This document shows positions 1 through 64,000 of a stretch of DNA of 64,000 nt, piece after piece; position 1 is the first letter of the stretch, and every line of letters begins with the position of its first letter. The notes beneath the pieces are model-generated. The model saw nothing but the letters and a program-made list of their open reading frames with translations, was not told the DNA's origin and did no database searches. The position numbers and the translations under genes were made by a program. This stretch comes from Sinorhizobium americanum (GTDB taxonomy: Bacteria; Pseudomonadota; Alphaproteobacteria; Rhizobiales; Rhizobiaceae), in assembly GCF_001651855.1 (NCBI RefSeq), contig NZ_LNQC01000044.1, forward strand, positions 62,001 to 126,000, written 5' to 3'.

Positions 1-82
1 GGTCAGCAACGCCCGCTATCTGGCGGACATGATCGCCGTGCTCGGTAGCCTCGACCCCGTGATGGCGGAGGTGGACAAGTAG
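1..82 (+). CDS. nuoD: NADH-quinone oxidoreductase subunit D, C-terminal end (partial)
   Basis: Only the last 26 codons are in the window, in frame from base 2, ending in TAG at 80-82. The translated tail (ADMIAVLGSLDPVMAEVDK) matches the conserved end of the NuoD / 49-kDa complex I subunit, which forms the quinone site with NuoB. It lies 16 bp before nuoE in the same direction, as expected in a nuo operon. A fused NuoCD cannot be told from a separate NuoD with only this piece visible. Confidence 0.85.
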   Translation, partial: VSNARYLADMIAVLGSLDPVMAEVDK

Positions 83-98
83 CAGGAGTTCGGACCCG

Positions 99-611
99 AT
101 GAGCATGCGCGAAAAGATCAGGCAAGCGGCGGCGCGGTATCCCGACCAGCGCTCGGCAATCATGCCCGCACTGCTCATCGCGCAGCAGGAGCATGGGCAT
201 CTGCCCGGTCCGATACTGGAAGAGGTCGCCGACATACTCGGCGTCGAGCGGATCTGGGTCTACGAGCTGGCGACGTTCTACACGCTCTTCCATACCGAGC
301 CCATCGGAAGGTTCCACCTGCAGCTCTGCGACAACGTCTCCTGCATGCTGTGCGGATCCGAGGCGCTGCTGAAGCATCTGGAAAGGGCGCTGGCGATCAA
401 GACAGGCGAGACGACACCGGACCTGCTGTTCACCCTTTCGACCGTCGAGTGCCTCGGGGCCTGCGAGATGGCTCCGGTGATGCAGGTCGCCGACGATTAT
501 CACGGCAATCTCGATATCGCACGGATCGATGCGCTTCTCGCCCGGTTGCGGGCGGAGGGGGCGCAAGCGATGAGCGCCGATGTCGCCGCTGCGGCACCGC
601 CGGGAGAATAG
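99..611 (+). CDS. nuoE: NADH-quinone oxidoreductase subunit E (24-kDa, 2Fe-2S)
   Basis: Encodes 170 aa, usual for NuoE, the thioredoxin-like [2Fe-2S] subunit (cluster N1a) of the NADH-oxidising arm of complex I. The four cluster cysteines are visible at C77, C82, C118 and C122, the family's C-x4-C ... C-x3-C spacing. The start ATG at 99 follows an AGGAG at 84-88. It sits between nuoD and nuoF in one operon. Since the organism probably also has a main complex I operon, this may be the second (nuo2) copy; that is inference. Confidence 0.95.
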   Translation: MSMREKIRQAAARYPDQRSAIMPALLIAQQEHGHLPGPILEEVADILGVERIWVYELATFYTLFHTEPIGRFHLQLCDNVSCMLCGSEALLKHLERALAIKTGETTPDLLFTLSTVECLGACEMAPVMQVADDYHGNLDIARIDALLARLRAEGAQAMSADVAAAAPPGE

Positions 612-615
612 CGTC

Positions 616-1881
616 ATGTTCGAAGCGGTTCTTCTCAAGAATATCGATCTACCGGACGGCCATCTGCTCGCTACCTACGAGGCCGGCGGCGGCTACCAGG
701 CTCTGGCCAAGGTGCTGCGTGAGCACACGCCCGACGAGGTCGTCGAACTCGTCAAACAATCCAACCTGCGCGGTCGCGGCGGCGCCGGATTTCCGACGGG
801 CATGAAATGGGGCTTCGTTCCGAAGCACGCCGACAAACCGAAATATCTCTGCTGCAACGCGGATGAGGGCGAGCCGGGAACCTTCAAGGACCGGATCATC
901 ATGGAGCGCGACCCGCACCAGCTCGTCGAGGGGCTGGCGGTCAGCGCCTATGCGATCGGGGCGGAAACCGCCTATGTCTACGTCCGCGGTGAATATGTGA
1001 AGGCCATTCGCCGTCTGGAGCGGGCGATCGCCGAGGCCCGCGGCAAGGGCTATCTCGGGGCGGGTGTCCTCGGGTCGGACTTCAATTTCACGATCCATAT
1101 ACACTGCGGTGCCGGCGCCTATATCTGCGGCGAGGAGACCGCGATGCTCGAATCGCTCGAGGGCAGGCGGGCGCAACCGCGATTGAAGCCACCCTTTCCG
1201 GCAGTCGCCGGGCTCTACGCCAGCCCCACGGTGATCAACAACGTCGAGACGCTCGCCTGCGTGCCGCATATCGTGATGCGGGGGCCGCATTGGTTCCGGA
1301 GCATCGGCCCGGACAAAAGCCCCGGCCCGAAGCTCTACTGTATCAGCGGACAGGTGAAGAAACCCGGGCTCTACGAGCTGCCGATGGGCATACCGCTGCG
1401 CGAACTGGTCGAGGACCACGCCGGCGGCCCGCTGCCGGGGCGCCGGATCAAGGCGGTGATCCCGGGTGGGGTCTCGGCACCGGTCATCCCGCGGGATGGT
1501 CTGGATGTCGGCATGGACTTCGACTCGCTGGCAGCCGCCGGCTCGATGCTCGGCTCGGCCGGGGTGATCGTGCTCGACGACTCGACCTGCATGGTCAAGG
1601 TCGCCACCCGCATCATCGAATTCTTCCACCACGAGTCCTGCGGCAAGTGCACGCCATGCCGCGAAGGATTGAACTGGGTCGTCAAGGTGCTGCGCCGGAT
1701 CGAGGCCGGGGAGGGCGCCCCCGGTGACCTCGAGCAGTTGGACAAGCTCTGCAAGGGCATATTCGGCAACACCTTTTGCGCCTTGGGCGATGGCGCGGCG
1801 ATGGGCCTGCGGGCCGCACTCGCGCATTTCCGTGATGAGTTCGTCGCACATGTCGAAGAGCGACGGTGCCCGTTCCACTGA
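616..1881 (+). CDS. nuoF: NADH-quinone oxidoreductase subunit F (51-kDa, FMN/NADH-binding)
   Basis: NuoF carries the NADH and FMN sites and the N3 [4Fe-4S] cluster that starts electron flow in complex I. The start at 616 (MFEAVLLKNID) gives 421 aa, the normal length. An earlier in-frame ATG at 580 lies inside nuoE and adds an unlikely leader. Visible motifs are the glycine-rich nucleotide loop GRGGAGFPTG, the FMN segment NADEGEPGTFKDR, and the cluster motif ESCGKCTPCREG with a later cysteine (TFCALGDGAA). The gene starts 4 bp after nuoE and ends 20 bp before nuoG, so the three are surely cotranscribed. Confidence 0.96.
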   Translation: MFEAVLLKNIDLPDGHLLATYEAGGGYQALAKVLREHTPDEVVELVKQSNLRGRGGAGFPTGMKWGFVPKHADKPKYLCCNADEGEPGTFKDRIIMERDPHQLVEGLAVSAYAIGAETAYVYVRGEYVKAIRRLERAIAEARGKGYLGAGVLGSDFNFTIHIHCGAGAYICGEETAMLESLEGRRAQPRLKPPFPAVAGLYASPTVINNVETLACVPHIVMRGPHWFRSIGPDKSPGPKLYCISGQVKKPGLYELPMGIPLRELVEDHAGGPLPGRRIKAVIPGGVSAPVIPRDGLDVGMDFDSLAAAGSMLGSAGVIVLDDSTCMVKVATRIIEFFHHESCGKCTPCREGLNWVVKVLRRIEAGEGAPGDLEQLDKLCKGIFGNTFCALGDGAAMGLRAALAHFRDEFVAHVEERRCPFH

Positions 1882-1901
1882 AGACGGGCGCGGGAGGGAT
1901 T

Positions 1902-4472
1902 ATGGTTGGCATAACGATCGATGGGCAAAGGCTGGATGTGGAGCCGGGTTCCACAATACTGCAGGCAGCGCAGCGGCTCGGCATCGACATTCCGACCTTC
2001 TGCTATCTGAAGCGGCTGCCGCCGCTGGCATCGTGCCGCATGTGCCTGGTGGAGATCGAGGGGCTGCGGCGGCTGCAGCCGTCCTGCGCCACCGCGGTCA
2101 CCGACGGCATGGTCGTGCGGACGAACACGCCGCTGATCGACGAGACGCGCTCCTCCATGCTCGACATGCTGCTTGCCAATCATCCCCTCGACTGTCCGAT
2201 CTGCGACAAGGGCGGCGAGTGCGAACTTCAGGACATGGTCGTGGCCTACGGCCCCCGCAGAAGCGAGTTCCGAGATCCCAAGCGCGTCTTTCACTCCCGC
2301 GACATTCGCCTCAGCCCGGTCATCATCATGAACGTCAACCGCTGCATCCAGTGTCAGCGCTGCGTGCGGATGTGCGAGGAAGTGGTGGGCGCCGTTGCCC
2401 TGGGCACCGTCGAAAAGGGCATGGATACTGCCGTTACGGGCTTCGAGGGCAGTCTCGCGAGTTGCGACCAGTGCGGCAATTGCGTCGAAGTCTGTCCCGT
2501 CGGGGCGCTGATGAGCTTTCCCTATCGCTACAAGGCGCGCCCCTGGGACTTGGCCGAGACCGATACGGTCTGCCCGCATTGCGGCACCGGCTGCCAGCTC
2601 ACCGTCGGGGCGCGCAAGGGCGAGTTCATGCGGGTGCGGTCCAAGGAGGAGCACGGGGTCAACCGGGAGACGCTCTGCGTGCGCGGGCGCTTCGGCCTGG
2701 ACTTCGTCGAGAGCCGGGACCGGATCAAACGGCCGATGGTCCGTCGCGATGGCGCTCTCGTCCCGGTATCCTGGGAGGAGGCCGGGGACTATCTGCGCCG
2801 GAGCCTGGCGGCCGTCGAGAACAGGGCAGCGGGTGGGCTCGCCTCTGCGCGCCTGCCCAACGAAGTGCTCTATCAGTTCCAGAAGCTGATGCGAACGGTG
2901 TTCCGGACCAATAACCTTGACTGCTCGTCACGCTGGTCCGCCCCCTTCGACGCGGTCGGCCCGTTGCTCGCAAGCTTCTACACACGTGCTCCACTGCAGG
3001 AGGTTATCGACAGAGATTGCGTGCTCGTGATCGGCGGCAATGTGACGGAGGAAAATCCGGTTACCGAATACCTGCTGCGCGATGCAGCACGGCGACGGCA
3101 GGCCGGATTGCTCATGCTGTCGGCGCGGCCGTCGCGTCTCGACGCCGATGCCCGGCTGGTGGTGCGCGTACCGCCGGGCGGAGAGGCGGCAAGCCTTGCG
3201 GCGGTGGTGGCCGGGCTGCTGCCGAGCGAGGCTCTTGCGGATATCGGCGAGACTACCGGCGGCGAAGGACCGGACCGCTTGGTTGCCGCTCTCAAGGAAG
3301 GCCGCAGCGTTACCCTGCTTGTCAGCGTCGGCCTGCTGAGATCGCCCGAAGCGCGCGCGACGATGCAGCAGGTGAACAACCTGCTGCGGGTTCTTCAGCT
3401 GCTCGGCAAGGAAGTTGCGCTGCAGTTCCTCTTCGACCGCGCCAACCAGCTGGGCGCCTGGGATATGGGCGTTCTGCCGGCGGCCCTGCCTGGGCTGCGG
3501 CCGGTGGCAGACGAAGCGACGCGATCTGCCCTCGGACGGTCCTGGAACGCCGAAATTCCTTCCGAAACAGGCTCGGATATCGACGCCATGCTGGATCTTT
3601 GCGTCGACGATCGAATGGGTCTGCTCTACATCGCCGGGACCGATCCGCTGGTCGCCTATCCCGACAGAAATTTTGCGAAGCGGGCGCTTGGCGCTGCCGG
3701 TCTTCTGATCGTGCAGGACACCTTCCTCACGGATACGGCCGGTCTCGCCGACGTCGTGCTGCCTGCGGCGGGTTACGGCGAGGAGGCCGGTACATTCACC
3801 AACAACGAGGGGCGCGTCCAGAAGGTCCGCAAGTTCCGCGAACCTGCCTTCGAGGCGAGAGGCAATCTGGAGATCTTCGACTTTATCGCGGCGCTGCGCC
3901 ACCAGACATTACTGCCATCGTCGCAAGCCGAGATTTTCGAGGAGCTCACCCGGCTCGTCCCGGCTTATCAGGGTTTGACCGACGACGGGCTCGGCTCCGA
4001 CGGCGCATTCACAACGGCGATCCCGACGCCGCCCACCGGCGTGTTCTTCGCGGCGCCGCGGCCCCCGAGCGTTCACGACGGCCTCGTGCTGGTGACCGGC
4101 GACGGTCTGTTCCACAACGGATACTATTCCGAGCGCTCGGAGATCCTGAATACGGTCGCCGGCGATCCCTATGTCGAACTGAGCACGCCGGATGCCGCGC
4201 GACTTGACCTTTCGGATGGCGATCTGGTGGTCGTGCGATCCGCCCGGGGCGAGCTGACCGCGAAGCTCAAGATCAACAGGAGCTTCCCGCGCGGCCTCGT
4301 CTTCGTTCCCGAAAACTACAGGGCCCTGCACCTCAACGGCCTGATGCGATGGGGTGAATATCCATGCCCGGTAGAGGTTCAACGGGCGCCTGCGATCTCC
4401 GAGATCGGCTCGCACGCTCCCGCGGTCGGCGGCAAGAATTTCGGCCAGGGCATGGCCGGCGACTCCCTCTGA
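1902..4472 (+). CDS. nuoG: NADH-quinone oxidoreductase subunit G (large Fe-S, molybdopterin-oxidoreductase-like)
   Basis: 856 aa from ATG 1902, behind the ribosome site GGGAGGG (1892-1898); an upstream ATG at 1866 overlaps nuoF. The N-terminal half holds a 2Fe-2S ferredoxin domain (FCYLKRLPPLASCRMC), the His/Cys cluster segment (HPLDCPICDKGGEC), two ferredoxin-type 4Fe-4S motifs (CIQCQRCVRMC and CDQCGNCVEVCP), then CPHCGTGC with a downstream Cys (ETLCVRG), the N7-type cluster of formate-dehydrogenase-like NuoG. The rest is the molybdopterin-oxidoreductase-like domain with a C-terminal dinucleotide-binding-like fold. It is longer than the roughly 690-aa mitochondrial-type NuoG of many alphaproteobacteria, so this complex I looks to be of a different lineage. 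Confidence 0.94.
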   Translation: MVGITIDGQRLDVEPGSTILQAAQRLGIDIPTFCYLKRLPPLASCRMCLVEIEGLRRLQPSCATAVTDGMVVRTNTPLIDETRSSMLDMLLANHPLDCPICDKGGECELQDMVVAYGPRRSEFRDPKRVFHSRDIRLSPVIIMNVNRCIQCQRCVRMCEEVVGAVALGTVEKGMDTAVTGFEGSLASCDQCGNCVEVCPVGALMSFPYRYKARPWDLAETDTVCPHCGTGCQLTVGARKGEFMRVRSKEEHGVNRETLCVRGRFGLDFVESRDRIKRPMVRRDGALVPVSWEEAGDYLRRSLAAVENRAAGGLASARLPNEVLYQFQKLMRTVFRTNNLDCSSRWSAPFDAVGPLLASFYTRAPLQEVIDRDCVLVIGGNVTEENPVTEYLLRDAARRRQAGLLMLSARPSRLDADARLVVRVPPGGEAASLAAVVAGLLPSEALADIGETTGGEGPDRLVAALKEGRSVTLLVSVGLLRSPEARATMQQVNNLLRVLQLLGKEVALQFLFDRANQLGAWDMGVLPAALPGLRPVADEATRSALGRSWNAEIPSETGSDIDAMLDLCVDDRMGLLYIAGTDPLVAYPDRNFAKRALGAAGLLIVQDTFLTDTAGLADVVLPAAGYGEEAGTFTNNEGRVQKVRKFREPAFEARGNLEIFDFIAALRHQTLLPSSQAEIFEELTRLVPAYQGLTDDGLGSDGAFTTAIPTPPTGVFFAAPRPPSVHDGLVLVTGDGLFHNGYYSERSEILNTVAGDPYVELSTPDAARLDLSDGDLVVVRSARGELTAKLKINRSFPRGLVFVPENYRALHLNGLMRWGEYPCPVEVQRAPAISEIGSHAPAVGGKNFGQGMAGDSL

Positions 4473-4498
4473 CCGCACTCACGGCAATTGATATCCTC

Positions 4499-4939
4499 TC
4501 AGTGGTAGTGGGTCCCGCGAATGTAGTCGTGCAGGTCCTGCTCCGTGCGCTGCGCTTCGTCGAGCCGGTGCTTGACCACGTCGCCGATGCTGACCACGCC
4601 GACGACGTCGTCGCCCTCCATCACCAGTACGTGGCGGGTGCGCCGCTGCGTCATGATCGCCATCACAAAGGGGAGTAGATCCTCGGTCGAACAGCTCGCC
4701 ACGCTGCGGTTCATGATATCAGCGACCCGCATCAACGCCGCCTCGGCACCGTATTCGGCCATGGCATTGCAACAATCCCGCTCCGACAGCGTCCCGAGGA
4801 ACTCCCCGACCGACTGGCTGACGACCACGAAGCCGATATTGTTATCGCGAAACAGCCGCAGCACTTCCACCATAGGCTGATCCGGGGTGACCGCAATCAC
4901 TCCGACACCTTTGTTCTTCACGATTTCGCCGACAAACAT
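4499..4939 (-). CDS. CBS-domain pair protein
   Basis: 146 aa from the ATG at 4939, which follows a perfect AGGAGG five bases upstream; the longer frame from 4960 lacks such a site. Almost the whole protein is two CBS motifs (about residues 10-70 and 75-140), a module that usually binds adenine nucleotides or NAD and controls partner proteins. No catalytic domain or membrane segment is seen. It is the last gene of the nuoH-nuoI-CBS set on this strand, 45 bp after nuoI, and its stop lies 26 bp from the convergent nuoG stop. A nucleotide-sensing role linked to this complex I is a reasonable guess only. Confidence 0.88.
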   Translation of the reverse strand: MFVGEIVKNKGVGVIAVTPDQPMVEVLRLFRDNNIGFVVVSQSVGEFLGTLSERDCCNAMAEYGAEAALMRVADIMNRSVASCSTEDLLPFVMAIMTQRRTRHVLVMEGDDVVGVVSIGDVVKHRLDEAQRTEQDLHDYIRGTHYH

Positions 4940-4984
4940 CTGAGCCTCCTGTCCAAGCACGTCGGTTTGACAACGAGCGCGCGT

Positions 4985-5551
4985 TCACCTTCGCCGGATA
5001 TTTCGCCACCAGTTGTAGCCCTGCGGCTCGTTCGTCTCGACCAGCACGTCATTTTCCGTGTTGAGGCGTGCGGCAACCACGCCGCCGCCGGTCGCCGCCT
5101 TGCCGGGCTTGGCGAGCAGGTCGTCGCGTCCGATCACCAAATCGCGCGAGGAAAAACTCGAGAATTCATACTGTTGGCCGAGCGCGATTGCATCCGCCGG
5201 GCAGGCGTCCTCGCACAGGCCGCAGAACAGGCAGCGGGCAGTGTCGATCTCGAACTTGATCGGGCGCCGGTTGCCCTTCTCATCCTCGTAAGGGACGACC
5301 TCGATGCAGTAGCAGGGACAGATCCGCGCGCAGAGCTCGCAGGCCACGCACTTGATCTCGCCCTCTTCGTCACGCTTCAGGAAATGGTGGCCGCGATAAC
5401 GCGAATAGGGCAGCCATTTCTCCTTGTCCGGATACTGCATGGTCACGGTCTTGGAGAACATGTAGCCGAAGGTCAGCCCCAGACCCTTCGCCAGGTCGGC
5501 GAAGAACGTCCAGCCGATCCATGTTCCGATCATGTCCTGTGCGCGCGACAT
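4985..5551 (-). CDS. nuoI: NADH-quinone oxidoreductase subunit I (two 4Fe-4S ferredoxin)
   Basis: 188 aa. NuoI is the ferredoxin-like subunit carrying clusters N6a and N6b that pass electrons towards the quinone site. Both motifs are plain: CVACELCARICP and CLFCGLCEDACP. The C-terminal tail after the second motif is rather long. The start at 5551 (MSRAQDMIG) has no strong ribosome site; the second Met at 5533 is an alternative. It lies 33 bp after nuoH and 45 bp before the CBS gene, all on the minus strand, opposite to nuoEFG. Confidence 0.94.
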   Translation of the reverse strand: MSRAQDMIGTWIGWTFFADLAKGLGLTFGYMFSKTVTMQYPDKEKWLPYSRYRGHHFLKRDEEGEIKCVACELCARICPCYCIEVVPYEDEKGNRRPIKFEIDTARCLFCGLCEDACPADAIALGQQYEFSSFSSRDLVIGRDDLLAKPGKAATGGGVVAARLNTENDVLVETNEPQGYNWWRNIRRR

Positions 5552-5584
5552 CGCCGCCCCGCTATGGAGCCATCGCGGGCTCCG

Positions 5585-6571
5585 TTAAGAGAAAGCAATC
5601 CCAGTAATAATTATGTTCGCCATCGACAAAGGAAGCAAGACTTTCCATCCGATCGCCATCAGCTGGTCGTAGCGGTAGCGGGGGAAAGTAAAGCGGAACC
5701 ACATGAACAGATAGACGAAGAAAGCGACCTTTAGCGCGAACCAGAGGAGCGGCGGCAACGGGATCAGCACGCCGTTCCAGCCGCCGAAGAACAGGATCAC
5801 CGTCAGGACCGACACCAAAAGCATGATGACGTATTCGCTGACCATGAAGAAGGCGAAGCGGATGCCGCTATACTCGGTATGGAATCCCGCGCCGAGATCG
5901 CCTTCCGCCTCCGCGAGGTCGAAGGGAATGCGCTGCGCTTCTGCGAGCCCCGCGACGAAGAAGACGAAGAAGCCGATCGGCTGGTAGACGATGTTCCAGA
6001 CGTCGGCCTGGGCCCGCACGATTTCGAGCAGGCTCATGGATTGCGCCAGCATGACGACGCCGATCACGGCAAAGCCCATCGGGATTTCGTAGCTGATCAT
6101 CTGGGCGCAGGTCCTGAGGCTGCCGAGGACCGCGTATTTGCTGTTCGCCGCCCAGCCGCCGATGATGACGCCGTAGACCTCCAGGCCGATCACCGCGAAG
6201 ACGAAGAGCAGCGCCACGTTCATGTTGGATACGTAGAGGGTGATTTCGTTGCCGAGCACCGAAACGCTCTCCCCGAAGGGGATCGCGACGAACACGACAA
6301 AGGGCGGGGCGAGCGCCAGGATCGGCGCCAGCTTGAACAGGAAGCGGTCGGCCTCGGTGGGGATGTGGTCTTCCTTGGTGAGGAGCTTGATGCCGTCCGC
6401 CACCGGCTGCAGCAGTCCGTGCCAGCCCACGCGCATCGGCCCCATTCGCTGCTGGATGTGCCCGGCAATCTTCCGCTCTACCCAGGTCAGTGGCAGGGGC
6501 AACAGCAAGAGGATCGCAATCAGCAGCGCGACCTTGAAGACGATCAGGCCAAGGGCAACGACAAGCTCCAT
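5585..6571 (-). CDS. nuoH: NADH-quinone oxidoreductase subunit H (membrane, ND1-like)
   Basis: 328 aa, normal for NuoH, the membrane subunit that links the peripheral arm to the proton channel and forms part of the quinone tunnel. About eight hydrophobic segments are visible. Conserved stretches include WVERKIAGHIQQRMGPMRVGWHG near residue 30, LAEAQRIPFDLAEAEGDL near 200 and the C-terminal RFTFPRYRYDQLM. It is first in the minus-strand nuoH-nuoI-CBS set. The other membrane genes (J-N) are not in the window and must be elsewhere, perhaps left of the window edge. Confidence 0.95.
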   Translation of the reverse strand: MELVVALGLIVFKVALLIAILLLLPLPLTWVERKIAGHIQQRMGPMRVGWHGLLQPVADGIKLLTKEDHIPTEADRFLFKLAPILALAPPFVVFVAIPFGESVSVLGNEITLYVSNMNVALLFVFAVIGLEVYGVIIGGWAANSKYAVLGSLRTCAQMISYEIPMGFAVIGVVMLAQSMSLLEIVRAQADVWNIVYQPIGFFVFFVAGLAEAQRIPFDLAEAEGDLGAGFHTEYSGIRFAFFMVSEYVIMLLVSVLTVILFFGGWNGVLIPLPPLLWFALKVAFFVYLFMWFRFTFPRYRYDQLMAIGWKVLLPLSMANIIITGIAFS

Positions 6572-6921
6572 GATCCGCGGCTACTTATCCAACAGTTGAA
6601 ACGCGCGACCGGACTTTCTCCTTGACTATACACTAGCTTGGCGTCGTCTGTCTCTGAGCTGGTGGGTGTACTGGCTCTGCGATGGTAGTAGTGCTGGGGA
6701 CCGACTAAGCTCGCAACGGCAGATGCATCCGCTGGGGCTGAGGGGGCTGCCCACCCGGAGGAGGTCCGGTCTGGATGGGCGGTTTGATATGGACCTCCGT
6801 ACTTGTCCGCTAAATGCACGGACAGGCGCATTCGTTCCTATCGTCTTCCATTCGCAAATGAACCATTGCCGCCGTCGTGAGTTTTCCTGGCATGACAGTC
6901 ACAAGCCAGGAGGAACATGGC
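6572..6921. other. 350-bp intergenic region between nuoH and csbD-like gene
   Basis: This stretch separates the divergent starts of nuoH (-) and the CsbD gene (+), so it must hold promoters for both. I see no convincing protein gene. A possible extracytoplasmic-sigma promoter for the + gene is listed separately. Nothing else stands out. Confidence 0.5.
6859..6883 (+). promoter_or_regulatory. possible RpoE2/ECF-type promoter of the CsbD gene
   Basis: TGAAC at 6859-6863 and GTT at 6881-6883, 17 bases apart, resemble the GGAAC-N16/17-cGTT promoters of alphaproteobacterial general stress sigma factors. The first base of the -35 is off consensus. The gene start lies about 40 bases downstream. CsbD proteins are commonly stress induced, which fits, but this is a weak single-site match. 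Confidence 0.28.
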
Positions 6922-7128
6922 ATGGATTGGAATCGCGTCGAAGGTAACTGGAAACAGGTAAAGGGCAAGATCAAGGAGCAGTGGGGCAAATTGACCGACG
7001 ATGATCTTGACCAGATCAACGGTAACATGGATCAGCTGGAGGGCAAGATCCAGGAGCGGTACGGCATCGAGAAGGACCGTGTGCACCGGGATCTCGATGA
7101 CTGGTACAATCGACAAACCTGGAATTGA
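6922..7128 (+). CDS. CsbD family stress-response protein
   Basis: 68 aa from ATG 6922, with AGGAGG at 6908-6913. The N-terminal MDWNRVEGNWKQVKGKIKEQWGKLTDDDL is the signature of the CsbD family (small, soluble, highly charged proteins induced by general stress; biochemical role unknown). The start at 6877 used by a longer frame lacks a ribosome site and would add a non-conserved leader. It is monocistronic: a strong hairpin-T terminator follows 14 bp after the stop. Confidence 0.93.
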   Translation: MDWNRVEGNWKQVKGKIKEQWGKLTDDDLDQINGNMDQLEGKIQERYGIEKDRVHRDLDDWYNRQTWN

Positions 7129-7142
7129 TGTCCAGGAACTAG

Positions 7143-7163
7143 CCCCGCCTCGTGCGGGGTTTT
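7143..7163 (+). terminator. Rho-independent terminator of csbD-like gene
   Basis: CCCCGC (7143-7148), loop CTCGT, GCGGGG (7154-7159), then TTTT. A perfect 6-bp GC stem with a T-run, placed just after the CsbD stop at 7128. Confidence 0.85.
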
Positions 7164-7323
7164 CCTTGCGTGGGGGAAGGTGACGTTGCGGTGTGATGGC
7201 GTGCGGTCCTCCAAAACGCAAGCGAGAACCCTGTGCATCACGCAAAGCCCCGAGTTGCATCGCCGCCGCTTTTCAAGCATCCTTGAAAATAAGCCAGTCA
7301 GCCATCTTGCGCGGAGGCGAAAA

Positions 7324-7695
7324 GTGTCCCATCAGCCCAACGCCGTTGACGCTTTCGTCGGTCATCGTATTCGCCTCCGCCGCAAGGGGTTGGGGATGGA
7401 CGAGAAGACTTTCGGCACGGCGCTGGGTGTGTCGGTGGCACATGTCCGAGGGTACGAACAGGGGACGGGCCGCGTGAGCGCGGCCGAGTTGCTGACGATG
7501 GCGGACATTCTACAGGTGCATTTTTCTTTTTTCTTCGAGGACGCGCCGGGGTCGGCGGACGGCGGGGTGCCGATGACGGTTGGGCGGAGGGACGTGAGCA
7601 GATCGATGGTTTTCCAATCGAGAATCGTCAGACGGTGGCACATCATCCGCCCCGGTCTCTGGGGCGGCAGGACCTTGGGCCTATCGGTCGGTTGA
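7324..7695 (+). CDS. XRE-family helix-turn-helix regulator
   Basis: 123 aa if begun at GTG 7324, which has GGAGG at 7313-7317 six bases ahead; the in-frame start at 7180 has none. The N-terminus (SHQPNAVDAFVGHRIRLRRKGLGM) followed by the HTH (DEKTFGTALGVSVAHVRGYEQGTGRVSAAELLTMADILQVHFSFFFE) matches the large rhizobial family of small XRE regulators, which have a short variable tail. Residues such as the usual Gln-Val-Gln of the recognition helix are changed, so its DNA target may have drifted. It ends 1 bp before the next regulator and is probably translationally coupled to it. Confidence 0.85.
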   Translation: MSHQPNAVDAFVGHRIRLRRKGLGMDEKTFGTALGVSVAHVRGYEQGTGRVSAAELLTMADILQVHFSFFFEDAPGSADGGVPMTVGRRDVSRSMVFQSRIVRRWHIIRPGLWGGRTLGLSVG

Positions 7696-7696
7696 G

Positions 7697-9523
7697 GTGA
7701 TCTTGACGGGGGCGGGCTATCACCTCAGGACGTTCGGAGAATTGCGGCTGATCGATGCGGCTGGCGACGCTGTCGCGTGTCCGGAGCGCGGCCTATTGAT
7801 CCTCGCCTACCTCTCGGCATCCGGACAAAAGGTCGCTACCCGCGACAAGCTCGCGACCATGGTCTGGCCGGACAGGGAAAAGAGCGTCGCGTTCAAAAAC
7901 CTGCGCTCGACATTATGGCGCATGCAGCACCTGGTGACGCCCGCGGGTGCGATTCTGTCTGCCACGGAGACGCAGGTGGCGCTGGGGCCGTTGTCCTGCG
8001 ACGTCTCCGATTTCGAGAGCGTAGAGGGCTCGGAAGAGAGCTTCCGCAATGCCCTCTCGCTCTGGCGCGATACGTTCCTGTCGTCGGCGGATCTGCCGTC
8101 CGGGCGCTATGCAAGCTGGGTGATGGAAAAGCGGCGCGGTTTCACGGAGGTGCTGCGCAGTGCACTCATCGAGGCGGAACGACGGTCGGCGGACCGGTCT
8201 ACGTTGCGCGCCGCCTGTGCGCATCTGCTGGAACTCGACCCCTCGGATGGAGCCGTTCGCGAGATCCTCCAGCGCGTCTGCCACGGCCAGTTGCTGAGAG
8301 TCAGGGCGCCGACCGAGGCAACTTTGCAGCAAGGCGAATTCTCTGAATGGGGGACGCAAGCGGGCGGGTCGGAAACCGTGCGTTTGCCGCGTGTCGCGCT
8401 GCTTCCGCCAGCCGCCTTCGGCAGCGATCCGATGCTCCATGCCGTCAGCGTGGCGGTGATCGAGGACATAACCATCGGGCTCTGTTCGCTGCGGTCGATG
8501 ACGGTCGTCGCACCCTATACCGCCGAGCGCATCCGAGAAGCGGCGGACAAGGCGGCGTTTCTCGAGCGGCACGGCGTCACCTACGCGCTCGATTGCCGCA
8601 TGTCGGACCAGGGGCTCTTCACGCAGCTCATTTTCCTGCCCACCGACCAGATCGTCTGGGCCGATCGCTTTCCAATCTCGCCCGCGGGCCTCGTCAAGCA
8701 GCGGCAGGATATCGCCTACCATGTTGCCCGGGCGGTGACGGAGCAGGTGGAGACGAGACAGGCAGACCACTTCGATTTCGTGACGCATCCGGAGGCTTAC
8801 TATGCCTATCTCGGGGGATTGCGACATCTTTCCGGACTCGGCCTCCCGGATGTTCGCAGGGCGCGCCGCGATTTCCGCGAGGCATTGAAGTATAGGCAGG
8901 ACTTTGCACCGGCGCTGAGCGGCATTGCCCGAACCTACGTCAATGAATGGCTTCTAACCGCCCGCGGCGACAATGACCTCCTTTTGACAGCGGAGCGCCA
9001 TGTGAAGGACGCCATTGCGAGCAACGATCATCTCCCTGCGGCTCACCGCGAAGCAGGGGTCGTAAAACTCTACCAAGGCGATCTGGACGAAAGCCTTGAT
9101 TCCCTCGACCGGGCAGAGCAGTTAGGCCCGCACTATGCCGACGTTCTTTACAGCCACGCGGATACGCTGGTCCACGTCGCGCGTCCGGCCGAAGCTCTTG
9201 ACAAGCTCGGTAAGGCGCTGGCGCTCAATCCACTAGCACCGGATGCCTATCTGTGGAGTGCCGCGGGTGCCAGCTATTTCCTAGGACAGTACGAGGAGTG
9301 CATCGGTTTCGTTCAAAGGATGAAGGACAAGACGCCGGCTGACAGAATCGTCGCTGCAAGTTGGGCGATGCTTGGCGACCGAAAGAAGGCGCGGCAGCAC
9401 AGGATGCGGGCTTTGAAGGCAAACCCGTCTTTCGACTTGGACAAATGGTTGGCCGTCGTTCCGATGAAGGAGCAATGGCAGAAAGATCTTTATCGAGAAG
9501 GGCTGAAGAAGGCGGGCTTTTAA
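7697..9523 (+). CDS. SARP-like winged-helix regulator with TolB-like and TPR domains
   Basis: 608 aa. An OmpR/SARP-type winged helix spans about residues 5-95 (HLRTFGELRLI ... WPDREKSVAFKNLRSTLWRM), followed by a bacterial transcriptional-activation-like helical region to about 200. Residues about 230-350 resemble the TolB/FlgO-like module found between DNA-binding and TPR parts of many alphaproteobacterial adenylate-cyclase-like regulators (VALLPP ... VIEDITIGLCSL ... QIVWADRF). TPR-like helices fill the C-terminus. The start is GTG 7697, one base after the XRE stop; a TTG at 7703 is an alternative. It likely activates the YcaO genes just downstream, but the target is inferred from position only. 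Confidence 0.82.
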   Translation: MILTGAGYHLRTFGELRLIDAAGDAVACPERGLLILAYLSASGQKVATRDKLATMVWPDREKSVAFKNLRSTLWRMQHLVTPAGAILSATETQVALGPLSCDVSDFESVEGSEESFRNALSLWRDTFLSSADLPSGRYASWVMEKRRGFTEVLRSALIEAERRSADRSTLRAACAHLLELDPSDGAVREILQRVCHGQLLRVRAPTEATLQQGEFSEWGTQAGGSETVRLPRVALLPPAAFGSDPMLHAVSVAVIEDITIGLCSLRSMTVVAPYTAERIREAADKAAFLERHGVTYALDCRMSDQGLFTQLIFLPTDQIVWADRFPISPAGLVKQRQDIAYHVARAVTEQVETRQADHFDFVTHPEAYYAYLGGLRHLSGLGLPDVRRARRDFREALKYRQDFAPALSGIARTYVNEWLLTARGDNDLLLTAERHVKDAIASNDHLPAAHREAGVVKLYQGDLDESLDSLDRAEQLGPHYADVLYSHADTLVHVARPAEALDKLGKALALNPLAPDAYLWSAAGASYFLGQYEECIGFVQRMKDKTPADRIVAASWAMLGDRKKARQHRMRALKANPSFDLDKWLAVVPMKEQWQKDLYREGLKKAGF

Positions 9524-9542
9524 CCGGGGCTTAGGGGGGAAT

Positions 9543-9767
9543 ATGGCCAAAGTCGTTGTGATCGGGATTCCGGGTGAGCCGGGCCTTTGGGTGGCAGATC
9601 TTGGAAACAGAACAGTCACGCCGCTTGACTCGGTGACGGGCGATCTGGCGATCGTGAACGGGTTCCGAAAGCCAGGTGCCGTCATCGCCAAGAATGTCGA
9701 TCTCGCGGTGGCCGTATCGTCGATCGATGATGTCTTTGCGGGCCACTTTGACGGCGACCGAACCTGA
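9543..9767 (+). CDS. 74-aa protein upstream of YcaO gene, unknown function
   Basis: Starts at ATG 9543 with an AGGGGGG-type ribosome site just ahead, 19 bp after the SARP regulator. The protein is small, mostly hydrophobic/beta-like (MAKVVVIGIPGEPGLWVADL ... FAGHFDGDRT), has no cysteine, no signal peptide and no membrane segment. Its end overlaps the likely YcaO start by 38 bp in another frame, which suggests coupled translation. It could be a partner or recognition protein of the YcaO enzyme or, less likely, its substrate. I do not recognise a family. Confidence 0.65.
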   Translation: MAKVVVIGIPGEPGLWVADLGNRTVTPLDSVTGDLAIVNGFRKPGAVIAKNVDLAVAVSSIDDVFAGHFDGDRT

Positions 9768-10968
9768 CATTGTAGGTTTGGCGAACCTTGGCGATGGCCA
9801 TTCCGACCGGTCGTGCACGCCGGACGAAACTTTTCATCGCGTCCGGCCCTTCCTTGCCGCCTTCGGCGTGACGCGGGTCGCCCGGCACACGGGGCTCGAC
9901 AAGGTCGGCATCCCGGTCTGGTGCGTCTATACGCCGAATTCCCGGTCGATCGTCGTCGCCCAGGGTAAGGGGCTGACAGACGCGGATGCGCGGGCATCCG
10001 CGGTCATGGAGGGGCTGGAGCGGGCAGTCGCCGGCGAGCCGGACGTGGACGCGATCGCGGAGACGCCGAACAATCTGCGTGCCTCCGGCCGCGCATTCGA
10101 TTGCCTCCGCGCTCTGATCGCGGCGGGTCGAGACGATATCCGGCCGAACGAGGCAATAGAATGGGTCGGCGGCACCGATCTGATCTCCGGCCACGACCTC
10201 CTCGTGCCGCTCGAAGCGGTGCGCCTCGACCGTACGAGGCCTTCGCGTTTCTGGATGTCGTCGGACGGGCTGGCATCGGGCAATAACATGCCGGAGGCAA
10301 TCCTGCACGGCCTGCTGGAGCGGGTCGAGCGCGACGCGCATGTTCTCTGGCGCGTGTCCGGCGAGGAGGCCCGCCACCGGGCATGCGTCGCCCCCGAGGA
10401 TCTTGACGACCCGGCACTCGACGTGCTCGTCGACCGCATCCGGGCGGCGGAGCTCGAATTGCGCCTTTTCGACATCACCAGCGACACCGGCATCCCGTGC
10501 TTCCTCGCGCTTCTCGGCCCGCGCGGCACGGCGACCGCCGGCAATCTTCGCTTCGTCGAGGTGACGAGCGGTTGCGGCGCGCATCCGTCCGCCGTCCAGG
10601 CTGCGGTCCGCGCGGTGACGGAAGCGGCGCAGTCGCGGCTCACCTATATCGGCGGCGCCCGCGACGACGTCTATGCCGAGACCTTCAGCCGGCCATTGCC
10701 GGAGTCGACGCGGCGCGCCTTTCTGGCAACGCCGCGGCCGATAACGACGCCGGTCGCTCGCACCGGCGCGCCGGTCGAGACCTTGCTGAGGCACACCATC
10801 TCCAGCGTGCGGGAGGTCGGCGTGCGGTCTGTCATCGTGGTTAGGCTCTCTCGTGACGATCTGCCCTTCGCCGTCGTCAAAGTGCTGGTGACGGACCTCG
10901 AGACTCCCGACGGCGAGCGAGCGCGCCGCTTCGGGTCGCGTGCGCTGTCGAAAGCAATTTCGTCGTGA
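9730..10968 (+). CDS. YcaO-domain protein (ATP-dependent amide-activating enzyme family)
   Basis: 412 aa from ATG 9730, overlapping the upstream 74-aa gene; a TTG at 9778, after that gene's stop, is possible. YcaO enzymes use ATP to activate backbone amides, making azolines, amidines or thioamides in peptides and proteins. Family features seen: SVAQGKG-like segment (VVAQGKGLTDADARASAVMEGLERAVAGE, about 75-105), LLERVERDAHVLW near 200, TEAAQSRLTYIGGARDD near 300, and a C-terminal LPFAVVKVLVTDLETP. This organisation is like the stand-alone/TfuA-associated YcaO proteins of rhizobia, but no TfuA gene is adjacent. It does not look like the methylthiotransferase-accessory E. coli YcaO. The substrate is unknown. 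Confidence 0.88.
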   Translation: MSLRATLTATEPDIVGLANLGDGHSDRSCTPDETFHRVRPFLAAFGVTRVARHTGLDKVGIPVWCVYTPNSRSIVVAQGKGLTDADARASAVMEGLERAVAGEPDVDAIAETPNNLRASGRAFDCLRALIAAGRDDIRPNEAIEWVGGTDLISGHDLLVPLEAVRLDRTRPSRFWMSSDGLASGNNMPEAILHGLLERVERDAHVLWRVSGEEARHRACVAPEDLDDPALDVLVDRIRAAELELRLFDITSDTGIPCFLALLGPRGTATAGNLRFVEVTSGCGAHPSAVQAAVRAVTEAAQSRLTYIGGARDDVYAETFSRPLPESTRRAFLATPRPITTPVARTGAPVETLLRHTISSVREVGVRSVIVVRLSRDDLPFAVVKVLVTDLETPDGERARRFGSRALSKAISS

Positions 10969-11165
10969 GGCCGCGCCGCGCCCGAAGCTTTCTGTGCCAA
11001 ATGGAACTGCAAGGGACGGGCGAGCGCGCGTAAATTACCTGGGCGCGGATTGGCGAAACGATCGCGTAACACCACTGAAGGGTGTGCAACGCTCGTGCAA
11101 CGCGCGCGAACGGGAAATTCCTTTATAGTCCCTTCGCGAGGGTAGTACAGGCTATGGGGGTTCGA

Positions 11166-11387
11166 ATGACTAACTCTGTCTCGGTATCAGCCGACCATGA
11201 AGCGGAACTTGCGAGCATTACCAGAATGCTGGCCCATATCCGCGACAGCGCCCGCGCCTTAGACGCGCAGGCGCTGGAGTATTGCATCGATATGGCGCTT
11301 CAGGCTGTCACCAGCGAATTGCGCGATCGGCGTGAGTTTGCAGCCGCAGGAGCCGATCTGGGGGGCGGGATTCGCCTGCTGCAGTGA
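11166..11387 (+). CDS. small conserved-looking protein, 73 aa, unknown function
   Basis: Begins at ATG 11166 (MTNSVSVSADHEAELASITRM) after a GGGGG at 11157-11161; a longer in-frame start at 11082 adds a low-quality leader. Predicted to be a short helical protein (ITRMLAHIRDSARALDAQALEYCIDMALQAVTSEL) without membrane segment or metal motif. It stands about 200 bp after ycaO with its own upstream space, so it is probably a separate unit. I do not recognise a family. Confidence 0.6.
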   Translation: MTNSVSVSADHEAELASITRMLAHIRDSARALDAQALEYCIDMALQAVTSELRDRREFAAAGADLGGGIRLLQ

Positions 11388-11581
11388 GCATCCCTGCGGA
11401 TTCCTTTTGGCAGTAGTGTCTTTCACAGGGATTCAGCAGCGCTGCCTTCGCGGCGCGTTTAGCCCAGGACTGGCTGGCTTGCTTCTTGTGGCAGCACGGA
11501 AATGACGGCCGGTGAGGCCGGCAGGCTGCGGTCGCGTCCTGTGGCGTCTGATAGAAGACACGGCGCCGGAGTCGCCCACCG

Positions 11582-12376
11582 CTACCGGTCGAGTTCCGGA
11601 TAGACCCTGTCGAGAAAGCCTGGCCGGAGTTTTTCACCGATCATGCAATCTGCCGCCGTCTCGCCCGCCGCGAAGCTGAGCGTGGGGGGAGGGGTCACCC
11701 CGCTCACCTCGAGAATCAGCTTCTGCCGGATCGCGATTGCGAAATCCTCCGCCTCGTGCACCGGAAGAACGAAGGAGCCGGGCCCGCCGATCACGCATTC
11801 CGCATAGTACTGATCCAGCGGACCAGTCGACACGGAAGGGCGGATCAAGATCGAGAGCCCATTGATGACAATGCCCCGCGCAACGGCGTCGTTGCGGGCA
11901 GGGGCGACGGGCGGGCCGGTATTGTTCGGGCCATCGCCGGAAATGTCGATGACGCGGCGCACGCCCGAAAAGGCATTGGTGTCTATCAGGCTCGTGCCGA
12001 AGATGATCGCGTTCGAAATCGAGGTGCCGCGCCGCGTTCCGATCGGTCGGGCTTCGATCTTTGCCGCGAAGGCGTCGGCATCCTCGGCACCTTCGATCAC
12101 CTGCCAGGTGACGACAGAAGCCTCGTTCACCATGCCCGCCCATTCGAAATAGCCGATGGCAATGCGGCCGAGATATCCCCCTTTCACAGCGTTGATGAAA
12201 TCCGGGTGCCGGAGCGCCTGCACATAGCCGGAACGCTGCACCCGCGCTTCCTCCATGTCCATCGAGCCGGACATGTCGACAGCGAGAACCAGCTCCACAT
12301 CGACATTCGGGGGCGTGGCAGCCGTCTGCATCGGGCTGCCACTGAGTGCCATGATCAATGCCAGCATGCTCAACAT
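11582..12376 (-). CDS. secreted von Willebrand factor A-like protein (DUF1194)
   Basis: 264 aa from ATG 12376; a TTG at 12388 would add four residues. The first 25 residues are hydrophobic and look like a signal peptide (ALIMALSGSPMQTAATPP). The mature part opens with VELVLAVDMSGSMD, the DxSxS metal-ion-dependent adhesion motif of VWA domains, followed by TSISNAIIFG and VIDISGDGPNNTG. This pattern is that of DUF1194 proteins, exported alphaproteobacterial VWA proteins of unknown role. It converges with the small + gene on its left and stands alone. Confidence 0.85.
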   Translation of the reverse strand: MLSMLALIMALSGSPMQTAATPPNVDVELVLAVDMSGSMDMEEARVQRSGYVQALRHPDFINAVKGGYLGRIAIGYFEWAGMVNEASVVTWQVIEGAEDADAFAAKIEARPIGTRRGTSISNAIIFGTSLIDTNAFSGVRRVIDISGDGPNNTGPPVAPARNDAVARGIVINGLSILIRPSVSTGPLDQYYAECVIGGPGSFVLPVHEAEDFAIAIRQKLILEVSGVTPPPTLSFAAGETAADCMIGEKLRPGFLDRVYPELDR

Positions 12377-12619
12377 CGCATCCGCCAATCGTCATGATCT
12401 ACAGTCGGTTTTCCGAGCCCGCGTCTCGAGAACGCCGGGCTTCAAGACAGAATGTACCACAGGATTGCAGATCGGCGACTGTCGCCGTCGGGCATGATCT
12501 CAATATTATTTGATTGCGGCGCCTGCGAGGGAAGCGCGGCTTGAAGAGTCACCTTGAAAGAAGGGGACCAATCCGCGTTTTGCAGCGATGCGCCGGGTCG
12601 CCTTGCACCCAATCTGGCC

Positions 12620-13948
12620 ATGATCGCCCAGCAGAACCTCGTCATGCTTCACTTTCCGGACAAGGACATCGCCCTCATCGATCGGCTGCAGCGCGCCGCC
12701 TTCGACTACTTCCTTGATTACAGCAATCCGCGAACGGGACTCGTCGCCGACACCTCGCGGGAGGGATCTCCGTCGAGTATCGCAGCCACCGGCTTCGGGC
12801 TGTCCTGCTATCCGGTTGCCGTTGAGCGCGGCTGGATGCGGCGGACGGATGCGGCCCACCGCGTGCTGACGACCTTGCGCTTTCTTGATGGCAGCCGGCA
12901 GGGAAGCGACGGGCTCGCAACGGGATATCGCGGCTTCTACTTCCATTTTCTGGACATGCGAACGGGCGAGCGCGCCTGGAACAGCGAACTCTCGACCATC
13001 GACACGGCGCTCCTTCTGGCGGGCGCGCTGACGGCCGCGGCCTATTTCTCGGGGCCATATCCGAGCGAAACGGAAATGCGCAGTCTTGCAGCGCGACTAT
13101 ATGAGCGGGCGGATTGGGCCTGGGCGCTCAACCGCGGCGAGACGGTGACGATGGGATGGAGGCCCCCGGGACGTTTCCTGAAGCACCGTTGGTGTGGCTA
13201 TAGCGAGGCGCTGCTTCTCTATGTCCTGGCGCTCGGCTCGACGAACCGACCCATCGCGCCGGAGAACTACGGCGCCTATTCGGCCGCGCACGAATGGCTG
13301 GCGATTGGTGGCGTGCCGCACCTGCACGCTGGCGCTCTGTTCATCCATCTCTTTCCCCATGCCTGGATCGACTTCCGGGGCATAGGTGACGTGGGAATGC
13401 GGGCGGCAGGCAGCGACCATTTTGCGAACAGCTGCCGGGCGATCGCACTTCAGCGCGCGTATGCGGACGAAAACCCTCGCGGCTTTATGGGCTATTGTCG
13501 CAACCTTTGGGGCTTCAGCGCCTGCCATGCGCCGAGGGGCTGGCTGCAACTGCGTGACGGCCGGCGGCAAAAGCTCCTGGGCTATGCGGCGCGGGGCGCT
13601 CCTTTCGGTGCCGATGACGGCACGCTGGTCCCTTGGGCGCCGCTTGCCGCGATGCCTTTCGCGCCGGATGACTGCCTCGATAGCCTTTCCCATCTGCTGG
13701 CGCACTATCCTGCACTGCTACGCGGCTGCCGCTTTCCCGGCGGCTTCAACCCGAGCCTGCCGGGCGAGGGGCGCGAGGGCTGGGTCGATGACAGGATTGT
13801 CGGGCTTGACCAGGGGCTGTCCGTCATGATGATCGAGAACTGGAGAAGCGGCCTCATCTGGGACCTGACGCGAAGCGTCCCAGGCTTCAGCCGTGGGCTG
13901 AAAAGGGCAGGCTTCGAAGGCGGCTGGCTGGCATCCGGCGCGGCTTAA
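12620..13948 (+). CDS. glucoamylase-like family protein (cyclic-glucan-synthase C-terminal-like)
   Basis: About 442 aa from ATG 12620. The start is uncertain: TTG 12554 and ATG 12644 are in frame and none has a good ribosome site. The body (LQRAAFDYFLDYSNPRTGLVADTS ... SIAATGFGLSCYPVAVERGWM ... NSELSTIDTALLLAGALTAA ... IENWRSGLIWDL) matches the (alpha/alpha)6 glucoamylase-like domain PF10091, also found at the C-terminus of cyclic beta-1,2-glucan synthases (NdvB/ChvB). These stand-alone versions are thought to act on beta-glucans. No signal peptide is apparent. Its TAA stop overlaps the ATG of the next gene, so the two are cotranslated. Confidence 0.85.
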   Translation: MIAQQNLVMLHFPDKDIALIDRLQRAAFDYFLDYSNPRTGLVADTSREGSPSSIAATGFGLSCYPVAVERGWMRRTDAAHRVLTTLRFLDGSRQGSDGLATGYRGFYFHFLDMRTGERAWNSELSTIDTALLLAGALTAAAYFSGPYPSETEMRSLAARLYERADWAWALNRGETVTMGWRPPGRFLKHRWCGYSEALLLYVLALGSTNRPIAPENYGAYSAAHEWLAIGGVPHLHAGALFIHLFPHAWIDFRGIGDVGMRAAGSDHFANSCRAIALQRAYADENPRGFMGYCRNLWGFSACHAPRGWLQLRDGRRQKLLGYAARGAPFGADDGTLVPWAPLAAMPFAPDDCLDSLSHLLAHYPALLRGCRFPGGFNPSLPGEGREGWVDDRIVGLDQGLSVMMIENWRSGLIWDLTRSVPGFSRGLKRAGFEGGWLASGAA

Positions 13949-14793
13949 TGGGATGGAGCATGGGGCAGGGGCATCGGGTGAGCGCGGCGGTGAAAGAGGC
14001 AGCGGCCGCGATCGAATGGCTTGTGGTCTCCGTTCCCGAGGTCGACTGTTCGGTCGCGACCTCTGACGCACATTTCCATTCGCCAGACGCTTTCTGGTCG
14101 GAGCCGGCAAACCTCGAGGCCTGCCTGGCCTATCAGGACCGTTTCGCGTCCGGCATGGACGACAAGGTTCGAGCGGCGCACCTGGTCGCCTTCTACAGCC
14201 ATCAGCTGAGCCTTGCGGCGGGCGCGATCTATCTTGTGAGCGGCGTTGTTCCGGTGGTCGCGGGCCTGCGTTTTGAAACCTATTTGCGTGAACACGACGG
14301 GCGGACGCTTGCCGCCGGCCGCTTTCATTTCCTCGTCGACCTTCCGCGGAGCGAGAGTGAGATCGAGCCGGACGAGCCGGCTCGACGCTTCCACGATGCC
14401 TTCGTTGCGCATCTGAAGCCGGTGATCGCGCTGCTGAAACGCCGCTGCAGCCTGTCGGCGCGCGCGCAATGGCGGCTGGCCGCGGACGGCCTCGCCGGCG
14501 CTTTCCTGGAGATCGGGCGGCGGCGGCAACGGGAGGACAGCGCGACGGAGCAGGCGCTGACGATCGTCAAACGGGCCCACTCGCCGCTTGCCTCGCGGCA
14601 GCTTCATTACGAAAGGATCGAAGCGGCCTGCGGTAGTGGGAGAGAGCTTCGCTCCAAGACCTACCGGATCCGCGGCGGCTGTTGCCTCTTCTACCGTGCT
14701 GAGGGCGGCAGCTACTGCGATACCTGCGTGCTGCTCGAGCCCGAACTTCGACGAGAGAGGCTGCGGGCCCACCTGCTCGAAAGCGAAGCGTGA
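13948..14793 (+). CDS. FhuF-like ferric (siderophore-iron) reductase
   Basis: 281 aa. FhuF proteins are cytoplasmic 2Fe-2S reductases that release iron from ferric siderophores. The C-terminal cluster motif is exact: C245-C246-x10-C257-x2-C260, the E. coli FhuF spacing. The N-terminal two-thirds has the HLVAFYSHQLSLAAGAIYLVSG-type helical region of the family. The ATG overlaps the stop of the glucoamylase-like gene by one base. No siderophore receptor or ABC genes are adjacent. It is a different protein from the second FhuF at 30628-31380 and has little obvious similarity outside the motif. Confidence 0.86.
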   Translation: MGWSMGQGHRVSAAVKEAAAAIEWLVVSVPEVDCSVATSDAHFHSPDAFWSEPANLEACLAYQDRFASGMDDKVRAAHLVAFYSHQLSLAAGAIYLVSGVVPVVAGLRFETYLREHDGRTLAAGRFHFLVDLPRSESEIEPDEPARRFHDAFVAHLKPVIALLKRRCSLSARAQWRLAADGLAGAFLEIGRRRQREDSATEQALTIVKRAHSPLASRQLHYERIEAACGSGRELRSKTYRIRGGCCLFYRAEGGSYCDTCVLLEPELRRERLRAHLLESEA

Positions 14794-14812
14794 GGCGCGG
14801 CCTGACCGCGGT

Positions 14813-14847
14813 CTTCTCCCCGCACGCGGCCCGCAGGCGGGGAGAAG
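14813..14847. terminator. inverted repeat between convergent genes, likely bidirectional terminator
   Basis: CTTCTCCCCGC (14813-14823) pairs perfectly with GCGGGGAGAAG (14837-14847) around a 13-base loop. It lies between the convergent FhuF-like and cbtA genes. The stem has the same core as the RIME-like repeats elsewhere in the window, so it may be a repeat fragment used as a terminator. There is no T-run. Confidence 0.55.
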
Positions 14848-14874
14848 GGACAAGCGGCGAAGGCGCGGGGCCGG

Positions 14875-15663
14875 TTAGTTCACCCGGAGAAACCGGTCGT
14901 TGATGAAACCGGAGACGATGCCGAGCACCAGCCAGAAGGCGAGCGTCGTCGCAAGCGCGGCGACGGCGAACTCGGCGCCGAGCACCGCCGGCACGTTGCT
15001 GGAGATGTCGGGTGGCTGCGGCGCACCATAAAGATGGGGAGCGGCGACAAGGACGAGACCTGCGAGCTTGGCGACGAGTTCCGGGCGGAGTGCCAACAGA
15101 TAGAGACCCACGGCCGAGAGCAGCACAGTTGCCCCCCACCAGAGCTGGCGGTCGCTAAGCTCGGCGGCGGGAAAGCCCGGCAGTTCCGGCGGCAGGCCGA
15201 CGGCCGGAAGCAGGTGCACGGCGAGCCAGCCGAAGGCGCCCCAGAGCGCGCCGTTGGCAAGCGTGATCGGGTAGCCGATCATCAGGCTGATGCCTGCAAG
15301 CAGCAACGAGAAGCCGGCGCCGGTGACCAGATTGGCGGCAAGCGTGCCGGAGAAGCGGCTCATGCCGAACATGATGCCGCCTTCCTCGTGTTCTTCGCCC
15401 TCATGGGCATAGGCGGGGGTGACCGGCGAAAGCGCGGCGAGCATCTCGCTCAAGGTCGGCGCGCCGCTCAGCGACGAATGCTGCTGATGATCCGTGGCCG
15501 CCGGCTGCTCGCCCGCGGGCTGCCCGGTTGCAGCCGGCGCTTCGCCTTCGAATTCTTCCGCGTGCAGGATGAGCGGCGTGACGCGCAATTCCTGGGCGCC
15601 GGTCATGAAGACGCCAGCGATCAGCCCGGCCACGACCGCGGCCAGAAGTGTCTTGACGATCAT
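14875..15663 (-). CDS. cbtA: CbtA cobalt transporter subunit
   Basis: 262 aa. CbtA is a multi-membrane-segment protein predicted to carry cobalt for cobalamin synthesis, found with CbtB under B12 riboswitches. The N-terminal segment MIVKTLLAAVVAGLIAGVFMTGAQ and at least four further hydrophobic segments are visible. A His/Glu-rich stretch (HEGEEHEEGG, near residue 90) lies just before the second membrane segment. GAGGATAATCGACA-ATG gives a fair ribosome site. cbtB lies upstream on the same strand with 178 bp between, longer than usual for this pair. Confidence 0.9.
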   Translation of the reverse strand: MIVKTLLAAVVAGLIAGVFMTGAQELRVTPLILHAEEFEGEAPAATGQPAGEQPAATDHQQHSSLSGAPTLSEMLAALSPVTPAYAHEGEEHEEGGIMFGMSRFSGTLAANLVTGAGFSLLLAGISLMIGYPITLANGALWGAFGWLAVHLLPAVGLPPELPGFPAAELSDRQLWWGATVLLSAVGLYLLALRPELVAKLAGLVLVAAPHLYGAPQPPDISSNVPAVLGAEFAVAALATTLAFWLVLGIVSGFINDRFLRVN

Positions 15664-15841
15664 TGTCGATTATCCTCAGCGGGCGTGGCCGCCTTGCGGT
15701 AAGCCCGGCCCGATTCCATGGACGCAAACCGGCGCTTGAACGCGCGGGCGCGTGCCAGACGCACGACGCGCGCTCCGAGCACCGGAGGGTCGATTGTTGT
15801 GTCGCTCGGCGTGGAACGCGGTATGCGCTCCATGACTTCGC

Positions 15842-16018
15842 TTAGTGGCAGGGGAAGCCGTAGGAATGGCGCGTGTCGTGTGCCGTGTCATGCAGCACGG
15901 CCGAATTCGCCAGGCCGGCGCCGAAGACGAGGAAGCCGCCGATCATGAGGGCGATGATGCCCGCGGTCAGACGGTCGCTGAGGGAGAGCGGAACGCTCGA
16001 AACTGTAGACGTAGCCAT
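15842..16018 (-). CDS. cbtB: CbtB cobalt transporter subunit
   Basis: 58 aa (MATSTVSSVPLSLSDRL ... HSYGFPCH). It has one membrane segment (about residues 18-40, AGIIALMIGGFLVFGAGLAN) and a C-terminal histidine-rich metal motif, VLHDTAHDTRHSYGFPCH, as in CbtB. ACGGAGG lies just before the ATG at 16018. It is the first gene after a cobalamin riboswitch, which independently supports the call. The gene is short and easily missed by length cut-offs. Confidence 0.92.
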   Translation of the reverse strand: MATSTVSSVPLSLSDRLTAGIIALMIGGFLVFGAGLANSAVLHDTAHDTRHSYGFPCH

Positions 16019-16069
16019 GACAACCTCCGTGATGGCAATGGGATATTCCCGTTGGGCACTATGCCCGCA

Positions 16070-16290
16070 TCGCTTGGCAGGTTTCCTGGCTCGCAGCGTC
16101 AGGTGCCCAGGCTAGCCCAGTCACCAAGGATTTGCCTCGCCTTCCCAGATGCGAACCGCCCTCTCGCGGTTTACCCAGTGGCTTTCTTCCGGATCGCTCC
16201 GGAACGGCAAATTCACGCTGCTCTACAGTCGCGGGGTCGGCCGTGATTGAGATGCCCAGCTTGGGTCCATCCGTCACATTCCCGTTTACT
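16070..16290 (-). ncRNA. cobalamin (adenosylcobalamin) riboswitch
   Basis: Read on the minus strand, the region begins with AACGGGAATGTGACGG (16286 downwards), has CGCGACTGTAGAGC, the B12 box GCCACTGGGT (core at 16176-16182), and ends with GAGCCAGGAAACCTGCC (to about 16074). These are the conserved blocks of the cobalamin riboswitch in the right order. It lies 50 bp upstream of cbtB. Downstream, GGGCATAGTGCCC and a GGGAATATCCC hairpin precede the ribosome site, which suggests control of translation initiation. High B12 should switch the cobalt transporter off. Confidence 0.93.
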
Positions 16291-16515
16291 CCCGAAACAC
16301 GTTCGCATTCCGGGAACCAACCGATCAGCGATGATTAGGTGTGGACGCCAATGATGTCAATCGCGCCGCAGTGGAAAGTGCAGGAGAGGGTTGCGCGCAT
16401 TTCGCGTTGCAGCACCACATGGGGAACAACTCCTGATGACTATATTGCATCCTTCGGTTATCTCTTGGGCAGCGCGCGCGGCCGCCGCCCGCATAACCGA
16501 TCTGGAGTCTGTGCG
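16291..16515. other. intergenic region, no gene seen
   Basis: Between the riboswitch 5' end and the DUF1772 start. It must hold the promoter for cbtBA (-) and probably that for the DUF1772 gene (+). No convincing ORF or repeat is seen. Confidence 0.4.
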
Positions 16516-16995
16516 ATGATTGCTCTTGTTGCTGCCCTGGCCTTTGCCGCGGTCATCGGATCCGGACTTATGGCTGGGCTCTTCTTCGTCTTTTCCGTCT
16601 GCATCATGCAGGCGCTGGCGCGATTGCCGGCAGAACAGGGCGTTGCTGCCATGAACGCGATCAACGTCGTGATTCAGAATCCGCTGTTCTTCGCCGCCTT
16701 CATGGGCACGGCGCTGCTCGGCTTGATCCTCATAGCTGCCGCTTTCATCTGGGGCGGAGAGGGGAGCTATCTGCTGGCGGCGGGCGGGTTCGTCTATCTC
16801 GCCGGCACATTCGCGGTGACGATGGTCTTTAACGTTCCGCTCAACAACGCGCTGGCGAATGCCACTTCGGTCGAGGCCGCCACCGAAGTGTGGCAGCAGC
16901 GCTACTTGACCGATTGGGTCTGGTGGAACCATGTGCGAACGATCGCTTCGATCGGCTCGCTCACCCTCTTCGTTCTTGGCTTCCAACGCGGCTGA
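16516..16995 (+). CDS. DUF1772 (anthrone oxygenase-like) membrane protein
   Basis: 159 aa from ATG 16516; the longer frame from 16339 adds a non-conserved leader. Four hydrophobic segments are visible (residues 1-28, 50-75, 80-103, 138-156). The motifs FNVPLNNALA and WQQRYLTDWVWWNHVRTIASI are typical of DUF1772, an integral membrane family related to fungal anthrone oxygenases. Its bacterial role is unknown. It is followed by a dispersed repeat and a VOC-family gene. Confidence 0.85.
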   Translation: MIALVAALAFAAVIGSGLMAGLFFVFSVCIMQALARLPAEQGVAAMNAINVVIQNPLFFAAFMGTALLGLILIAAAFIWGGEGSYLLAAGGFVYLAGTFAVTMVFNVPLNNALANATSVEAATEVWQQRYLTDWVWWNHVRTIASIGSLTLFVLGFQRG

Positions 16996-17036
16996 AGCCT
17001 AGACAAGTGGACGTGAGGCTGCAGCCTAGACAAGTG
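16996..17036 (+). repeat. 14-bp direct repeat pair
   Basis: AGCCTAGACAAGTG occurs at 16996-17009 and again at 17023-17036, a 27-bp period, directly after the DUF1772 stop. It may be a small tandem duplication. Confidence 0.6.
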
Positions 17037-17049
17037 AATGGTGCGGCCG

Positions 17050-17106
17050 CAGCAATTCAAAGTGCGACAGCGACCTTTGCGCGTCTGATAAGACGCGCGT
17101 CGCTGA
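17050..17106 (-). repeat. dispersed rhizobial stem-loop repeat, copy 1 (reverse)
   Basis: Contains GCAATTCAAAGTGCGACAGC, then a GCGCGTCT-GATA-AGACGCGC hairpin. Read in reverse this matches the start of the element at 29328-29425 (CGCTGTAGCGCTTTGAATTA), allowing for changes. I recognise this as a dispersed intergenic element of Ensifer/Sinorhizobium genomes. It lies in the leader of the VOC gene, whose ribosome site follows directly. Confidence 0.6.
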
Positions 17107-17118
17107 AGGGAGGATACA

Positions 17119-17469
17119 ATGGCAGTCCGACGCATCGTGCCCAATCTTCAAGTATCCGATCCGCAACGCGCGCGCAGTTTCTATACGGATCTGCTTGGCC
17201 TCAGCGTGGTGATGGATCACGGCTGGCTGGTCACCTTTGCAGCCGAGGGCGGATCGGCAATGCCGCAGGTAAGCTTTGCCATTGAAGGCGGATCGGGAAC
17301 GCCGGTGCCGGCGCTCTCGATCGAGGTGGACGATGTCGACGAGGTCTATCGGCGCGCGAAGGCGGCCGGCATCGAGATCGTCTATGATATCACTGACGAA
17401 CCTTGGGGTGTGCGGCGTTTCTTCGTGCGCGATCCGCTCGGCAACATCGTCAATATCCTCTGGCATTGA
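17119..17469 (+). CDS. VOC-superfamily (glyoxalase/bleomycin resistance-like) protein
   Basis: 116 aa; ATG 17119 follows GGGAGG. It has one vicinal-oxygen-chelate unit with the opening RIVPNLQVSDPQRARSFYTDLLGL, a central PALSIEVDDVDEVYRRAKAAG and the ending VRRFFVRDPLGNIVNIL. Such single-domain proteins usually dimerise to form the active site. The substrate cannot be told from sequence; glyoxalase activity is not established for this subgroup. It is convergent with the gamma-lyase gene, with 27 bp between stops. Confidence 0.88.
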   Translation: MAVRRIVPNLQVSDPQRARSFYTDLLGLSVVMDHGWLVTFAAEGGSAMPQVSFAIEGGSGTPVPALSIEVDDVDEVYRRAKAAGIEIVYDITDEPWGVRRFFVRDPLGNIVNILWH

Positions 17470-17496
17470 GCGTGGGACGGCGCGCCGCGCACCGGA

Positions 17497-18780
17497 TCAC
17501 ACAGTCGTCAGCGCGTTCGCAACATCGGCGACCAGGTCGTCCGGATGCTCGATGCCGATCGACAGGCGGATGGTCGATTCGAGCACGCCGATCCGGCGCC
17601 GCACCTCGATCGGCACGCCCGAATGAGTCATCGCGGCCGGGTGGCTCGCAAGCGATTCCGTGCCGCCGAGGCTGACCGCGAGCTTGAAGATCTGCAGGGC
17701 GTTCAAGAAGCGGAAGGCTGCCTCCTGGCCGCCGGCGATGTCGAACGAGAAGGTCGAGCCGGCGCCGGTGCATTGCGCGGCAAAGGTCCGCCCGACCGGC
17801 GAGGCTTCGTCGTGGAAGGGCAGATAGTGGATCCCTTCGACTTTTGGGTGGTCGCGCAGGAATTCGGCGACGATGCGGGCATTCTCGTTCGCCTTCTCCA
17901 TCCGGACCGACAGCGTTTCGAGCGAGCGGCCGAGCATCCAGCAGGAATGCGGGTCGAGCTGCGTGCCGATCGAGCCGCGAAGCGCCTTCACCTGTTTGAT
18001 GAGCGCCTTTGAGCCCAGCACGGCGCCGGCGATCAGATCGGAGTGGCCGCCGACATATTTGGTGAGCGAATAGAGCGACAGGTCGGCGCCATGGTCGATC
18101 GGGTGCTGGAAGACCGGGCCGAGCAGGGTGTTGTCGCAGGCGACGATCGGCCTTTGCCCCTGTCTTTCGCCGATTTTTTCGGCAATGCGGCGGATCATCG
18201 CGACGTCGACGAGGCTGTTGGTGGGATTGGCCGGCGTTTCGACGAGGATGGCGGCGACCCGGCCCCTGCTCATGGCCTCCTCGGCGGCGGCGCTGACGGC
18301 CGCTTCGTCCACGCCGTCGGCAAAACCGACCGCATGGATGCCGAGGTTCAGAAAGGTCTTGGCGAGCAGCGTCTCGGTGCCGCCGTAGAGCGGCTGCGAA
18401 TGCAGGATTGCGTCGCCGGGCCGGACAACGGCAAGCAGCGTCGTGGCAATTGCCGACATGCCGGAGGAGAAGAGCGCGCCGGCTTCGGCCCGTTCGTATA
18501 TGGCAAGCCGATCCTCGACGATCTCGCTGTTCGGGTGATTGAAACGGGAATAGACGAGCCCGGCACCGACGCCCGCCGGCGGCTCGCGCCGCCCCGAGAC
18601 GAAATCGAAGAAGTCGCGGCCTTCCTCGGCGGAGTGGAAGACGAAGGTGGAGGTGAGGAACACCGGCGGCTTGACGGCGCCTTCCGAGAGCTCGGGGTCG
18701 TAGCCGTAGTTCAGCATCAGCGTTTCGGGATGCAGTTTGTGGTTGCCGATATGGGTCTTCGACGGATGCGGCGCGGTCAT
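17497..18780 (-). CDS. cystathionine gamma-synthase/methionine gamma-lyase family PLP enzyme
   Basis: 427 aa from ATG 18780 ([17 protein letters not shown]), preceded by GGGAGAG. It is a trans-sulfuration (Cys/Met metabolism) PLP enzyme: substrate-loop [18 protein letters not shown], the PLP aspartate in [19 protein letters not shown], and Schiff-base lysine in [11 protein letters not shown]. The C-terminal [17 protein letters not shown] is typical. It could be a methionine gamma-lyase or a cystathionine gamma-synthase-like enzyme; sequence alone does not decide. The divergent Lrp-type gene is probably its regulator, as often seen for amino acid lyases. Confidence 0.88.
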
Positions 18781-18907
18781 GGTTTCTCTCCCTGGGCGCG
18801 AGCGGACTCCACTATCCGCCAATTTATATCAAACGCCTGGGCTGATCCTTGCTATTTGCGATCACTTCGTTTTGATGAGCGCAAGTTTTTGCCGAGGTTA
18901 CAGCAAG

Positions 18908-19366
18908 ATGACGCAGAAAATTGCCGACGAGATGGATCGCCGCATCCTGAAGGAACTGGTCGCCGATGCCCGGATCACCAATAACGAACTGGCCGAGCGC
19001 GTCGGCCTTTCTGCGTCTCCCTGCCTCAGGCGGATCAGGCGTCTGGAGGAATCCGGCGTCATCCGCGGCTATACGGCGCTCGTCGATCCGGTCATCGAAG
19101 GCTGGACGATGACGGCGATCGCCACGGTCCGCCTCAGCCGCCAGCACGAGGACGAGATCGTTATGTTCGAAGAGGCGATCCGCGGCTGGGACGAGGTGCT
19201 CGAATGCCACCTCGTCACCGGATCACGCGACTACGTGCTGAAGGTGATGAGTTCCGGCCTCGAGCACTATGAGCGCTTCATCAAGGAGAAGATCGCTCGA
19301 CTGAAATGCGTCGCTTCGATCGAGACGAGCTTCGTGATGAACACGATCAAGGAAAGAAGGATCTAG
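18908..19366 (+). CDS. Lrp/AsnC family transcriptional regulator
   Basis: 152 aa from ATG 18908 (MTQKIADEMDRRILKEL); an in-frame Met at 18875 is less likely. An N-terminal AsnC HTH (DARITNNELAERVGLSASPCLRRIRRLEESGVIRGY) is followed by the RAM/ligand domain with VLECHLVTGSRDYVLKV. It starts 127 bp from the divergent PLP gamma-lyase, which it most likely controls in response to an amino acid such as methionine. Lrp proteins usually also regulate themselves. Confidence 0.93.
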   Translation: MTQKIADEMDRRILKELVADARITNNELAERVGLSASPCLRRIRRLEESGVIRGYTALVDPVIEGWTMTAIATVRLSRQHEDEIVMFEEAIRGWDEVLECHLVTGSRDYVLKVMSSGLEHYERFIKEKIARLKCVASIETSFVMNTIKERRI

Positions 19367-19492
19367 CGCGTGACTGCCGCTCATCGTCGGGTTGTGCCGA
19401 TTGACTGTGCGGGAGCGGAAGGCGACATTGCCGCATGCGTCGCTTGGCTATCGGGCGACAAAGTGACACCGCCCGCAGCGTGGAGGCCCGCC

Positions 19493-21184
19493 ATGGAACA
19501 CCTTCAACAGACGGACCTGTCGACGGCGACGCGGCCTGCCCCGCGCTATCTGGCAAACCTCTTGCGGTCCTTTTCGACGAGCGGCCTGCTTGTCGGCGTG
19601 ATCTTTTTCGCGGTCTCTTTGACCCCGAGCCTCATTCCTCATCCCTATCTGATTCAGGCGGTGATTTCCGGCGCTTCGCTCGCCGCCGGCTACGCAATCG
19701 GGACATTCCTGCGCTGGCTCTGGTCCTTTTTCGAACTGCCCGAGCCAACGACGCGGCGGGCGCGCACGCTGAAGATCGCTGCCGCCATCGTCTGCATAGC
19801 GGCAGCTGCCGTGTTTCTCTGGCAGGCAGCCGGGTGGCAAAATACCGTCCGTGGCATCATGGGGCTTGAGCCCATCGAAAGCACCGAGCCCATCAAACTC
19901 GGCCTCATAGCCTCCATGGTGTTCGCCGCTCTCATCTTCCTGGCACGGCTCTTCCGGTTCACCTTCAGCGTTCTTTCTCGCTGGCTGCAAGTTTTCCTGA
20001 CGCGACCGATCGCCAACGCCCTTGGCGGGCTCATCGCCCTTGCGCTCTTCTGGTCGCTGACGAATGGCGTGATCTTCAAGTTTGCGCTTCGTGCCGCCGA
20101 CAGTTCGTTCCAGCAGCTCGATGCGCTGATCGATCCCGACGTCGCGCCCCCGACCGATCCCGCCAAGACTGGCAGCGACGCGTCGCTGGTGCGCTGGGAC
20201 GAGCTTGGGCGGCAGGGGCGGAAGTTTATCGCCTCGGCGCCGACGGGCGGCGAGATCGGCGCCTTCTACGGCGGCGCGGCGCCCACCCCCGTGCGCGTCT
20301 ATGTCGGGCTGAACTCCGCGGAGACGGCGCGCGATCGGGCGAAGCTGGCTTTGGAAGAACTGAAGCGCGCCGGAGGCTTCGAGCGCAAGTCGCTGATCGT
20401 CGTCGTTCCGACCGGCACCGGCTGGATCGATCCGGCAGCGCTCGATCCGCTCGAATATCTGCTGCATGGTGACGTTGCGAGCGTTGCGGTGCAATATTCC
20501 TACCTTACGAGCTGGCTGTCGCTGCTCGTCGAGCCGGGCTATGGCGCCGATGCGGCAAACGCGCTCTTCGACGAGGTCTACCGCTATTGGACCACGCTGC
20601 CGAAGGACCGGCGTCCGAAACTCTACCTGCATGGATTGAGCCTCGGGGCGATGAATTCGCAAGGGTCGGTCGATCTCTTCGACGTCATCGGCGACCCGTT
20701 CCAGGGTGCGCTCTGGAGCGGCCCGCCCTTTCAGAGCGGGCTCTGGCGCTCGGTGACGGCGGACCGCGTCGCCGGTTCGCCCGCCTGGCTTCCGCGCTAC
20801 CGGGACAGTTCCGTCATTCGATTTACCAACCAGGAGAACGCGCTCGACATCCCCGGCGCGCAGTGGGGCGCGATGCGGATCGTCTATCTGCAATATGCCA
20901 GCGACCCGGTGACCTTCTTCGATCCGCACGCCTTCTATCGCGAGCCGGACTGGATGAAGGCGCCGCGCGGGCCCGATGTTTCTCCGGCCTTGAATTGGTT
21001 TCCCGTCGTCACCGGCCTGCAGCTCCTCGCCGACATGGCCTTGGCCACGACTTCGCCGATCGGTTACGGCCACGTCTACGCGCCGGAGCACTATATCGAT
21101 GCCTGGGTGGCGGTGACCGATCCGCAAGGCGTGACGGGAGAGGACGTCGCGCGGCTGAAGGCGGAATTCAAGGGCAGGTTCTGA
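19493..21184 (+). CDS. membrane alpha/beta-hydrolase family protein
   Basis: 563 aa from ATG 19493 behind GGAGG; an upstream start at 19370 would add 41 residues without support. The N-terminal half has about four to five membrane segments (LVGVIFFAVSLTPSLIPHP ... LGGLIALALFWSLTNGVI). The C-terminal half is an alpha/beta-hydrolase with the nucleophile elbow GLSLGAMNS. This arrangement matches the alpha/beta-hydrolase family PF10081 with its PF15420 N-terminal domain, of unknown substrate. It follows the Lrp gene by 126 bp and converges with the LysR gene. Confidence 0.85.
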   Translation: MEHLQQTDLSTATRPAPRYLANLLRSFSTSGLLVGVIFFAVSLTPSLIPHPYLIQAVISGASLAAGYAIGTFLRWLWSFFELPEPTTRRARTLKIAAAIVCIAAAAVFLWQAAGWQNTVRGIMGLEPIESTEPIKLGLIASMVFAALIFLARLFRFTFSVLSRWLQVFLTRPIANALGGLIALALFWSLTNGVIFKFALRAADSSFQQLDALIDPDVAPPTDPAKTGSDASLVRWDELGRQGRKFIASAPTGGEIGAFYGGAAPTPVRVYVGLNSAETARDRAKLALEELKRAGGFERKSLIVVVPTGTGWIDPAALDPLEYLLHGDVASVAVQYSYLTSWLSLLVEPGYGADAANALFDEVYRYWTTLPKDRRPKLYLHGLSLGAMNSQGSVDLFDVIGDPFQGALWSGPPFQSGLWRSVTADRVAGSPAWLPRYRDSSVIRFTNQENALDIPGAQWGAMRIVYLQYASDPVTFFDPHAFYREPDWMKAPRGPDVSPALNWFPVVTGLQLLADMALATTSPIGYGHVYAPEHYIDAWVAVTDPQGVTGEDVARLKAEFKGRF

Positions 21185-21190
21185 TCGGCA

Positions 21191-22051
21191 CTACCGCGTC
21201 GCCGAATTGGCGAGCAGGCCGTCCATGGCGGCGATGATCTTGCGGTGCTGGTGGGCGTGGCGGGTTCGAAGGCTTGTCGCGGCATAGATCGCCTGCGGAA
21301 TGATCGGCGCATCGGCGACCACAACCGCGGCGCCGTCGTTGGAAAGCCGCTCGGCGGTGGCGCTCGTCACAAAGGCGGCGCCCCCGAGGGAGCGCAGCAG
21401 CCCGATGATCGCCATGTTCTGCCCGGCGGCGAGCGAGGCGGCGGAGAGGTGCGGCAGCGCGAGGCGATGGGCGCGGTCGAAGGCGGGCGACAAGCTGGAG
21501 CGGATATAAGTGTCGGGCCTCACGCCGGCCAGATCGCCGGCCTCCGTACTGACCAGCACGTAATGCAGTTCGCCGATCCGTTCGTAATGAAGATCAGGCA
21601 GGTAGTGGGGTGTGTAGAGAATCGCCAGGTCGAGTTCCCCGGCGGCAAGATCGCGGTTCATCTGGCCGGAATAATCCGCCTCCATGTAGATTTCGGTCGC
21701 CGGCAGCTCGCGGCGGATGGCGGCCACCCATTGGCCGGCAAATGCATGCGCGAGGTCATGCTGTATGCCGAGCCGCATCGAGCGCTCCAGGGCGCCGGCG
21801 CTCGCGACTGCGCGCGTTGCCTCATGCCATTGATTTTGCAGGGCCTTCGCATAATCGAGAAAGCGCAGGCCCGAGGCGGTCGGGACCGTCCCGCCCTTGT
21901 TGCGGGTGAAGAGTTTGCGGCTGAACTGTGCCTCGAGCGCCTTGATGCGGTGGGAAACCGTCGACTGCGTGATGTTCAGCCGCTCGGCGGTGCGGTTGAA
22001 GTTCCGCGTCTCCATCAGATCCAAAAAGGTCTCGATCAAGTCGACTTGCAT
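21191..22051 (-). CDS. LysR-type regulator of the dehydrogenase/MttB locus
   Basis: 286 aa from ATG 22051 (MQVDLIETFLDLMETRNFNRTA), with GAGGAG ten bases ahead. The N-terminal LysR winged HTH (RTAERLNITQSTVSHRIKALEAQFSRKLFTR) is followed by a periplasmic-binding-like effector domain. It is divergent from the two FAD/GcvT dehydrogenase genes, and the intergenic space holds a symmetric LysR-type site (22087-22105), so it very likely controls them. The inducer would be the substrate or an intermediate of that pathway. Confidence 0.93.
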   Translation of the reverse strand: MQVDLIETFLDLMETRNFNRTAERLNITQSTVSHRIKALEAQFSRKLFTRNKGGTVPTASGLRFLDYAKALQNQWHEATRAVASAGALERSMRLGIQHDLAHAFAGQWVAAIRRELPATEIYMEADYSGQMNRDLAAGELDLAILYTPHYLPDLHYERIGELHYVLVSTEAGDLAGVRPDTYIRSSLSPAFDRAHRLALPHLSAASLAAGQNMAIIGLLRSLGGAAFVTSATAERLSNDGAAVVVADAPIIPQAIYAATSLRTRHAHQHRKIIAAMDGLLANSATR

Positions 22052-22086
22052 CTTGGGGCTGCTCCTCACGCCTGCTGCAATCAATC

Positions 22087-22105
22087 TAATCGAAAAGGTC
22101 GATTA
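22087..22105. promoter_or_regulatory. LysR-type operator (inverted repeat, T-N11-A)
   Basis: TAATCGA-AAAGG-TCGATTA: a perfect 7-bp inverted repeat with a 5-bp spacer, containing the T-N11-A core of LysR sites. It lies 36 bp upstream of the LysR start and 73 bp upstream of the first dehydrogenase gene. Confidence 0.7.
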
Positions 22106-22177
22106 ATAAAGCCGAAACTCGCCGCTTGATGGCGCCGGCCTCCTCGTCAAATATCCGGTCAAAAGAGGGAACAGCGC

Positions 22178-24625
22178 ATGTCGAATTTGCCGTCTCACGC
22201 GCGTGTCGTCATTATCGGCGGAGGAGCGGTTGGCGCTTCCTCGCTCTACCATCTTGCAAAGGCTGGCTGGACCGATTGCGTGCTGTTGGAGAAGAACGAG
22301 CTGACCGCCGGCTCGACCTGGCATGCGGCCGGAAATGTTCCGACTTTCTCCTCCTCCTGGTCGATCATGAACATGCAACGCTATTCGGCCTCGCTCTATC
22401 GCGACCTTGGCGCCTTGGTGGACTACCCGATGAACTACCACGTCACCGGGTCGATCCGCCTCGGCCATTCCAAGGAGCGGCTGCAGGAATTCAAGCGTGT
22501 CGTCGGCATGGGCCGCTACCAGGGCATGGATCTCGACATCCTGACGCCCGACGAGATGCGCAGCCGTTATCCCTTCCTTGAGACGCATGAGCTGACCGGC
22601 GCGCTTTACGACCCCTATGACGGCGACATCGATCCGGCGCAGCTTACCCAGGCGCTAGCCAAGGGTGCGCGCGACATGGGGGCGAAGATCATCCGCTTCT
22701 GCCCGGTCGTGGCGGCACGGCGTGAGAATGATGAATGGGTGATCACTACGCCGCAAGGAGAAATCCGCTGCGAATATGTGGTGAACGCTGCCGGCTACTA
22801 CGCGCGCGAGGTCGGCAAGATGTTCGGCCGCGACGTGCCGATGATGGTAATGAGCCATCAATACATCCTCTTCGACGAGATCCCGGAACTTGCCGCCTGG
22901 TCGAAGGAGGCCGGGCGCAAGCTGCCGCTGCTCCGCGACGTCGACTCCTCCTACTATCTCCGGCAGGAGAAATACGGCATGAATCTCGGGCCTTACGAGC
23001 GGAATTGCCGTGCCCACTGGACGACGCCGGACGATCCGATGCCGGAGGATTTCTCCTTCCAGCTTTTTCCCGACGATCTCGAAAGGCTGGAATGGTATCT
23101 GAACGATGCGGTCGAGCGAGTGCCGATCCTCGGGACCGCCGGGCTTTCCCGGGTGATCAACGGACCGATCCCCTATGCGCCGGACGGAAATCCGCTGATC
23201 GGGCCGATGCCGGGCGTGCCGAACGCCTTCGAGGCCTGCGTCTTCACCTTCGGCATCTGTCAGGCCGGCGGCGCCGGCAAGGTGCTGGCCGAATGGGTGA
23301 CCGAGGGCCAGACGGAATGGGACATGTGGTCCTGCGATCCGCGCCGCTACACCGACTATACCGATCAGGACTATTGCATCGCCAAGGGCAAGGAGATCTA
23401 CGGCCACGAATATGCGATGCATTTCCCCAAGCACTACTGGCCGGCCGGACGCAACAGGAAGCTATCGCCTATCCACGACCGCATCGCCGCGCTTGGCGCG
23501 CAGTTCAAGCCCTATAACGGCTGGGAGCGGGCCATGTGGTACGCGAAGCCCGACGATGATACGTCGGAGGCGGCGACGCAAACCTGGGATCGGGAGGGAC
23601 CTTGGGCGAAGCGGATCGAGGAGGAGTGCCTTGCGGTGCGCGACGCCGCCGGTATTCTGGACCTGCCGGGATTTTCGCGCTTTCGCCTGAAAGGCGAGGG
23701 CGCCCGCGAATGGCTCTCCGGTCTCATCACCGGCCGCGTACCGAAGCCGGGGCGTATCGGCCTTGCCTATTTCGCCGACGACAAGGGGCGGATCGTCACG
23801 GAAATGTCGGTGATGGCGATCGAGGAGGACTTCTTCTTCCTGATTACCGCGGCGACGGCGCAGTGGCATGATTTCGAGTGGCTGCAGAAGCATCGCCCGG
23901 CCGATGCCGCCTTCACGCTTGACGACGTGACCGCGAATTTCGCCTGCCAGATACTCACCGGCCCGAAATCGCGCGCGATCCTGGCGGAGGTGTCTGACGC
24001 AGACCTTTCGATGGGATGGCTGACGCATCAGACCGCTGAGATCGCCGGGCGCTACTGCCAGCTCGTGCGTGTCTCCTTCGCCGGCGAGCTCGGCTGGGAA
24101 ATCCACACCAAGGTCGAGGACACCGCGGCGATCTTCGATGCCGTCTGGGAAGCCGGCCAGAAACACGGCCTCAAGCCTTTCGGCATGGAGGCGCTCGATA
24201 GCCTGCGCATCGAAAAGGGCTATCGCGCCTGGAAGGGCGATCTTTCGACCGACTACACGGCCCTTCAAGGCGGCCTCGAGCGTTTCGTCGACGGGTCGAA
24301 GCCGAGCTTCAAGGGCAAGGCGGCGCTGGAGCGCGAGAAGCAGCAGGGCGTCACCAAGCGCTTCGTGACGCTGACGGTCGAGGCCGGCGAGTGCGATGCG
24401 CCCTATATGTCGACGCTCTGGTCGGGCGGCGAAGCGGTCGGCGAGACCACTTCCGGAAACTGGGGCTATCGCGTCGGCAAATCGATCGCGCTCGGCATCC
24501 TGCGTGCCGATCTAGCCGCACCCGGCCAGGAAATCGAGGTCGAGATTTTCGGCGAGCGTTTCAAGGCAATCGTTCAGCCGGATCAGCCGCTCTGGGATCC
24601 CTCGAACGAAAGACTGAAAGCATGA
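22178..24625 (+). CDS. FAD-dependent dimethylglycine/sarcosine dehydrogenase-like protein with GcvT domain (A)
   Basis: 815 aa. The N-terminus carries a Rossmann FAD motif (VVIIGGGAVGASSLYHL) and STWHAAG, whose His is the covalent FAD attachment residue in dimethylglycine and sarcosine dehydrogenases. The middle contains the DAO-type substrate domain; the last 380 residues are a GcvT/aminomethyltransferase domain (GPWAKRIEEECLAVRDAAGILDL ... FAGELGWEIHTK) that passes the released one-carbon unit to tetrahydrofolate. Such enzymes oxidatively demethylate N-methyl amines. The substrate is not set by sequence. It overlaps the next gene by ATGA and is divergent from the LysR gene. Confidence 0.88.
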   Translation: MSNLPSHARVVIIGGGAVGASSLYHLAKAGWTDCVLLEKNELTAGSTWHAAGNVPTFSSSWSIMNMQRYSASLYRDLGALVDYPMNYHVTGSIRLGHSKERLQEFKRVVGMGRYQGMDLDILTPDEMRSRYPFLETHELTGALYDPYDGDIDPAQLTQALAKGARDMGAKIIRFCPVVAARRENDEWVITTPQGEIRCEYVVNAAGYYAREVGKMFGRDVPMMVMSHQYILFDEIPELAAWSKEAGRKLPLLRDVDSSYYLRQEKYGMNLGPYERNCRAHWTTPDDPMPEDFSFQLFPDDLERLEWYLNDAVERVPILGTAGLSRVINGPIPYAPDGNPLIGPMPGVPNAFEACVFTFGICQAGGAGKVLAEWVTEGQTEWDMWSCDPRRYTDYTDQDYCIAKGKEIYGHEYAMHFPKHYWPAGRNRKLSPIHDRIAALGAQFKPYNGWERAMWYAKPDDDTSEAATQTWDREGPWAKRIEEECLAVRDAAGILDLPGFSRFRLKGEGAREWLSGLITGRVPKPGRIGLAYFADDKGRIVTEMSVMAIEEDFFFLITAATAQWHDFEWLQKHRPADAAFTLDDVTANFACQILTGPKSRAILAEVSDADLSMGWLTHQTAEIAGRYCQLVRVSFAGELGWEIHTKVEDTAAIFDAVWEAGQKHGLKPFGMEALDSLRIEKGYRAWKGDLSTDYTALQGGLERFVDGSKPSFKGKAALEREKQQGVTKRFVTLTVEAGECDAPYMSTLWSGGEAVGETTSGNWGYRVGKSIALGILRADLAAPGQEIEVEIFGERFKAIVQPDQPLWDPSNERLKA

Positions 24626-27069
24626 CGAAGCCCATCCCTACAAAGGCCCGCGTCGTCATCATCGGCGGCGGCGTTTCCGGCTGTTCGGTCGCCTATCACC
24701 TGTCGAAGCTCGGCTGGACGGACGTCGTGCTGCTCGAGCGCAAGCAGCTGACCTCGGGCACAACATGGCACGCAGCCGGGCTGATCGGCCAGCTTCGCGC
24801 CTCGCAAAACATGACGCGGCTCGCGAAATATTCGGCCGACCTTTACGTCAAGCTGGAGGCAGAAACGGGCATTGCCACCGGCATGCGCCAGAACGGCTCT
24901 ATCACAGTGGCGCTCACCGATGAGCGCAAGGAAGAAATCTACCGCCAGGCTTCGCTCGCCCGCGCCTTCGACGTCGATGTGCGCGAGATCACGCCCAGAG
25001 AGGTGAAGGAGATGTATCCTCACCTCAACACATCCGACGTCAATGCGGCGGTGCATCTGCCGCTCGACGGGCAGTGCGACCCGGCCAACATCGCCATGGC
25101 GCTGGCGAAAGGCGCGCGGCAGAACGGCGCGACGATCATCGAAGGCGTGAAGGTCACGTCGGTCCTGAGGAGGGACGGCCGTGTGACCGGCGTCACCTGC
25201 GAGCAAAACGGCGAGAGCTTCACGATCGAGACGGAAAACGTCGTCAATTGTGCGGGCATGTGGGGAAGGGAGCTTGCCCGTCAGTCCGGCGTCACCGTTC
25301 CGCTGCACGCCTGCGAGCATTTCTACATCGTCACCGAGGCCATCCCAGGCCTCGCCCGCCTGCCGGTCCTGCGCGTCCCCGACGAGTGCACCTATTACAA
25401 GGAGGACGCCGGCAAGATGCTGGTCGGTGCCTTCGAGCTCAAGGCAAAGCCCTGGGGCATGGACGGCATCCGCGAGGACTTCTGCTTCGACCAGTTGCCG
25501 GAGGATTTCGACCATTTTGCCCCGATCCTCGAAATGGCCGTCAACCGCATGCCGATGCTGGAAACCGCCGGCATTCACACCTTCTTCAACGGTCCGGAAA
25601 GTTTTACGCCCGATGACCGCTACTATCTCGGCGAGGCGCCGGAGCTCAAAGGCTACTGGGTGGCTGCCGGCTACAACTCGATCGGCATCGTTTCCTCTGG
25701 CGGCGCCGGCATGGCGCTGGCGCAATGGATGAACGACGGCGAGCCGCCCTTTGATCTCTGGGAGGTCGATATCCGCCGCGCCCAGCCCTTCCAGAAGAAC
25801 CGCGCCTATCTCCAGGAGCGCGTCTCGGAGACGCTGGGGCTGCTCTATGCCGATCACTTTCCCTATCGGCAGATGGCGACGGCGCGCGGCGTGCGGCGCT
25901 CGCCGCTGCACGAGCATCTGAAGGCGCGCGGTGCGGTCTTCGGCGAGGTGGCTGGATGGGAGCGCGCCAATTGGTTCGCGAAAGACGTCCAGGAGCGCAA
26001 GTACCGCTATTCCTGGAAACGGCAGAACTGGTTTGAGAACCAGAGGGCCGAACATCTTGCGGTCCGCAACGGCGTCGGCCTCTTCGACATGACGTCGTTC
26101 GGCAAGATCCGCGTGGAGGGCCGCGACGCGCTTTCGTTCCTGCAGCGTCTTTGCGCCAATGAGCTGAACGTCGAACCCGACCGCATCGTCTACACCCAGA
26201 TGCTGAACGCCCGTGGCGGCATCGAGAGCGACCTGACCGTCACGCGGCTGTCGGAAACCGCCTTCTTGCTCGTGGTACCAGGCGCGACGCTGCAGCGGGA
26301 TCTAGCCTGGCTGCGCAAGCATCTGCGTGACGAGTTCGTGGTAATCACCGACGTGACGGCCGCCGAAAGCGTGCTCTGCGTCATGGGGCCGAAAGCGCGG
26401 GAACTGATGCAGAAGGTGAGCCCGAACGACTTCTCCAATCAGGCGCATCCTTTCGGAACGGCGCGCGAAATCGAGATCGGCATGGGGCTCGCCCGCGCCC
26501 ACCGCGTCACCTATGTCGGCGAGCTTGGCTGGGAGCTCTACGTCTCCACCGACCAGGCGGCGCATGTCTTCGAGGCTCTGGAGGCGGCAGGCGGCGATCT
26601 CGGGCTCAAGCTCTGCGGCCTTCACACGCTCGACAGTTGCCGCATCGAGAAGGCGTTCCGCCATTTCGGCCACGACATTACCGACGAGGATCATGTGCTC
26701 GAGGCCGGGCTCGGCTTTGCCGTGAAGGTCGACAAGGGCGAATTCATCGGCCGTGAGGCGGTGCTCGCCAAGCAGGAGAAGGGCTTATCCCGCCGGCTGG
26801 TGCAGTTCCGGCTCTCCGATCCGGAGCCGCTGCTTTTCCACAACGAGGCGATCGTTCGCGATGGCGAGATTGTCGGGACGATCACGTCCGGCAATTACGG
26901 CCACCACCTCGGCAGCGCCGTCGGCCTTGGTTACGTGCCCTGTGACGGCGAGAGCGCCGCGGATGTGCTGGCGTCCAATTACGAGATCGAGATCGCTGGA
27001 ACGCGGGTGAAAGCCGAGGCGTTGCTGAAGCCGATGTACGATCCGAAGGCGGAGCGGGTGCGGATGTAA
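24622..27069 (+). CDS. FAD-dependent dimethylglycine/sarcosine dehydrogenase-like protein with GcvT domain (B)
   Basis: Also 815 aa, begun at ATG 24622 in the ATGA overlap with gene A; a longer frame upstream is only antisense-like overlap. It has the same layout: FAD motif RVVIIGGGVSGCSVAYHL, TTWHAAG with the flavin-linking His, then a GcvT-type C-terminal domain (YVGELGWELYVSTDQ ... GLHTLDSCRIEKAFRHFGHDI). Identity to A is moderate by eye, so it is an old paralogue and not a recent copy. Two such enzymes in series could remove successive methyl groups, but they might instead act on different compounds. Confidence 0.88.
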   Translation: MTKPIPTKARVVIIGGGVSGCSVAYHLSKLGWTDVVLLERKQLTSGTTWHAAGLIGQLRASQNMTRLAKYSADLYVKLEAETGIATGMRQNGSITVALTDERKEEIYRQASLARAFDVDVREITPREVKEMYPHLNTSDVNAAVHLPLDGQCDPANIAMALAKGARQNGATIIEGVKVTSVLRRDGRVTGVTCEQNGESFTIETENVVNCAGMWGRELARQSGVTVPLHACEHFYIVTEAIPGLARLPVLRVPDECTYYKEDAGKMLVGAFELKAKPWGMDGIREDFCFDQLPEDFDHFAPILEMAVNRMPMLETAGIHTFFNGPESFTPDDRYYLGEAPELKGYWVAAGYNSIGIVSSGGAGMALAQWMNDGEPPFDLWEVDIRRAQPFQKNRAYLQERVSETLGLLYADHFPYRQMATARGVRRSPLHEHLKARGAVFGEVAGWERANWFAKDVQERKYRYSWKRQNWFENQRAEHLAVRNGVGLFDMTSFGKIRVEGRDALSFLQRLCANELNVEPDRIVYTQMLNARGGIESDLTVTRLSETAFLLVVPGATLQRDLAWLRKHLRDEFVVITDVTAAESVLCVMGPKARELMQKVSPNDFSNQAHPFGTAREIEIGMGLARAHRVTYVGELGWELYVSTDQAAHVFEALEAAGGDLGLKLCGLHTLDSCRIEKAFRHFGHDITDEDHVLEAGLGFAVKVDKGEFIGREAVLAKQEKGLSRRLVQFRLSDPEPLLFHNEAIVRDGEIVGTITSGNYGHHLGSAVGLGYVPCDGESAADVLASNYEIEIAGTRVKAEALLKPMYDPKAERVRM

Positions 27070-27113
27070 AGTCGAGAATGGCGTCGAGAGCCGAAACGGC
27101 CTGACGGGGAATT

Positions 27114-27177
27114 GTCCCTCACCCTAACCTTCTCCCCGCAGGCGGGGAGAAGCTTCCGGCAGGCGGATGAGGGGCAC
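27114..27177. repeat. RIME-like intergenic element, short copy
   Basis: Runs from GTCCCTCACCCTAACC through the palindrome CTTCTCCCCGC-AG-GCGGGGAGAAG to GCAGGCGGATGAGGGGCACC. The same ends (CCCTCACCC and GGATGAGGGGC) recur at about 35.9, 51.6 and 58.4 kb. It lies between dehydrogenase B and the MttB-family gene. Confidence 0.75.
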
Positions 27178-27213
27178 CAGAGCAATACGACAACGGTGCC
27201 ATTGGAGATGATG

Positions 27214-28758
27214 ATGGCTGACGAATGCGCAGTTGCTGTTTCGAGACGGTCCGGCGGTCGGGCAGCGCGCGTGGCGCTTCGTTCTGCGCCGCTTGCGGAA
27301 AACATCCGCCCGGTCCGCCCGGGTCTTGCCGGTGGCCAGTACAAACCGCTGACCGAGGCGGGTGTGAAGCGCATTCATGAGGCGGCGCTCGATGCGCTGG
27401 AGCAGATCGGCCTGGCCAATGCGCCGAAATCCGGCATCGAGATCATGACCGGCGCCGGTGCGATCCTCGGCGACGACGGGCGCATCCGTTTTCCCCGAGC
27501 GCTGGTCGAGGACATGCTGGCGACAGCCGCACGCGACATCACCCTCTACGCCCGCGATCCGAAGCAGGATCTGGAGCTCACCGGCACGCGTGTCTATTAC
27601 GGCACGGCCGGCGCGGCGGTGCACGTCGTCGATGTCGAGAAGCGGGAATACCGGGAGTCGACCGCCAGGGATCTGCTCAACGCCGCGCAGCTCGTCCATC
27701 ATCTCGACAATGTGCATTTCTTCCAGCGCGCCATGGTCTGCCGGGACATTCCCGACAATTTCCTGATGGACATCAACACGCTCTATGCCTGCTGCGCAGG
27801 CACCACCAAGCATGTCGGCACCAGCTTCTCCGATCCGTCGCATGTGGAGGGTTGCTTCGACCTGATCCACATGATCGCCGGCGGCGAGGACAAGTGGCGG
27901 GCGCGGCCCTTCGTCTCGAATTCCAACTGCTTCGTCGTGCCGCCGATGAAATTTGCGGAAGAGAGCTGCATCACCATGGAGAAGTGCATCCGTGGCGGCA
28001 TGCCGATCCTGCTGCTTTCAGCCGGGCAGGCCGGGGCAACCGCGCCGGCACCGCTCGCAACCGCGATCGTGCAGGCGGTCGCCGAATGCCTGGCGGGCGT
28101 CGTCTATGTCAATGCAATGTCGCCCGGTCATCCGGCCGTCTTCGGAACCTGGCCGTTCGTTTCAGACTTGAGAACGGGTGCGATGTCCGGCGGCTCCGGC
28201 GAGCAGGCGCTGCTGACGGCCGGCTGCGCCCAGATGCACCAGTTCTATCGTTTGCCGGGCGGCGCCGCCGCCGGCATTGCGGATGCGAAGCTTCCCGACA
28301 TGCAGGCCGGCTGGGAACAGGCGATCTCAAACGTTATGGCGGGGCTCTCGGGCCTGAACATGGTCTACGAGGCGGTCGGCATGCACGCCTCGCTGCTCGG
28401 CTTCTGCCTGGAATCGCTGGTCCTCGGCGACGATCTGCTCGGCCAAGTGCAGCGCTGCATCCGCGGCATCGACGTGACCGAGGATTCGGTTTCGCTCGAC
28501 ACCATGCGGTCCGTCTGCCTCGATGGCCCCGGCCACTATCTCGGCCATCCGCAGACGCTGGGGCTGATGCAGACCGAATACATCTATCCGGCGGTGGCCG
28601 ACCGGACGAGCCCCAAGGAATGGGTGGAAATCGGCCGACCGGATCTCGTTGCGCGGGCGATCGAGCGGAAGAACCGCATTCTCGCCGAAGCCGCGCCGTC
28701 CGTCATCGCGCCGGAGATAGACCGGGCCATCCGGGAAAAGTTCAGAATCTACTGCTGA
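27214..28758 (+). CDS. trimethylamine methyltransferase (MttB) family protein, non-pyrrolysine type
   Basis: 514 aa from the third of three consecutive ATGs (27208, 27211, 27214); GGAG at 27204-27207 favours 27214. The earlier in-frame start at 27112 lies in a repeat. The barrel sequence (GVKRIHEAALDALEQIGLANAP ... CCAGTTKHVGTSFSDP ... AMSPGHPAVFGTWPFVSDLRTGAMSGGSGEQALL ... GLSGLNMVYEAVGMHASLLGFCLESLVL) is that of the MttB superfamily. The frame is open throughout, so no amber codon is read as pyrrolysine; it belongs with the non-Pyl members, some of which demethylate glycine betaine or similar quaternary amines. No corrinoid protein gene is in the window. Confidence 0.88.
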   Translation: MADECAVAVSRRSGGRAARVALRSAPLAENIRPVRPGLAGGQYKPLTEAGVKRIHEAALDALEQIGLANAPKSGIEIMTGAGAILGDDGRIRFPRALVEDMLATAARDITLYARDPKQDLELTGTRVYYGTAGAAVHVVDVEKREYRESTARDLLNAAQLVHHLDNVHFFQRAMVCRDIPDNFLMDINTLYACCAGTTKHVGTSFSDPSHVEGCFDLIHMIAGGEDKWRARPFVSNSNCFVVPPMKFAEESCITMEKCIRGGMPILLLSAGQAGATAPAPLATAIVQAVAECLAGVVYVNAMSPGHPAVFGTWPFVSDLRTGAMSGGSGEQALLTAGCAQMHQFYRLPGGAAAGIADAKLPDMQAGWEQAISNVMAGLSGLNMVYEAVGMHASLLGFCLESLVLGDDLLGQVQRCIRGIDVTEDSVSLDTMRSVCLDGPGHYLGHPQTLGLMQTEYIYPAVADRTSPKEWVEIGRPDLVARAIERKNRILAEAAPSVIAPEIDRAIREKFRIYC

Positions 28759-28798
28759 GGGCGGCTCTTTTGGGGGCATTCTGAAGGCGTGAAGTCCT

Positions 28799-29317
28799 TC
28801 ACTGCCGCGTCGCGCTCCTGACCTCGCTCACCGTGTAGCTCCACTTCGGCGCGGTCGGTGCCTCATCCGCTCGATAGGGAAAGGTGAGAAACGTCTCGAA
28901 GGGTCGTGTCTCGCCGCCGGGGACCCGCACCAGCACCAGCGCCGCGTCGTCGCCGATCCGCCTGCAGCCATTTTGCGGGCAATCCTCCAGCGTGACGGTC
29001 AGGCGGAAATATTCCAGCGTGATTGCCGAGGTGTTTCTGGCCGTTCCACGGAGGCGGTAGCTGCGCTCCGACTGGTTTCGCTCGAAGGCGAGGTTCTCAA
29101 GAACGATGTCTGAAGGAGCGAGCCCGGCCGGGGGCGGGGAGGGGGCAGGTGCAGGCGGTTCGGGTGCGCTTTCGCTCATCCAGATCAGAAAGGCAGCGGC
29201 GAGCCCCACGGCTACCGCAATGGAGAGCACCGGCTCTACCCAACTCCGAAAGCGGCCATAGCGGGCCGCGAGATACACGATCACCAGGCCCAGGAGTAAC
29301 GCAATCACCCACAGCAT
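28799..29317 (-). CDS. membrane-anchored protein of unknown function
   Basis: 172 aa from ATG 29317 with AGGAGGG upstream; a longer frame from 29422 runs into a repeat. Two membrane segments fill the first 65 residues (MLWVIALLLGLVIVYLAARYG and VEPVLSIAVAVGLAAAFLIWM). After a proline-rich linker (APEPPAPAPSPPPAG) comes a beta-rich domain (IVLENLAFERNQSERSYRLRGTARNTS ... TFLTFPYRADEAP) resembling FxLYD-like extracellular domains. It converges with the MttB-family gene and stands alone. I do not recognise a named function. Confidence 0.72.
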   Translation of the reverse strand: MLWVIALLLGLVIVYLAARYGRFRSWVEPVLSIAVAVGLAAAFLIWMSESAPEPPAPAPSPPPAGLAPSDIVLENLAFERNQSERSYRLRGTARNTSAITLEYFRLTVTLEDCPQNGCRRIGDDAALVLVRVPGGETRPFETFLTFPYRADEAPTAPKWSYTVSEVRSATRQ

Positions 29318-29327
29318 AAAGACCCTC

Positions 29328-29425
29328 CTACAGCGGCGGCCGTCCACCAGGACGCGCAAGGGGTCGCTGTAGCGCTTTGAATTACTGCATGTTTTTTCCG
29401 CTAAATCGAATCCGATTTGCATGGG
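29328..29425 (+). repeat. dispersed rhizobial stem-loop repeat, copy 2
   Basis: CTACAGCG (29328-29335) pairs with CGCTGTAG (29365-29372); then CTTTGAATTACTGCATG and the palindrome AAATCG-AATC-CGATTT (29403-29418). I recognise this arrangement as a common Sinorhizobium/Ensifer intergenic element, and part of it recurs in reverse at 17050-17106. It sits just upstream of the membrane-anchored gene on the minus strand. Confidence 0.65.
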
Positions 29426-29492
29426 GCTCCAGCGACGCCGGCAATTGCCGTCCCGAAGCCAGCAGTAATCGATACGACGCGGCTGCGTACGG

Positions 29493-30626
29493 TCATTTCT
29501 TCAGGCTGATCCAGTAGGCGCCTTCGAAGGGAACGGCCGCAAACCGTTCATTGATCTCGGCCAAGGTCCTGGCCGGATCGACATCGGCAAAGAGGTCCGG
29601 CCTGAGCCAAACGGCGAAGGCTTCCGCGGCGACGATGTTCAGCGGGATGGCATTGAAGAAGTTCCAAAGTCCGTGGACGCGGCCGTTGCGCACAGCCGCG
29701 ATGCTCGCCATCACCGGCGTGTCGACCGCCTCTGACAAGGTCTGCTCCGCTTCCTCGGCGCTGACGCCGGGCCCGATCGAAAGGCCGCTATATTTGCCGC
29801 CCGGCGAGGAGGTGGCGATATAGACGTCGGGATTCTCGGCCATGACCGCCTCGGCGTTCATCATGCCGCCCGGCCGCGGCAACTTGCCTTCGGCGATGTT
29901 GCGGCTGCCCGTCAGACTGATGAACTCACCGAGACCGCCGATCCCATAGGCCCAACAGCAGCGGTCCGCACCGGGGAAGGCTTCCATCAGCACGGTTGGC
30001 CCAGGCCCCGGGTGCTTTGCAACCCGGTCGCGGATGCGGGCAAGGCGCTCTTCGTAGAAGCGGGCGAATTCTTCGGCTTTTTTCTCCTGCTCGAAGATCT
30101 TGCCGAGCAGCCGAATGGTGTCGGGCGTGCGCGTGAGCACGTCGTCGTTGAAGTTCACGACGACCACCGGGACGCCGATTCCGGAGAGATAATCAACGGC
30201 GCGCTGGCCGGCCTCCGTATCCACCTGCCAATTGGCCAGCAGGGCAAGATCGGCCTTCAGCGTCAGGATCGTCTCGAAGGAAAGGCCCGGCCCGGTGCCG
30301 TCGTCGATCAGCGGCACGTCGGCAAGTTTTGGGAACTTGCGTCGGAAGCTTTCGTAAATTTCCGGATTGTCGCCCTTCATGTCGCCGGACCAACCGGCCA
30401 GCAGACTCACCGGATCCGGATGGATGAGCGACAGCGCAATGAGATTGAAGCCGCTGCCGAGCAGAACCGCCTGCGGGCGCGACTTTATCGTGACCTGGCG
30501 TCCTGCCGAATCGGTGACCGTCATCGGCCACTGCGTTTCCGCCCGGGCAGCAAACGCGACGAGGACCATCAACAGCGATGCGAGGGTCTTTGCGACGGCC
30601 GAAGGGATCTGGCGAACGAGGGGCAA
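29493..30626 (-). CDS. fhuP: periplasmic iron-siderophore binding protein (FhuP/FecB-like)
   Basis: 377 aa. Signal peptide at the N-terminus (AKTLASLLMVLVAFAARAETQ). The mature protein has the two-lobe class III solute-binding fold for siderophores, heme or B12 (VTDSAGRQVTIKSRPQAVLLGSGFNLIALSLI ... NPDVYIATSSPGG). The start is TTG 30626, right after the fhuF stop, supported by AAGGA about ten bases upstream; the next Met would remove half the signal peptide. It is in one operon with fhuF. In S. meliloti, from memory, FhuP delivers hydroxamate siderophores to the shared HmuUV permease, which would explain why no ABC genes are here. Confidence 0.8.
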   Translation of the reverse strand: MPLVRQIPSAVAKTLASLLMVLVAFAARAETQWPMTVTDSAGRQVTIKSRPQAVLLGSGFNLIALSLIHPDPVSLLAGWSGDMKGDNPEIYESFRRKFPKLADVPLIDDGTGPGLSFETILTLKADLALLANWQVDTEAGQRAVDYLSGIGVPVVVVNFNDDVLTRTPDTIRLLGKIFEQEKKAEEFARFYEERLARIRDRVAKHPGPGPTVLMEAFPGADRCCWAYGIGGLGEFISLTGSRNIAEGKLPRPGGMMNAEAVMAENPDVYIATSSPGGKYSGLSIGPGVSAEEAEQTLSEAVDTPVMASIAAVRNGRVHGLWNFFNAIPLNIVAAEAFAVWLRPDLFADVDPARTLAEINERFAAVPFEGAYWISLKK

Positions 30627-30627
30627 G

Positions 30628-31380
30628 CTATTGATTCCTTTGGTTCGGCAGGGCGCAAAGGCTGCCGCAGCTCGGGATCCCCGGAAGAAGGTAGCGCAGG
30701 CAGCAGATCTTCCGCCGGCAGACGCGGGCGCCGTCCTCGTCCTCGTGGCGCAGGCAGTCGAAGAAAGGGTTGGGCGCGCCGTTCGGCATCAGGCGCAGGC
30801 TGGTCATCGCATCGGCCTGATCGTTAAGGGGTTCGGTTCCGGCGGAACGCAGCGCGTAATCGATGTAGACCGCGGCGTTATTCCAGGCGAGCTTCGGCGC
30901 AATGCCGCCCACCGACTTGAGGTGGGCAATGACCCGGACGAGGTGTTCGTCCATCAGCGGCTGAAGAGCGGAGAAAATCTCCTGCCCATCCCCGTGGCTC
31001 CATTCGCCGGGCGCCGGAACACCAAGAGCACGCGGCAGGCCGTCGGCCGAAAGCGCCACCGTCATCTGGTCGAAGCTGATGGGCAACACCTGGCGCTCCA
31101 GCGCCCAGGCGACGACATAGGGAATTGTGAGGCTCGACAAATAAAAGAGCGACCACATGGACGCGACGGCCCGCCGGTCGCCGCCCTCGAACGATGCCGC
31201 ATAGGTCGAAAGCGCCCGATCGAAGGCACCGGAGGCGAAGAATTCGGTGAGCGGGATGCCGTCGACGAGATCGGCCGACAGAAGCATCTTTTCGTTGCAC
31301 CAGGCATGCGGACCGGCAAAGGCTGCCGACAGGCCCTTCGCCACCGCGGTCTCCGGCATGCTGATGGCGTTTGTCGTCAC
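30628..31380 (-). CDS. fhuF: siderophore-iron reductase FhuF
   Basis: 250 aa from GTG 31380; an in-frame ATG at 31359 is an alternative and neither has a strong ribosome site. The C-terminal 2Fe-2S motif reads C226-C227-x10-C238-x3-C242, one residue longer at the end than the E. coli C-x2-C. The SLFYLSSLTIPYVVAWALERQVLP helix and WSHGDGQE region fit FhuF of hydroxamate (ferrioxamine/ferrichrome) systems. It is cotranscribed with the binding protein 1 bp downstream. An iron-box-like site lies about 130 bp upstream. Confidence 0.88.
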   Translation of the reverse strand: MTTNAISMPETAVAKGLSAAFAGPHAWCNEKMLLSADLVDGIPLTEFFASGAFDRALSTYAASFEGGDRRAVASMWSLFYLSSLTIPYVVAWALERQVLPISFDQMTVALSADGLPRALGVPAPGEWSHGDGQEIFSALQPLMDEHLVRVIAHLKSVGGIAPKLAWNNAAVYIDYALRSAGTEPLNDQADAMTSLRLMPNGAPNPFFDCLRHEDEDGARVCRRKICCLRYLLPGIPSCGSLCALPNQRNQ

Positions 31381-31507
31381 GGCGTCACCCGTCGTAGCGC
31401 CGTGAGCCGACCACCATCTGGCGATCGATGTTGCGCCGGTGGAAGCGGCGGTGGGTGGCTTGGCTGGACATTGCGACTGCAGCTTTCTGAATCAGGAGCA
31501 TTTAAGA

Positions 31508-31522
31508 TGAGCTATTCACTCA
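31508..31522. promoter_or_regulatory. iron-responsive (IRO-box-like) site upstream of fhuF
   Basis: TGA-GCTATTCAC-TCA fits the TGA-N9-TCA iron-responsive operator bound by RirA in rhizobia. It lies in the 335-bp gap between the ALDH gene and fhuF, 128 bp upstream of the fhuF start. The short consensus can arise by chance; position and gene content support it. Confidence 0.5.
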
Positions 31523-31654
31523 TGATTATTGCGCGCGCAACAGGATTTTATGAGAATTCTGCTCATGTTTATGCGCTTGTGGGAATTGTGCAACAACACG
31601 CTGCGCGGGTGGCCCAGACGCTACCGCAGGGTACGGGCAATTAGCCGATCGGAA

Positions 31655-31691
31655 CGAAAAGCGCCCGCCGCCGGAGAGTGGCGACGGGCGA
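31655..31691 (-). terminator. Rho-independent terminator of the ALDH/polyamine operon
   Basis: Read on the minus strand: CGCCCG (complement of 31685-31690), a GC-rich inner part, CGGGCG (complement of 31662-31667), then CTTTT. It lies 25 bp after the ALDH stop at 31716. Confidence 0.65.
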
Positions 31692-31715
31692 CGGCGCGGG
31701 CAACGAGGAATGGCC

Positions 31716-33143
31716 TTATCCGTGGTTGATCATGATATGCCGAACGGCGGTGTAGTCCTCCAGCGCGTAGACCGACATATCCTTGCCGTAGCCTGACTGC
31801 TTGACGCCTCCATGCGGCATCTCGTTGGTCAGCATAAAATGCGTGTTGATCCAGGTGCAGCCATATTGCAGGCGGGAGGCGGCACTCATCGCCTTGCTGA
31901 TATCCTTCGTCCAGACGGAGGAGGCGAGGCCGTAGTCGCTGTCGTTCGCCCAGGCGACGACATCGTCCTTGTCCGAGAAGCGGGTGACCGACACGACCGG
32001 GCCGAATACCTCGCGGCGGACGATCTCGTCCTCCTGGGTGGCGCCGGCGACGACCGTCGGCTGGAAGAAGAAACCGTCGTCGCTGCCCGTGCGGCCGCCG
32101 GTGGTGATCTCGATATGTTTCTGGTCTGATGCCCGTTCGACGAAGCTCGCGACGCGATCGCGCTGGCGCTTGGAGATCAGCGGCCCGATCTCGTTCTCGG
32201 TATCGTCGGCAAGGTTGTAGCGGATCGTCGAAACGGCAGATGTCAGGTCGGCGACGAGCTTGTCGTAGATGCCGGCCTCCGCATAGATGCGGCAGGCGGC
32301 GGTGCAGTCCTGGCCGGCATTGTAATAGCCGAAAGTGCGGATGCCGTTGACGACCGCCTCCAGATCGGCGTCGTCATAGACGATGACCGGCGCCTTGCCG
32401 CCGAGTTCGAGATGCGTGCGCTTGACCGTCTTGGCGGCGGCGGTGAGCACCTTCTTGCCGGTGGCGATGTCGCCGGTGATCGACACCATCGAGACCTTGG
32501 GATGGTTGATCAGCGTGTTGCCGACCGTTTCGCCGCGGCCGGCGATCACGTTGACGACGCCTTCCGGCAGGATATCGGCGAGCAGCCGCGCGAGTTTCAG
32601 GGCGGTCAGCGGCGTCTGCTCCGACGGCTTGAAGACGACGGTGTTGCCGCCGCCGATTGCCGGCGCCAACTTCCAGGCCATCATCATCAGCGGGTAGTTC
32701 CAGGGGGCGATCGAGCCGACGATGCCGATCGGGTCGCGGCGGATCATCGAAGTATGGCCCGGAAGATATTCGCCCGCCGTGGGCGCGTGCAGGTTGCGAA
32801 CCGCACCGGCAAAGAATCGCCAGCAATCGATGATCGCCGGCAGTTCGTCGCTCTTCACCGCGTTGATCGGCTTGCCGCAGTTCAAGGCTTCGAGTGCTGC
32901 GAAGTCGTCGGCGTTCCTCTCGATCGCGTCGGCGATCTTCAGCAGATGGTTCGAGCGTTCCGCAGGCGTCGTCTGCGACCAGGCAACGAAGGCGCGTTCG
33001 GCCGCGTCGACAGCGGCGTCGATCTGCGCATGGGAGGCTTCGGCGAGGTCGATGATCCTGGCGCCCGTCCGCGGGTTCAGGATGTGCTCCTCGGCCTCGG
33101 TCCCGGCTTCGAAACGCGATCCGATCAGGAGTTGGGTGTCCAT
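31716..33143 (-). CDS. aminobutyraldehyde/betaine aldehyde dehydrogenase family protein
   Basis: 475 aa NAD-dependent aldehyde dehydrogenase. The cofactor region [38 protein letters not shown], the general base Glu in [10 protein letters not shown] and the catalytic Cys in [14 protein letters not shown] are all present. The C-Thr-Ala-Ala-Cys form and overall sequence resemble gamma-aminobutyraldehyde dehydrogenases (PatD/YdcW). It is the last gene of the polyamine-type transporter operon, so oxidation of aminoaldehydes from imported polyamines is the likely task. No aminotransferase or amine oxidase gene is linked. Confidence 0.87.
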
Positions 33144-33168
33144 GTCTGTTCTCCCTTTATGTTCGATA

Positions 33169-33984
33169 TTACTTGCCGGCGCCGGCGATCTGGTCGCCGT
33201 CGCGGGTGAGGTAGTAGGCGCCGAGGATCGGCAGGAAGGTGCCGATGACGACGATCATCGCGACGACGTTGGTCACCGGCCGCTGGCGCGGGCGGATCAG
33301 CTCCTCGAGCATCCAGATCGGCAGGGTCGACTGCTGGCCGGCGGTAAACGTCGTGACGATCACCTCGTCGAAGGAGAGCGCGAAGGCGAGCATGCCGCCG
33401 GCGAGCAGCGCCGTGCCGATATTCGGCAGGATCACGTAGCGGAAGGTCTGGAAGCCGTCGGCGCCGAGATCCATCGAGGCCTCGATCAGCGAACCGGAAA
33501 TCCGCCGGAAGCGGGCGACCGCATTGTTGTAGACGACGACGATGCAGAAGGTCGCGTGACCGAGCACGATCGTCCAGAACGAGAACGGGATGTCCGCCAT
33601 CGAAAACGCCGAGCGCAGCGCAATGCCGGTGATGATGCCGGGAAGCGCGATCGGCAGGATGACCAGCAGCGACACGGTCTCGCGGCCGAAGAAGCGCGTC
33701 TGGCTGACCGCGGCGGCGCAAAGTGTGCCGAGGACGAGTGCCGCGGCGGTGGCGATCGCCGCGACCTTGACGGAGAGGGTAAGCGCCGCCCAGACGTCCG
33801 GCCGGCTCCAGGCGACGGCGAACCATTGCGTCGTCAGTCCGGGCGGCGGGAACTGATAGGTCTTTTCCTCCGTCGTGAAGGCATAGAGGAAGATCAGCAG
33901 GATCGGCAGGTGCATGAAGGCAAGGCCGGCGGCTGCGGCGATCTTCAGGCCAAGGGGCGCGTGGTTCGACTTGTCAGAGCGCAT
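33169..33984 (-). CDS. ABC transporter permease, spermidine/putrescine (PotC) type
   Basis: 271 aa with six hydrophobic segments and the inner-membrane permease EAA loop [26 protein letters not shown], which contacts the ATPase. The first segment region [21 protein letters not shown] is PotC-like. It overlaps the upstream permease by 11 bp and precedes the ALDH gene by 25 bp. Confidence 0.92.
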
Positions 33985-34924
33985 CGAAGGCCCCCATGCG
34001 CTTGGCCATCCAGAGATAGGCGCCCATGATGACGATCGGCACGACCGTGAAGGCGGCGGCGAGCGGAATGTTGCCGGCAGTGCCCTGCTGGGCGTAGACC
34101 GCCTGGCCGATAAAAAGGCGCGACGAGCCGACGATCTGGGGAATGATGTAGTCGCCGAGTGTCAGCGAGAAGGTGAAGATCGAGCCGGCGACGATGCCGG
34201 GCAGCGCCAGCGGAAAAAGCACATGGCGGAAGGTCTGCGCCGGCGTGCCGCCGAGATCGGACGAGGCTTCGATGAGATTGGCGGGCACGCGCTCCAGCGC
34301 CGCCTGGATCGGCAGGATCATGAAGGGCATCCAGACATAGACGAAGACGATGAATGTACCTGTGTAGCTGACAGAGAGCGAATTGCCGCCGACGACCGGC
34401 AGCGCCAGCCAGGCATCGAGCAGCCAGAGGAGGTTCAGCTTCTCGAAGAGCCAGGTGAGAATGCCTTCCTTGGCAAGGATCAGCTTCCAGGCATAGACCT
34501 TGACGAGATAGCTCGACCAGAGCGGCAGCATGACGGCGAGATAGAAGAGCGCCTTCCATTTGCCGCGTGCATAGCGAGCGGCGTAATAGGCGATCGGGAA
34601 AGCGATGAAGGCCGAGACGAGCGTCACCAGTGCCGCCATCGACACGGTGCGCAGGATGATGTCGAGATTGGCTTCGCTCAGAAGCTGACGGTAGGTCGCC
34701 AGCGTGAATTCGTAGTTGATGAGGCCGGAAAACTCGTCGATCGAGAAAAAGCTCTGAAGAAGCAGCGCGAAAAGCGAGCCGAGATAGACGATGCCGAGCC
34801 ACAGCAAAGGTGGCCCAAGCAGCACCGTCAAGAGCACATGCGGGTGCCGCCAGAAGAAGTCCGAAAGACGGCCGGTCGTGCTGCGGCGCTCCGGAAGGAC
34901 GAAGCTTTCGGCAACAATCGTCAT
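33974..34924 (-). CDS. ABC transporter permease, spermidine/putrescine (PotB) type
   Basis: 316 aa with a long N-terminal extension before the first membrane segment ([30 protein letters not shown]), as in PotB-type permeases. The EAA loop reads [28 protein letters not shown]. The ATG overlaps the stop of the ATPase gene (ATGA), so the two are coupled. It pairs with the PotC-type permease downstream to form the membrane channel. Confidence 0.92.
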
Positions 34925-35919
34925 GCATCCTCCATCGGGTGAAGGTCGCGGGCGGCGAAGCTTATGGTAACCGGGCTGCCCATCGCGGGCACGTTCTGCG
35001 CGGCGGGGCTGGCGACGGCAATGCGGTTGCCGTCCACATCGACGACAATGCGGTTGGTCGCGCCGAGAAAGCTGCGGCCGGCGACGATACCGGAGAGGCT
35101 GAGGGCGCCGTCCGCCGCCGGCGCGATCGCAACCGACTCCGGCCGGAGGCTCGCGAAGGAGGATTTCAGCCCGAGCCTCTGGCAGAGCTTGGCAGAGAGC
35201 ACGTTCGACGAGCCGACGAAATCGGCGACGAAGCGGGTCTTCGGCTGGTTGTAGACCTCTTCCGGCCGCCCGAGCTGCTGGATCCGGCCTTCGTTGAAGA
35301 CGGCGATCCGATCGGCCATCGACAATGCCTCGCCCTGGTCGTGGGTGACGAAGACGAAGGTGATGCCGAGCGATTTCTGCAGGCTTTTCAATTCCTCCTG
35401 CATCTGCTCGCGCAGCTTCAGATCAAGCGCGCCAAGCGGCTCGTCGAGAAGCAGCACCTTGGGCTTGTTGACGAGGGCGCGGGCAAGTGCCACCCGCTGG
35501 CGCTGGCCGCCGGAAAGCTGGCCGGGCCGCCGCGCGCCGTAACCGGGCAGCTTGACCATGGCGAGCGCGTCTTCCGCGGCTTTGCGTCTTTCTTCGCGGC
35601 CGATTCCCTTCACCATCAGGCCGTAGGCGACGTTGTCGAGAATGGAGAGATGCGAGAAGAGGGCGTAATCCTGGAAAACGGTGTTGACGCTGCGGCGGTA
35701 GGGCGGCACGCCTTCGGCCGTCTCGCCGAAGATCTCGATATGCCCGGTCGTCGGCTGCTCAAAGCCGGCCATCAGTCTCAGGCAGGTCGTCTTGCCGGAG
35801 CCGGAGGGCCCGAGCATCGCAAAGAATTCGCCCTCGACGATCGAGAGGTTGACGGAATCGACGGCGCGCACCGCGCCGAAGTGGCGGGAAACGTTGTCGA
35901 AGAGAACGGCGGTGGTCAT
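34921..35919 (-). CDS. ABC transporter ATP-binding protein, spermidine/putrescine (PotA) type
   Basis: 332 aa from ATG 35919 (MTTAVLFDNVSRHFGAV), with TGGAG upstream; a longer frame runs into a repeat. Walker A is GPSGSGKTT, signature LSGGQRQR, Walker B VLLLDEPLGALD and switch FVTHDQGEA. The C-terminal TOBE-type domain (RPESVAIAP) is present. It follows the binding-protein gene after a 194-bp gap that holds a RIME-like repeat. Confidence 0.94.
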   Translation of the reverse strand: MTTAVLFDNVSRHFGAVRAVDSVNLSIVEGEFFAMLGPSGSGKTTCLRLMAGFEQPTTGHIEIFGETAEGVPPYRRSVNTVFQDYALFSHLSILDNVAYGLMVKGIGREERRKAAEDALAMVKLPGYGARRPGQLSGGQRQRVALARALVNKPKVLLLDEPLGALDLKLREQMQEELKSLQKSLGITFVFVTHDQGEALSMADRIAVFNEGRIQQLGRPEEVYNQPKTRFVADFVGSSNVLSAKLCQRLGLKSSFASLRPESVAIAPAADGALSLSGIVAGRSFLGATNRIVVDVDGNRIAVASPAAQNVPAMGSPVTISFAARDLHPMEDA

Positions 35920-35938
35920 GGAAATGCTCCAGAGAGTT

Positions 35939-36085
35939 CTGCCCCTCATCCGCCTGCCGGCGCCTTCTTCCCGCACGCGGAGAGAAGGGGGCTCGCGGTT
36001 GGCGCCTCGCCCCCAAATTCACGCGGCGGCTTTGCCGGAGGTGTTCCCTCTCCCCGCAAGCGGGGAGAGGGCCGGGGTGAGGGGC
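35939..36085. repeat. RIME-like intergenic element, long copy
   Basis: Begins TGCCCCTCATCCGCCTGCCG and ends CCGGGGTGAGGGGC. Inside is the palindrome CTCTCCCCGC-AA-GCGGGGAGAG (about 36048-36069). It lies inside an operon, between the binding-protein and ATPase genes, where a folded transcript could uncouple their expression levels. Confidence 0.75.
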
Positions 36086-36113
36086 AAAATGCCTGCGATG
36101 CGGAAGCAGCGGC

Positions 36114-37274
36114 TTACCGGCCGCCGATCACGCCGATATAGTCGGAGACCCAGCGGTGATAGGGCACGCATTCGCTCTGGCTCGCGCATTTAGCCACCGG
36201 CGTCTTCCAGAACTTGACCTTCTCGAAGTCGTTGTAGCCGTTGGTGGCGCAGCCCTCGTCGGTCAGGAGCTCATTGCCCTTGCAGGCGGCGCCGACGGAG
36301 GGGTTGGCGCCGAACCAGGCAGACACATCGCCCTGGACCTTCGGCGAGAGCGTGTGCTCCATCCACATATAGGCGCAGTTCGGATGCTCGCTCTCGGCAT
36401 GCAGCATGGTCGTATCCGCCCAGCCCGTCACGCCTTCTTCAGGGATGACCGAGGAGATCGGCAGCTTCTCCGCGTGCATCAGGTTGACCTGGAACGGCCA
36501 GGACCCGGAAGCGACGACGCCTTCGTTCTTGAAGTCGTCGATCTGGATCATCGCATCGTGCCAATAGCGGCCGACCAGCGTGCGCTGAACGCGAAGCAGG
36601 TCGAGGGCGGCCTTGTACTGGTCCTCGTTGAGCTCATAGGGGTCCTTGATGCCGAGCTCGGACTTGTGGGCCATCAGGTAGTTGGCCGCGTCGGCGACAT
36701 GGATCGGACCGTCATAGGCCTGGATGCGGCCCTTGTTGGACTTGCCGTCCGGCAGCGTCATCTCCTCGAAGACGACGTTCCAGCTTTTCGGGGGCTGACC
36801 CTTGAAGGCTTCCGTGTTGTACATCAGCACGTTCGGACCCCAGACATAAGGCGTGCCGTAATGGACGTCTTTGACCGTGTGCCAGGGCGCGTTCTGCATG
36901 CGCTCGTCGATGGTTTTCCAGCTCGGAATAAGGGCGGTATTGATCGGCTGGACGCGCTTTCCCGCGACGAGGCGAAGCGAGGCGTCGCCGGAGGCGGTGA
37001 CAAGATCGAAGCCGCCTTCGTTCATCAGAGCGACCATTTCGTCGGAGGTGGCGGCGGTCTTGACGCTGACCTTGCAGCCGGACTTCTTCTCGAATTCGGT
37101 GACCCAGTCGTAGTTCTTGTCGGTCTCGCCGCGCTCGATATAGCCGGGCCAAGCGACGATCGAGAGCTCGCCTTCGCCCTGGCCGAGCTCCTTCAGCGGC
37201 TCCTGCCCAAGGGCGGGGGCGACGAGGCCCAGCGACAGGGTCAGCGCCGTGCAGGATTTCAAGATCTGCTTCAT
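36114..37274 (-). CDS. ABC transporter substrate-binding protein, spermidine/putrescine (PotD) type
   Basis: 386 aa from ATG 37274 with GGGAG upstream. A Sec signal peptide is clear (MKQILKSCTALTLSLGLVAPALGQ). The mature protein (LSIVAWPGYIERGETDKNYDWVTEFEKKSGCKVSVKT) matches polyamine-binding PotD/PotF-like proteins. It carries several extra cysteines near its C-terminus. It is the first gene of the PotD-A-B-C-ALDH operon and would catch the substrate in the periplasm. The substrate (polyamine or a related cation) is not fixed by sequence. Confidence 0.9.
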   Translation of the reverse strand: MKQILKSCTALTLSLGLVAPALGQEPLKELGQGEGELSIVAWPGYIERGETDKNYDWVTEFEKKSGCKVSVKTAATSDEMVALMNEGGFDLVTASGDASLRLVAGKRVQPINTALIPSWKTIDERMQNAPWHTVKDVHYGTPYVWGPNVLMYNTEAFKGQPPKSWNVVFEEMTLPDGKSNKGRIQAYDGPIHVADAANYLMAHKSELGIKDPYELNEDQYKAALDLLRVQRTLVGRYWHDAMIQIDDFKNEGVVASGSWPFQVNLMHAEKLPISSVIPEEGVTGWADTTMLHAESEHPNCAYMWMEHTLSPKVQGDVSAWFGANPSVGAACKGNELLTDEGCATNGYNDFEKVKFWKTPVAKCASQSECVPYHRWVSDYIGVIGGR

Positions 37275-37374
37275 TGAAGTCTCCCCAGTTATGCCGCGTT
37301 CAGCGGCCTTGTTCCCTGGGATGAAGCGTGCCTCCATTTCTCCGTATTCGCAAATTCATTAATCAGAATGGCGC

Positions 37375-37391
37375 TATCGGTTTTACCGATA
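37375..37391. promoter_or_regulatory. LysR-type operator (inverted repeat, T-N11-A)
   Basis: TATCGGT-TTT-ACCGATA: a perfect 7-bp inverted repeat with 3-bp spacer and a T-N11-A core. It lies just after the lysR stop and about 100 bp upstream of the binding-protein gene, a typical activator position. Confidence 0.65.
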
Positions 37392-37396
37392 TCAAC

Positions 37397-38305
37397 TCAC
37401 CGGGGACGGGCGCTGCGCAGCGCCTCGGCGATGCCGACGAAATCGCGCGCCGATTGCGGCAGGCTCGAACCTTTGCGCCACACCATGCCGACCTGCACGA
37501 CCGGCAAGGCGCCCGACACATCGCGGCTCTCGATCCGGTCGCCTTCGAGCGACCAGGGGCGATAGACGAGGTCGGGCAGAAGGGCGATGCCGGCGCCCGT
37601 CGCGACCAGGCTTCGGACCGCCTCGACCGAACGGGTGCGGAAGGCGACATGCGGACGGGCACCGAGTGCCGTCAGCAGCTTGCCGGTGTTTTCCTCGATT
37701 TCGTCGACCGTCAGCATGATCAAAGGCTGCCTGGCGATATCCTCGACCGAGATGATATCGGCGCTTACGAGCGGATGTCCGATCGGTAGCCAGAGCCGAT
37801 AGGGCGACGTTTCGAGGATTTCCGCCTGCAGCGCCATCCGGTCACGCAGATTGGAGATAACCATCACGGCGACATCGAGCTCGCCGCCGACCAGCAGATG
37901 TTCGAGATAGGAGCCGTTGTCCTCGATGGCGCTCACCTCGACGCCCGGGCAGGCGCGGCGATAGCGGGCAAGCAGGTCGGAGAGCACATAGCCGGCGACC
38001 AGTGAGGTGACGCCGAGACTGAGCCTGCCGCCGCGCTCCTCGCGGCTATCGGAGAAGCTGCGCCGCGCATCGGAAACATCGGCGAGGATTTTTGTCGCAT
38101 GGCGAAGGAACTGGTGGCCGTTATGGGTGATCGAAAGGCCACGTGGATGGCGGTCGAAAAGCTCGACGCCGAGATCGGTCTCTAATTCCTTGATCGCTTC
38201 GGTGATCGAGGACTGCGAGATCGACAGGTTCTGCGCCGCGCGGGTGACGGTACCCTGCTCGGCGACAGCGACGAAATATTGCAATTGCCGGAGTGTGAAT
38301 GCCAT
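37397..38305 (-). CDS. LysR-type regulator of the polyamine-type ABC operon
   Basis: 302 aa from ATG 38305 (MAFTLRQLQYFVAVAEQGTVTRAA); a much longer frame upstream is non-coding in character. The winged HTH (NLSISQSSITEAIKELETDLGVELFDR) and effector domain are typical. It is transcribed in the same direction as, and directly upstream of, the ABC-ALDH operon, with a symmetric operator between them. It may regulate itself and the operon. Confidence 0.93.
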   Translation of the reverse strand: MAFTLRQLQYFVAVAEQGTVTRAAQNLSISQSSITEAIKELETDLGVELFDRHPRGLSITHNGHQFLRHATKILADVSDARRSFSDSREERGGRLSLGVTSLVAGYVLSDLLARYRRACPGVEVSAIEDNGSYLEHLLVGGELDVAVMVISNLRDRMALQAEILETSPYRLWLPIGHPLVSADIISVEDIARQPLIMLTVDEIEENTGKLLTALGARPHVAFRTRSVEAVRSLVATGAGIALLPDLVYRPWSLEGDRIESRDVSGALPVVQVGMVWRKGSSLPQSARDFVGIAEALRSARPR

Positions 38306-38424
38306 GAGCGAATTAACACCGGGCAACAAGCGGATGGCAAGCCGGCCGATGCAGCGCCATGATTTGGCGCATCTGGTCGTGCGTGGCGGCAGGACGGTGC
38401 TAAGGGGGCTCGAGGGAGCGCAGG

Positions 38425-39348
38425 ATGGATTCGAGACAACCAACACCGATGCCGACGGAGCCCGGCATTCTCGCCTTTCACGAGCGCTGCGAGGCGTTTT
38501 ATCCGGCCGACGCCGTCGGTGCTTCGATCGAGCAGCAGCGACAATGGTATGATGCTCTTTGTGCGGAGTTCGACGCCGAGTCACCCGAGAGGCTGACACA
38601 GTGCGACGAACGCGTGGAAGGGCGTATCCCTGTCCGGCATTATCGCCCGGCCGTAGTCACGACCGAAACGCGTATCTTCTACATTCACGGCGGCGGCTTC
38701 GTCGTCGGCTCGCTTCAAAGTCATGACGCGATCTGTGCCGAGCTGGCGCACGGCACGCGAGCGGAACTGGTGTCGGTCGACTACCGGCTGGCGCCCGAGC
38801 ACGCCTGGCCCGCGGCTTTCGACGATTGCTGTGCAGTGCTCCGGTCGCTTCTAGCCGACGGACGCCCACTGGTCGTAGTCGGCGACAGTGCCGGCGGCAA
38901 CCTGGCGGCCGGCGTCGTGCTCAAGGCGAAGGCCGAGGGACTTTCCGGCATTGTCGGCCAGGTCTTGATCTATCCGGGTCTCGGTGGCGATCTCGTCAGC
39001 GGCTCCTATGCCGAGATGGCCGGGGCCCCCGGACTTTCGACCGCCGATGTCGCCTATTATCGAGAGGTGCTGAAGGCGCCGAGTGACGACGCTTTCGCTC
39101 ACCCCTTGAAAGCCCGTGACTTTTCCGGATTGCCGCCGGCCTATATCACCGCGGCGCATTTCGACCCGTTGCGCGACGATGCGCGCGCCTATGCTGCCCG
39201 GCTTGCCGAGGCGGGCGTGGATGTCACCTTCCGCGAGGAGCCGCAAATGATCCATGCCTGGCTGAGGGCACGGCATATGAGCTCCGGTGCAGGAGAAGGA
39301 TTCCGCCGTCTCATCGATGGCGTGGCGCGGCTGGTCGGGAGCGATTGA
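38425..39348 (+). CDS. alpha/beta-hydrolase of the hormone-sensitive-lipase family
   Basis: 307 aa. The oxyanion motif is HGGGF (88-92) and the nucleophile elbow GDSAGG with Ser155; an acidic residue (FDPLRDDA) and the His in MIHAW complete the expected triad. This is the HSL (type IV) esterase family, which acts on small acyl esters. No signal peptide. It is divergent from the LysR gene and 3 bp before the ACT-domain gene, with which it is cotranscribed. Confidence 0.9.
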   Translation: MDSRQPTPMPTEPGILAFHERCEAFYPADAVGASIEQQRQWYDALCAEFDAESPERLTQCDERVEGRIPVRHYRPAVVTTETRIFYIHGGGFVVGSLQSHDAICAELAHGTRAELVSVDYRLAPEHAWPAAFDDCCAVLRSLLADGRPLVVVGDSAGGNLAAGVVLKAKAEGLSGIVGQVLIYPGLGGDLVSGSYAEMAGAPGLSTADVAYYREVLKAPSDDAFAHPLKARDFSGLPPAYITAAHFDPLRDDARAYAARLAEAGVDVTFREEPQMIHAWLRARHMSSGAGEGFRRLIDGVARLVGSD

Positions 39349-39351
39349 GCG

Positions 39352-39756
39352 ATGATTGGAGCGACCGACCTTCAGCGTCTGCTGGCGGGGATGAAGCCGG
39401 TGTTGCGTGAGGCCGAATATGTCTATTGCGCGGTCGAGGGCGATGCGGGATCGTGGCTATCGCTTGCACCGATCGGCACCTTCCGCGAAGCGGAGGCCTT
39501 AACGCTGATTCTCGAACGCTCAAGCGCGGACGCTGCCGGGCTGTCCTACGGACCCGTCTTGCGGCTCATCACGCTCAGTGTTCATTCGGCGCTCCAAGCC
39601 GTCGGCCTGACTGCCGCCGTCTCGGCAGCGCTGACGCGCGTTGGCATCAGCGCCAATGTCGTCGCGGCCTTTTATCACGATCATATCTTCGTGCCGGCTC
39701 CGGATGCGGAGCGGGCCTTGGGGGCATTGCGGGAATTGAGCCGTGGCAATGGCTGA
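39352..39756 (+). CDS. ACT-domain protein (DUF2241-like)
   Basis: 134 aa. Two ACT-like halves are seen: VYCAVEGDAGSWLSLAPIGTFREAEALTLILER and RLITLSVHSALQAVGLTAAVSAALTRVGISANVVAAFYHDHIFVP. The second is typical of small amino-acid-sensing ACT proteins. No catalytic domain is fused. It lies 3 bp after the esterase gene. The ligand is unknown. Confidence 0.82.
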   Translation: MIGATDLQRLLAGMKPVLREAEYVYCAVEGDAGSWLSLAPIGTFREAEALTLILERSSADAAGLSYGPVLRLITLSVHSALQAVGLTAAVSAALTRVGISANVVAAFYHDHIFVPAPDAERALGALRELSRGNG

Positions 39757-39804
39757 GCTGAAGGCATTGATCTGATAACGGAGCGCTCCGTCTGGTCCCT
39801 TGAT

Positions 39805-41802
39805 TTACATGAGATCGCGCCTGATGCGCTTTTCGAAAGTCTTCTCGAAAACCTTCTCCTCACCCTCGAAGGCCTCAATTCTGGCAGACGTAATCCACTC
39901 GGTTTCGGTGCAGCCGAGCCGGGAGGTTGAAACGGTCTTCAGCGATTGCTCGCCGCGCCTGGCGATGCAGGTCCAGGTCGAGACGCCCGTCATCGAATGC
40001 GGATCATTGGGGGCGATCGACCAAACCTCGTCGCGGATGTCCCGCGTGGCGTTGCCGGTATCGGGATGTTCGACGAGGCCGGTGTCTTCGTAGATCCGAT
40101 AATGCGTCAGACCCTTGGTCATGTCGCGCTCGACGCTACGGCGGGTTTGCGCCGGAGAATGCTCGACATAGGTGGGCAGCGGGTCGGGATTTGCCGGCTG
40201 CGGCACGACGATCTCGCGGTGGTCGCCGAGGAGCGGCAGCGACAGCGAGAGGCTTCCGCTGTCGATCGTCAGGCCCGGATCGGTCGGCGCCGGCAGGATC
40301 ATCGGCCAGTAGGATGTCGAGAGCGACAGGCGGATTTTGTGACCGGCGCGAAAGCGATAGCCGCAGGCATCGAGCACCAGCGTGATGCGTGTCTTGTGGT
40401 TCTTCTGCATCGGCATCGGCTTTGCGTTGCCGTTGCGGTGCGCCAGGTTGAGGACGCCGAAGGCGACGCGGGTTGCCGTGCCGTCCGGATGGATGTCGAC
40501 GAGACGGGCGACGAGATTGGCCGTGTCGGCGCTGCAGGCAACCTCCAAAGTGAGGGCCGGCTCTCCGAGATAGTCCTCCGCCTCGAGCAGGGGATGGCTG
40601 TCGAAAGTGAGGGAACCCGCATCGTCGATACGCTGGTCACCGGCCATCTCGGCATCCGGTTTCAACGTGAAATATTCGCCGGCGGCGGTGCCGGTATCGA
40701 GCGGCGAGCGAAGATAGATGTCGCCGACCCCCTTCTTGGCAGCGGCCCCGGTCACGAGTCTGCCATCGCTCGAAACCGTGAAGCTGCGCGCGTCGGGGGT
40801 GTTCCAGACGTCCTTGGCAATCCAGCGGCCCGGATCTTCGTTGCGCTTCAGGGCCGGCTTCGGGCCGTCGAGAATATAGGCGCGCATCTGCGGCAGCTTT
40901 TCTGCACCGTTCTTTTCGTCGCGCAGCCAGCGGTTCCACCAGCGGATCGCCTCGCTGTGGAAATCCGCCCGCGGCTTCGGCCAGGCGAAATGCGGGTATT
41001 TGTGAACCCAGGGCCCAATCAACGCCTTGGCCATTTCGCCGAGTCCCTCGATCGCCTTGATCGGTGTATTGCGGTAGCCGTCGGCCCAGCCGGCGATCAC
41101 GAGCGCGGGTACCGGGAAGCCTTCGAAATCCTCCGAGATCGAGCCGTGCCGCCAGAAGTCGTCGCGGCGCTGGTGCTCAAGCCATTCCTCCAAGAAAAAG
41201 GGTTCGTTTTCCAGCCGCTCCAGCCACATTTCCTTCCAGCGCTCGCCGACGAGTTCAGGATCGGGCGAGCGCGACTGGTAGGCGAGCATGGTGGCCGCCC
41301 AGGAGAGTTGCGCCGAAAGATGGCAGCCGTTCTTGTAATGGATGTCGTCATTGTAGCGGTCGACGGTCGAGGCGATCGAGATGACGGCCTTGAGCGCTGG
41401 CGGTTCCAGGGCCGCCACCTGTAGGCAGTTGAAGCCGCCCCAGGAGATGCCCATCATCCCGATCTTGCCGTTCGACCAGGGCTGCGCGGCGATCCATTCG
41501 ATGATCTCGCAGCCGTCGGAGAGTTCGCGCGGCGTATATTCGCCGTCGATCACCCCTTCGGATTCGCCGCAGCCGCGGATGTCGACGCGAACGCCGGCAA
41601 TGCCGGCCGCGGCAAAGACCGGATAGGTGGATTCGTCGCGGGCGCAGGTGCCGTCGCGCTTGCGATAGGGCAGGTATTCGAGCACCGCCGGGACCGGATT
41701 CTGCTCGGTTCCCTCCGGCATCCAGATGCGCGCCGCCAGCCGGGTCCCGTCCTTGAGGGTGATCCATTCGTTTTCGATGACGGTGAAGTTGCGATCGGAC
41801 AC
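39805..41802 (-). CDS. CocE/NonD family serine hydrolase
   Basis: 665 aa from GTG 41802, with GGGAGA eight bases upstream; extending to 41892 would overlap the ATPase gene. The N-terminal alpha/beta-hydrolase has GISWGG with the nucleophilic Ser near residue 120 and EYLPYRKRDGTCARDEST early on. The C-terminal jelly-roll (FRAGHKIRLSLSTSYWPMILP) is that of the X-Pro dipeptidyl-peptidase C-terminal domain. The family includes cocaine esterase and glutaryl-7-ACA acylase. It is the last gene of the carnitine-linked run and follows a dipeptide-type ABC transporter, so its substrate may be an ester or amide imported by it. Confidence 0.88.
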   Translation of the reverse strand: MSDRNFTVIENEWITLKDGTRLAARIWMPEGTEQNPVPAVLEYLPYRKRDGTCARDESTYPVFAAAGIAGVRVDIRGCGESEGVIDGEYTPRELSDGCEIIEWIAAQPWSNGKIGMMGISWGGFNCLQVAALEPPALKAVISIASTVDRYNDDIHYKNGCHLSAQLSWAATMLAYQSRSPDPELVGERWKEMWLERLENEPFFLEEWLEHQRRDDFWRHGSISEDFEGFPVPALVIAGWADGYRNTPIKAIEGLGEMAKALIGPWVHKYPHFAWPKPRADFHSEAIRWWNRWLRDEKNGAEKLPQMRAYILDGPKPALKRNEDPGRWIAKDVWNTPDARSFTVSSDGRLVTGAAAKKGVGDIYLRSPLDTGTAAGEYFTLKPDAEMAGDQRIDDAGSLTFDSHPLLEAEDYLGEPALTLEVACSADTANLVARLVDIHPDGTATRVAFGVLNLAHRNGNAKPMPMQKNHKTRITLVLDACGYRFRAGHKIRLSLSTSYWPMILPAPTDPGLTIDSGSLSLSLPLLGDHREIVVPQPANPDPLPTYVEHSPAQTRRSVERDMTKGLTHYRIYEDTGLVEHPDTGNATRDIRDEVWSIAPNDPHSMTGVSTWTCIARRGEQSLKTVSTSRLGCTETEWITSARIEAFEGEEKVFEKTFEKRIRRDLM

Positions 41803-41888
41803 GTTTATATTCTCCCGATTTTCTGCGCGTGAGCGATCTACAGCGGATCGGAGTGAGTGTGCGGGACGGAGGCGCCCCGCTCTCCGGG

Positions 41889-43520
41889 TCAATTCCCCGC
41901 ACTCTCCATGCGCCTGGTCTTCAGCACCCGTTCGAGCCAGCCGATTTCCATTTCCGGCACCGACTTCAGGAGGAGGTCGGTGTAGTCGTCGAAGGGCGGT
42001 GACAGCACCTTCGACTTCGGACCGAACCGCACCAGCCGTCCGCGATGCATCACGGCGACGCTGTCGGCGATCGCCCGGACGATGGCGATGTCGTGGGTGA
42101 TAAACACATAGGAAACAGCGGTTTCCTCCTGAAGCTTCATAAGCAGATTCAGGATGCCTTCGGCGACCAGCGGGTCGAGCGCCGAGGTCGGTTCGTCGCA
42201 GAGGATGAGCTCCGGCCTGGCGGCGAGCGCCCGGGCAATCGCGACGCGTTGCTTCTGGCCACCGGAGAGTTCGGCCGGGTAGCGATCGAGGAAGCGTGAG
42301 CCCATCTCGATCTGATCGAGCAGTTCCCCGACGCGCTCGGTCTTCTTCCCACCGTGCATGCCGAAATAGAAGGAGAGCGGCCGGCCGACGATGTCGCGCA
42401 CCGTCTGGCGCGGATTCATGGCCGTGTCCGCCATCTGGTAGATCATCTGGATGCGGCGCAGTTCCTCGTTCGTGCGGCCCTTGAGCGCCTTCGGCAGTTC
42501 CTTACCGTCGAAGGTGATGCGCCCCTCGGTCGGCGGCAACAGCCCGGTGATGACGCGGGCGAGGGTGGACTTGCCGGAGCCGGATTCGCCGACGATCGCC
42601 AGCGTCTGGCCCTTCGACAGGTGCATCGAGACGTCGTGCAGCACCTTGAAGCCGTTGCCGTAAGCGGCATGGACATGGTCGATCTTGAGAAGAGTACCGG
42701 ATTGATCCGACGCTTCGTCGCGCTTCGTCTGCCGGACACTGACGAGTGCTCTTGTATAGTCCTCCTTCGGCGCCTCGATCACCTGCTTGGTCGTGCCGTA
42801 TTCGACGGTCTTGCCGTGGCGAAGGACCATGATGTCGTCGGAGATCTGGGCGACCACCGCGAGATCGTGTGTGATGTAGAGCGCCGCCGTATGCGTCTCC
42901 TCGATCGCGTGCTTGATCGCCGCGAGCACGTCGATCTGGGTGGTCACGTCGAGGGCGGTCGTTGGCTCGTCGAAGACAATCAGTTCCGGATTGGGGCAGA
43001 GGGCCATGGCGGTCATGGCGCGCTGCAATTGTCCGCCCGAGACCTGGTGCGGATAGCGCTCGCCAAAACTTTCCGGGTTGGGAAGTCCCAGCACCCGGAA
43101 GAGATAGAGGGCGCGCTTCTTCGCGTCCTCTTTTGACATGATGCCGTGGCGGAGCGATGCTTCGATCACCTGGTCGCCTAGCTTGTGCGCCGGGTTGAAC
43201 GCCGCCGCGGCGGACTGCGCGACATAGCAGACGTGACAGCCGCGGACCGAATTGATGCCGCCGCGGTCGAGCTTCAGGATGTCGCGGCCGTTGAGCAGCA
43301 CCTCGCCGCCGGTGATCCGCACGCCGCCGCGGCCATAGGCAAGCGCCGACAGGCCGATCGTCGATTTGCCGGCGCCGGACTCTCCGATGAGGCCCAGCAC
43401 CTTGCCCTTTTCGAGATTGAAGGAGACGCCCTCGACGAGCGTCACCACTTTCGGCGGCTCGCCCGGCGGATAGCTTGTCGCCTCGATCTTTAGATTCTTG
43501 ACGGAAAGCAGATCAGGCAT
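41889..43520 (-). CDS. ABC transporter ATP-binding protein, two fused ABC domains (DppDF type)
   Basis: 543 aa with two complete ATPase domains. The first has Walker A GESGAGKST, signature VSGGQLQR and Walker B LIVFDEPTTALD; the second has GESGSGKST, LSGGQKQR and LILCDEPTSALD. This is the DppD and DppF pair as one chain, common in rhizobia. It overlaps the upstream permease gene by 8 bp and works with the two permeases and the binding protein of the same operon. Confidence 0.94.
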   Translation of the reverse strand: MPDLLSVKNLKIEATSYPPGEPPKVVTLVEGVSFNLEKGKVLGLIGESGAGKSTIGLSALAYGRGGVRITGGEVLLNGRDILKLDRGGINSVRGCHVCYVAQSAAAAFNPAHKLGDQVIEASLRHGIMSKEDAKKRALYLFRVLGLPNPESFGERYPHQVSGGQLQRAMTAMALCPNPELIVFDEPTTALDVTTQIDVLAAIKHAIEETHTAALYITHDLAVVAQISDDIMVLRHGKTVEYGTTKQVIEAPKEDYTRALVSVRQTKRDEASDQSGTLLKIDHVHAAYGNGFKVLHDVSMHLSKGQTLAIVGESGSGKSTLARVITGLLPPTEGRITFDGKELPKALKGRTNEELRRIQMIYQMADTAMNPRQTVRDIVGRPLSFYFGMHGGKKTERVGELLDQIEMGSRFLDRYPAELSGGQKQRVAIARALAARPELILCDEPTSALDPLVAEGILNLLMKLQEETAVSYVFITHDIAIVRAIADSVAVMHRGRLVRFGPKSKVLSPPFDDYTDLLLKSVPEMEIGWLERVLKTRRMESAGN

Positions 43521-44340
43521 CGCCGCGCCCTCCTTTCAGGCTTGAGGTGCGCTTCATCAGCCAATCGACGACAAGGTTGACGCAGATGGCAAGCGTCGCG
43601 ATCGCAGCGCCCGGCACGAGAGCGGCCGAGATGCCGAAGATGATGCCGTCCTTGTTGTCCTTGACCATGCCGCCCCAGTCGGCGGCCGGCGGCTGAATGC
43701 CGAGACCGAGGAAGGAGAGGGTCGAGAGGAACAGGATCGAGAAGGCGAAGCGCAGGCCGAATTCGGCCAAGAGCGGCGACAGCGTGTTCGGCAGGATCTC
43801 CCGGAAGATGATCCACAGCGAGCCCTCGCCGCGAAGCCTTGCCGCCTCGACGAACTCCATCACCGCAACGTCGAGAGCGACGGCGCGGCCGATGCGGAAA
43901 ACGCGGGTGGAATCGAGCACGGCCATCACCAGGATCAGGATCCAGAGATGCTGTGGCAGGACGGCGAGCACGACGAGGGCGAAGATCAGCGTCGGGACCG
44001 CCATCATCAGGTCGTTGAAGCGCGAGAAGAGCTGGTCGACAAAGCCGCCGGTGACGGCCGCCGTGAAGCTCAGGATCATGCCGAGCGCGAAGGAAATCAG
44101 GGTCGCCGCCAGCGCCACGAAGATGGTGGTGCGGGCGCCGTAGATCAGGCGCGACAGCAGATCGCGCCCGAGATTGTCGGTGCCGAGTAGGAAATCGCCG
44201 CCGGCCGGCATCCAGATCTCGCCGACGACGTCGCGTTCGCCAAAGGGGGCAAGAAAGGGGGCAAAGAGCGCGCAGACAATTGCCAGCGCGATACCGGCGA
44301 TGCCGATCCAGGCGCTGATGGGAATAGATCTGAGATTCAT
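43513..44340 (-). CDS. ABC transporter permease, dipeptide (DppC) type
   Basis: 275 aa, six hydrophobic segments. N-terminal FLAPFGERDVVGEIWMPAGGDFLLGTDNLGRDLLSRLIYGARTT is the DppC/OppC hallmark. The EAA loop reads FVEAARLRGEGSLWIIFREILPNTLSPLL. Its ATG overlaps the end of the upstream DppB-type permease. Confidence 0.94.
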   Translation of the reverse strand: MNLRSIPISAWIGIAGIALAIVCALFAPFLAPFGERDVVGEIWMPAGGDFLLGTDNLGRDLLSRLIYGARTTIFVALAATLISFALGMILSFTAAVTGGFVDQLFSRFNDLMMAVPTLIFALVVLAVLPQHLWILILVMAVLDSTRVFRIGRAVALDVAVMEFVEAARLRGEGSLWIIFREILPNTLSPLLAEFGLRFAFSILFLSTLSFLGLGIQPPAADWGGMVKDNKDGIIFGISAALVPGAAIATLAICVNLVVDWLMKRTSSLKGGRGDA

Positions 44341-45449
44341 CGCGGGTGCCTCAGTCTCGGGTTGGCGAGAATGGCGAGGATGTCGGCCGCCATGTTGAGG
44401 AAGATGTAGAAGGCCGCGAAGATCAGCCCGCAGGCCTGCACGACGGGCATGTCGCGCACCGTCACCGCATCCACCATGTACTGCCCCATGCCGGGATAGA
44501 CGAACACGACCTCGACGACGACGACGCCGACCACCAGATAGGCGAGGTTCAGCGCGATGACATTGATGACTGGTGCCACCGCATTGGGCGCCGCATGGCG
44601 CGCGATGATGCGGAAGGTGCCGAGACCCTTGAGCTCGGCGGTCTCGACATAGGCCGAGGACATGACGTTGAGGATCGCCGCCCGCGTCATGCGCATCATA
44701 TGGGCGAGGACGACGAGCACGAGGGTGGCGACGGGCAGGGCGATTGCCGAGAGCCTCTCGCTTAAGGTCATGCTGTCATAGACCGTCGCCGGGAATGTGG
44801 CGACGCCCAATTGGACGGCGAAGAACATGATCAGCAGGTAGCCGATGAAGAATTCGGGCAGCGAGATCGCGGCCAGCGATATCACATTGATGATCTTGTC
44901 CGGCAGTCGATTGCGGAACTGCACTGCGAGCATGCCCAGCCCGACGGCGAGCGGCACGGAGATGAGAGCTGCGAAGAAGGCGAGGAAGAGCGAGTTGCCG
45001 AGCCTGTTGCCGATCTGCTCGCTCACCGAGTTCTTGCTCGCCCAGGAAGTGCCGAAATCGCCCTTGACGGCGCCGCCGAGCCAGCTCAGATAACGCTCGC
45101 TCCACGGCCGGTCTAGGCCCAGATCCTTGCGGATGTTCTCGACGGCCTGCGGCGTTGCCGACTGGCCGAGATAGGTGGTGGCGAAATCGCCGGGCAGCGC
45201 CTCGATGCCGCCGAAGATCATCAGCGACACGGCGAAGAGCAGGCCGACGCTCAAGCCGAGGCGCTGAAGGATCAGCGCCACGAGAGGGCGGCGTAAGACG
45301 AAACGCCGCCAGAAGGTGCCGCCGATCTCGCCCGTGGCGGCGGCGGGGTTGGGCTTTGCTGGCACTCCGGAAAGATCGGCGGAGCGCGGGACTGTTTCAC
45401 CCGCGACCCCATCGGTCAGGACCGGACCAGTGATCGGTCCGCTCTCCAT
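44337..45449 (-). CDS. ABC transporter permease, dipeptide (DppB) type
   Basis: About 370 aa from ATG 45449, 2 bp after the binding-protein stop; an ATG at 45467 overlapping that gene is possible. There is an unusually long, proline/glycine-rich cytoplasmic N-terminus (about 45 residues) before the first membrane segment (LILQRLGLSVGLLFAVSLMIFGG). The DppB-type GDFATTYLGQSATPQAVENIRKDLGLDRPWSERYLSWLGGAVKGDFG is clear, as is the EAA-like YVETAELKGLGTFRIIARHAAPNAVAP. Confidence 0.92.
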   Translation of the reverse strand: MESGPITGPVLTDGVAGETVPRSADLSGVPAKPNPAAATGEIGGTFWRRFVLRRPLVALILQRLGLSVGLLFAVSLMIFGGIEALPGDFATTYLGQSATPQAVENIRKDLGLDRPWSERYLSWLGGAVKGDFGTSWASKNSVSEQIGNRLGNSLFLAFFAALISVPLAVGLGMLAVQFRNRLPDKIINVISLAAISLPEFFIGYLLIMFFAVQLGVATFPATVYDSMTLSERLSAIALPVATLVLVVLAHMMRMTRAAILNVMSSAYVETAELKGLGTFRIIARHAAPNAVAPVINVIALNLAYLVVGVVVVEVVFVYPGMGQYMVDAVTVRDMPVVQACGLIFAAFYIFLNMAADILAILANPRLRHPR

Positions 45450-45451
45450 CG

Positions 45452-47041
45452 TCAGGCGTCCAGCCAAACCCGGGTTGCGACATAGCCGTTCGACATGTCG
45501 TTGCCGATGTCGTGGACATAGCCCTTCACCTGCTTGGTCGATGCGTTCACGAAATCGTTGAACATCGGCAGGATCACGCCACCTTCGTCCCGCACCATCA
45601 TCGCCAGGGTGCGGTACATGTCCTTGCGCTTGGCTTCGTCCAGTTCGGAACGCGCTTCGAGCAAGAGCTTGTCGAAGTCCTCACGCTGGAAGCGGGTGTC
45701 GTTCCAGTCGGCGTTCGACAGATATGCCGTCGAATACATCTGATCCTGAGTCGGACGACCGCCCCAATACGACGTGCAGAACGGTTGGGCGTTCCAGACA
45801 TTGGTCCAGTAGCCGTCGCCTGGCTCACGCTTGACCTCGATCTCGATGCCGGCCTTCTTGGCGCTTTCCTGATATAGGACCGCCGCGTCGACCGCGCCCG
45901 GGAATGCGACGTCGGAGGTGCGCAGCAGAACCGCACCGCTGTGGCCGGACTTCTTGTAGTGGAAGGCGGCCTTGTCCGGATCATAGATACGCTGCTCGAT
46001 GCCTTCCGGGAAGAGGGCATAGGTGTCGTTGATCGGGAAGTCGTTGCCGATCTTGCCGTACCCGCCGAGGATGCGCTGGACCATCGTCTCGCGGTCCATC
46101 GCCAGCTTCAGCGCCATCCGAAGGTCGTTGTTGTCGAACGGCGCGGTGTTGCAATGCATGATGAAGACGTAATGGCCGCGGCCGGACGTATTCAGGATTT
46201 CGACGGTCGGCGCGCGCTTCAGGAGGTTGACTGTCTTCGGATCGACGCGGTTGATGAAATGCACCTGACCGGAGGAGAGCGCCGCGATGCGTGCAGTCGC
46301 ATCGTTCATGGCGATCAGTTCGATCGAATCCACATAACCTCTGTCCGTACGCCAGTCGTCCTGGTTCCTTTCGAAAGTGGCGCGCACGCCCGGTTCGAAG
46401 CTGGCGACCTTGTAGGGGCCGGTGCCGATCATGGCGTCGGGGTTGTCCATGCCGCCGTTCGGTTGGATGACGAGGTGATAATCCGAAAGCAGCAGCGGCA
46501 GGTCGGCATTGCCTTCCGTCAGGGTCAGCACAAGCTTGCCGCCATCGGCCTTGATTTCCTTGATGGATTTCATCACGCCAAGGGCGCCCGACTCCGACTT
46601 GTCGTCCGTGTGACGCTGTAGGGTCTTGACGACGTCCTCTACCGTCAGTTCCTTGCCATCATGGAATTTGACGCCCTTGCGGATCGTGAAGGTCCAAGTG
46701 GCCGCGTCGGCGGAGGGCTCCCAGGACTCGGCAAGGGCCGGTACTGCCGCGCCGGTCGTCGGGTGGCTCTCCACGAGCAGGTCGCCCCAGGTCCGAACGA
46801 CGACGAACAGGAATTGCGAGAGTGCCTTTGCCGGGTCTTTCGAATCGGTTGCGGCCGCGCCTTCGAGGCCAAGCTTAAGATGACCGCCGCGCTTCGGCTC
46901 CTGCGCCGCGGCGCTGGTAGCAAACAGCGTGCTTGCGGTCGATGCGGCAATGCCGAAGGCGGCAGCGCGCCCGAGAAACTCGCGGCGGTTCATTTTGCCC
47001 AGCATGACCTGTCGTGTCAGATAATCCTTGTAATCGCTCAT
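45452..47041 (-). CDS. ABC transporter substrate-binding protein, dipeptide (DppA) type, Tat signal
   Basis: 529 aa from ATG 47041 (MSDYKDYLTRQVMLGKMNRREFLGRAAAFG), behind AGGGGA. The N-terminus has a twin-arginine export motif, NRREFLG, followed by a hydrophobic stretch and ATSAAAQ. The mature part is an SBP family 5 protein (LAESWEPSADAATWTFTIRKGVKFHDGKELTVEDVVKTLQRH). Although the family is named for peptides, members bind many solutes. It is placed inside the carnitine-gene run, so carnitine, acylcarnitine or gamma-butyrobetaine are reasonable candidates, unproven. Confidence 0.9.
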   Translation of the reverse strand: MSDYKDYLTRQVMLGKMNRREFLGRAAAFGIAASTASTLFATSAAAQEPKRGGHLKLGLEGAAATDSKDPAKALSQFLFVVVRTWGDLLVESHPTTGAAVPALAESWEPSADAATWTFTIRKGVKFHDGKELTVEDVVKTLQRHTDDKSESGALGVMKSIKEIKADGGKLVLTLTEGNADLPLLLSDYHLVIQPNGGMDNPDAMIGTGPYKVASFEPGVRATFERNQDDWRTDRGYVDSIELIAMNDATARIAALSSGQVHFINRVDPKTVNLLKRAPTVEILNTSGRGHYVFIMHCNTAPFDNNDLRMALKLAMDRETMVQRILGGYGKIGNDFPINDTYALFPEGIEQRIYDPDKAAFHYKKSGHSGAVLLRTSDVAFPGAVDAAVLYQESAKKAGIEIEVKREPGDGYWTNVWNAQPFCTSYWGGRPTQDQMYSTAYLSNADWNDTRFQREDFDKLLLEARSELDEAKRKDMYRTLAMMVRDEGGVILPMFNDFVNASTKQVKGYVHDIGNDMSNGYVATRVWLDA

Positions 47042-47253
47042 TCCCCTGTTCCCTTTCGTTGCCGGCATTCGCCGTTCATTGTGGTTGGTAGAGACTGCGT
47101 ATCGCCATCGTGAGATGGCCCAAGGCACTGTACCGCTTGATGTCTTTTCCTCCGTCCTCCCTCACTTGGGGGCGCTATGGGCTTCAACCATAAGGCTATC
47201 CTCTCGGTGGAAGCTTGTAACGTCCAAAATCATCATTTCCTTCCGCCGGTATG

Positions 47254-48045
47254 CTATCGCCCTTTCCAGACGGGATCGCGCTTTTCGGAGAAGGCGCGCG
47301 CGCCCTCCAGTTGGTCCTCGCTCGAATAGAGCACGTCGACCGTCTTGAACTGGCGACGGGTGATCTTGTTCATCGTCGTCTGGAAATCGCGGCCCTCGGC
47401 TTCGCGGACGACCTCCTTGATTGCCGCATAGACGAGCGGCGGGCCGCTCTCGAGAAGGCGCGCAAGTTCCCAGGCGCGCTCCATCAGCCGCCCTGCGGGC
47501 AGGATCTCGTTGACGAAGCCCCAGCGATGCGCCTCCGCGGCTTCGAGCCAACGGCCGGTCAGGAGCATATCCATGGCGATATGGTAGGGGATACGCTTCG
47601 GCAGTTTAATCGAGGCTGCGTCGGCAACGGTGCCCGAGCGGATCTCAGGCAGTGCAAAGGTCGCGTGTTCGGCGGCCAGGATGAGGTCGGTCGAAAGGGC
47701 GATTTCCAAGCCGCCGCCACAGCAGATGCCGTTGACGGCGGCAATGATCGGCTTGTTGAGGTCGCGAAGTTCCTGCATACCGCCGAACCCGCCGACACCA
47801 TAGTCGCCGTCGACGGGATCGCCGTCCGCCGCCGCCTTCAGGTCCCAGCCGGGACAGAAGAACTTTTCTCCGGCGCCGGTGACGATCGCGACCCGGAGCG
47901 TCGGATCGTCGCGAAAATCGCGGAAGATCTCACCCATCAGCCGGCTGGTCTTCAGGTCGATGGCGTTCGCCTTCGGCCGGTCGATCGTGACTTCGAGAAT
48001 GCCACCTTCGCGGCGGGTGAGGATCGGTCCGGTCATAGGCGTCAT
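47254..48045 (-). CDS. enoyl-CoA hydratase family, carnitinyl-CoA dehydratase (CaiD)-like
   Basis: 263 aa crotonase-fold protein. Oxyanion-hole segments VTGAGEKFFCPGWDLKA and PIIAAVNGICCGGGLEIALSTDLILAAE are visible, as is the CaiD-like FALPEIRSGTVADAASIKLPKRIPYHIAMDMLLTGRWLEAAEAHRWGFVNEIL. CaiD interconverts crotonobetainyl-CoA and L-carnitinyl-CoA. The ATG overlaps the ligase gene stop (ATGA). Context with the CoA ligase, acyl-CoA dehydrogenase and carnitine dehydrogenase strongly supports a betaine-CoA substrate. Confidence 0.85.
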   Translation of the reverse strand: MTPMTGPILTRREGGILEVTIDRPKANAIDLKTSRLMGEIFRDFRDDPTLRVAIVTGAGEKFFCPGWDLKAAADGDPVDGDYGVGGFGGMQELRDLNKPIIAAVNGICCGGGLEIALSTDLILAAEHATFALPEIRSGTVADAASIKLPKRIPYHIAMDMLLTGRWLEAAEAHRWGFVNEILPAGRLMERAWELARLLESGPPLVYAAIKEVVREAEGRDFQTTMNKITRRQFKTVDVLYSSEDQLEGARAFSEKRDPVWKGR

Positions 48046-50105
48046 TTCCTCCGGCGGATCAAGGCATCGGCGGCGACAACTCCATGGCCATCCGGCAATA
48101 CCATCATAGGATTGATATCGAGTTCTTCGAGTTTGGAAGCGTTTGCAACGACATAGGATGCCGCGGCTGCGACAGTCCTTGTCAACGCCGCGACATCGCC
48201 CTTCGGGCCGCCGCGGTAGCCGCCGAGCAGCTTCCTGACCTTCAGGCCCTCGATCGCTGCTTCGATCATCTCTTCGGTGGCGGGTAGCGTCACGATGGCG
48301 GAATCATCGAGCAGTTCCACGAGAATGCCGCCGGCGCCAATGGTCAGCACCGGACCGGCCACCGGATCGCGCATGGCGCCGATGATCACTTCGGCGACCG
48401 GCTTGGCGATCATTTGCTCCACCAAGTAACCGGAGGCGACCGAGGCCATCGCTTCCGCAGCGGCGACTACCGCCTCCCGGTTGGTGAGATTGAGCCTGAC
48501 GGCACCGGCTTCGGTCTTGTGGGCGACGCCCATGCCCTTGAGCACGACCGGGAAGCCGAGGGTTTCGGCGACTTCAGCCGCTTCATCAGGCGTCCGGGCG
48601 GTCTTGCCGTTCGGGACCGGCACGCCGGCCGCGGCGAGCTCCGCCTTCGCTTCGGCCTCCGTCAATGTCTCGGGATCTCCGTCGGCTATTGCCGCCTTGA
48701 TGAGGGGCGGTGGCGCCGGACTTGCCCAGGCGGTGCCGATCGCGGCAGCGGTTTCGGACGCGGCGAGGGCCTCGTCGATGCCGAAAAATGGAACAACGCC
48801 GGCCGCCATCAGGGAGTGAGCCGTTTCTTCCGGCATGTTTTCGCCGAGGCTGGCGACGATGCCGGCAACGGCGCCTGTCGCATTGGCGGAGTCGATGACC
48901 GCATCGCAGGTCGTCACCCAGTCGGCGGCATCGCAGCGGTCGAGGCGGGGGAAATCGAGCACGACCAGGTTCAGCGCGTAGCCGCCCTGCATCATGGCGG
49001 TGAAGGCGGCGGTCTGCTTTTCGCGGTTGCCCCAGACGAAGGTGTGGTAGTCGAGCGGATTGGCGATCGTCACCATCTCGCCGAGGCTTTCCCTGAGCGG
49101 TTGGCGCTGCTCCTCCTTGAGGGCTCGGAAGTTCACCTTGCGCCGGACGCCGGCATCCGCCATCAGCGACGCTTCGCCGCCGGAGCAGCTCATCGACGAA
49201 ATGTCGGCGCTGGGGAGGGTGCCGTGGAGATGCAGGAGCTTCAATGTTTCGAGCAGCTCCGGCAGGGTATCGACGCGGCCGATGCCGAGGCGGGCAAGCA
49301 GCGCCGAGGAGACGCGGTCGTTGCCGGCCAGCGAAGCCGTGTGGGAAACCGTCGCCAGCTGCGCGGCCTCCGACTTGCCGACCTTCAGCGTCACGACCGG
49401 TTTGCGGAGTTCTCGGGCGCGGTGTGCGAGCCTTTCCAAGGCCTCGATGCTGTCGAAGCCTTCGATATGCAGCCCGACGGCGGTGACGCGCGGGTCCTCG
49501 AGCACGGCGCAGGCGATGTCGGAAAGGCCGGTCTGCGCCTGGTTGCCGGCGGTCATCACATAGGCGAGCGGCAGGCCGCGCTTCTGCATGGAGATATTGC
49601 AGGCGATGTTAGAGGATTGGGTGAGGATCGCGACGCCGCGCTCGACGCGGAGCATGCCGTGCTGATCCGGCCAGAGCAGCGCGCCGTCCAGCATGTTGAT
49701 GAAGCCATAGCAATTGGGTCCGACGATCGGCATGTCGCCGGCCGCGGCGACGAGCGCCTCCTGCAGATCGTTGCCGTCGGCAAGTTCATTGGCCGCCTCG
49801 CGGAAGCCGGAGGCGTAGCAGACGGCGCCGCCTGCGCCCCGCGCCGCGAGGTCGCGGATGACCTCGATCGTCAGCGCCCGGTTGACGCCGACGAAGGAGG
49901 CATCCGGTGCTTCCGGCAGGTCGGCCACCGAGCGGTAGCAACGGCGGCCGAGGATTTCTTCCTCGCGCGGATGGACCGGCCAGATCTTGCCGGCAAAGCC
50001 CATCCTGTCGCATTGCTCAATGACGCGCCGCGCCTCTTTGCCGCCGAAGACGGCGATGGAGCGCGGGCGGATGAGGCGGTCGAGGGGGCGGCGAGGGGTG
50101 CTCAT
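48042..50105 (-). CDS. acetyl-CoA synthetase (ADP-forming)-like acyl-CoA ligase
   Basis: 687 aa from ATG 50105 behind GAGGGAGG; a longer frame to 50204 lies in a repeat. Order of domains: CoA-binding Rossmann (RPRSIAVFGGKEARRVIEQCDRMGF), succinyl-CoA-ligase-like domains with an active-site His region (ATVSHTASLAGNDRVSSALL), and a C-terminal ATP-grasp (VPVPNGKTARTPDEAAEVAETLGFPVVLKGMGVAHKTEAGAV). It is the one-chain form of NDP-forming acyl-CoA synthetases, distinct from AMP-forming CaiC. In this cluster it probably activates carnitine, crotonobetaine or gamma-butyrobetaine to the CoA ester. Confidence 0.88.
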   Translation of the reverse strand: MSTPRRPLDRLIRPRSIAVFGGKEARRVIEQCDRMGFAGKIWPVHPREEEILGRRCYRSVADLPEAPDASFVGVNRALTIEVIRDLAARGAGGAVCYASGFREAANELADGNDLQEALVAAAGDMPIVGPNCYGFINMLDGALLWPDQHGMLRVERGVAILTQSSNIACNISMQKRGLPLAYVMTAGNQAQTGLSDIACAVLEDPRVTAVGLHIEGFDSIEALERLAHRARELRKPVVTLKVGKSEAAQLATVSHTASLAGNDRVSSALLARLGIGRVDTLPELLETLKLLHLHGTLPSADISSMSCSGGEASLMADAGVRRKVNFRALKEEQRQPLRESLGEMVTIANPLDYHTFVWGNREKQTAAFTAMMQGGYALNLVVLDFPRLDRCDAADWVTTCDAVIDSANATGAVAGIVASLGENMPEETAHSLMAAGVVPFFGIDEALAASETAAAIGTAWASPAPPPLIKAAIADGDPETLTEAEAKAELAAAGVPVPNGKTARTPDEAAEVAETLGFPVVLKGMGVAHKTEAGAVRLNLTNREAVVAAAEAMASVASGYLVEQMIAKPVAEVIIGAMRDPVAGPVLTIGAGGILVELLDDSAIVTLPATEEMIEAAIEGLKVRKLLGGYRGGPKGDVAALTRTVAAAASYVVANASKLEELDINPMMVLPDGHGVVAADALIRRRK

Positions 50106-50124
50106 TGCCAGCCTCCCTCGGAGA

Positions 50125-50287
50125 TAAAAACCCCTCCCAAACCCCTCCCAACAAGGGGGAGGGGTTTGGTCGCGGCACCGTGTCGTCCAACTCGACGTCC
50201 CCACAAGCGGTGAGGGTTCGGATCAGGGAAGGAGGGTGTGGCAAGGGAGCCCCTCCTCCTTGTGGGGAGGGGTTGGGGAGGGGTATT
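50125..50287. repeat. palindromic CCCCTCCC-type intergenic repeats (two units)
   Basis: AACCCCTCCC-AACAAGG-GGGAGGGGTT near 50145-50168, and CCCCTCCTCC-TTGTGG-GGAGGGG near 50250-50271 with flanks. Similar stems occur at about 53.25 and 53.43 kb. They lie between the acyl-CoA dehydrogenase and ligase genes, inside the carnitine run. Confidence 0.65.
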
Positions 50288-50319
50288 TCCACGACGCATG
50301 CCGAGCAAAACCGCCATCT

Positions 50320-51480
50320 TCAAGCCCCCAGCGGCCGCAGCAAATCGCGGCTGATGATGTGCCGCTGGATCTCCGAGGTGCCGTCCCAGATGCGCTCGAC
50401 GCGGGCGTCGCGCCAGAAGCGGGCGAGCGGCAGGTCGTCCATCAGCCCCATGCCGCCATAGATCTGGATTGCTTCGTCGGTGACGCGGGCGAGCATTTCC
50501 GTGGCATAGACCTTGGCCGAGGCGATCTCGCGGTTCGACGGCAGGCCCTGATCGAGCCGCCAGGCGGCCGAGAGCGTCAGAAGATCGGCGGCATCGATTT
50601 CGGTGATCATGTCGGCGAGCTTGAAGGAGACGCCCTGGTTGGCGCCGATCGGCTTGCCGAACTGCTTGCGCTCGGCAGCGTAAGAAAGCGCGTAGTCGAA
50701 GGCGCGACGGGCCCGGCCCACGGAGGTGGCTGCCACCGTCAGCCGGGTCGCATAGAGCCAGTCATTGGCGAGATCGAAGCCCTTGTGGAGTTCGCCGAGA
50801 ATCTGGGAGGAGGGCAGACGGCAGTCGTCGAAAGTGAGGATGCAGTTCTTGTAGCCGCGATGTGAAACGGAATTGTAGCCGTCGCGGATCTCGAAACCGG
50901 GCGTCCCGCGGTCGACGAGGAAGCAGGTGATCTTCTTCTTCGGCCCGCGCGGCGTCTGCTCCTCGCCGGTGGCGATGAAGACGATGACGAAATCGGCGAT
51001 GTCGGCATGGCTGATGAAGTGCTTGGTGCCATTGACGATCCAGTCATCGCCGTCCTGCCGGGCGAAGCATTTCATGCCGCGCACATCGGAGCCCGCATCC
51101 GGCTCAGTCATTGCAAGCGCATCGAACTTTTCGCCGCGGACGGCGGGCAACAGATAGCGCTCGCGCTGTTCCTCGTTGCAGGCCATGAGGATGCCGGAAG
51201 GGCGGCCAAAGAAGACGGTAAGGCCCATCGAGCCGCGGCCGAGCTCGCGCTCGACGAGCGTGAAGGTGAGGTGATCGAGACCGGCGCCGCCGACCTCTTC
51301 GGGAAAATTGCAGGCGAAGAAGCCGAGCTCCTTGCATTTGCGGGCGATCTCCTGGCCGAGCTCGCGCGGCACCACGCCGGTGCGCTCGACCGCATCCTCA
51401 TGCGGATAGATCTCGGTCTCGACGAAGCTGCGGACCGTATCGACGATCATCTGCTGTTCTTCGGTCAGTGCGAAATTCAT
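50320..51480 (-). CDS. acyl-CoA dehydrogenase (gamma-butyrobetainyl-CoA/CaiA-like)
   Basis: 386 aa. It has the acyl-CoA dehydrogenase fold: N-terminal helices (FALTEEQQMIVDTVRSFVETEIYPHEDAVE), flavin-contact motifs FDALAMTEPDAGSDVRGM and WIVNGTKHFISHA, and C-terminal IQIYGGMGLMDDLPLARFWRDARVERIWDGTSEIQRHIISRDLL. The flavoprotein would oxidise a CoA ester at C2-C3 and pass electrons to ETF. From context the best guess is oxidation of gamma-butyrobetainyl-CoA to crotonobetainyl-CoA, as known from related Agrobacterium/Rhizobium strains; the reverse reduction is less likely in an aerobe. Confidence 0.88.
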   Translation of the reverse strand: MNFALTEEQQMIVDTVRSFVETEIYPHEDAVERTGVVPRELGQEIARKCKELGFFACNFPEEVGGAGLDHLTFTLVERELGRGSMGLTVFFGRPSGILMACNEEQRERYLLPAVRGEKFDALAMTEPDAGSDVRGMKCFARQDGDDWIVNGTKHFISHADIADFVIVFIATGEEQTPRGPKKKITCFLVDRGTPGFEIRDGYNSVSHRGYKNCILTFDDCRLPSSQILGELHKGFDLANDWLYATRLTVAATSVGRARRAFDYALSYAAERKQFGKPIGANQGVSFKLADMITEIDAADLLTLSAAWRLDQGLPSNREIASAKVYATEMLARVTDEAIQIYGGMGLMDDLPLARFWRDARVERIWDGTSEIQRHIISRDLLRPLGA

Positions 51481-51557
51481 CGTTCTCCCTCGTCGTTTTT
51501 AGTCCGCCTGTCATCCGGCCGATCTCCCCATCGATCCGCAGGCTTCCCGGGTGCGGC

Positions 51558-51706
51558 TTTGCCCCTCACCCTAACCGTCTCCCCGCATGCGGGGAGAGGG
51601 TTCTTTGGCTACTAGCCTCCTCCGCCAGCAAAAAGCAGGCCGTTGCGGCATGTCCCTTCTCCCCATCAGAACGCGAAGAAGGTGCCCGCAGGCGGATGAG
51701 GGGCAA
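51558..51706. repeat. RIME-like intergenic element, long copy
   Basis: CCCCTCACCCTAACC at one end and GCAGGCGGATGAGGGGCAAT at the other, with the palindrome TCTCCCCGC-AT-GCGGGGAGA near 51579-51598. It lies between the carnitine dehydrogenase and acyl-CoA dehydrogenase genes of one co-directional run. Confidence 0.78.
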
Positions 51707-51725
51707 TCGTCCGCTCTCATCACCT

Positions 51726-53216
51726 TTACCGCTTCTGCCCCACATGCCGCCCGGCGCCCCCCGGCACCTCGAGCCTCGCATGCTCTTCCGCGATCGGCTT
51801 GAGCTTCGCCAGCACCTCCTCCGGTGCCGGCACCGACCTGCCGGCCTTGGCGTCGACATGCAGCATCATCTGCTCGGCGGTGGCGATCACGTCCCCCGAG
51901 GCGGAATCGTGGATCCGCGTGAAGAAGTGGATGCGCTTTTCGTCGGAGGCGAGAATTTGCAGGGTCGTATAAAGCGCCTGGCCGAGCTTCGCCTCGCCGA
52001 GATGGCGGATATGCGTCTCCACCGTGTAGTAGCTGTGGCCGGCCTCGACATAGGCGAAGTCGACGCCGATCAACCTCAGCAGCGCATCCGACGTATCGCC
52101 GAAGAGCTGCAGATAGCGATGCTCGGTCATGTGGCCGTTATAGTCGACCCAGGCGGCATTGACCTTGGTTTCGACGAGGCGCAGCGGTGTGGAGGCGTCA
52201 TAGGTCTTCGACTGATTGCCGCCATTTGCCCAGAGGCGCTTCTCGAAATCGGCAAGCAGCTTGCCAGCGCCCCAGCCTTCACCGCCATTGCCGGCTTTCA
52301 GCGCCTGCATGATGCCGACGAGGTTTTCGTCGCGGATGCGTTCCAGTTCGCGGATCGAGCGGCCGGCGGCCTGGGCGTCGGACTGCGCGCCGATCTTCTC
52401 GACAAGCGCGTCGTCGAGATCGACGACATCGGTGAACTTCGTCCAGGGCCATTTGAGGCAGGGGCCGAACTGGGCGAGGAAGTGGCGCATGCCGGCTTCG
52501 CCGCCGGCGATGCGATAGGTCTCGAATAAGCCCATCTGCGCCCAGCGCATGCCGAAGGAATAGCGCATCACGTCGTCGAGCGTCTCGGTGTCGCAGATGT
52601 CGTCCTGGATCAGCCAGAGTGCCTCGCGCCAGAGCGCCTCGAGCAGGCGGTCGCCGACGAAGGCCTCGATCTCCTTGGCGATGATGACGCCCTTCATGCC
52701 GATTTCGGCGACCGCTTCCTCGGCGCGCCTGATCGTCTCGGGCGAGGTCTTCCTGCCGCCGACGAGCTCGACCAGTGGTAGCAGGTAGACCGGGTTATAA
52801 GGGTGGGCGACGAACATGCGCTCGGGATGCTTCATCTCGGCCTGGAGGTCGGACGGCAGCAGGCCCGAGGTCGATGAGCCGATCAACGCGTCGGGGCGGG
52901 CGGCCGCGTCGATCTCGGTGATGACGCCGCGCTTCAGCGGCAGCCGTTCGGGCACGCTTTCCTGAATCCAGTCAACGTCGTGAACGGCTTCCTCAATGCT
53001 CTTGCAGAACGTGAGTTTGCCGCGCGGCGGCAGCGGCGCCATGGTCAGCATGCCATAGGCGCGCTCTGCATTGGCCATGACCTCGCCGATGATGCGCTCG
53101 GCTTCCGGATGCCGATCGAAAATGTTGACGTCGATGCCGGCGAGCGCGAAACGCGCCGCCCAGGCCCCGCCGATGACGCCGCCGCCGACACAGGCGGCCT
53201 TGGTGATGGTGGTCAT
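51726..53216 (-). CDS. cdhA: L-carnitine dehydrogenase fused to betainyl-CoA thioesterase
   Basis: 496 aa from ATG 53216 behind GGAGAGG. Residues 1-320 are a 3-hydroxyacyl-CoA dehydrogenase-like NAD enzyme (AACVGGGVIGGAWAARFALAGIDVNIFD; the L-carnitine dehydrogenase substrate region FVAHPYNPVYLLPLVELVGG). Residues about 345-496 are a hot-dog thioesterase (VETKVNAAWVDYNGHMTEHRYLQLFGDTSDALL). This fusion is known from rhizobia: the first part oxidises L-carnitine to 3-dehydrocarnitine, the second releases glycine betaine from betainyl-CoA. It lies next to the BKACE gene that makes betainyl-CoA, which fits exactly. Confidence 0.92.
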   Translation of the reverse strand: MTTITKAACVGGGVIGGAWAARFALAGIDVNIFDRHPEAERIIGEVMANAERAYGMLTMAPLPPRGKLTFCKSIEEAVHDVDWIQESVPERLPLKRGVITEIDAAARPDALIGSSTSGLLPSDLQAEMKHPERMFVAHPYNPVYLLPLVELVGGRKTSPETIRRAEEAVAEIGMKGVIIAKEIEAFVGDRLLEALWREALWLIQDDICDTETLDDVMRYSFGMRWAQMGLFETYRIAGGEAGMRHFLAQFGPCLKWPWTKFTDVVDLDDALVEKIGAQSDAQAAGRSIRELERIRDENLVGIMQALKAGNGGEGWGAGKLLADFEKRLWANGGNQSKTYDASTPLRLVETKVNAAWVDYNGHMTEHRYLQLFGDTSDALLRLIGVDFAYVEAGHSYYTVETHIRHLGEAKLGQALYTTLQILASDEKRIHFFTRIHDSASGDVIATAEQMMLHVDAKAGRSVPAPEEVLAKLKPIAEEHARLEVPGGAGRHVGQKR

Positions 53217-53244
53217 GTCCTCTCCATCCAACTGTTCCGTGGGA

Positions 53245-53450
53245 ACCCCTCCCGGCCCTTCGGGCCACCCTCCCCACAAGGAGGAGGGGTGGGCGACGCC
53301 CGATCCTCTCTGTCCCTCTCCAACTGCCCACCTGTCTCTTCGGTTTTTCCTGAAGCGGGCATCTCAGCCGAAGCTGACGCCTCTTTCGGGGAACCGACGT
53401 TTGCCGCAGGTTAAGCCCTCCCCCTTGTGGGGAGGGTGGGGAGGGGTCTT
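53245..53450. repeat. palindromic CCCCTCCC-type intergenic repeats
   Basis: AACCCCTCCCGGCCCTTCGG with CCTCCCCACAAGGAGGAGGG near 53245-53290, and CCTCCCCCTTGTGGGGAGGG at 53418-53437. Same family as at 50.1-50.3 kb. They fill the gap between cdhA and the BKACE gene. Confidence 0.6.
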
Positions 53451-53451
53451 G

Positions 53452-54354
53452 TCACCGCTTCGTCAGCTTCAGCTTCTCGCGGACCTCCTTGGGTCCGATG
53501 ATCTTCGCACCCATGCCCTCGATCACCGACACAGCCTTTTCGACGAGCTGGCCGTTCGTCGCGAGCTGGCCTTTGCCGACATAGAGGTTGTCCTCCAGCC
53601 CGACGCGGACATTGCCGCCGGCAAGGATCGCCGCGGCCGGATAGGCGAGCGCGTTTCGGCCGATCGAGAAGGCGGAGAAGGTCCAGTTTGACGGCACGTT
53701 GTTGACCATCGCCATGAAGGTGTTGAGGTCGTCCGGTGCGCCCCAGGGAATGCCCATGCAGAGCTGGATCAGCACCGGGTCCTCGATCAGGCCCTCCTCG
53801 ACGAGCTGCTTGGCGAACCACAGGTGCCCGGTGTCGAAGGCCTCGATCTCGGGGCGTACGCCGAGGGCGGTCATCTGCCGTGCCATCTCGCGCAGCATCG
53901 ACGGCGTGTTGGTCATCACGTAGTCGCCGAGCGAGAAATTCATCGTGCCGCAGTCGAGGGTGCAGATCTCCGGCCGGCATTCGGCCACATGGGCGACGCG
54001 TTCGGTGGCGCCAGCCATGTCGGTGCCTTTCTCGTTGAGCGGGAGAGGGCTTTCGACATGGCCGAAGATAAGGTCTCCGCCCATGCCGGCCGTCAGGTTG
54101 AGAACGATGTCGATCTCGGCGGAGCGGATGCGGTCGGTCACCTCCCTGTAGAGGTCGAGGCGGCGGGCCGGGGCGCCGGTCTCCGGATCACGGACATGGC
54201 AATGGACGATCGCGGCACCCGCCTTGGCCGCTTCGACGGCCGCTTCGGCGATCTGTTTCGGCGTGATCGGAACGTGGCTGGATTTCGAAACGGTGTCTCC
54301 GGAGCCAGTGACGGCGCAGGTGACGAAAACCTCGCGGTTCATGCTGAGCGGCAT
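53452..54354 (-). CDS. cdhB: BKACE-family 3-dehydrocarnitine cleavage enzyme (DUF849)
   Basis: 300 aa from ATG 54354 behind GGGAG. Beta-keto acid cleavage enzymes use acetyl-CoA and a Zn site to split beta-keto acids. The metal-ligand motif VHCHVRDPETG is visible near residue 50, as are LNLTAGMGGD, LDCGTMNF and the C-terminal GNVRVGLEDNLYVGKGQLATN. With 3-dehydrocarnitine this gives betainyl-CoA and acetoacetate. It is the first gene of the carnitine run, divergent from the CdhR-like regulator. Confidence 0.92.
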   Translation of the reverse strand: MPLSMNREVFVTCAVTGSGDTVSKSSHVPITPKQIAEAAVEAAKAGAAIVHCHVRDPETGAPARRLDLYREVTDRIRSAEIDIVLNLTAGMGGDLIFGHVESPLPLNEKGTDMAGATERVAHVAECRPEICTLDCGTMNFSLGDYVMTNTPSMLREMARQMTALGVRPEIEAFDTGHLWFAKQLVEEGLIEDPVLIQLCMGIPWGAPDDLNTFMAMVNNVPSNWTFSAFSIGRNALAYPAAAILAGGNVRVGLEDNLYVGKGQLATNGQLVEKAVSVIEGMGAKIIGPKEVREKLKLTKR

Positions 54355-54407
54355 GGCTGTCTCCCTTTTCGTTGGACCCATTACGAGCCAGAAACGGTGA
54401 GGCTGCT

Positions 54408-54421
54408 TTCCATAAGTGGAA
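54408..54421. promoter_or_regulatory. inverted repeat in the cdhB-cdhR intergenic region
   Basis: TTCCA-TAAG-TGGAA, a perfect 5-bp inverted repeat with a 4-bp spacer. It lies in the 109-bp space between the divergent starts and may be the operator for the AraC-type regulator. Short, so uncertain. Confidence 0.35.
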
Positions 54422-54463
54422 TGATCCTATACATTGTCGGCAACAGGCGGAGGAAGTTTCGCG

Positions 54464-55435
54464 ATGGATGCCGTCGTTTCGCAGGCGCAGCATATCGATT
54501 TGCTCATCCTGCCGGAGACGAACCTGATTCTCGTCGCCTCGGTCGTCGAGCCTTTGCGTGCCGCCAATCGCATCGCCGGACGAACCCTCTACAGCTGGAC
54601 GATGTTCAGTCCGGACGGCGAAGCGATCGAGACGAAAAGCGGTATCCCGATTCCGGTGTCCGGCCCCTTCCGGCCGCAACGCGAAACGGCGCCGCTCTTC
54701 GTGCTGTCGAGCTACAACTGGCGGCGCAGCGCCACGTCGCAGCTCAAGATGCTGCTGTCGCAGACGGCCCGGCACCGGGAGGCGATGGCGGGAATCGAAT
54801 CCGGCTCCTGGCTGCTGGCGGAGACGAGCCTGCTCGACGATTTTTCCGCCACCACCCACTGGGAAGACTTCGAGGATTTCGCCAGCGCCTATCCGCAGGT
54901 GACGATGGCTCGCGAGCGGTTCGTCATCGATGGCAAGCGAATCACCACCGGCGGCTCGCTGCCGACGCTCGATCTGATGCTGGAACTGATCCGGCGCGCG
55001 CATGGCTATTCGCTGGCGCTCGAAGTCTCGCGTCTCTTCATCTACGAGCAGGAACGCACGCGCGGCGACCTATTACAGGTGCCGGCGATCGGCAATATGC
55101 GCATCCTTGATGCGCGGGTCGGTGCGGCGGTCAAGCTGATGGAGGAGACGGTCGAGGCGCCGTTGACGCTTGCGAGGCTTGCGCGCCGGGTCGGCGTCAG
55201 CGCCCGCCACCTGCAGGACCTCTTCAGGGACACCATGGGCGTGGCGCCGCACGAACACTATCTGGCGCTGCGGCTCAATGCAGCGCGCCGCAAGGTGATC
55301 GAGACGCGGATGGAGTTCGCCGACATCGCGGCAATTTCCGGCTTCAACTCGTCGTCGTCTTTCTCCCGCAGCTATCGCGCCCACTACCGCGAGAGCCCGA
55401 GCGAGACACGCCGGCGGCTGAAGCTCAAGAGTTGA
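54464..55435 (+). CDS. cdhR: GlxA-type AraC-family regulator of carnitine catabolism
   Basis: 323 aa from ATG 54464, with GGAGGAA upstream; a TTG at 54434 is less likely. The N-terminal half is a DJ-1/PfpI-like ligand domain (IDLLILPETNLILVASVVEPLRAANRI ... GIESGSWLLAETSLLDDFSATTHW). The C-terminal half is a double AraC HTH (LTLARLARRVGVSARHLQDLFRDTMGVAPHEHYLALRLNAARRKV ... DIAAISGFNSSSSFSRSYRAHYRESPSETRR). CdhR in pseudomonads and rhizobia is such a protein and activates cdh genes with carnitine. It is divergent from cdhB. Confidence 0.9.
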   Translation: MDAVVSQAQHIDLLILPETNLILVASVVEPLRAANRIAGRTLYSWTMFSPDGEAIETKSGIPIPVSGPFRPQRETAPLFVLSSYNWRRSATSQLKMLLSQTARHREAMAGIESGSWLLAETSLLDDFSATTHWEDFEDFASAYPQVTMARERFVIDGKRITTGGSLPTLDLMLELIRRAHGYSLALEVSRLFIYEQERTRGDLLQVPAIGNMRILDARVGAAVKLMEETVEAPLTLARLARRVGVSARHLQDLFRDTMGVAPHEHYLALRLNAARRKVIETRMEFADIAAISGFNSSSSFSRSYRAHYRESPSETRRRLKLKS

Positions 55436-55563
55436 TTCAACGCCTTCATAGGGCGATTCAGCAGGTGTCGTTTTGATGAATCGAATCAGCGACCTATCGC
55501 CGGCTTGTGGGAAGCTGATTCAGGCACACGCCGCCCTGCGGCACAAGAATGAGGGAGACGACC

Positions 55564-55890
55564 ATGCGCGACACGGGACTGGAGGAATTGGTAAGGCAAG
55601 AACTCGGCGACCGGCCGGGGCTTTCCGAAAAGCCGATGTTCGGCGGCCTGGCTTTTCTCGTGAACGGCAATCTCGTCTGCGGCGCGCGCGAGGACGGGAT
55701 GCTGGTCCGGCTCGGCAAGGGCAATGATGGCTGGGCGCTGGCGCTGCCGGGTATTGCCCAGATGGTGATGGGCGAGCGGAGGATGCAAGGCTGGGTGCGT
55801 GCCGCCGCCGAGGCCTATGGCAACGACGCGCTGCGGATGCGCCTGCTCGATGCGGCGCTCGGCTACGTGCTCTCGCTGCCACCGAAGTGA
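55564..55890 (+). CDS. TfoX N-terminal domain protein
   Basis: 108 aa from ATG 55564 with GAGGGAG upstream; ATG 55549 would extend by five residues. LSEKPMFGGLAFLVNGNLVCGAREDGMLVRLG is the TfoX-N signature. Stand-alone TfoX-N proteins are widespread; a role in competence is not implied outside gammaproteobacteria. It stands alone, about 130 bp after the AraC-type gene, and converges with the SDR gene. Confidence 0.88.
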   Translation: MRDTGLEELVRQELGDRPGLSEKPMFGGLAFLVNGNLVCGAREDGMLVRLGKGNDGWALALPGIAQMVMGERRMQGWVRAAAEAYGNDALRMRLLDAALGYVLSLPPK

Positions 55891-55940
55891 AAGCTCGCGG
55901 AGTTCCTTCTCATCTGCTACCGGAGCAGGATGCCAGTAGC

Positions 55941-56702
55941 TCAGACGACCGTCTCGCCGCCGTCGACCACAAGGACCTGGCCGGTCATATAGGAGGACCG
56001 GTCGGAGACAAGGAAGAGGATCGCTTCGGCGATCTCGTCGACGTTTGCCCACCGTCCGAGCGGCACCTTCTCGCGGATATAGGCTTCGATGGCGCCCCGA
56101 CCGCCCATCTGAGTGATGAAAGGTTCGTTGAACGGCGTGTCGACCCAGCCGGGGCAGAGTGCGTTTATTCGCACACCGTATTTCGCGTAGTCGCCGGCCA
56201 TCTGCCGCGTCATGGCGATGACGGCGTGCTTTGTCGTGGTGTAGGCGATCATCTCACGGTCGTAGAGAACGCCGGAAGAGGACGAGGTGTTGACGATCAC
56301 GCCGCGCCCCGCCGCCCTCATCGACGGCATGACGAGGCGAGCCGCCATGAAGTGGGCGCGAACGTTCAGGTTCCACGAGCGATCGAAACCCGCCACCTCG
56401 ACCTGTTCCAGATCTCCGGCCACCTGGGCGCCGGCATGATTGTGCAGAATATCGATGCGGCCATGCCGCCGAAGCACCTCGGCAATGCCGTTCGACAGCG
56501 CGGCGTCGTCGGTGACGTCGATGGCTAGAGGTTCGGCGCTACCGCCCTTGGCGGCGATAGATGTCACGGTCTCTTCCGAAGCCTTCGCGCTACGGTCGAC
56601 GACCACCACATGGGCGCCTTCGCGCGCCATGATGGCGGCACCCGCCTGACCGATCCCGGAGCCGCCGCCGGTCACGATCGCGATCCGGTCTTTCAGGATC
56701 AT
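55941..56702 (-). CDS. short-chain dehydrogenase/reductase (SDR)
   Basis: 253 aa classical SDR: cofactor loop TGGGSGIGQAG, NHAG in place of NNAG, catalytic Ser in NTSSSSG, and Tyr/Lys in AYTTTKHA. Asp in VVVVDRSA suggests NAD rather than NADP. The C-terminal WVDTPFNEPF and DRSSYMTGQVLVVDGGE are standard. It is the last gene of a spermidine/putrescine-type ABC operon, 5 bp after the second permease, so it probably oxidises the imported compound or its product. Confidence 0.9.
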   Translation of the reverse strand: MILKDRIAIVTGGGSGIGQAGAAIMAREGAHVVVVDRSAKASEETVTSIAAKGGSAEPLAIDVTDDAALSNGIAEVLRRHGRIDILHNHAGAQVAGDLEQVEVAGFDRSWNLNVRAHFMAARLVMPSMRAAGRGVIVNTSSSSGVLYDREMIAYTTTKHAVIAMTRQMAGDYAKYGVRINALCPGWVDTPFNEPFITQMGGRGAIEAYIREKVPLGRWANVDEIAEAILFLVSDRSSYMTGQVLVVDGGETVV

Positions 56703-56706
56703 GGTT

Positions 56707-57525
56707 TCACTCCCCGGATTTGCTTTTCGTCTCGCGCATCAGCACGCGCGCAGTCAGGATCAGGAGAAGCGACGCGACGAGAACCAAGGTTGCGATCGCA
56801 TTGATCTCCGGCGTCACGCCGCGACGGATCGAGGCGAAGACATAGATAGGTAAGGTGGTCTTCGAGCCTGCGACGAAGAAGGCGATGATGAAATCGTCGA
56901 AGGAGAAGGTGAAGGCGAGCAGGAAGCCGGCAAGAATCGAGGGAAGGATCTGCGGCAGCACAATCAGCCGGAAGGTGGTGAGCGGCGTCGCGTAGAGATC
57001 GCTGGACGCCTCGACGATGTCACGGCCGAGACTGGCGATCCGCGCCTTCACGATCATGGCGACGAGTGCCATCGAGAACAGCCCATGGGCGGCGATGATA
57101 GAGCCGTAGCCAAGACCGAGCTGTGGCGGGTGATCGCCCGGCCAGATCATCGCGAGCGCTGGATTCACGAAGGAGAAGACGGCGACCAGCGCCACGAGCG
57201 TGGCGATACCGATGACGACACCCGGAACGACGATGGCAGCGGCGAAGAGGGCATCGAAGAAGGCTCGCATGCGCGGCCCGAGGCGCTCCATGCCAAGCGC
57301 CGCCATGGTCCCGAAGACCGCCGCAAGCGTAGCGCTGGTGAAGGCGATCATCAGACTGTTCTGCAGTGCTGAAACCAGGAAGGTGTTGCTGAGAGCCTTG
57401 CCGTACCAGGCAGCGGAGAAGCCGGTGAACTCGCTCGCATTGCGCCCCGCATTGAAGGAGAACAGAACGACGAGCGCGATCGGCGCATAGAGGAAGAGAT
57501 AGACGGAGGAGACGAGAGCACGCAT
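56707..57525 (-). CDS. ABC transporter permease, PotC type (operon with SDR)
   Basis: 272 aa from ATG 57525 in a TGATG overlap with the upstream permease. Six hydrophobic segments and the EAA loop DIVEASSDLYATPLTTFRLIVLPQILPSIL are visible. A much longer open frame upstream of this start runs over the other permease gene in a wrong frame and is not coding. It is PotC-like. Confidence 0.92.
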   Translation of the reverse strand: MRALVSSVYLFLYAPIALVVLFSFNAGRNASEFTGFSAAWYGKALSNTFLVSALQNSLMIAFTSATLAAVFGTMAALGMERLGPRMRAFFDALFAAAIVVPGVVIGIATLVALVAVFSFVNPALAMIWPGDHPPQLGLGYGSIIAAHGLFSMALVAMIVKARIASLGRDIVEASSDLYATPLTTFRLIVLPQILPSILAGFLLAFTFSFDDFIIAFFVAGSKTTLPIYVFASIRRGVTPEINAIATLVLVASLLLILTARVLMRETKSKSGE

Positions 57526-58391
57526 CAGACGAGATCCACCTGTCTTGTTCCGGCGACCTTCCAGGCGATGCGCATCGCCACCATGAGCACGACGACGACG
57601 ACGGCGACCAGCGTGACGGCGATCGCCGAGCCGAAGGGCCAGTTGCGTGATTGCAGGAAGAGATCGACCAGCGCGTTGCCGATGAAGAAGACCTTGCCGC
57701 CGCCGAGAAGCTGCGGGATCAGATATTCGCCGAGGAGCAGGATCGTCACCAGCGCGACATCGGTCATGACGCCCGGGAGCGACAGCGGCAGGGTGACGCC
57801 GAAGAAGCTGGAAACCGGCTTGGCGCCAAGGTCGGCGGAAGCCTCCAGAAGCCGCCGGTCGAGTTTCTCGAGGCTCACATAAATCGGCATGATCATCAGC
57901 GGCAGGTAGCCGTAGACGATTCCGAGCAGCACGGCGCCGGGCGTGTTGAGCATCCGCACGTCCTCGATGCCGATCATCGCGAGCAGATTGGGAATGCCGC
58001 GCGAGCCGAGGATATACATCCAGGCATAGGTGCGCACCAGCAGGCTCGTCCAGAACGGCACGACGACCAGCGAGACGAGGATCAGGCGATAGCGCGGATT
58101 TGCCCTGACGGCGAGGTAGTAGGCGACAGGATAGGCCACCAGCAGGCAGAGCAGGGCGCCGGCTGGCGCAAGCATCAGCGTGTTCCAGAAGGCTGCGGCG
58201 CGTGTCGGCAGGTTTGCGAACTGGGCGAAGGTGAAAGCCGCCTGATAGCCGCCTTCCGGCGCCCGCTCGCAGAAAGCGAAGACGAGCATGGCGATGAATG
58301 GGAGAACGAGGAAGACGCAGAGCCACGCCGCCGCCGGCGCTACCAGCGCCGCCGTCACCAGGTTCCTCTTCGTGTTCTTTGCCGCACGCAT
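57525..58391 (-). CDS. ABC transporter permease, PotB type (operon with SDR)
   Basis: 288 aa from ATG 58391 (MRAAKNTKRNLVTAALVAPAAAWLCVFLVLP); frames starting further upstream run through a RIME-like repeat. No strong ribosome site is seen. PotB-type: SRGIPNLLAMIGIEDVRMLNTPGAVLLGIVYGYLPLMIMPIYVSLEKLDRRLLEASADLGAKPVSSF contains the EAA loop. It partners with the PotC-type permease that overlaps its stop. Confidence 0.91.
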   Translation of the reverse strand: MRAAKNTKRNLVTAALVAPAAAWLCVFLVLPFIAMLVFAFCERAPEGGYQAAFTFAQFANLPTRAAAFWNTLMLAPAGALLCLLVAYPVAYYLAVRANPRYRLILVSLVVVPFWTSLLVRTYAWMYILGSRGIPNLLAMIGIEDVRMLNTPGAVLLGIVYGYLPLMIMPIYVSLEKLDRRLLEASADLGAKPVSSFFGVTLPLSLPGVMTDVALVTILLLGEYLIPQLLGGGKVFFIGNALVDLFLQSRNWPFGSAIAVTLVAVVVVVLMVAMRIAWKVAGTRQVDLV

Positions 58392-58422
58392 GGTCAGTCC
58401 GTTGAAACGTGTATTGAACTGG

Positions 58423-58527
58423 GCCCTCATCCGGCCCGCCGGCCAGTCGCTCTCCCCTTCGAACGGGGAGAGGGAACCCGCGGCGCCCGTCCCCTCTCCC
58501 GCTGGCGGGGAAGGCCAGGGTGAGGGG
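58423..58527. repeat. RIME-like intergenic element
   Basis: GGCCCTCATCCGGCCCGCCG at one end, CCAGGGTGAGGGGCGA at the other, with CGCTCTCCCC-TTCGAA-CGGGGAGAG near 58450-58472. It lies between the binding-protein and first permease genes, again inside an ABC operon. Confidence 0.75.
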
Positions 58528-58540
58528 CGAACTTTCGACA

Positions 58541-59701
58541 TCACGCCGACTTGAAACGCGCCATCAGCTCGGCGCGCCCGGGATCGGTCAGCGTCACGGC
58601 GGCGCCGAATTCGAGCGGAGTGAGTGCCGCTTCGTCCGGATAGACGATCTTGTTCGAGGTGACGTCGGCCGGCAGCAGTTTCAGGACGCGGCTGTCCGTC
58701 GTCGGCGCGCCGTTGGCGATGTGCTCCTTGACGGCGTTTTCCGGCGTCATCAGGTAGTTGAGCAAGGCATAGCCGGCAGCCTTGTTGGCGGCGCTCTTCG
58801 GGATCGCGTAGAAATCCGACCAGATCTCGCCGCCATCCTTGCCGAGCACGAACTGGATTTCCGGCATGTCGCGGTTGAGCTGCGCACCGTCATTGGTCCA
58901 GCACATGGTCATCCAGGCGTCGGTCGCCCGCATCGATGGCTGGTAATCGCTGTTGATCGCATAAAGATGCGGCTTCACCTTGATCAGCAGTTCCTCGGCT
59001 TTGGCAAGTTCGTCCGGCTTCACGGAGTTGAAGGAGTAGCCGAGCGAGACGAGCGCATTGCCGATGGTGGTGAGTTGGTAGTCATGCACCATGGCGCGAC
59101 CGTCTGCCTCGGCCATCGCTACCTCGAAGAACTCCTTCCAGCTCGTGACCGGCTTTTTGATCTTGGCGCTGTTCACGGCAATGCCGGTCGTGCCCCAGTT
59201 CTTCGGCACCGCATAGGTCTTGCCGTCGATGACGCCTTCATTGGTGAAGCGGGCGTTTTCCGTCGAGGCGTCGTAGTTCGGCAGCTTCGACAGGTCGAGT
59301 TCATCAATGAGGCCGAGCTTTGCATAGGTCGAAATCGTGTAATTGGTCGGGACGAAGAGGTCCCAACCGGTGCCGCCTGCCTGCAGCTTCGCCAGCATTT
59401 CCTCGTTCGAGCCGAAAACGTTGACTTCCACGGCGACGCCGGTTGCGGCCTTGAAGGCTTCGAAGGTGGCGGGATCATGATAGTTCGGCCAGGTCGCGAG
59501 CGACATCTGCGTGCCGAGGTCTTCGGCGAAAGCCGTCGCGTTGAAGAGGCCGGGCGCGCGCGCCAGCACGGCAGTGGCAAGTCCGAGGCCGGTGACGCCG
59601 AGAAAATGGCGGCGGGTCACCGAGCCGCGTTTCAGGCGCATCAGCTCGTCCGCAAGCTTTTCCGCGGTTATCGGGGCATTCTCTCTGTACCACTTGGTCA
59701 T
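58541..59701 (-). CDS. ABC transporter substrate-binding protein, spermidine/putrescine type, Tat signal
   Basis: 386 aa from ATG 59701 (MTKWYRENAPITAEKLADELMRLKRGSVTRRHFLG), behind AAGGGAA. A twin-arginine motif TRRHFLG is followed by LGLATAVLARAPGLFNATAFA, so export is by Tat. The mature protein (LGTQMSLATWPNYHDPATFEAFKAATGVAVEVNVFGSNEEMLAKLQAGG) is PotD-like. The substrate is unknown. It lies between the ATPase gene and the first permease gene. Confidence 0.9.
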   Translation of the reverse strand: MTKWYRENAPITAEKLADELMRLKRGSVTRRHFLGVTGLGLATAVLARAPGLFNATAFAEDLGTQMSLATWPNYHDPATFEAFKAATGVAVEVNVFGSNEEMLAKLQAGGTGWDLFVPTNYTISTYAKLGLIDELDLSKLPNYDASTENARFTNEGVIDGKTYAVPKNWGTTGIAVNSAKIKKPVTSWKEFFEVAMAEADGRAMVHDYQLTTIGNALVSLGYSFNSVKPDELAKAEELLIKVKPHLYAINSDYQPSMRATDAWMTMCWTNDGAQLNRDMPEIQFVLGKDGGEIWSDFYAIPKSAANKAAGYALLNYLMTPENAVKEHIANGAPTTDSRVLKLLPADVTSNKIVYPDEAALTPLEFGAAVTLTDPGRAELMARFKSA

Positions 59702-59753
59702 GATGCTGTTCCCTTGTCGTTGGCATGCATTTGATGGCAGAGCGTCGGCCCGT

Positions 59754-60830
59754 TCAGGCCGGAAAGACATGCATTGCGTTCGGATCGAAGCGGAGTCCGA
59801 TCCTTTCTCCAGGTTCCGCGAGGTCGGACTCATCCAGGCTGCGGCGGTCGGCGGTCACCAGAAAATCGCCAAGCCCGTCGACCTCGACGGAGTATTCGAC
59901 CGATGAGCCGAGGAAAATGCGGTGGGTCACCGTGCCATGCAGCGTGGCGGTATCGTCACGCACAAGGCTTATCGATTCCGGACGGAACGCCACCATGGCC
60001 GCACCCGCGGTTCCATTGGCGCGCGCGGGCTTTGCCAAACCGACGCCGTTTGCCAGCCGCACCGCATTCGCGCCGGGCTCGATCGTCGCTGCGATGCGAT
60101 TGGTCTTGCCGACGAAATCTGCGACGAAAAGATTCGCCGGGCGATCGTAAATTTCTTGCGGCGGCCCGATCTGGACCACTCGCCCGGCATTCATGACGCA
60201 GACGAGATCGCTCATCGACAGCGCCTCTTCCTGGTCGTGCGTGACGAGCATGAAGGTGATGCCGAGCTCGCGCTGGAGGCTCTGGAGTTCGATCTGCATC
60301 GCTGTGCGCAGCTTCTTGTCGAGCGCGGCAAGAGGCTCATCGAGGAGCAACACCTTCGGCTTGTTGACGATGGCGCGGGCAAGCGCCACGCGCTGTTGCT
60401 GTCCGCCCGACATCTCGTGAATGCGGCGCTTGCCGAAGCCGGCAAGGCGGACCATCTCCAGCGCCTCCCGGGCGCGGCGGCTGATTTCGGCCGCGGCAAT
60501 GCGCGGGCGCATTTGCTTCAGCCCGTAGGCGACGTTCTGCTCGACATCAAGATGGGGGAACAGCGCGTATTGCTGGAAGACCATATTGACCGGGCGCCGA
60601 TAGGCCGGCACGCCGTTCATCGGCTGGCCACCGATATAGACCATCCCCGCGCTTGGCTGTTCGAAGCCGCCGATCATTCGCAGGCAGGTGGTCTTGCCGC
60701 AGCCGGACGGGCCGAGCAAGGCGACGAAAGCCCCCTTGGGCACCCCGAGGCTGATATCCGACACCGCCGTCACGCTGCCATAGCGTTTGGCGACCGAACG
60801 GAATTCGATGTCGTTTGAATCGGATGTCAC
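59754..60830 (-). CDS. ABC transporter ATP-binding protein, PotA type (first gene of the SDR operon)
   Basis: 358 aa: Walker A GPSGCGKTT, Q-loop FQQYALFPHL, signature MSGGQQQR, Walker B VLLLDEPLAALD, H-switch LVTHDQEEA, and a C-terminal TOBE domain (VAFRPESISLV). Its start at 60830 faces the LuxR gene. It is first in the order ATPase, binding protein, permease, permease, SDR. Confidence 0.93.
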   Translation of the reverse strand: MTSDSNDIEFRSVAKRYGSVTAVSDISLGVPKGAFVALLGPSGCGKTTCLRMIGGFEQPSAGMVYIGGQPMNGVPAYRRPVNMVFQQYALFPHLDVEQNVAYGLKQMRPRIAAAEISRRAREALEMVRLAGFGKRRIHEMSGGQQQRVALARAIVNKPKVLLLDEPLAALDKKLRTAMQIELQSLQRELGITFMLVTHDQEEALSMSDLVCVMNAGRVVQIGPPQEIYDRPANLFVADFVGKTNRIAATIEPGANAVRLANGVGLAKPARANGTAGAAMVAFRPESISLVRDDTATLHGTVTHRIFLGSSVEYSVEVDGLGDFLVTADRRSLDESDLAEPGERIGLRFDPNAMHVFPA

Positions 60831-60932
60831 GTCTGTTCCCTGCGGCGCTATTATAGGAATCGGACGCGGTCCTTGCGCCTCGTGTTCCCACCGTCATTGC
60901 CAACAGCCTAGTCACGGGAAGCCGCGTCGGTA

Positions 60933-60988
60933 TATACCCCGAGAGAGGTATTCTAACCGGAATTTGCTTGTGGAAGGAGTATACCCCG
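60933..60988. promoter_or_regulatory. repeated TATACCCCG motif between LuxR gene and ABC operon
   Basis: TATACCCCG occurs at 60933-60941 and again at 60980-60988, 47 bp apart. The first is part of an inverted repeat, ATACC-CCGAGAGA-GGTAT (60934-60951). Both lie in the space between the divergent genes, so they may be binding sites for the LuxR-type protein. Confidence 0.42.
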
Positions 60989-61032
60989 GTTAAGCCGTCC
61001 AAGTGGCAGCGCAGGGGACTGGGGAGGGCGGT

Positions 61033-61836
61033 TTGGGCGTCGACTTCGAGAAGCTTTTCCAAGCCCTGGCGCCGTTGATGAATGGTTCGGCGATGGGCGA
61101 CGAGGCCGTCGGCAGTGCGTTCCGCCAGCTGATGTCGAGCCTGATGGCCTTCGACTATGTCGTCGTCTTTGCCTATCGTGGCAAGGAGCGTCCGCTCGAT
61201 CTCTACAGTACTTTCGATGCCAAGGACCACGTGCTCTTCGTGAGCCTCTACCAGGCGGGTCCATACCTGCTCGATCCCTTCTATCATGCCGCCTGCGCGC
61301 CCCGACCTGGCGTGTGGCGGATGCGGGAGCTGGCGCCCGATCGCTTTTTCTCCAGCGAATATTACCGCACCTATTATGTGCAGACCGGGCTTGCGGAGGA
61401 GGTGGGTTTCTTCGTGCCGATCAGCGAACAGGTCACCGTCGTGCTATCGCTGATGCGGCGGGAGGCGACCGGGCCTTTCGGCGCAGCCGAGTTCGCCCTG
61501 CTCAAGAGGGCCGAGCCCTTGGTGGCCGCACTCGCTCGCCATCATTGGGCCGACCTCGACCACCGATTCGACGCGGCGCTCGCGAAAACCGGCCGCAGCC
61601 GCCGCAAGGCCTTGCATCCACCCGCGGACGGGGTCTGGCAACATCTCAACCTCACCGATCGAGAAGCGGCAATCATCGAACTGGTCCTGCAGGGGCATTC
61701 GTCGGAGTCGATCGGATTGAGGCTCGGCATCTCGACAGGGACCGTCAAAGTCCATCGTCGCAACGTCTATCGCAAGCTCGGAATTTCCTCGCAAACGCAG
61801 CTGCTGTCGCTCTACATCAAGAACCTCGGCCACTGA
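61033..61836 (+). CDS. LuxR-family transcriptional regulator
   Basis: 267 aa if begun at TTG 61033, which has GGGGAGGG (61021-61028) at good spacing; GTG 61003 in the same frame lacks a ribosome site. The C-terminus is a LuxR/GerE HTH (LNLTDREAAIIELVLQGHSSESIGLRLGISTGTVKVHRRNVYRKLGISSQTQLLSLYI). The N-terminal 190 residues resemble a GAF-like sensory fold and not an obvious acyl-homoserine-lactone domain. It is divergent from the ABC-SDR operon, which it likely controls in response to that transport substrate. Confidence 0.9.
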   Translation: MGVDFEKLFQALAPLMNGSAMGDEAVGSAFRQLMSSLMAFDYVVVFAYRGKERPLDLYSTFDAKDHVLFVSLYQAGPYLLDPFYHAACAPRPGVWRMRELAPDRFFSSEYYRTYYVQTGLAEEVGFFVPISEQVTVVLSLMRREATGPFGAAEFALLKRAEPLVAALARHHWADLDHRFDAALAKTGRSRRKALHPPADGVWQHLNLTDREAAIIELVLQGHSSESIGLRLGISTGTVKVHRRNVYRKLGISSQTQLLSLYIKNLGH

Positions 61837-61873
61837 CACCTGTCGGCAGCCGCTTTATTGGCAAGGCAAAAAA

Positions 61874-61904
61874 GGGCGCGCCAGCCGGCTGCGCCCTCTC
61901 TTTT
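61874..61904. terminator. bidirectional terminator between luxR-type gene and ribH
   Basis: GGGCGC (61874-61879) pairs with GCGCCC (61891-61896) around a loop that contains AGCCGGCT. TCTCTTTT follows on +; on - the stem is followed by TTTTTT (complement of AAAAAA at 61868-61873). It serves both convergent genes. Confidence 0.8.
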
Positions 61905-61923
61905 CCATCGATTTCGAAGTCTC

Positions 61924-62652
<729 letters not shown>

Positions 62653-62766
62653 GACTATATAGAGAGATCGGCGCCCGTCAAACGCAGGCTCCGACGAAAA
62701 AGCGAGAAATCACGACAGATTTTTCAGGCATTGTCCGGTCCGCGATAGTTCATTCCGGCAGCCTCG
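62653..62766. other. intergenic region upstream of ribH leader
   Basis: Contains the promoter for the ribH leader and the end of the neighbouring ABC operon. No clear terminator hairpin or gene is seen. Confidence 0.35.
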
Positions 62767-63828
62767 CTACTCGCGAATGACCAACAGGTCCTTGGCGGCG
62801 AAGCGCAAGCTGACATTCTCGCCGGCAACAGGTGGTGTAATGCCCGGATCGTTGAACATGTCGAACGAAATGACATCATCGCCAACCCGCAGCTTGGTCC
62901 GGATGACCGAGCCGAGGAAGCTCGTCGAGACGACTTCGCCAGGCAGCGAGGTATCGCCCTTGGAGCCCTCGGCGATCGATGCCGCTTCCGGCCGAAGCGC
63001 CAGCGAAATGCTGTCGCCGCCCTTCAGGCCGGCGATCGGCTCCTTCAGGGCAATCCGCTGTCCGCCGATGGTGACGGCACCGGTGGCGGGATCGGCAACC
63101 TTGCCTTCGATGATATTGAGCGTGCCGACGAAGGAAGCGACGAAGCGGGTCGCCGGCGTATTGTAGATCTCGAACGGCGTGCCGATCTGATCGGCGCGGC
63201 CGGCATTCATCACGACGATCCGGTCGGAGATCGACAGCGCCTCCTCCTGGTCGTGGGTGACGAACACCGTGGTGATACCGAGCTGCTGCTGGATCTGCCG
63301 GATCTCTTCACGCAGCGAGATGCGGATCTTCGCATCGAGTGCCGAGAGCGGCTCGTCGAGCAGCAGCACTTGCGGCTTCACGGCAAGCGCGCGGGCGAGC
63401 GCCACACGCTGCTGCTGGCCGCCGGACAGTTGATAGGGGAAGCGGTCCGCCAGGTGCTCGAGCTTGATGAGCCCGAGCATCTGCTTCACCCGTATGTCGA
63501 TGTCCGTTTTGGAGGCGCCGGCGACCTTCAGGCCGAAGGCGACGTTGTCATGGACGTTCATGTTCGGGAACAGCGCATAGGCCTGGAACACCATGCCGAT
63601 ATTGCGCTGGTTAGGCTTCAGGGCACCTTGGTCCTTGCCGTTGATGACGACCGAGCCGCCGGATGGTGTCTCGAAACCGGCGATCATGCGCAGAATGGTG
63701 GTCTTGCCGCAGCCGGACGGGCCGAGGAAGGAGACGAATTCGCCCTTTTCGATCCCCATGTTGAAGTTGTGAACGACCTGAACCAGGCCGAAGGATTTCT
63801 GGATATTGGTCAGTGTCAGAAAAGCCAT
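62767..63828 (-). CDS. ABC transporter ATP-binding protein, PotA-like (third system)
   Basis: 353 aa: Walker A GPSGCGKTT, Q-loop FQAYALFPNM, signature LSGGQQQR, Walker B VLLLDEPLSALD, switch FVTHDQEEA, and a C-terminal TOBE domain (LRPEAASIAEG). It resembles ATPases of spermidine/putrescine, iron(III) or 2-aminoethylphosphonate importers. It follows a permease gene by 4 bp and is the last gene of that operon, which runs off the right edge, so the substrate class cannot be fixed. Confidence 0.92.
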   Translation of the reverse strand: MAFLTLTNIQKSFGLVQVVHNFNMGIEKGEFVSFLGPSGCGKTTILRMIAGFETPSGGSVVINGKDQGALKPNQRNIGMVFQAYALFPNMNVHDNVAFGLKVAGASKTDIDIRVKQMLGLIKLEHLADRFPYQLSGGQQQRVALARALAVKPQVLLLDEPLSALDAKIRISLREEIRQIQQQLGITTVFVTHDQEEALSISDRIVVMNAGRADQIGTPFEIYNTPATRFVASFVGTLNIIEGKVADPATGAVTIGGQRIALKEPIAGLKGGDSISLALRPEAASIAEGSKGDTSLPGEVVSTSFLGSVIRTKLRVGDDVISFDMFNDPGITPPVAGENVSLRFAAKDLLVIRE

Positions 63829-63832
63829 GTGA

Positions 63833-64000
63833 TCAAGCCTTGGGCGAAGCGGATTTCTGGAAGCGGGAGACGAGCTGGATCAGCCCCATGCTCAGCCACG
63901 TGATTGCGAAAGCGATGACGGCGAGCGCCGAAGGCTCATAGGCCTTGTTGGCGCCGACGAGCTGCAGATAGGGACCGAAAGCCGGGCGGTTGAGCAGCGC
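63833..64000 (-). CDS. ABC transporter permease, C-terminal end (partial)
   Basis: The last 55 codons of a gene entering from the right edge (ALLNRPAFGPYLQLVGANKA ... FQKSASPKA, stop at 63833-63835). The hydrophobic AVIAFAITWLSMGLIQLVS is a final membrane segment typical of inner-membrane ABC permeases. Its stop lies 4 bp before the ATPase start, so they are cotranscribed. Confidence 0.75.
   Translation of the reverse strand, partial: ALLNRPAFGPYLQLVGANKAYEPSALAVIAFAITWLSMGLIQLVSRFQKSASPKA

Follow-up and report, generated by a model that had tools for sequence, protein, structure and literature searches.

A widespread rhizobial YcaO cassette, probably for a small sulfur-modified peptide, with TfuA displaced in most Sinorhizobium

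We found that four genes of the window (the whole 64,000-nucleotide stretch of DNA analysed) make up most of a gene cassette that is widespread in rhizobia and probably serves to make a small sulfur-modified peptide. The reading we favor, with a probability of about 0.8, is that of a YcaO–TfuA thioamidated-peptide (RiPP) pathway acting partly in trans, the TfuA gene having left the operon in Sinorhizobium ancestry. What is new is best explained as a variant of the YcaO–TfuA thioamidated-peptide pathways from which TfuA has been split off. The cassette comprises the following genes:

7324..7695, + strand: XRE-family HTH regulator, 123 aa, GTG start (HTH_3, 32 bits)
7697..9523, + strand: SARP/CadC-like TPR regulator (TPR families)
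9543..9767, + strand: 74-aa protein, likely RiPP precursor (leader at about residues 1–60, core at about 64–71, VFAGHFDG)
9676..10968 (longest frame), + strand: YcaO enzyme (PF02624, 218 bits)
11166..11387, + strand: 73-aa protein, which closes the conserved cassette, as judged by its recurrence across named loci

As stated in a preliminary description of this DNA, the first four genes are co-directional open frames on the + strand, with gaps of 1 bp between the XRE and SARP/TPR genes and of 19 bp between the SARP/TPR and 74-aa genes. The single overlap that it also reported depends on the start of the YcaO gene: the frame holds seven in-frame start candidates, the first six of which (9676–9748) overlap the 74-aa gene and the seventh of which (9778) does not, and homology begins at about 9799, inside the longest frame. 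A domain scan of the cassette genes detected no TfuA, and none adjoins YcaO in the window, again as described. When sought in relatives, the four-gene order was found to recur across Rhizobiaceae, to an extent that exceeds chance. The conserved unit is, moreover, bigger than four genes, as the 73-aa protein belongs to it too: a three-round jackhmmer search located it after YcaO or TfuA at 79 of the 80 named loci (48/80 with a single phmmer pass). This protein is single-copy in the window genome and matched no Pfam model at E ≤ 0.01. The conserved cassette contains no protease or transporter gene.

The YcaO and the 74-aa protein co-occur across genomes. At E ≤ 1e-60, this YcaO was present in 52 of 297 genomes of the family, and a first search placed the precursor in 45 of the 297, all of them among the 52. 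Four of the remaining seven YcaO genomes have the precursor as recognized by profile (49/52 in total), and in the last three, all from a single genus, the position is occupied by an unrelated gene for a short peptide. For named loci that lack a local precursor, one was found elsewhere in 16 of 16 such genomes, and in E. aridi. The YcaO system was found in all 33 searched genomes of the window's genus, as well as in named S. meliloti and R. leguminosarum strains. In the order and the class, which were sampled and for which at most 14 candidates were scored per genome, the precursor family was matched in 30 of 397 genomes and, among 385 genomes, in the window's own genome solely, respectively.

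We interpret the 74-aa protein most readily as a precursor made of a leader and a core, because its family combines a conserved leader with a short C-terminal core that some members repeat. Among 129 family sequences (all different from one another and trimmed at a script-chosen start), 22 carry the core two to eight times as exact C-terminal repeats; as a control, exact 4-aa repeats within residues 1–60 were counted in 8 of the 129, and early core repeats may be among these. The cores vary (AGHFDG, GGYMD and GLHE are examples), with [AS]GH occurring in 48 of 57 single-core precursors by our count. As a side observation, the main core varies little for an antibiotic in an arms race. The core Gly is invariant in single-core members and lost in some repeats (SNRMDE, SHHYFP); since these repeats replace it, we dropped it as the certain modified residue. 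Across the 14 C-terminal residues of the window precursor, Ser, Thr or Cys is found at the final position only. No Pfam or NCBIfam model matched the 74-aa protein at E ≤ 1. The preliminary description had envisaged a RiPP pathway with a remote precursor; this co-directional YcaO unit is indeed best interpreted as a RiPP pathway, but the most likely precursor is the 74-aa protein inside the cassette.

Alternatively, the 74-aa protein might assist YcaO as a recognition or structural partner, the true substrate then being found elsewhere, as a protein of the host or as a precursor encoded at an unlinked site. Its first ~45 residues, which are well conserved and predicted with moderate confidence to fold into strands and a helix, would suit such a role; the predicted fold of the protein has a modest pLDDT of 63, and that of the leader matched nothing in the PDB at E ≤ 0.001 (best 2.2). 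Against it stand the variable C-terminal cores, present in two to eight copies in the 22 sequences, the two tandem copies of the protein at locus L071 and its replacement by an unrelated short peptide in one genus, and we deem this explanation quite unlikely. With the 74-aa protein taken as the precursor, the YcaO would probably recognize its conserved leader. Leader distance follows YcaO distance when the sensor part of the SARP/TPR regulator is partialled out (partial r 0.59, 57 loci).

The YcaO protein covers the full PF02624 model, and the residues of the motifs that we take to be ATP-binding show no or almost no variation across 24 aligned homologues. An azoline-forming LAP/TOMM cyclodehydratase does not fit: the C-terminal PxPxP that is a feature of these enzymes was found in 0 of the 24 homologues, and the cores are not rich in Ser, Thr or Cys. 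No E1-like or Ocin-ThiF partner was found among the scanned cassette proteins. The closest solved relative is MJ1094 (PDB 6pe3; E 9.9e-33), and the best NCBIfam score was obtained with the McrA-glycine thioamidation model (TIGR03266; 192 bits), albeit below its cut-off of 365. The McrA enzyme acts on a methanogen protein, not on a short precursor. By our reading of PMC8120280, TfuA-associated YcaOs prefer Met, His and Ala at positions that we assigned from its text; these residues were found in 24/24, 23/24 and 24/24 homologues, respectively. In alignments, MJ1094 has the same Met and His, in contrast to TruD, an azoline enzyme with Cys and Gln at these positions.

At 59 of the 80 named loci retained, TfuA lies immediately 3' of this YcaO; in the Sinorhizobium/Ensifer group closest to the window locus (L087–L098), it does so at 0 of 12. 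Because the adjacency is absent here but found in those 59 loci, we regard the window locus as a split variant. The adjacency and the TfuA-type residues also bear on whether, within the same RiPP pathway, YcaO instead makes another backbone change, such as the amidine of streptamidine, while TfuA would act elsewhere. The streptamidine (ami) system resembles the cassette in having a standalone YcaO and short precursors whose motif may repeat (one to three times) and which likewise lack Ser/Thr/Cys-rich regions; it differs in its origin (Actinobacteria and Firmicutes), its amidine product and its gene set, which as listed has no tfuA (PMC8442711). Since TfuA neighbors this YcaO so often, the TfuA-type residues are in place and the hydrolase and transporter genes of ami are absent from the conserved cassette, we consider an amidine product unlikely.

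Thioamide formation is the preferred chemistry. The missing TfuA is displaced from YcaO in most Sinorhizobium. In the window genome, it was found on another contig, C71 (PF07812, 143 bits), along with a second TfuA paired with another YcaO. A TfuA is present in 33 of 33 genus genomes: 28 have the cassette type (61–100% identity), which in 17 of these is unlinked but kept, and the other five, the TfuA of the second YcaO pair aside, have only a more distant one (45–47% identity to that of the window genome). Likewise, the eight non-Sinorhizobium loci without TfuA next to YcaO all have a TfuA elsewhere (8/8). A TfuA tree with a midpoint root was built from 73 rows, to which 103 distinct ones had been reduced by keeping every other named cassette row. 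In it, the 17 displaced Sinorhizobium TfuAs group in a single clade (98/85) whose sister is made up of the Ensifer TfuAs still adjacent to YcaO (100/96 at the fork uniting both). As judged from this tree, the displaced TfuA is of the same lineage as the YcaO-adjacent copies of relatives. YcaO and TfuA distances are correlated in the 17 split genomes (r 0.85), which shared descent alone also predicts. Because TfuA is not adjacent, we infer that the two proteins cooperate in trans. The preliminary description had favored a TfuA-free YcaO system of a different kind, unless TfuA co-occurred elsewhere in the genome; given the gene on C71 and the co-occurrence throughout the genus, that view no longer holds.

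YcaO might nevertheless dispense with TfuA in Sinorhizobium and carry out thioamidation alone with free sulfide. Indeed, purified E. coli YcaO modified uL16 in vitro with only ATP, Mg and sulfide (PMC13063428), the E. coli control genome gave no TfuA profile match, and TfuA is unlinked in the window genome. We find this improbable, however, given the retention of TfuA in every genus genome, including the 17 in which the cassette type is unlinked, and given that the E. coli-type YcaO model NF040716 (named after S12, an earlier assignment of the target of E. coli YcaO) scores 15.3 bits on the window YcaO versus a cut-off of 700. In the YcaO–TfuA pathway, YcaO would use ATP to activate a backbone amide in the C-terminal core of the precursor, and TfuA, encoded elsewhere in the genome, would provide the sulfide that converts the amide into a thioamide, after which a protease would release the short core peptide. 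TfuA proteins function in sulfur delivery.

The regulator tied to the precursor is the SARP/TPR one. It is present in 63 of 63 named loci having a local precursor and beside 10 of 10 fetched remote precursors. Its gene adjoins the precursor module wherever the sequence is long enough (L196 sits at the end of a contig), a single regulator is shared where second precursors occur (L071, L084 and L085), and the pair stays joined even where it is distant from YcaO and TfuA. With 6 kb flanks, 73 of the 80 named loci gave an XRE match (E ≤ 1e-5), which ruled out the non-conservation apparent with 1.5 kb flanks; the XRE gene sits 5' of the SARP or YcaO gene in most relatives. Its product has a C-terminal half that, judged by eye, has diverged in Sinorhizobium, and XRE genes accompany YcaO and also the displaced TfuA.

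The TPR half of the SARP/TPR label given earlier is borne out by the TPR families, whereas the SARP half is less secure: unlike in SARP regulators, no SARP-type domain exceeded its cut-off in a domain scan of the window protein (Trans_reg_C, 13.8 versus 26.2 bits), and BTAD fell slightly below its own in one homologue, L163 (21.1 versus 22.1 bits). The structure model (pLDDT 83) comprises an N-terminal winged helix (assigned from secondary structure), a helical domain and a C-terminal alpha/beta and TPR module. It matches TPR superhelices and, through the predicted C-terminal module, the periplasmic domain of CadC (3ly8; E 2.6e-5). The regulator would control the precursor and may sense a peptide or a metabolite via the CadC-like module.

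In RRNPP-like pairs, a TPR regulator is encoded beside its peptide gene, an adjacency matched here at all of the local and fetched remote precursors. The cassette might accordingly make a thioamidated peptide signal of rhizobia that is read by its own TPR regulator, a proposal that we consider doubtful. In a test for receptor–core coevolution, the core was no more strongly correlated with the sensor part of the regulator (partial r 0.18) than with its DNA-binding part (0.17), both given YcaO and with shared descent still in the permutation figures. If the proposal is true, these Gram-negative plant symbionts would have a peptide pheromone or internal messenger with a sulfurised backbone, and a new line in symbiont regulation would open.

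Among known systems, thiovarsolin (varA, varY and varT of Streptomyces varsoviensis) shares with the cassette a minimal set consisting of a precursor, a YcaO and a TfuA, and its precursors, which range in their family from non-repeating to five repeats, are multi-core like those of the 74-aa family with up to eight copies (PMC6511847). By contrast, the rhizobial leader and core differ, the conserved cassette has a CadC-like TPR regulator and no VarO-type oxidase, and TfuA is unlinked in most Sinorhizobium. TfuA–YcaO clusters have been mined in Proteobacteria, more than 500 of them in Rhizobium (PMC8120280); YcaO and TfuA are adjacent in the latter, which probably include the intact version of this cassette. 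The precursors named in the sections of that paper used are thioviridamide-like, CCRG-2, albusnodin, thiopeptide-like and Nif11-like, not this leader family. Among the matches listed, mostly from non-subscription literature, neither this precursor family nor the YcaO/TfuA split is described in titles or abstract openings, and the portions used of PMC12455567 and PMC10352776 have no bearing on this family.

YcaO, TfuA and the regulator–precursor pair can lie apart in a genome yet be retained together. As the parts are separable but retained, mining that requires adjacent YcaO and TfuA would miss the Sinorhizobium form. The YcaO system of all 33 searched genus genomes gains a likely precursor, hence a testable product; in one annotated S. 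meliloti record, this precursor is labeled 'hypothetical protein'.

The XRE regulator, SARP/TPR regulator, 74-aa protein and YcaO enzyme claimed in the preliminary description were all located in the window, which lies within contig C44 of the window genome (6.65 Mb, 82 contigs). The cassette and the small protein after it are as follows:

7324-7695, XRE regulator
7697-9523, SARP/TPR regulator
9543-9767, 74-aa protein
end at 10968, YcaO (several possible starts; homology from near 9799)
11166-11387, small conserved protein, downstream of YcaO or TfuA in most relatives, with perhaps a protection or accessory role

The 74-aa protein matches no Pfam or NCBIfam model at E<=1. Alignment of its family reveals about 60 conserved residues followed by a short C-terminal motif, mostly Gly-x-hydrophobic-Asp/Glu, and by our own count [AS]GH is found in the core of 48/57 single-core precursors. 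In other members the C-terminal unit is repeated:

L068, four FSGKL units
L069 and L070, three GGYMD units
L163, five GRMD units
L192, eight HHYFP units
L178, six GLFERSE units
L194, six TRSD units
L084 and L085 (two species of the window genus), a ~24-aa unit three times and twice, respectively

Exact C-terminal repeats of at least 4 residues occur in 22 of the 129 distinct sequences of the family, the control being a 4-aa repeat inside residues 1-60, seen in 8/129. Since a conserved leader and short cores in varying number mark RiPP precursors, we consider the family to be one of RiPP precursors; thiovarsolin family precursors are described in this way in the available excerpt of PMC6511847. 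In the AlphaFold model (pLDDT 63), the leader is partly ordered and the tail disordered (35 for the last block).

Precursor and enzyme co-occur. The cassette YcaO (E<=1e-60) is present in 52 of the 297 family genomes, including all 45 (18/109 genera) in which the precursor was detected; a profile search recovers the precursor in four of the other seven. The last three belong to one genus, where a conserved ~42-aa peptide lies between SARP and YcaO, followed by TfuA (frames with several possible starts: L245:2763-2939, L247:2745-2957 and L250:2952-3128). This peptide ends NATSNIVHAVRFR, is unrelated to the 74-aa leader family and is likely an alternative precursor.

Conservation of the gene order in relatives, which had been suggested as a check, was borne out: among the named loci (the best 80 of 242 relatives, the basis of all named-locus counts), 58 have XRE, SARP, precursor and YcaO together, 5 have SARP, precursor and YcaO, 15 have XRE and YcaO, and 2 have YcaO alone. 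The SARP/TPR gene stands beside the precursor in 63/63 named loci with a local precursor, and directly upstream in 10/10 remote or second precursors fetched as loci. For loci lacking a local precursor, all 16 genomes searched carry one elsewhere (L127, also searched, was left out because its precursor is local; for E. aridi, L095, the L084 precursor was taken as the same genome's). On an R. tumorigenes plasmid, the precursor has no annotated YcaO within 4.5 kb. By eye, L116, L122, L128, L129 and L149 seem to retain the SARP gene start between XRE and YcaO, and some of them a leader-like fragment too, where the SARP–precursor pair was lost.

The preliminary description read the lack of TfuA as suggesting a different kind of YcaO system. 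This reading did not hold: the window genome encodes TfuA on another contig (C71:21305-22030), and this copy is of the same lineage as the TfuAs following YcaO in the Ensifer group. TfuA directly follows YcaO in 59/80 named loci and has another position in 2; the stretches of the remaining 19, comprising 11 Sinorhizobium/Ensifer loci and 8 others, do not contain it. All 8 of the latter genomes encode TfuA elsewhere, each with at least one copy on a precursor's contig, within ~2.3 kb of the precursor. Within the window genus, both TfuA and the cassette YcaO are present in 33/33 genomes: 17 have a TfuA copy without YcaO within 1.5 kb (L197-L213), 11 have one directly after YcaO (L214-L224), and in 5 the best copy reaches only 45-47% identity, two of these (G003, G023) having TfuA after a second YcaO (L084, L085). 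An XRE gene lies directly upstream of all 17 displaced copies. These form one clade (98/85) and share a fork (100/96) with the Ensifer-group copies following YcaO, so that a single displacement from the cassette would be the simplest history. The YcaO and displaced TfuA distance matrices are correlated (r 0.85, 0/2000 permutations as high), as common descent alone would also produce. Note that the window genome has a second TfuA, paired with a second YcaO (L006:3796-10802, C44 about 257.8-264.8 kb) that has an AAA/cyclase-type regulator upstream and two downstream proteins (406 and 228 aa) without a Pfam match.

The cassette probably works like YcaO–TfuA peptide systems and has their defining features, as far as tested, with one exception: TfuA is not adjacent to YcaO, either in the window or at any of the 12 named loci most similar to it. 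These 12 are all Sinorhizobium/Ensifer (66-84% identity, among the best 80 of 242 relatives), which marks the window genome as Sinorhizobium-type. The available excerpt of PMC8120280 counts >500 TfuA clusters in Rhizobium, which probably include the intact form of the cassette; the 74-aa leader family is not among the precursor types named there, and no published description of this family or of the TfuA split was found among the matches listed.

The ATP motifs of YcaO are intact. At positions that we matched to the residue preferences of TfuA-associated YcaO reported in that excerpt, it has Met, His and Ala, found in 24, 23 and 24, respectively, of the 24 aligned homologues. In alignments, its nearest solved relative, MJ1094 (E 9.9e-33), has the same Met and His, whereas the azoline enzyme TruD has Cys and Gln; the C-terminal PxPxP was found in 0/24 homologues. 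The closest NCBIfam family is that of McrA-glycine thioamidation, below cut-off (192 of 365 bits). E. coli YcaO needs just ATP, Mg and sulfide for uL16 thioamidation in vitro, according to the excerpt of PMC13063428; its model is distant from the window YcaO (15 of 700 bits).

Gene set, precursor architecture, co-occurrence and TfuA lineage being established, we propose that YcaO would activate the core amide of the precursor, that TfuA would deliver sulfur in trans, that a general protease may release the peptide and that the SARP/TPR regulator may control production or sense the product. The rather uniform core and the occurrence of YcaO in all 33 genomes of the genus would fit a peptide with a stable role better than an antibiotic that varies.

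The SARP/TPR protein is predicted with good confidence (pLDDT 83). It comprises a winged helix and a helical domain, as judged from secondary structure, and then an alpha/beta and TPR part, for which the matches are TPR superhelices as well as the periplasmic domain of CadC. No sensor–core link exceeding that of the DNA-binding part was found. SARP is a label here: the Trans_reg_C score of the window protein falls short of the cut-off, as does the BTAD score of one homologue. One public S. meliloti entry annotates the regulator as an adenylate cyclase and the precursor as a hypothetical protein. As for the XRE regulator (7324-7695), its C-terminal half seems, by eye, to have diverged in Sinorhizobium relative to Rhizobium homologues.
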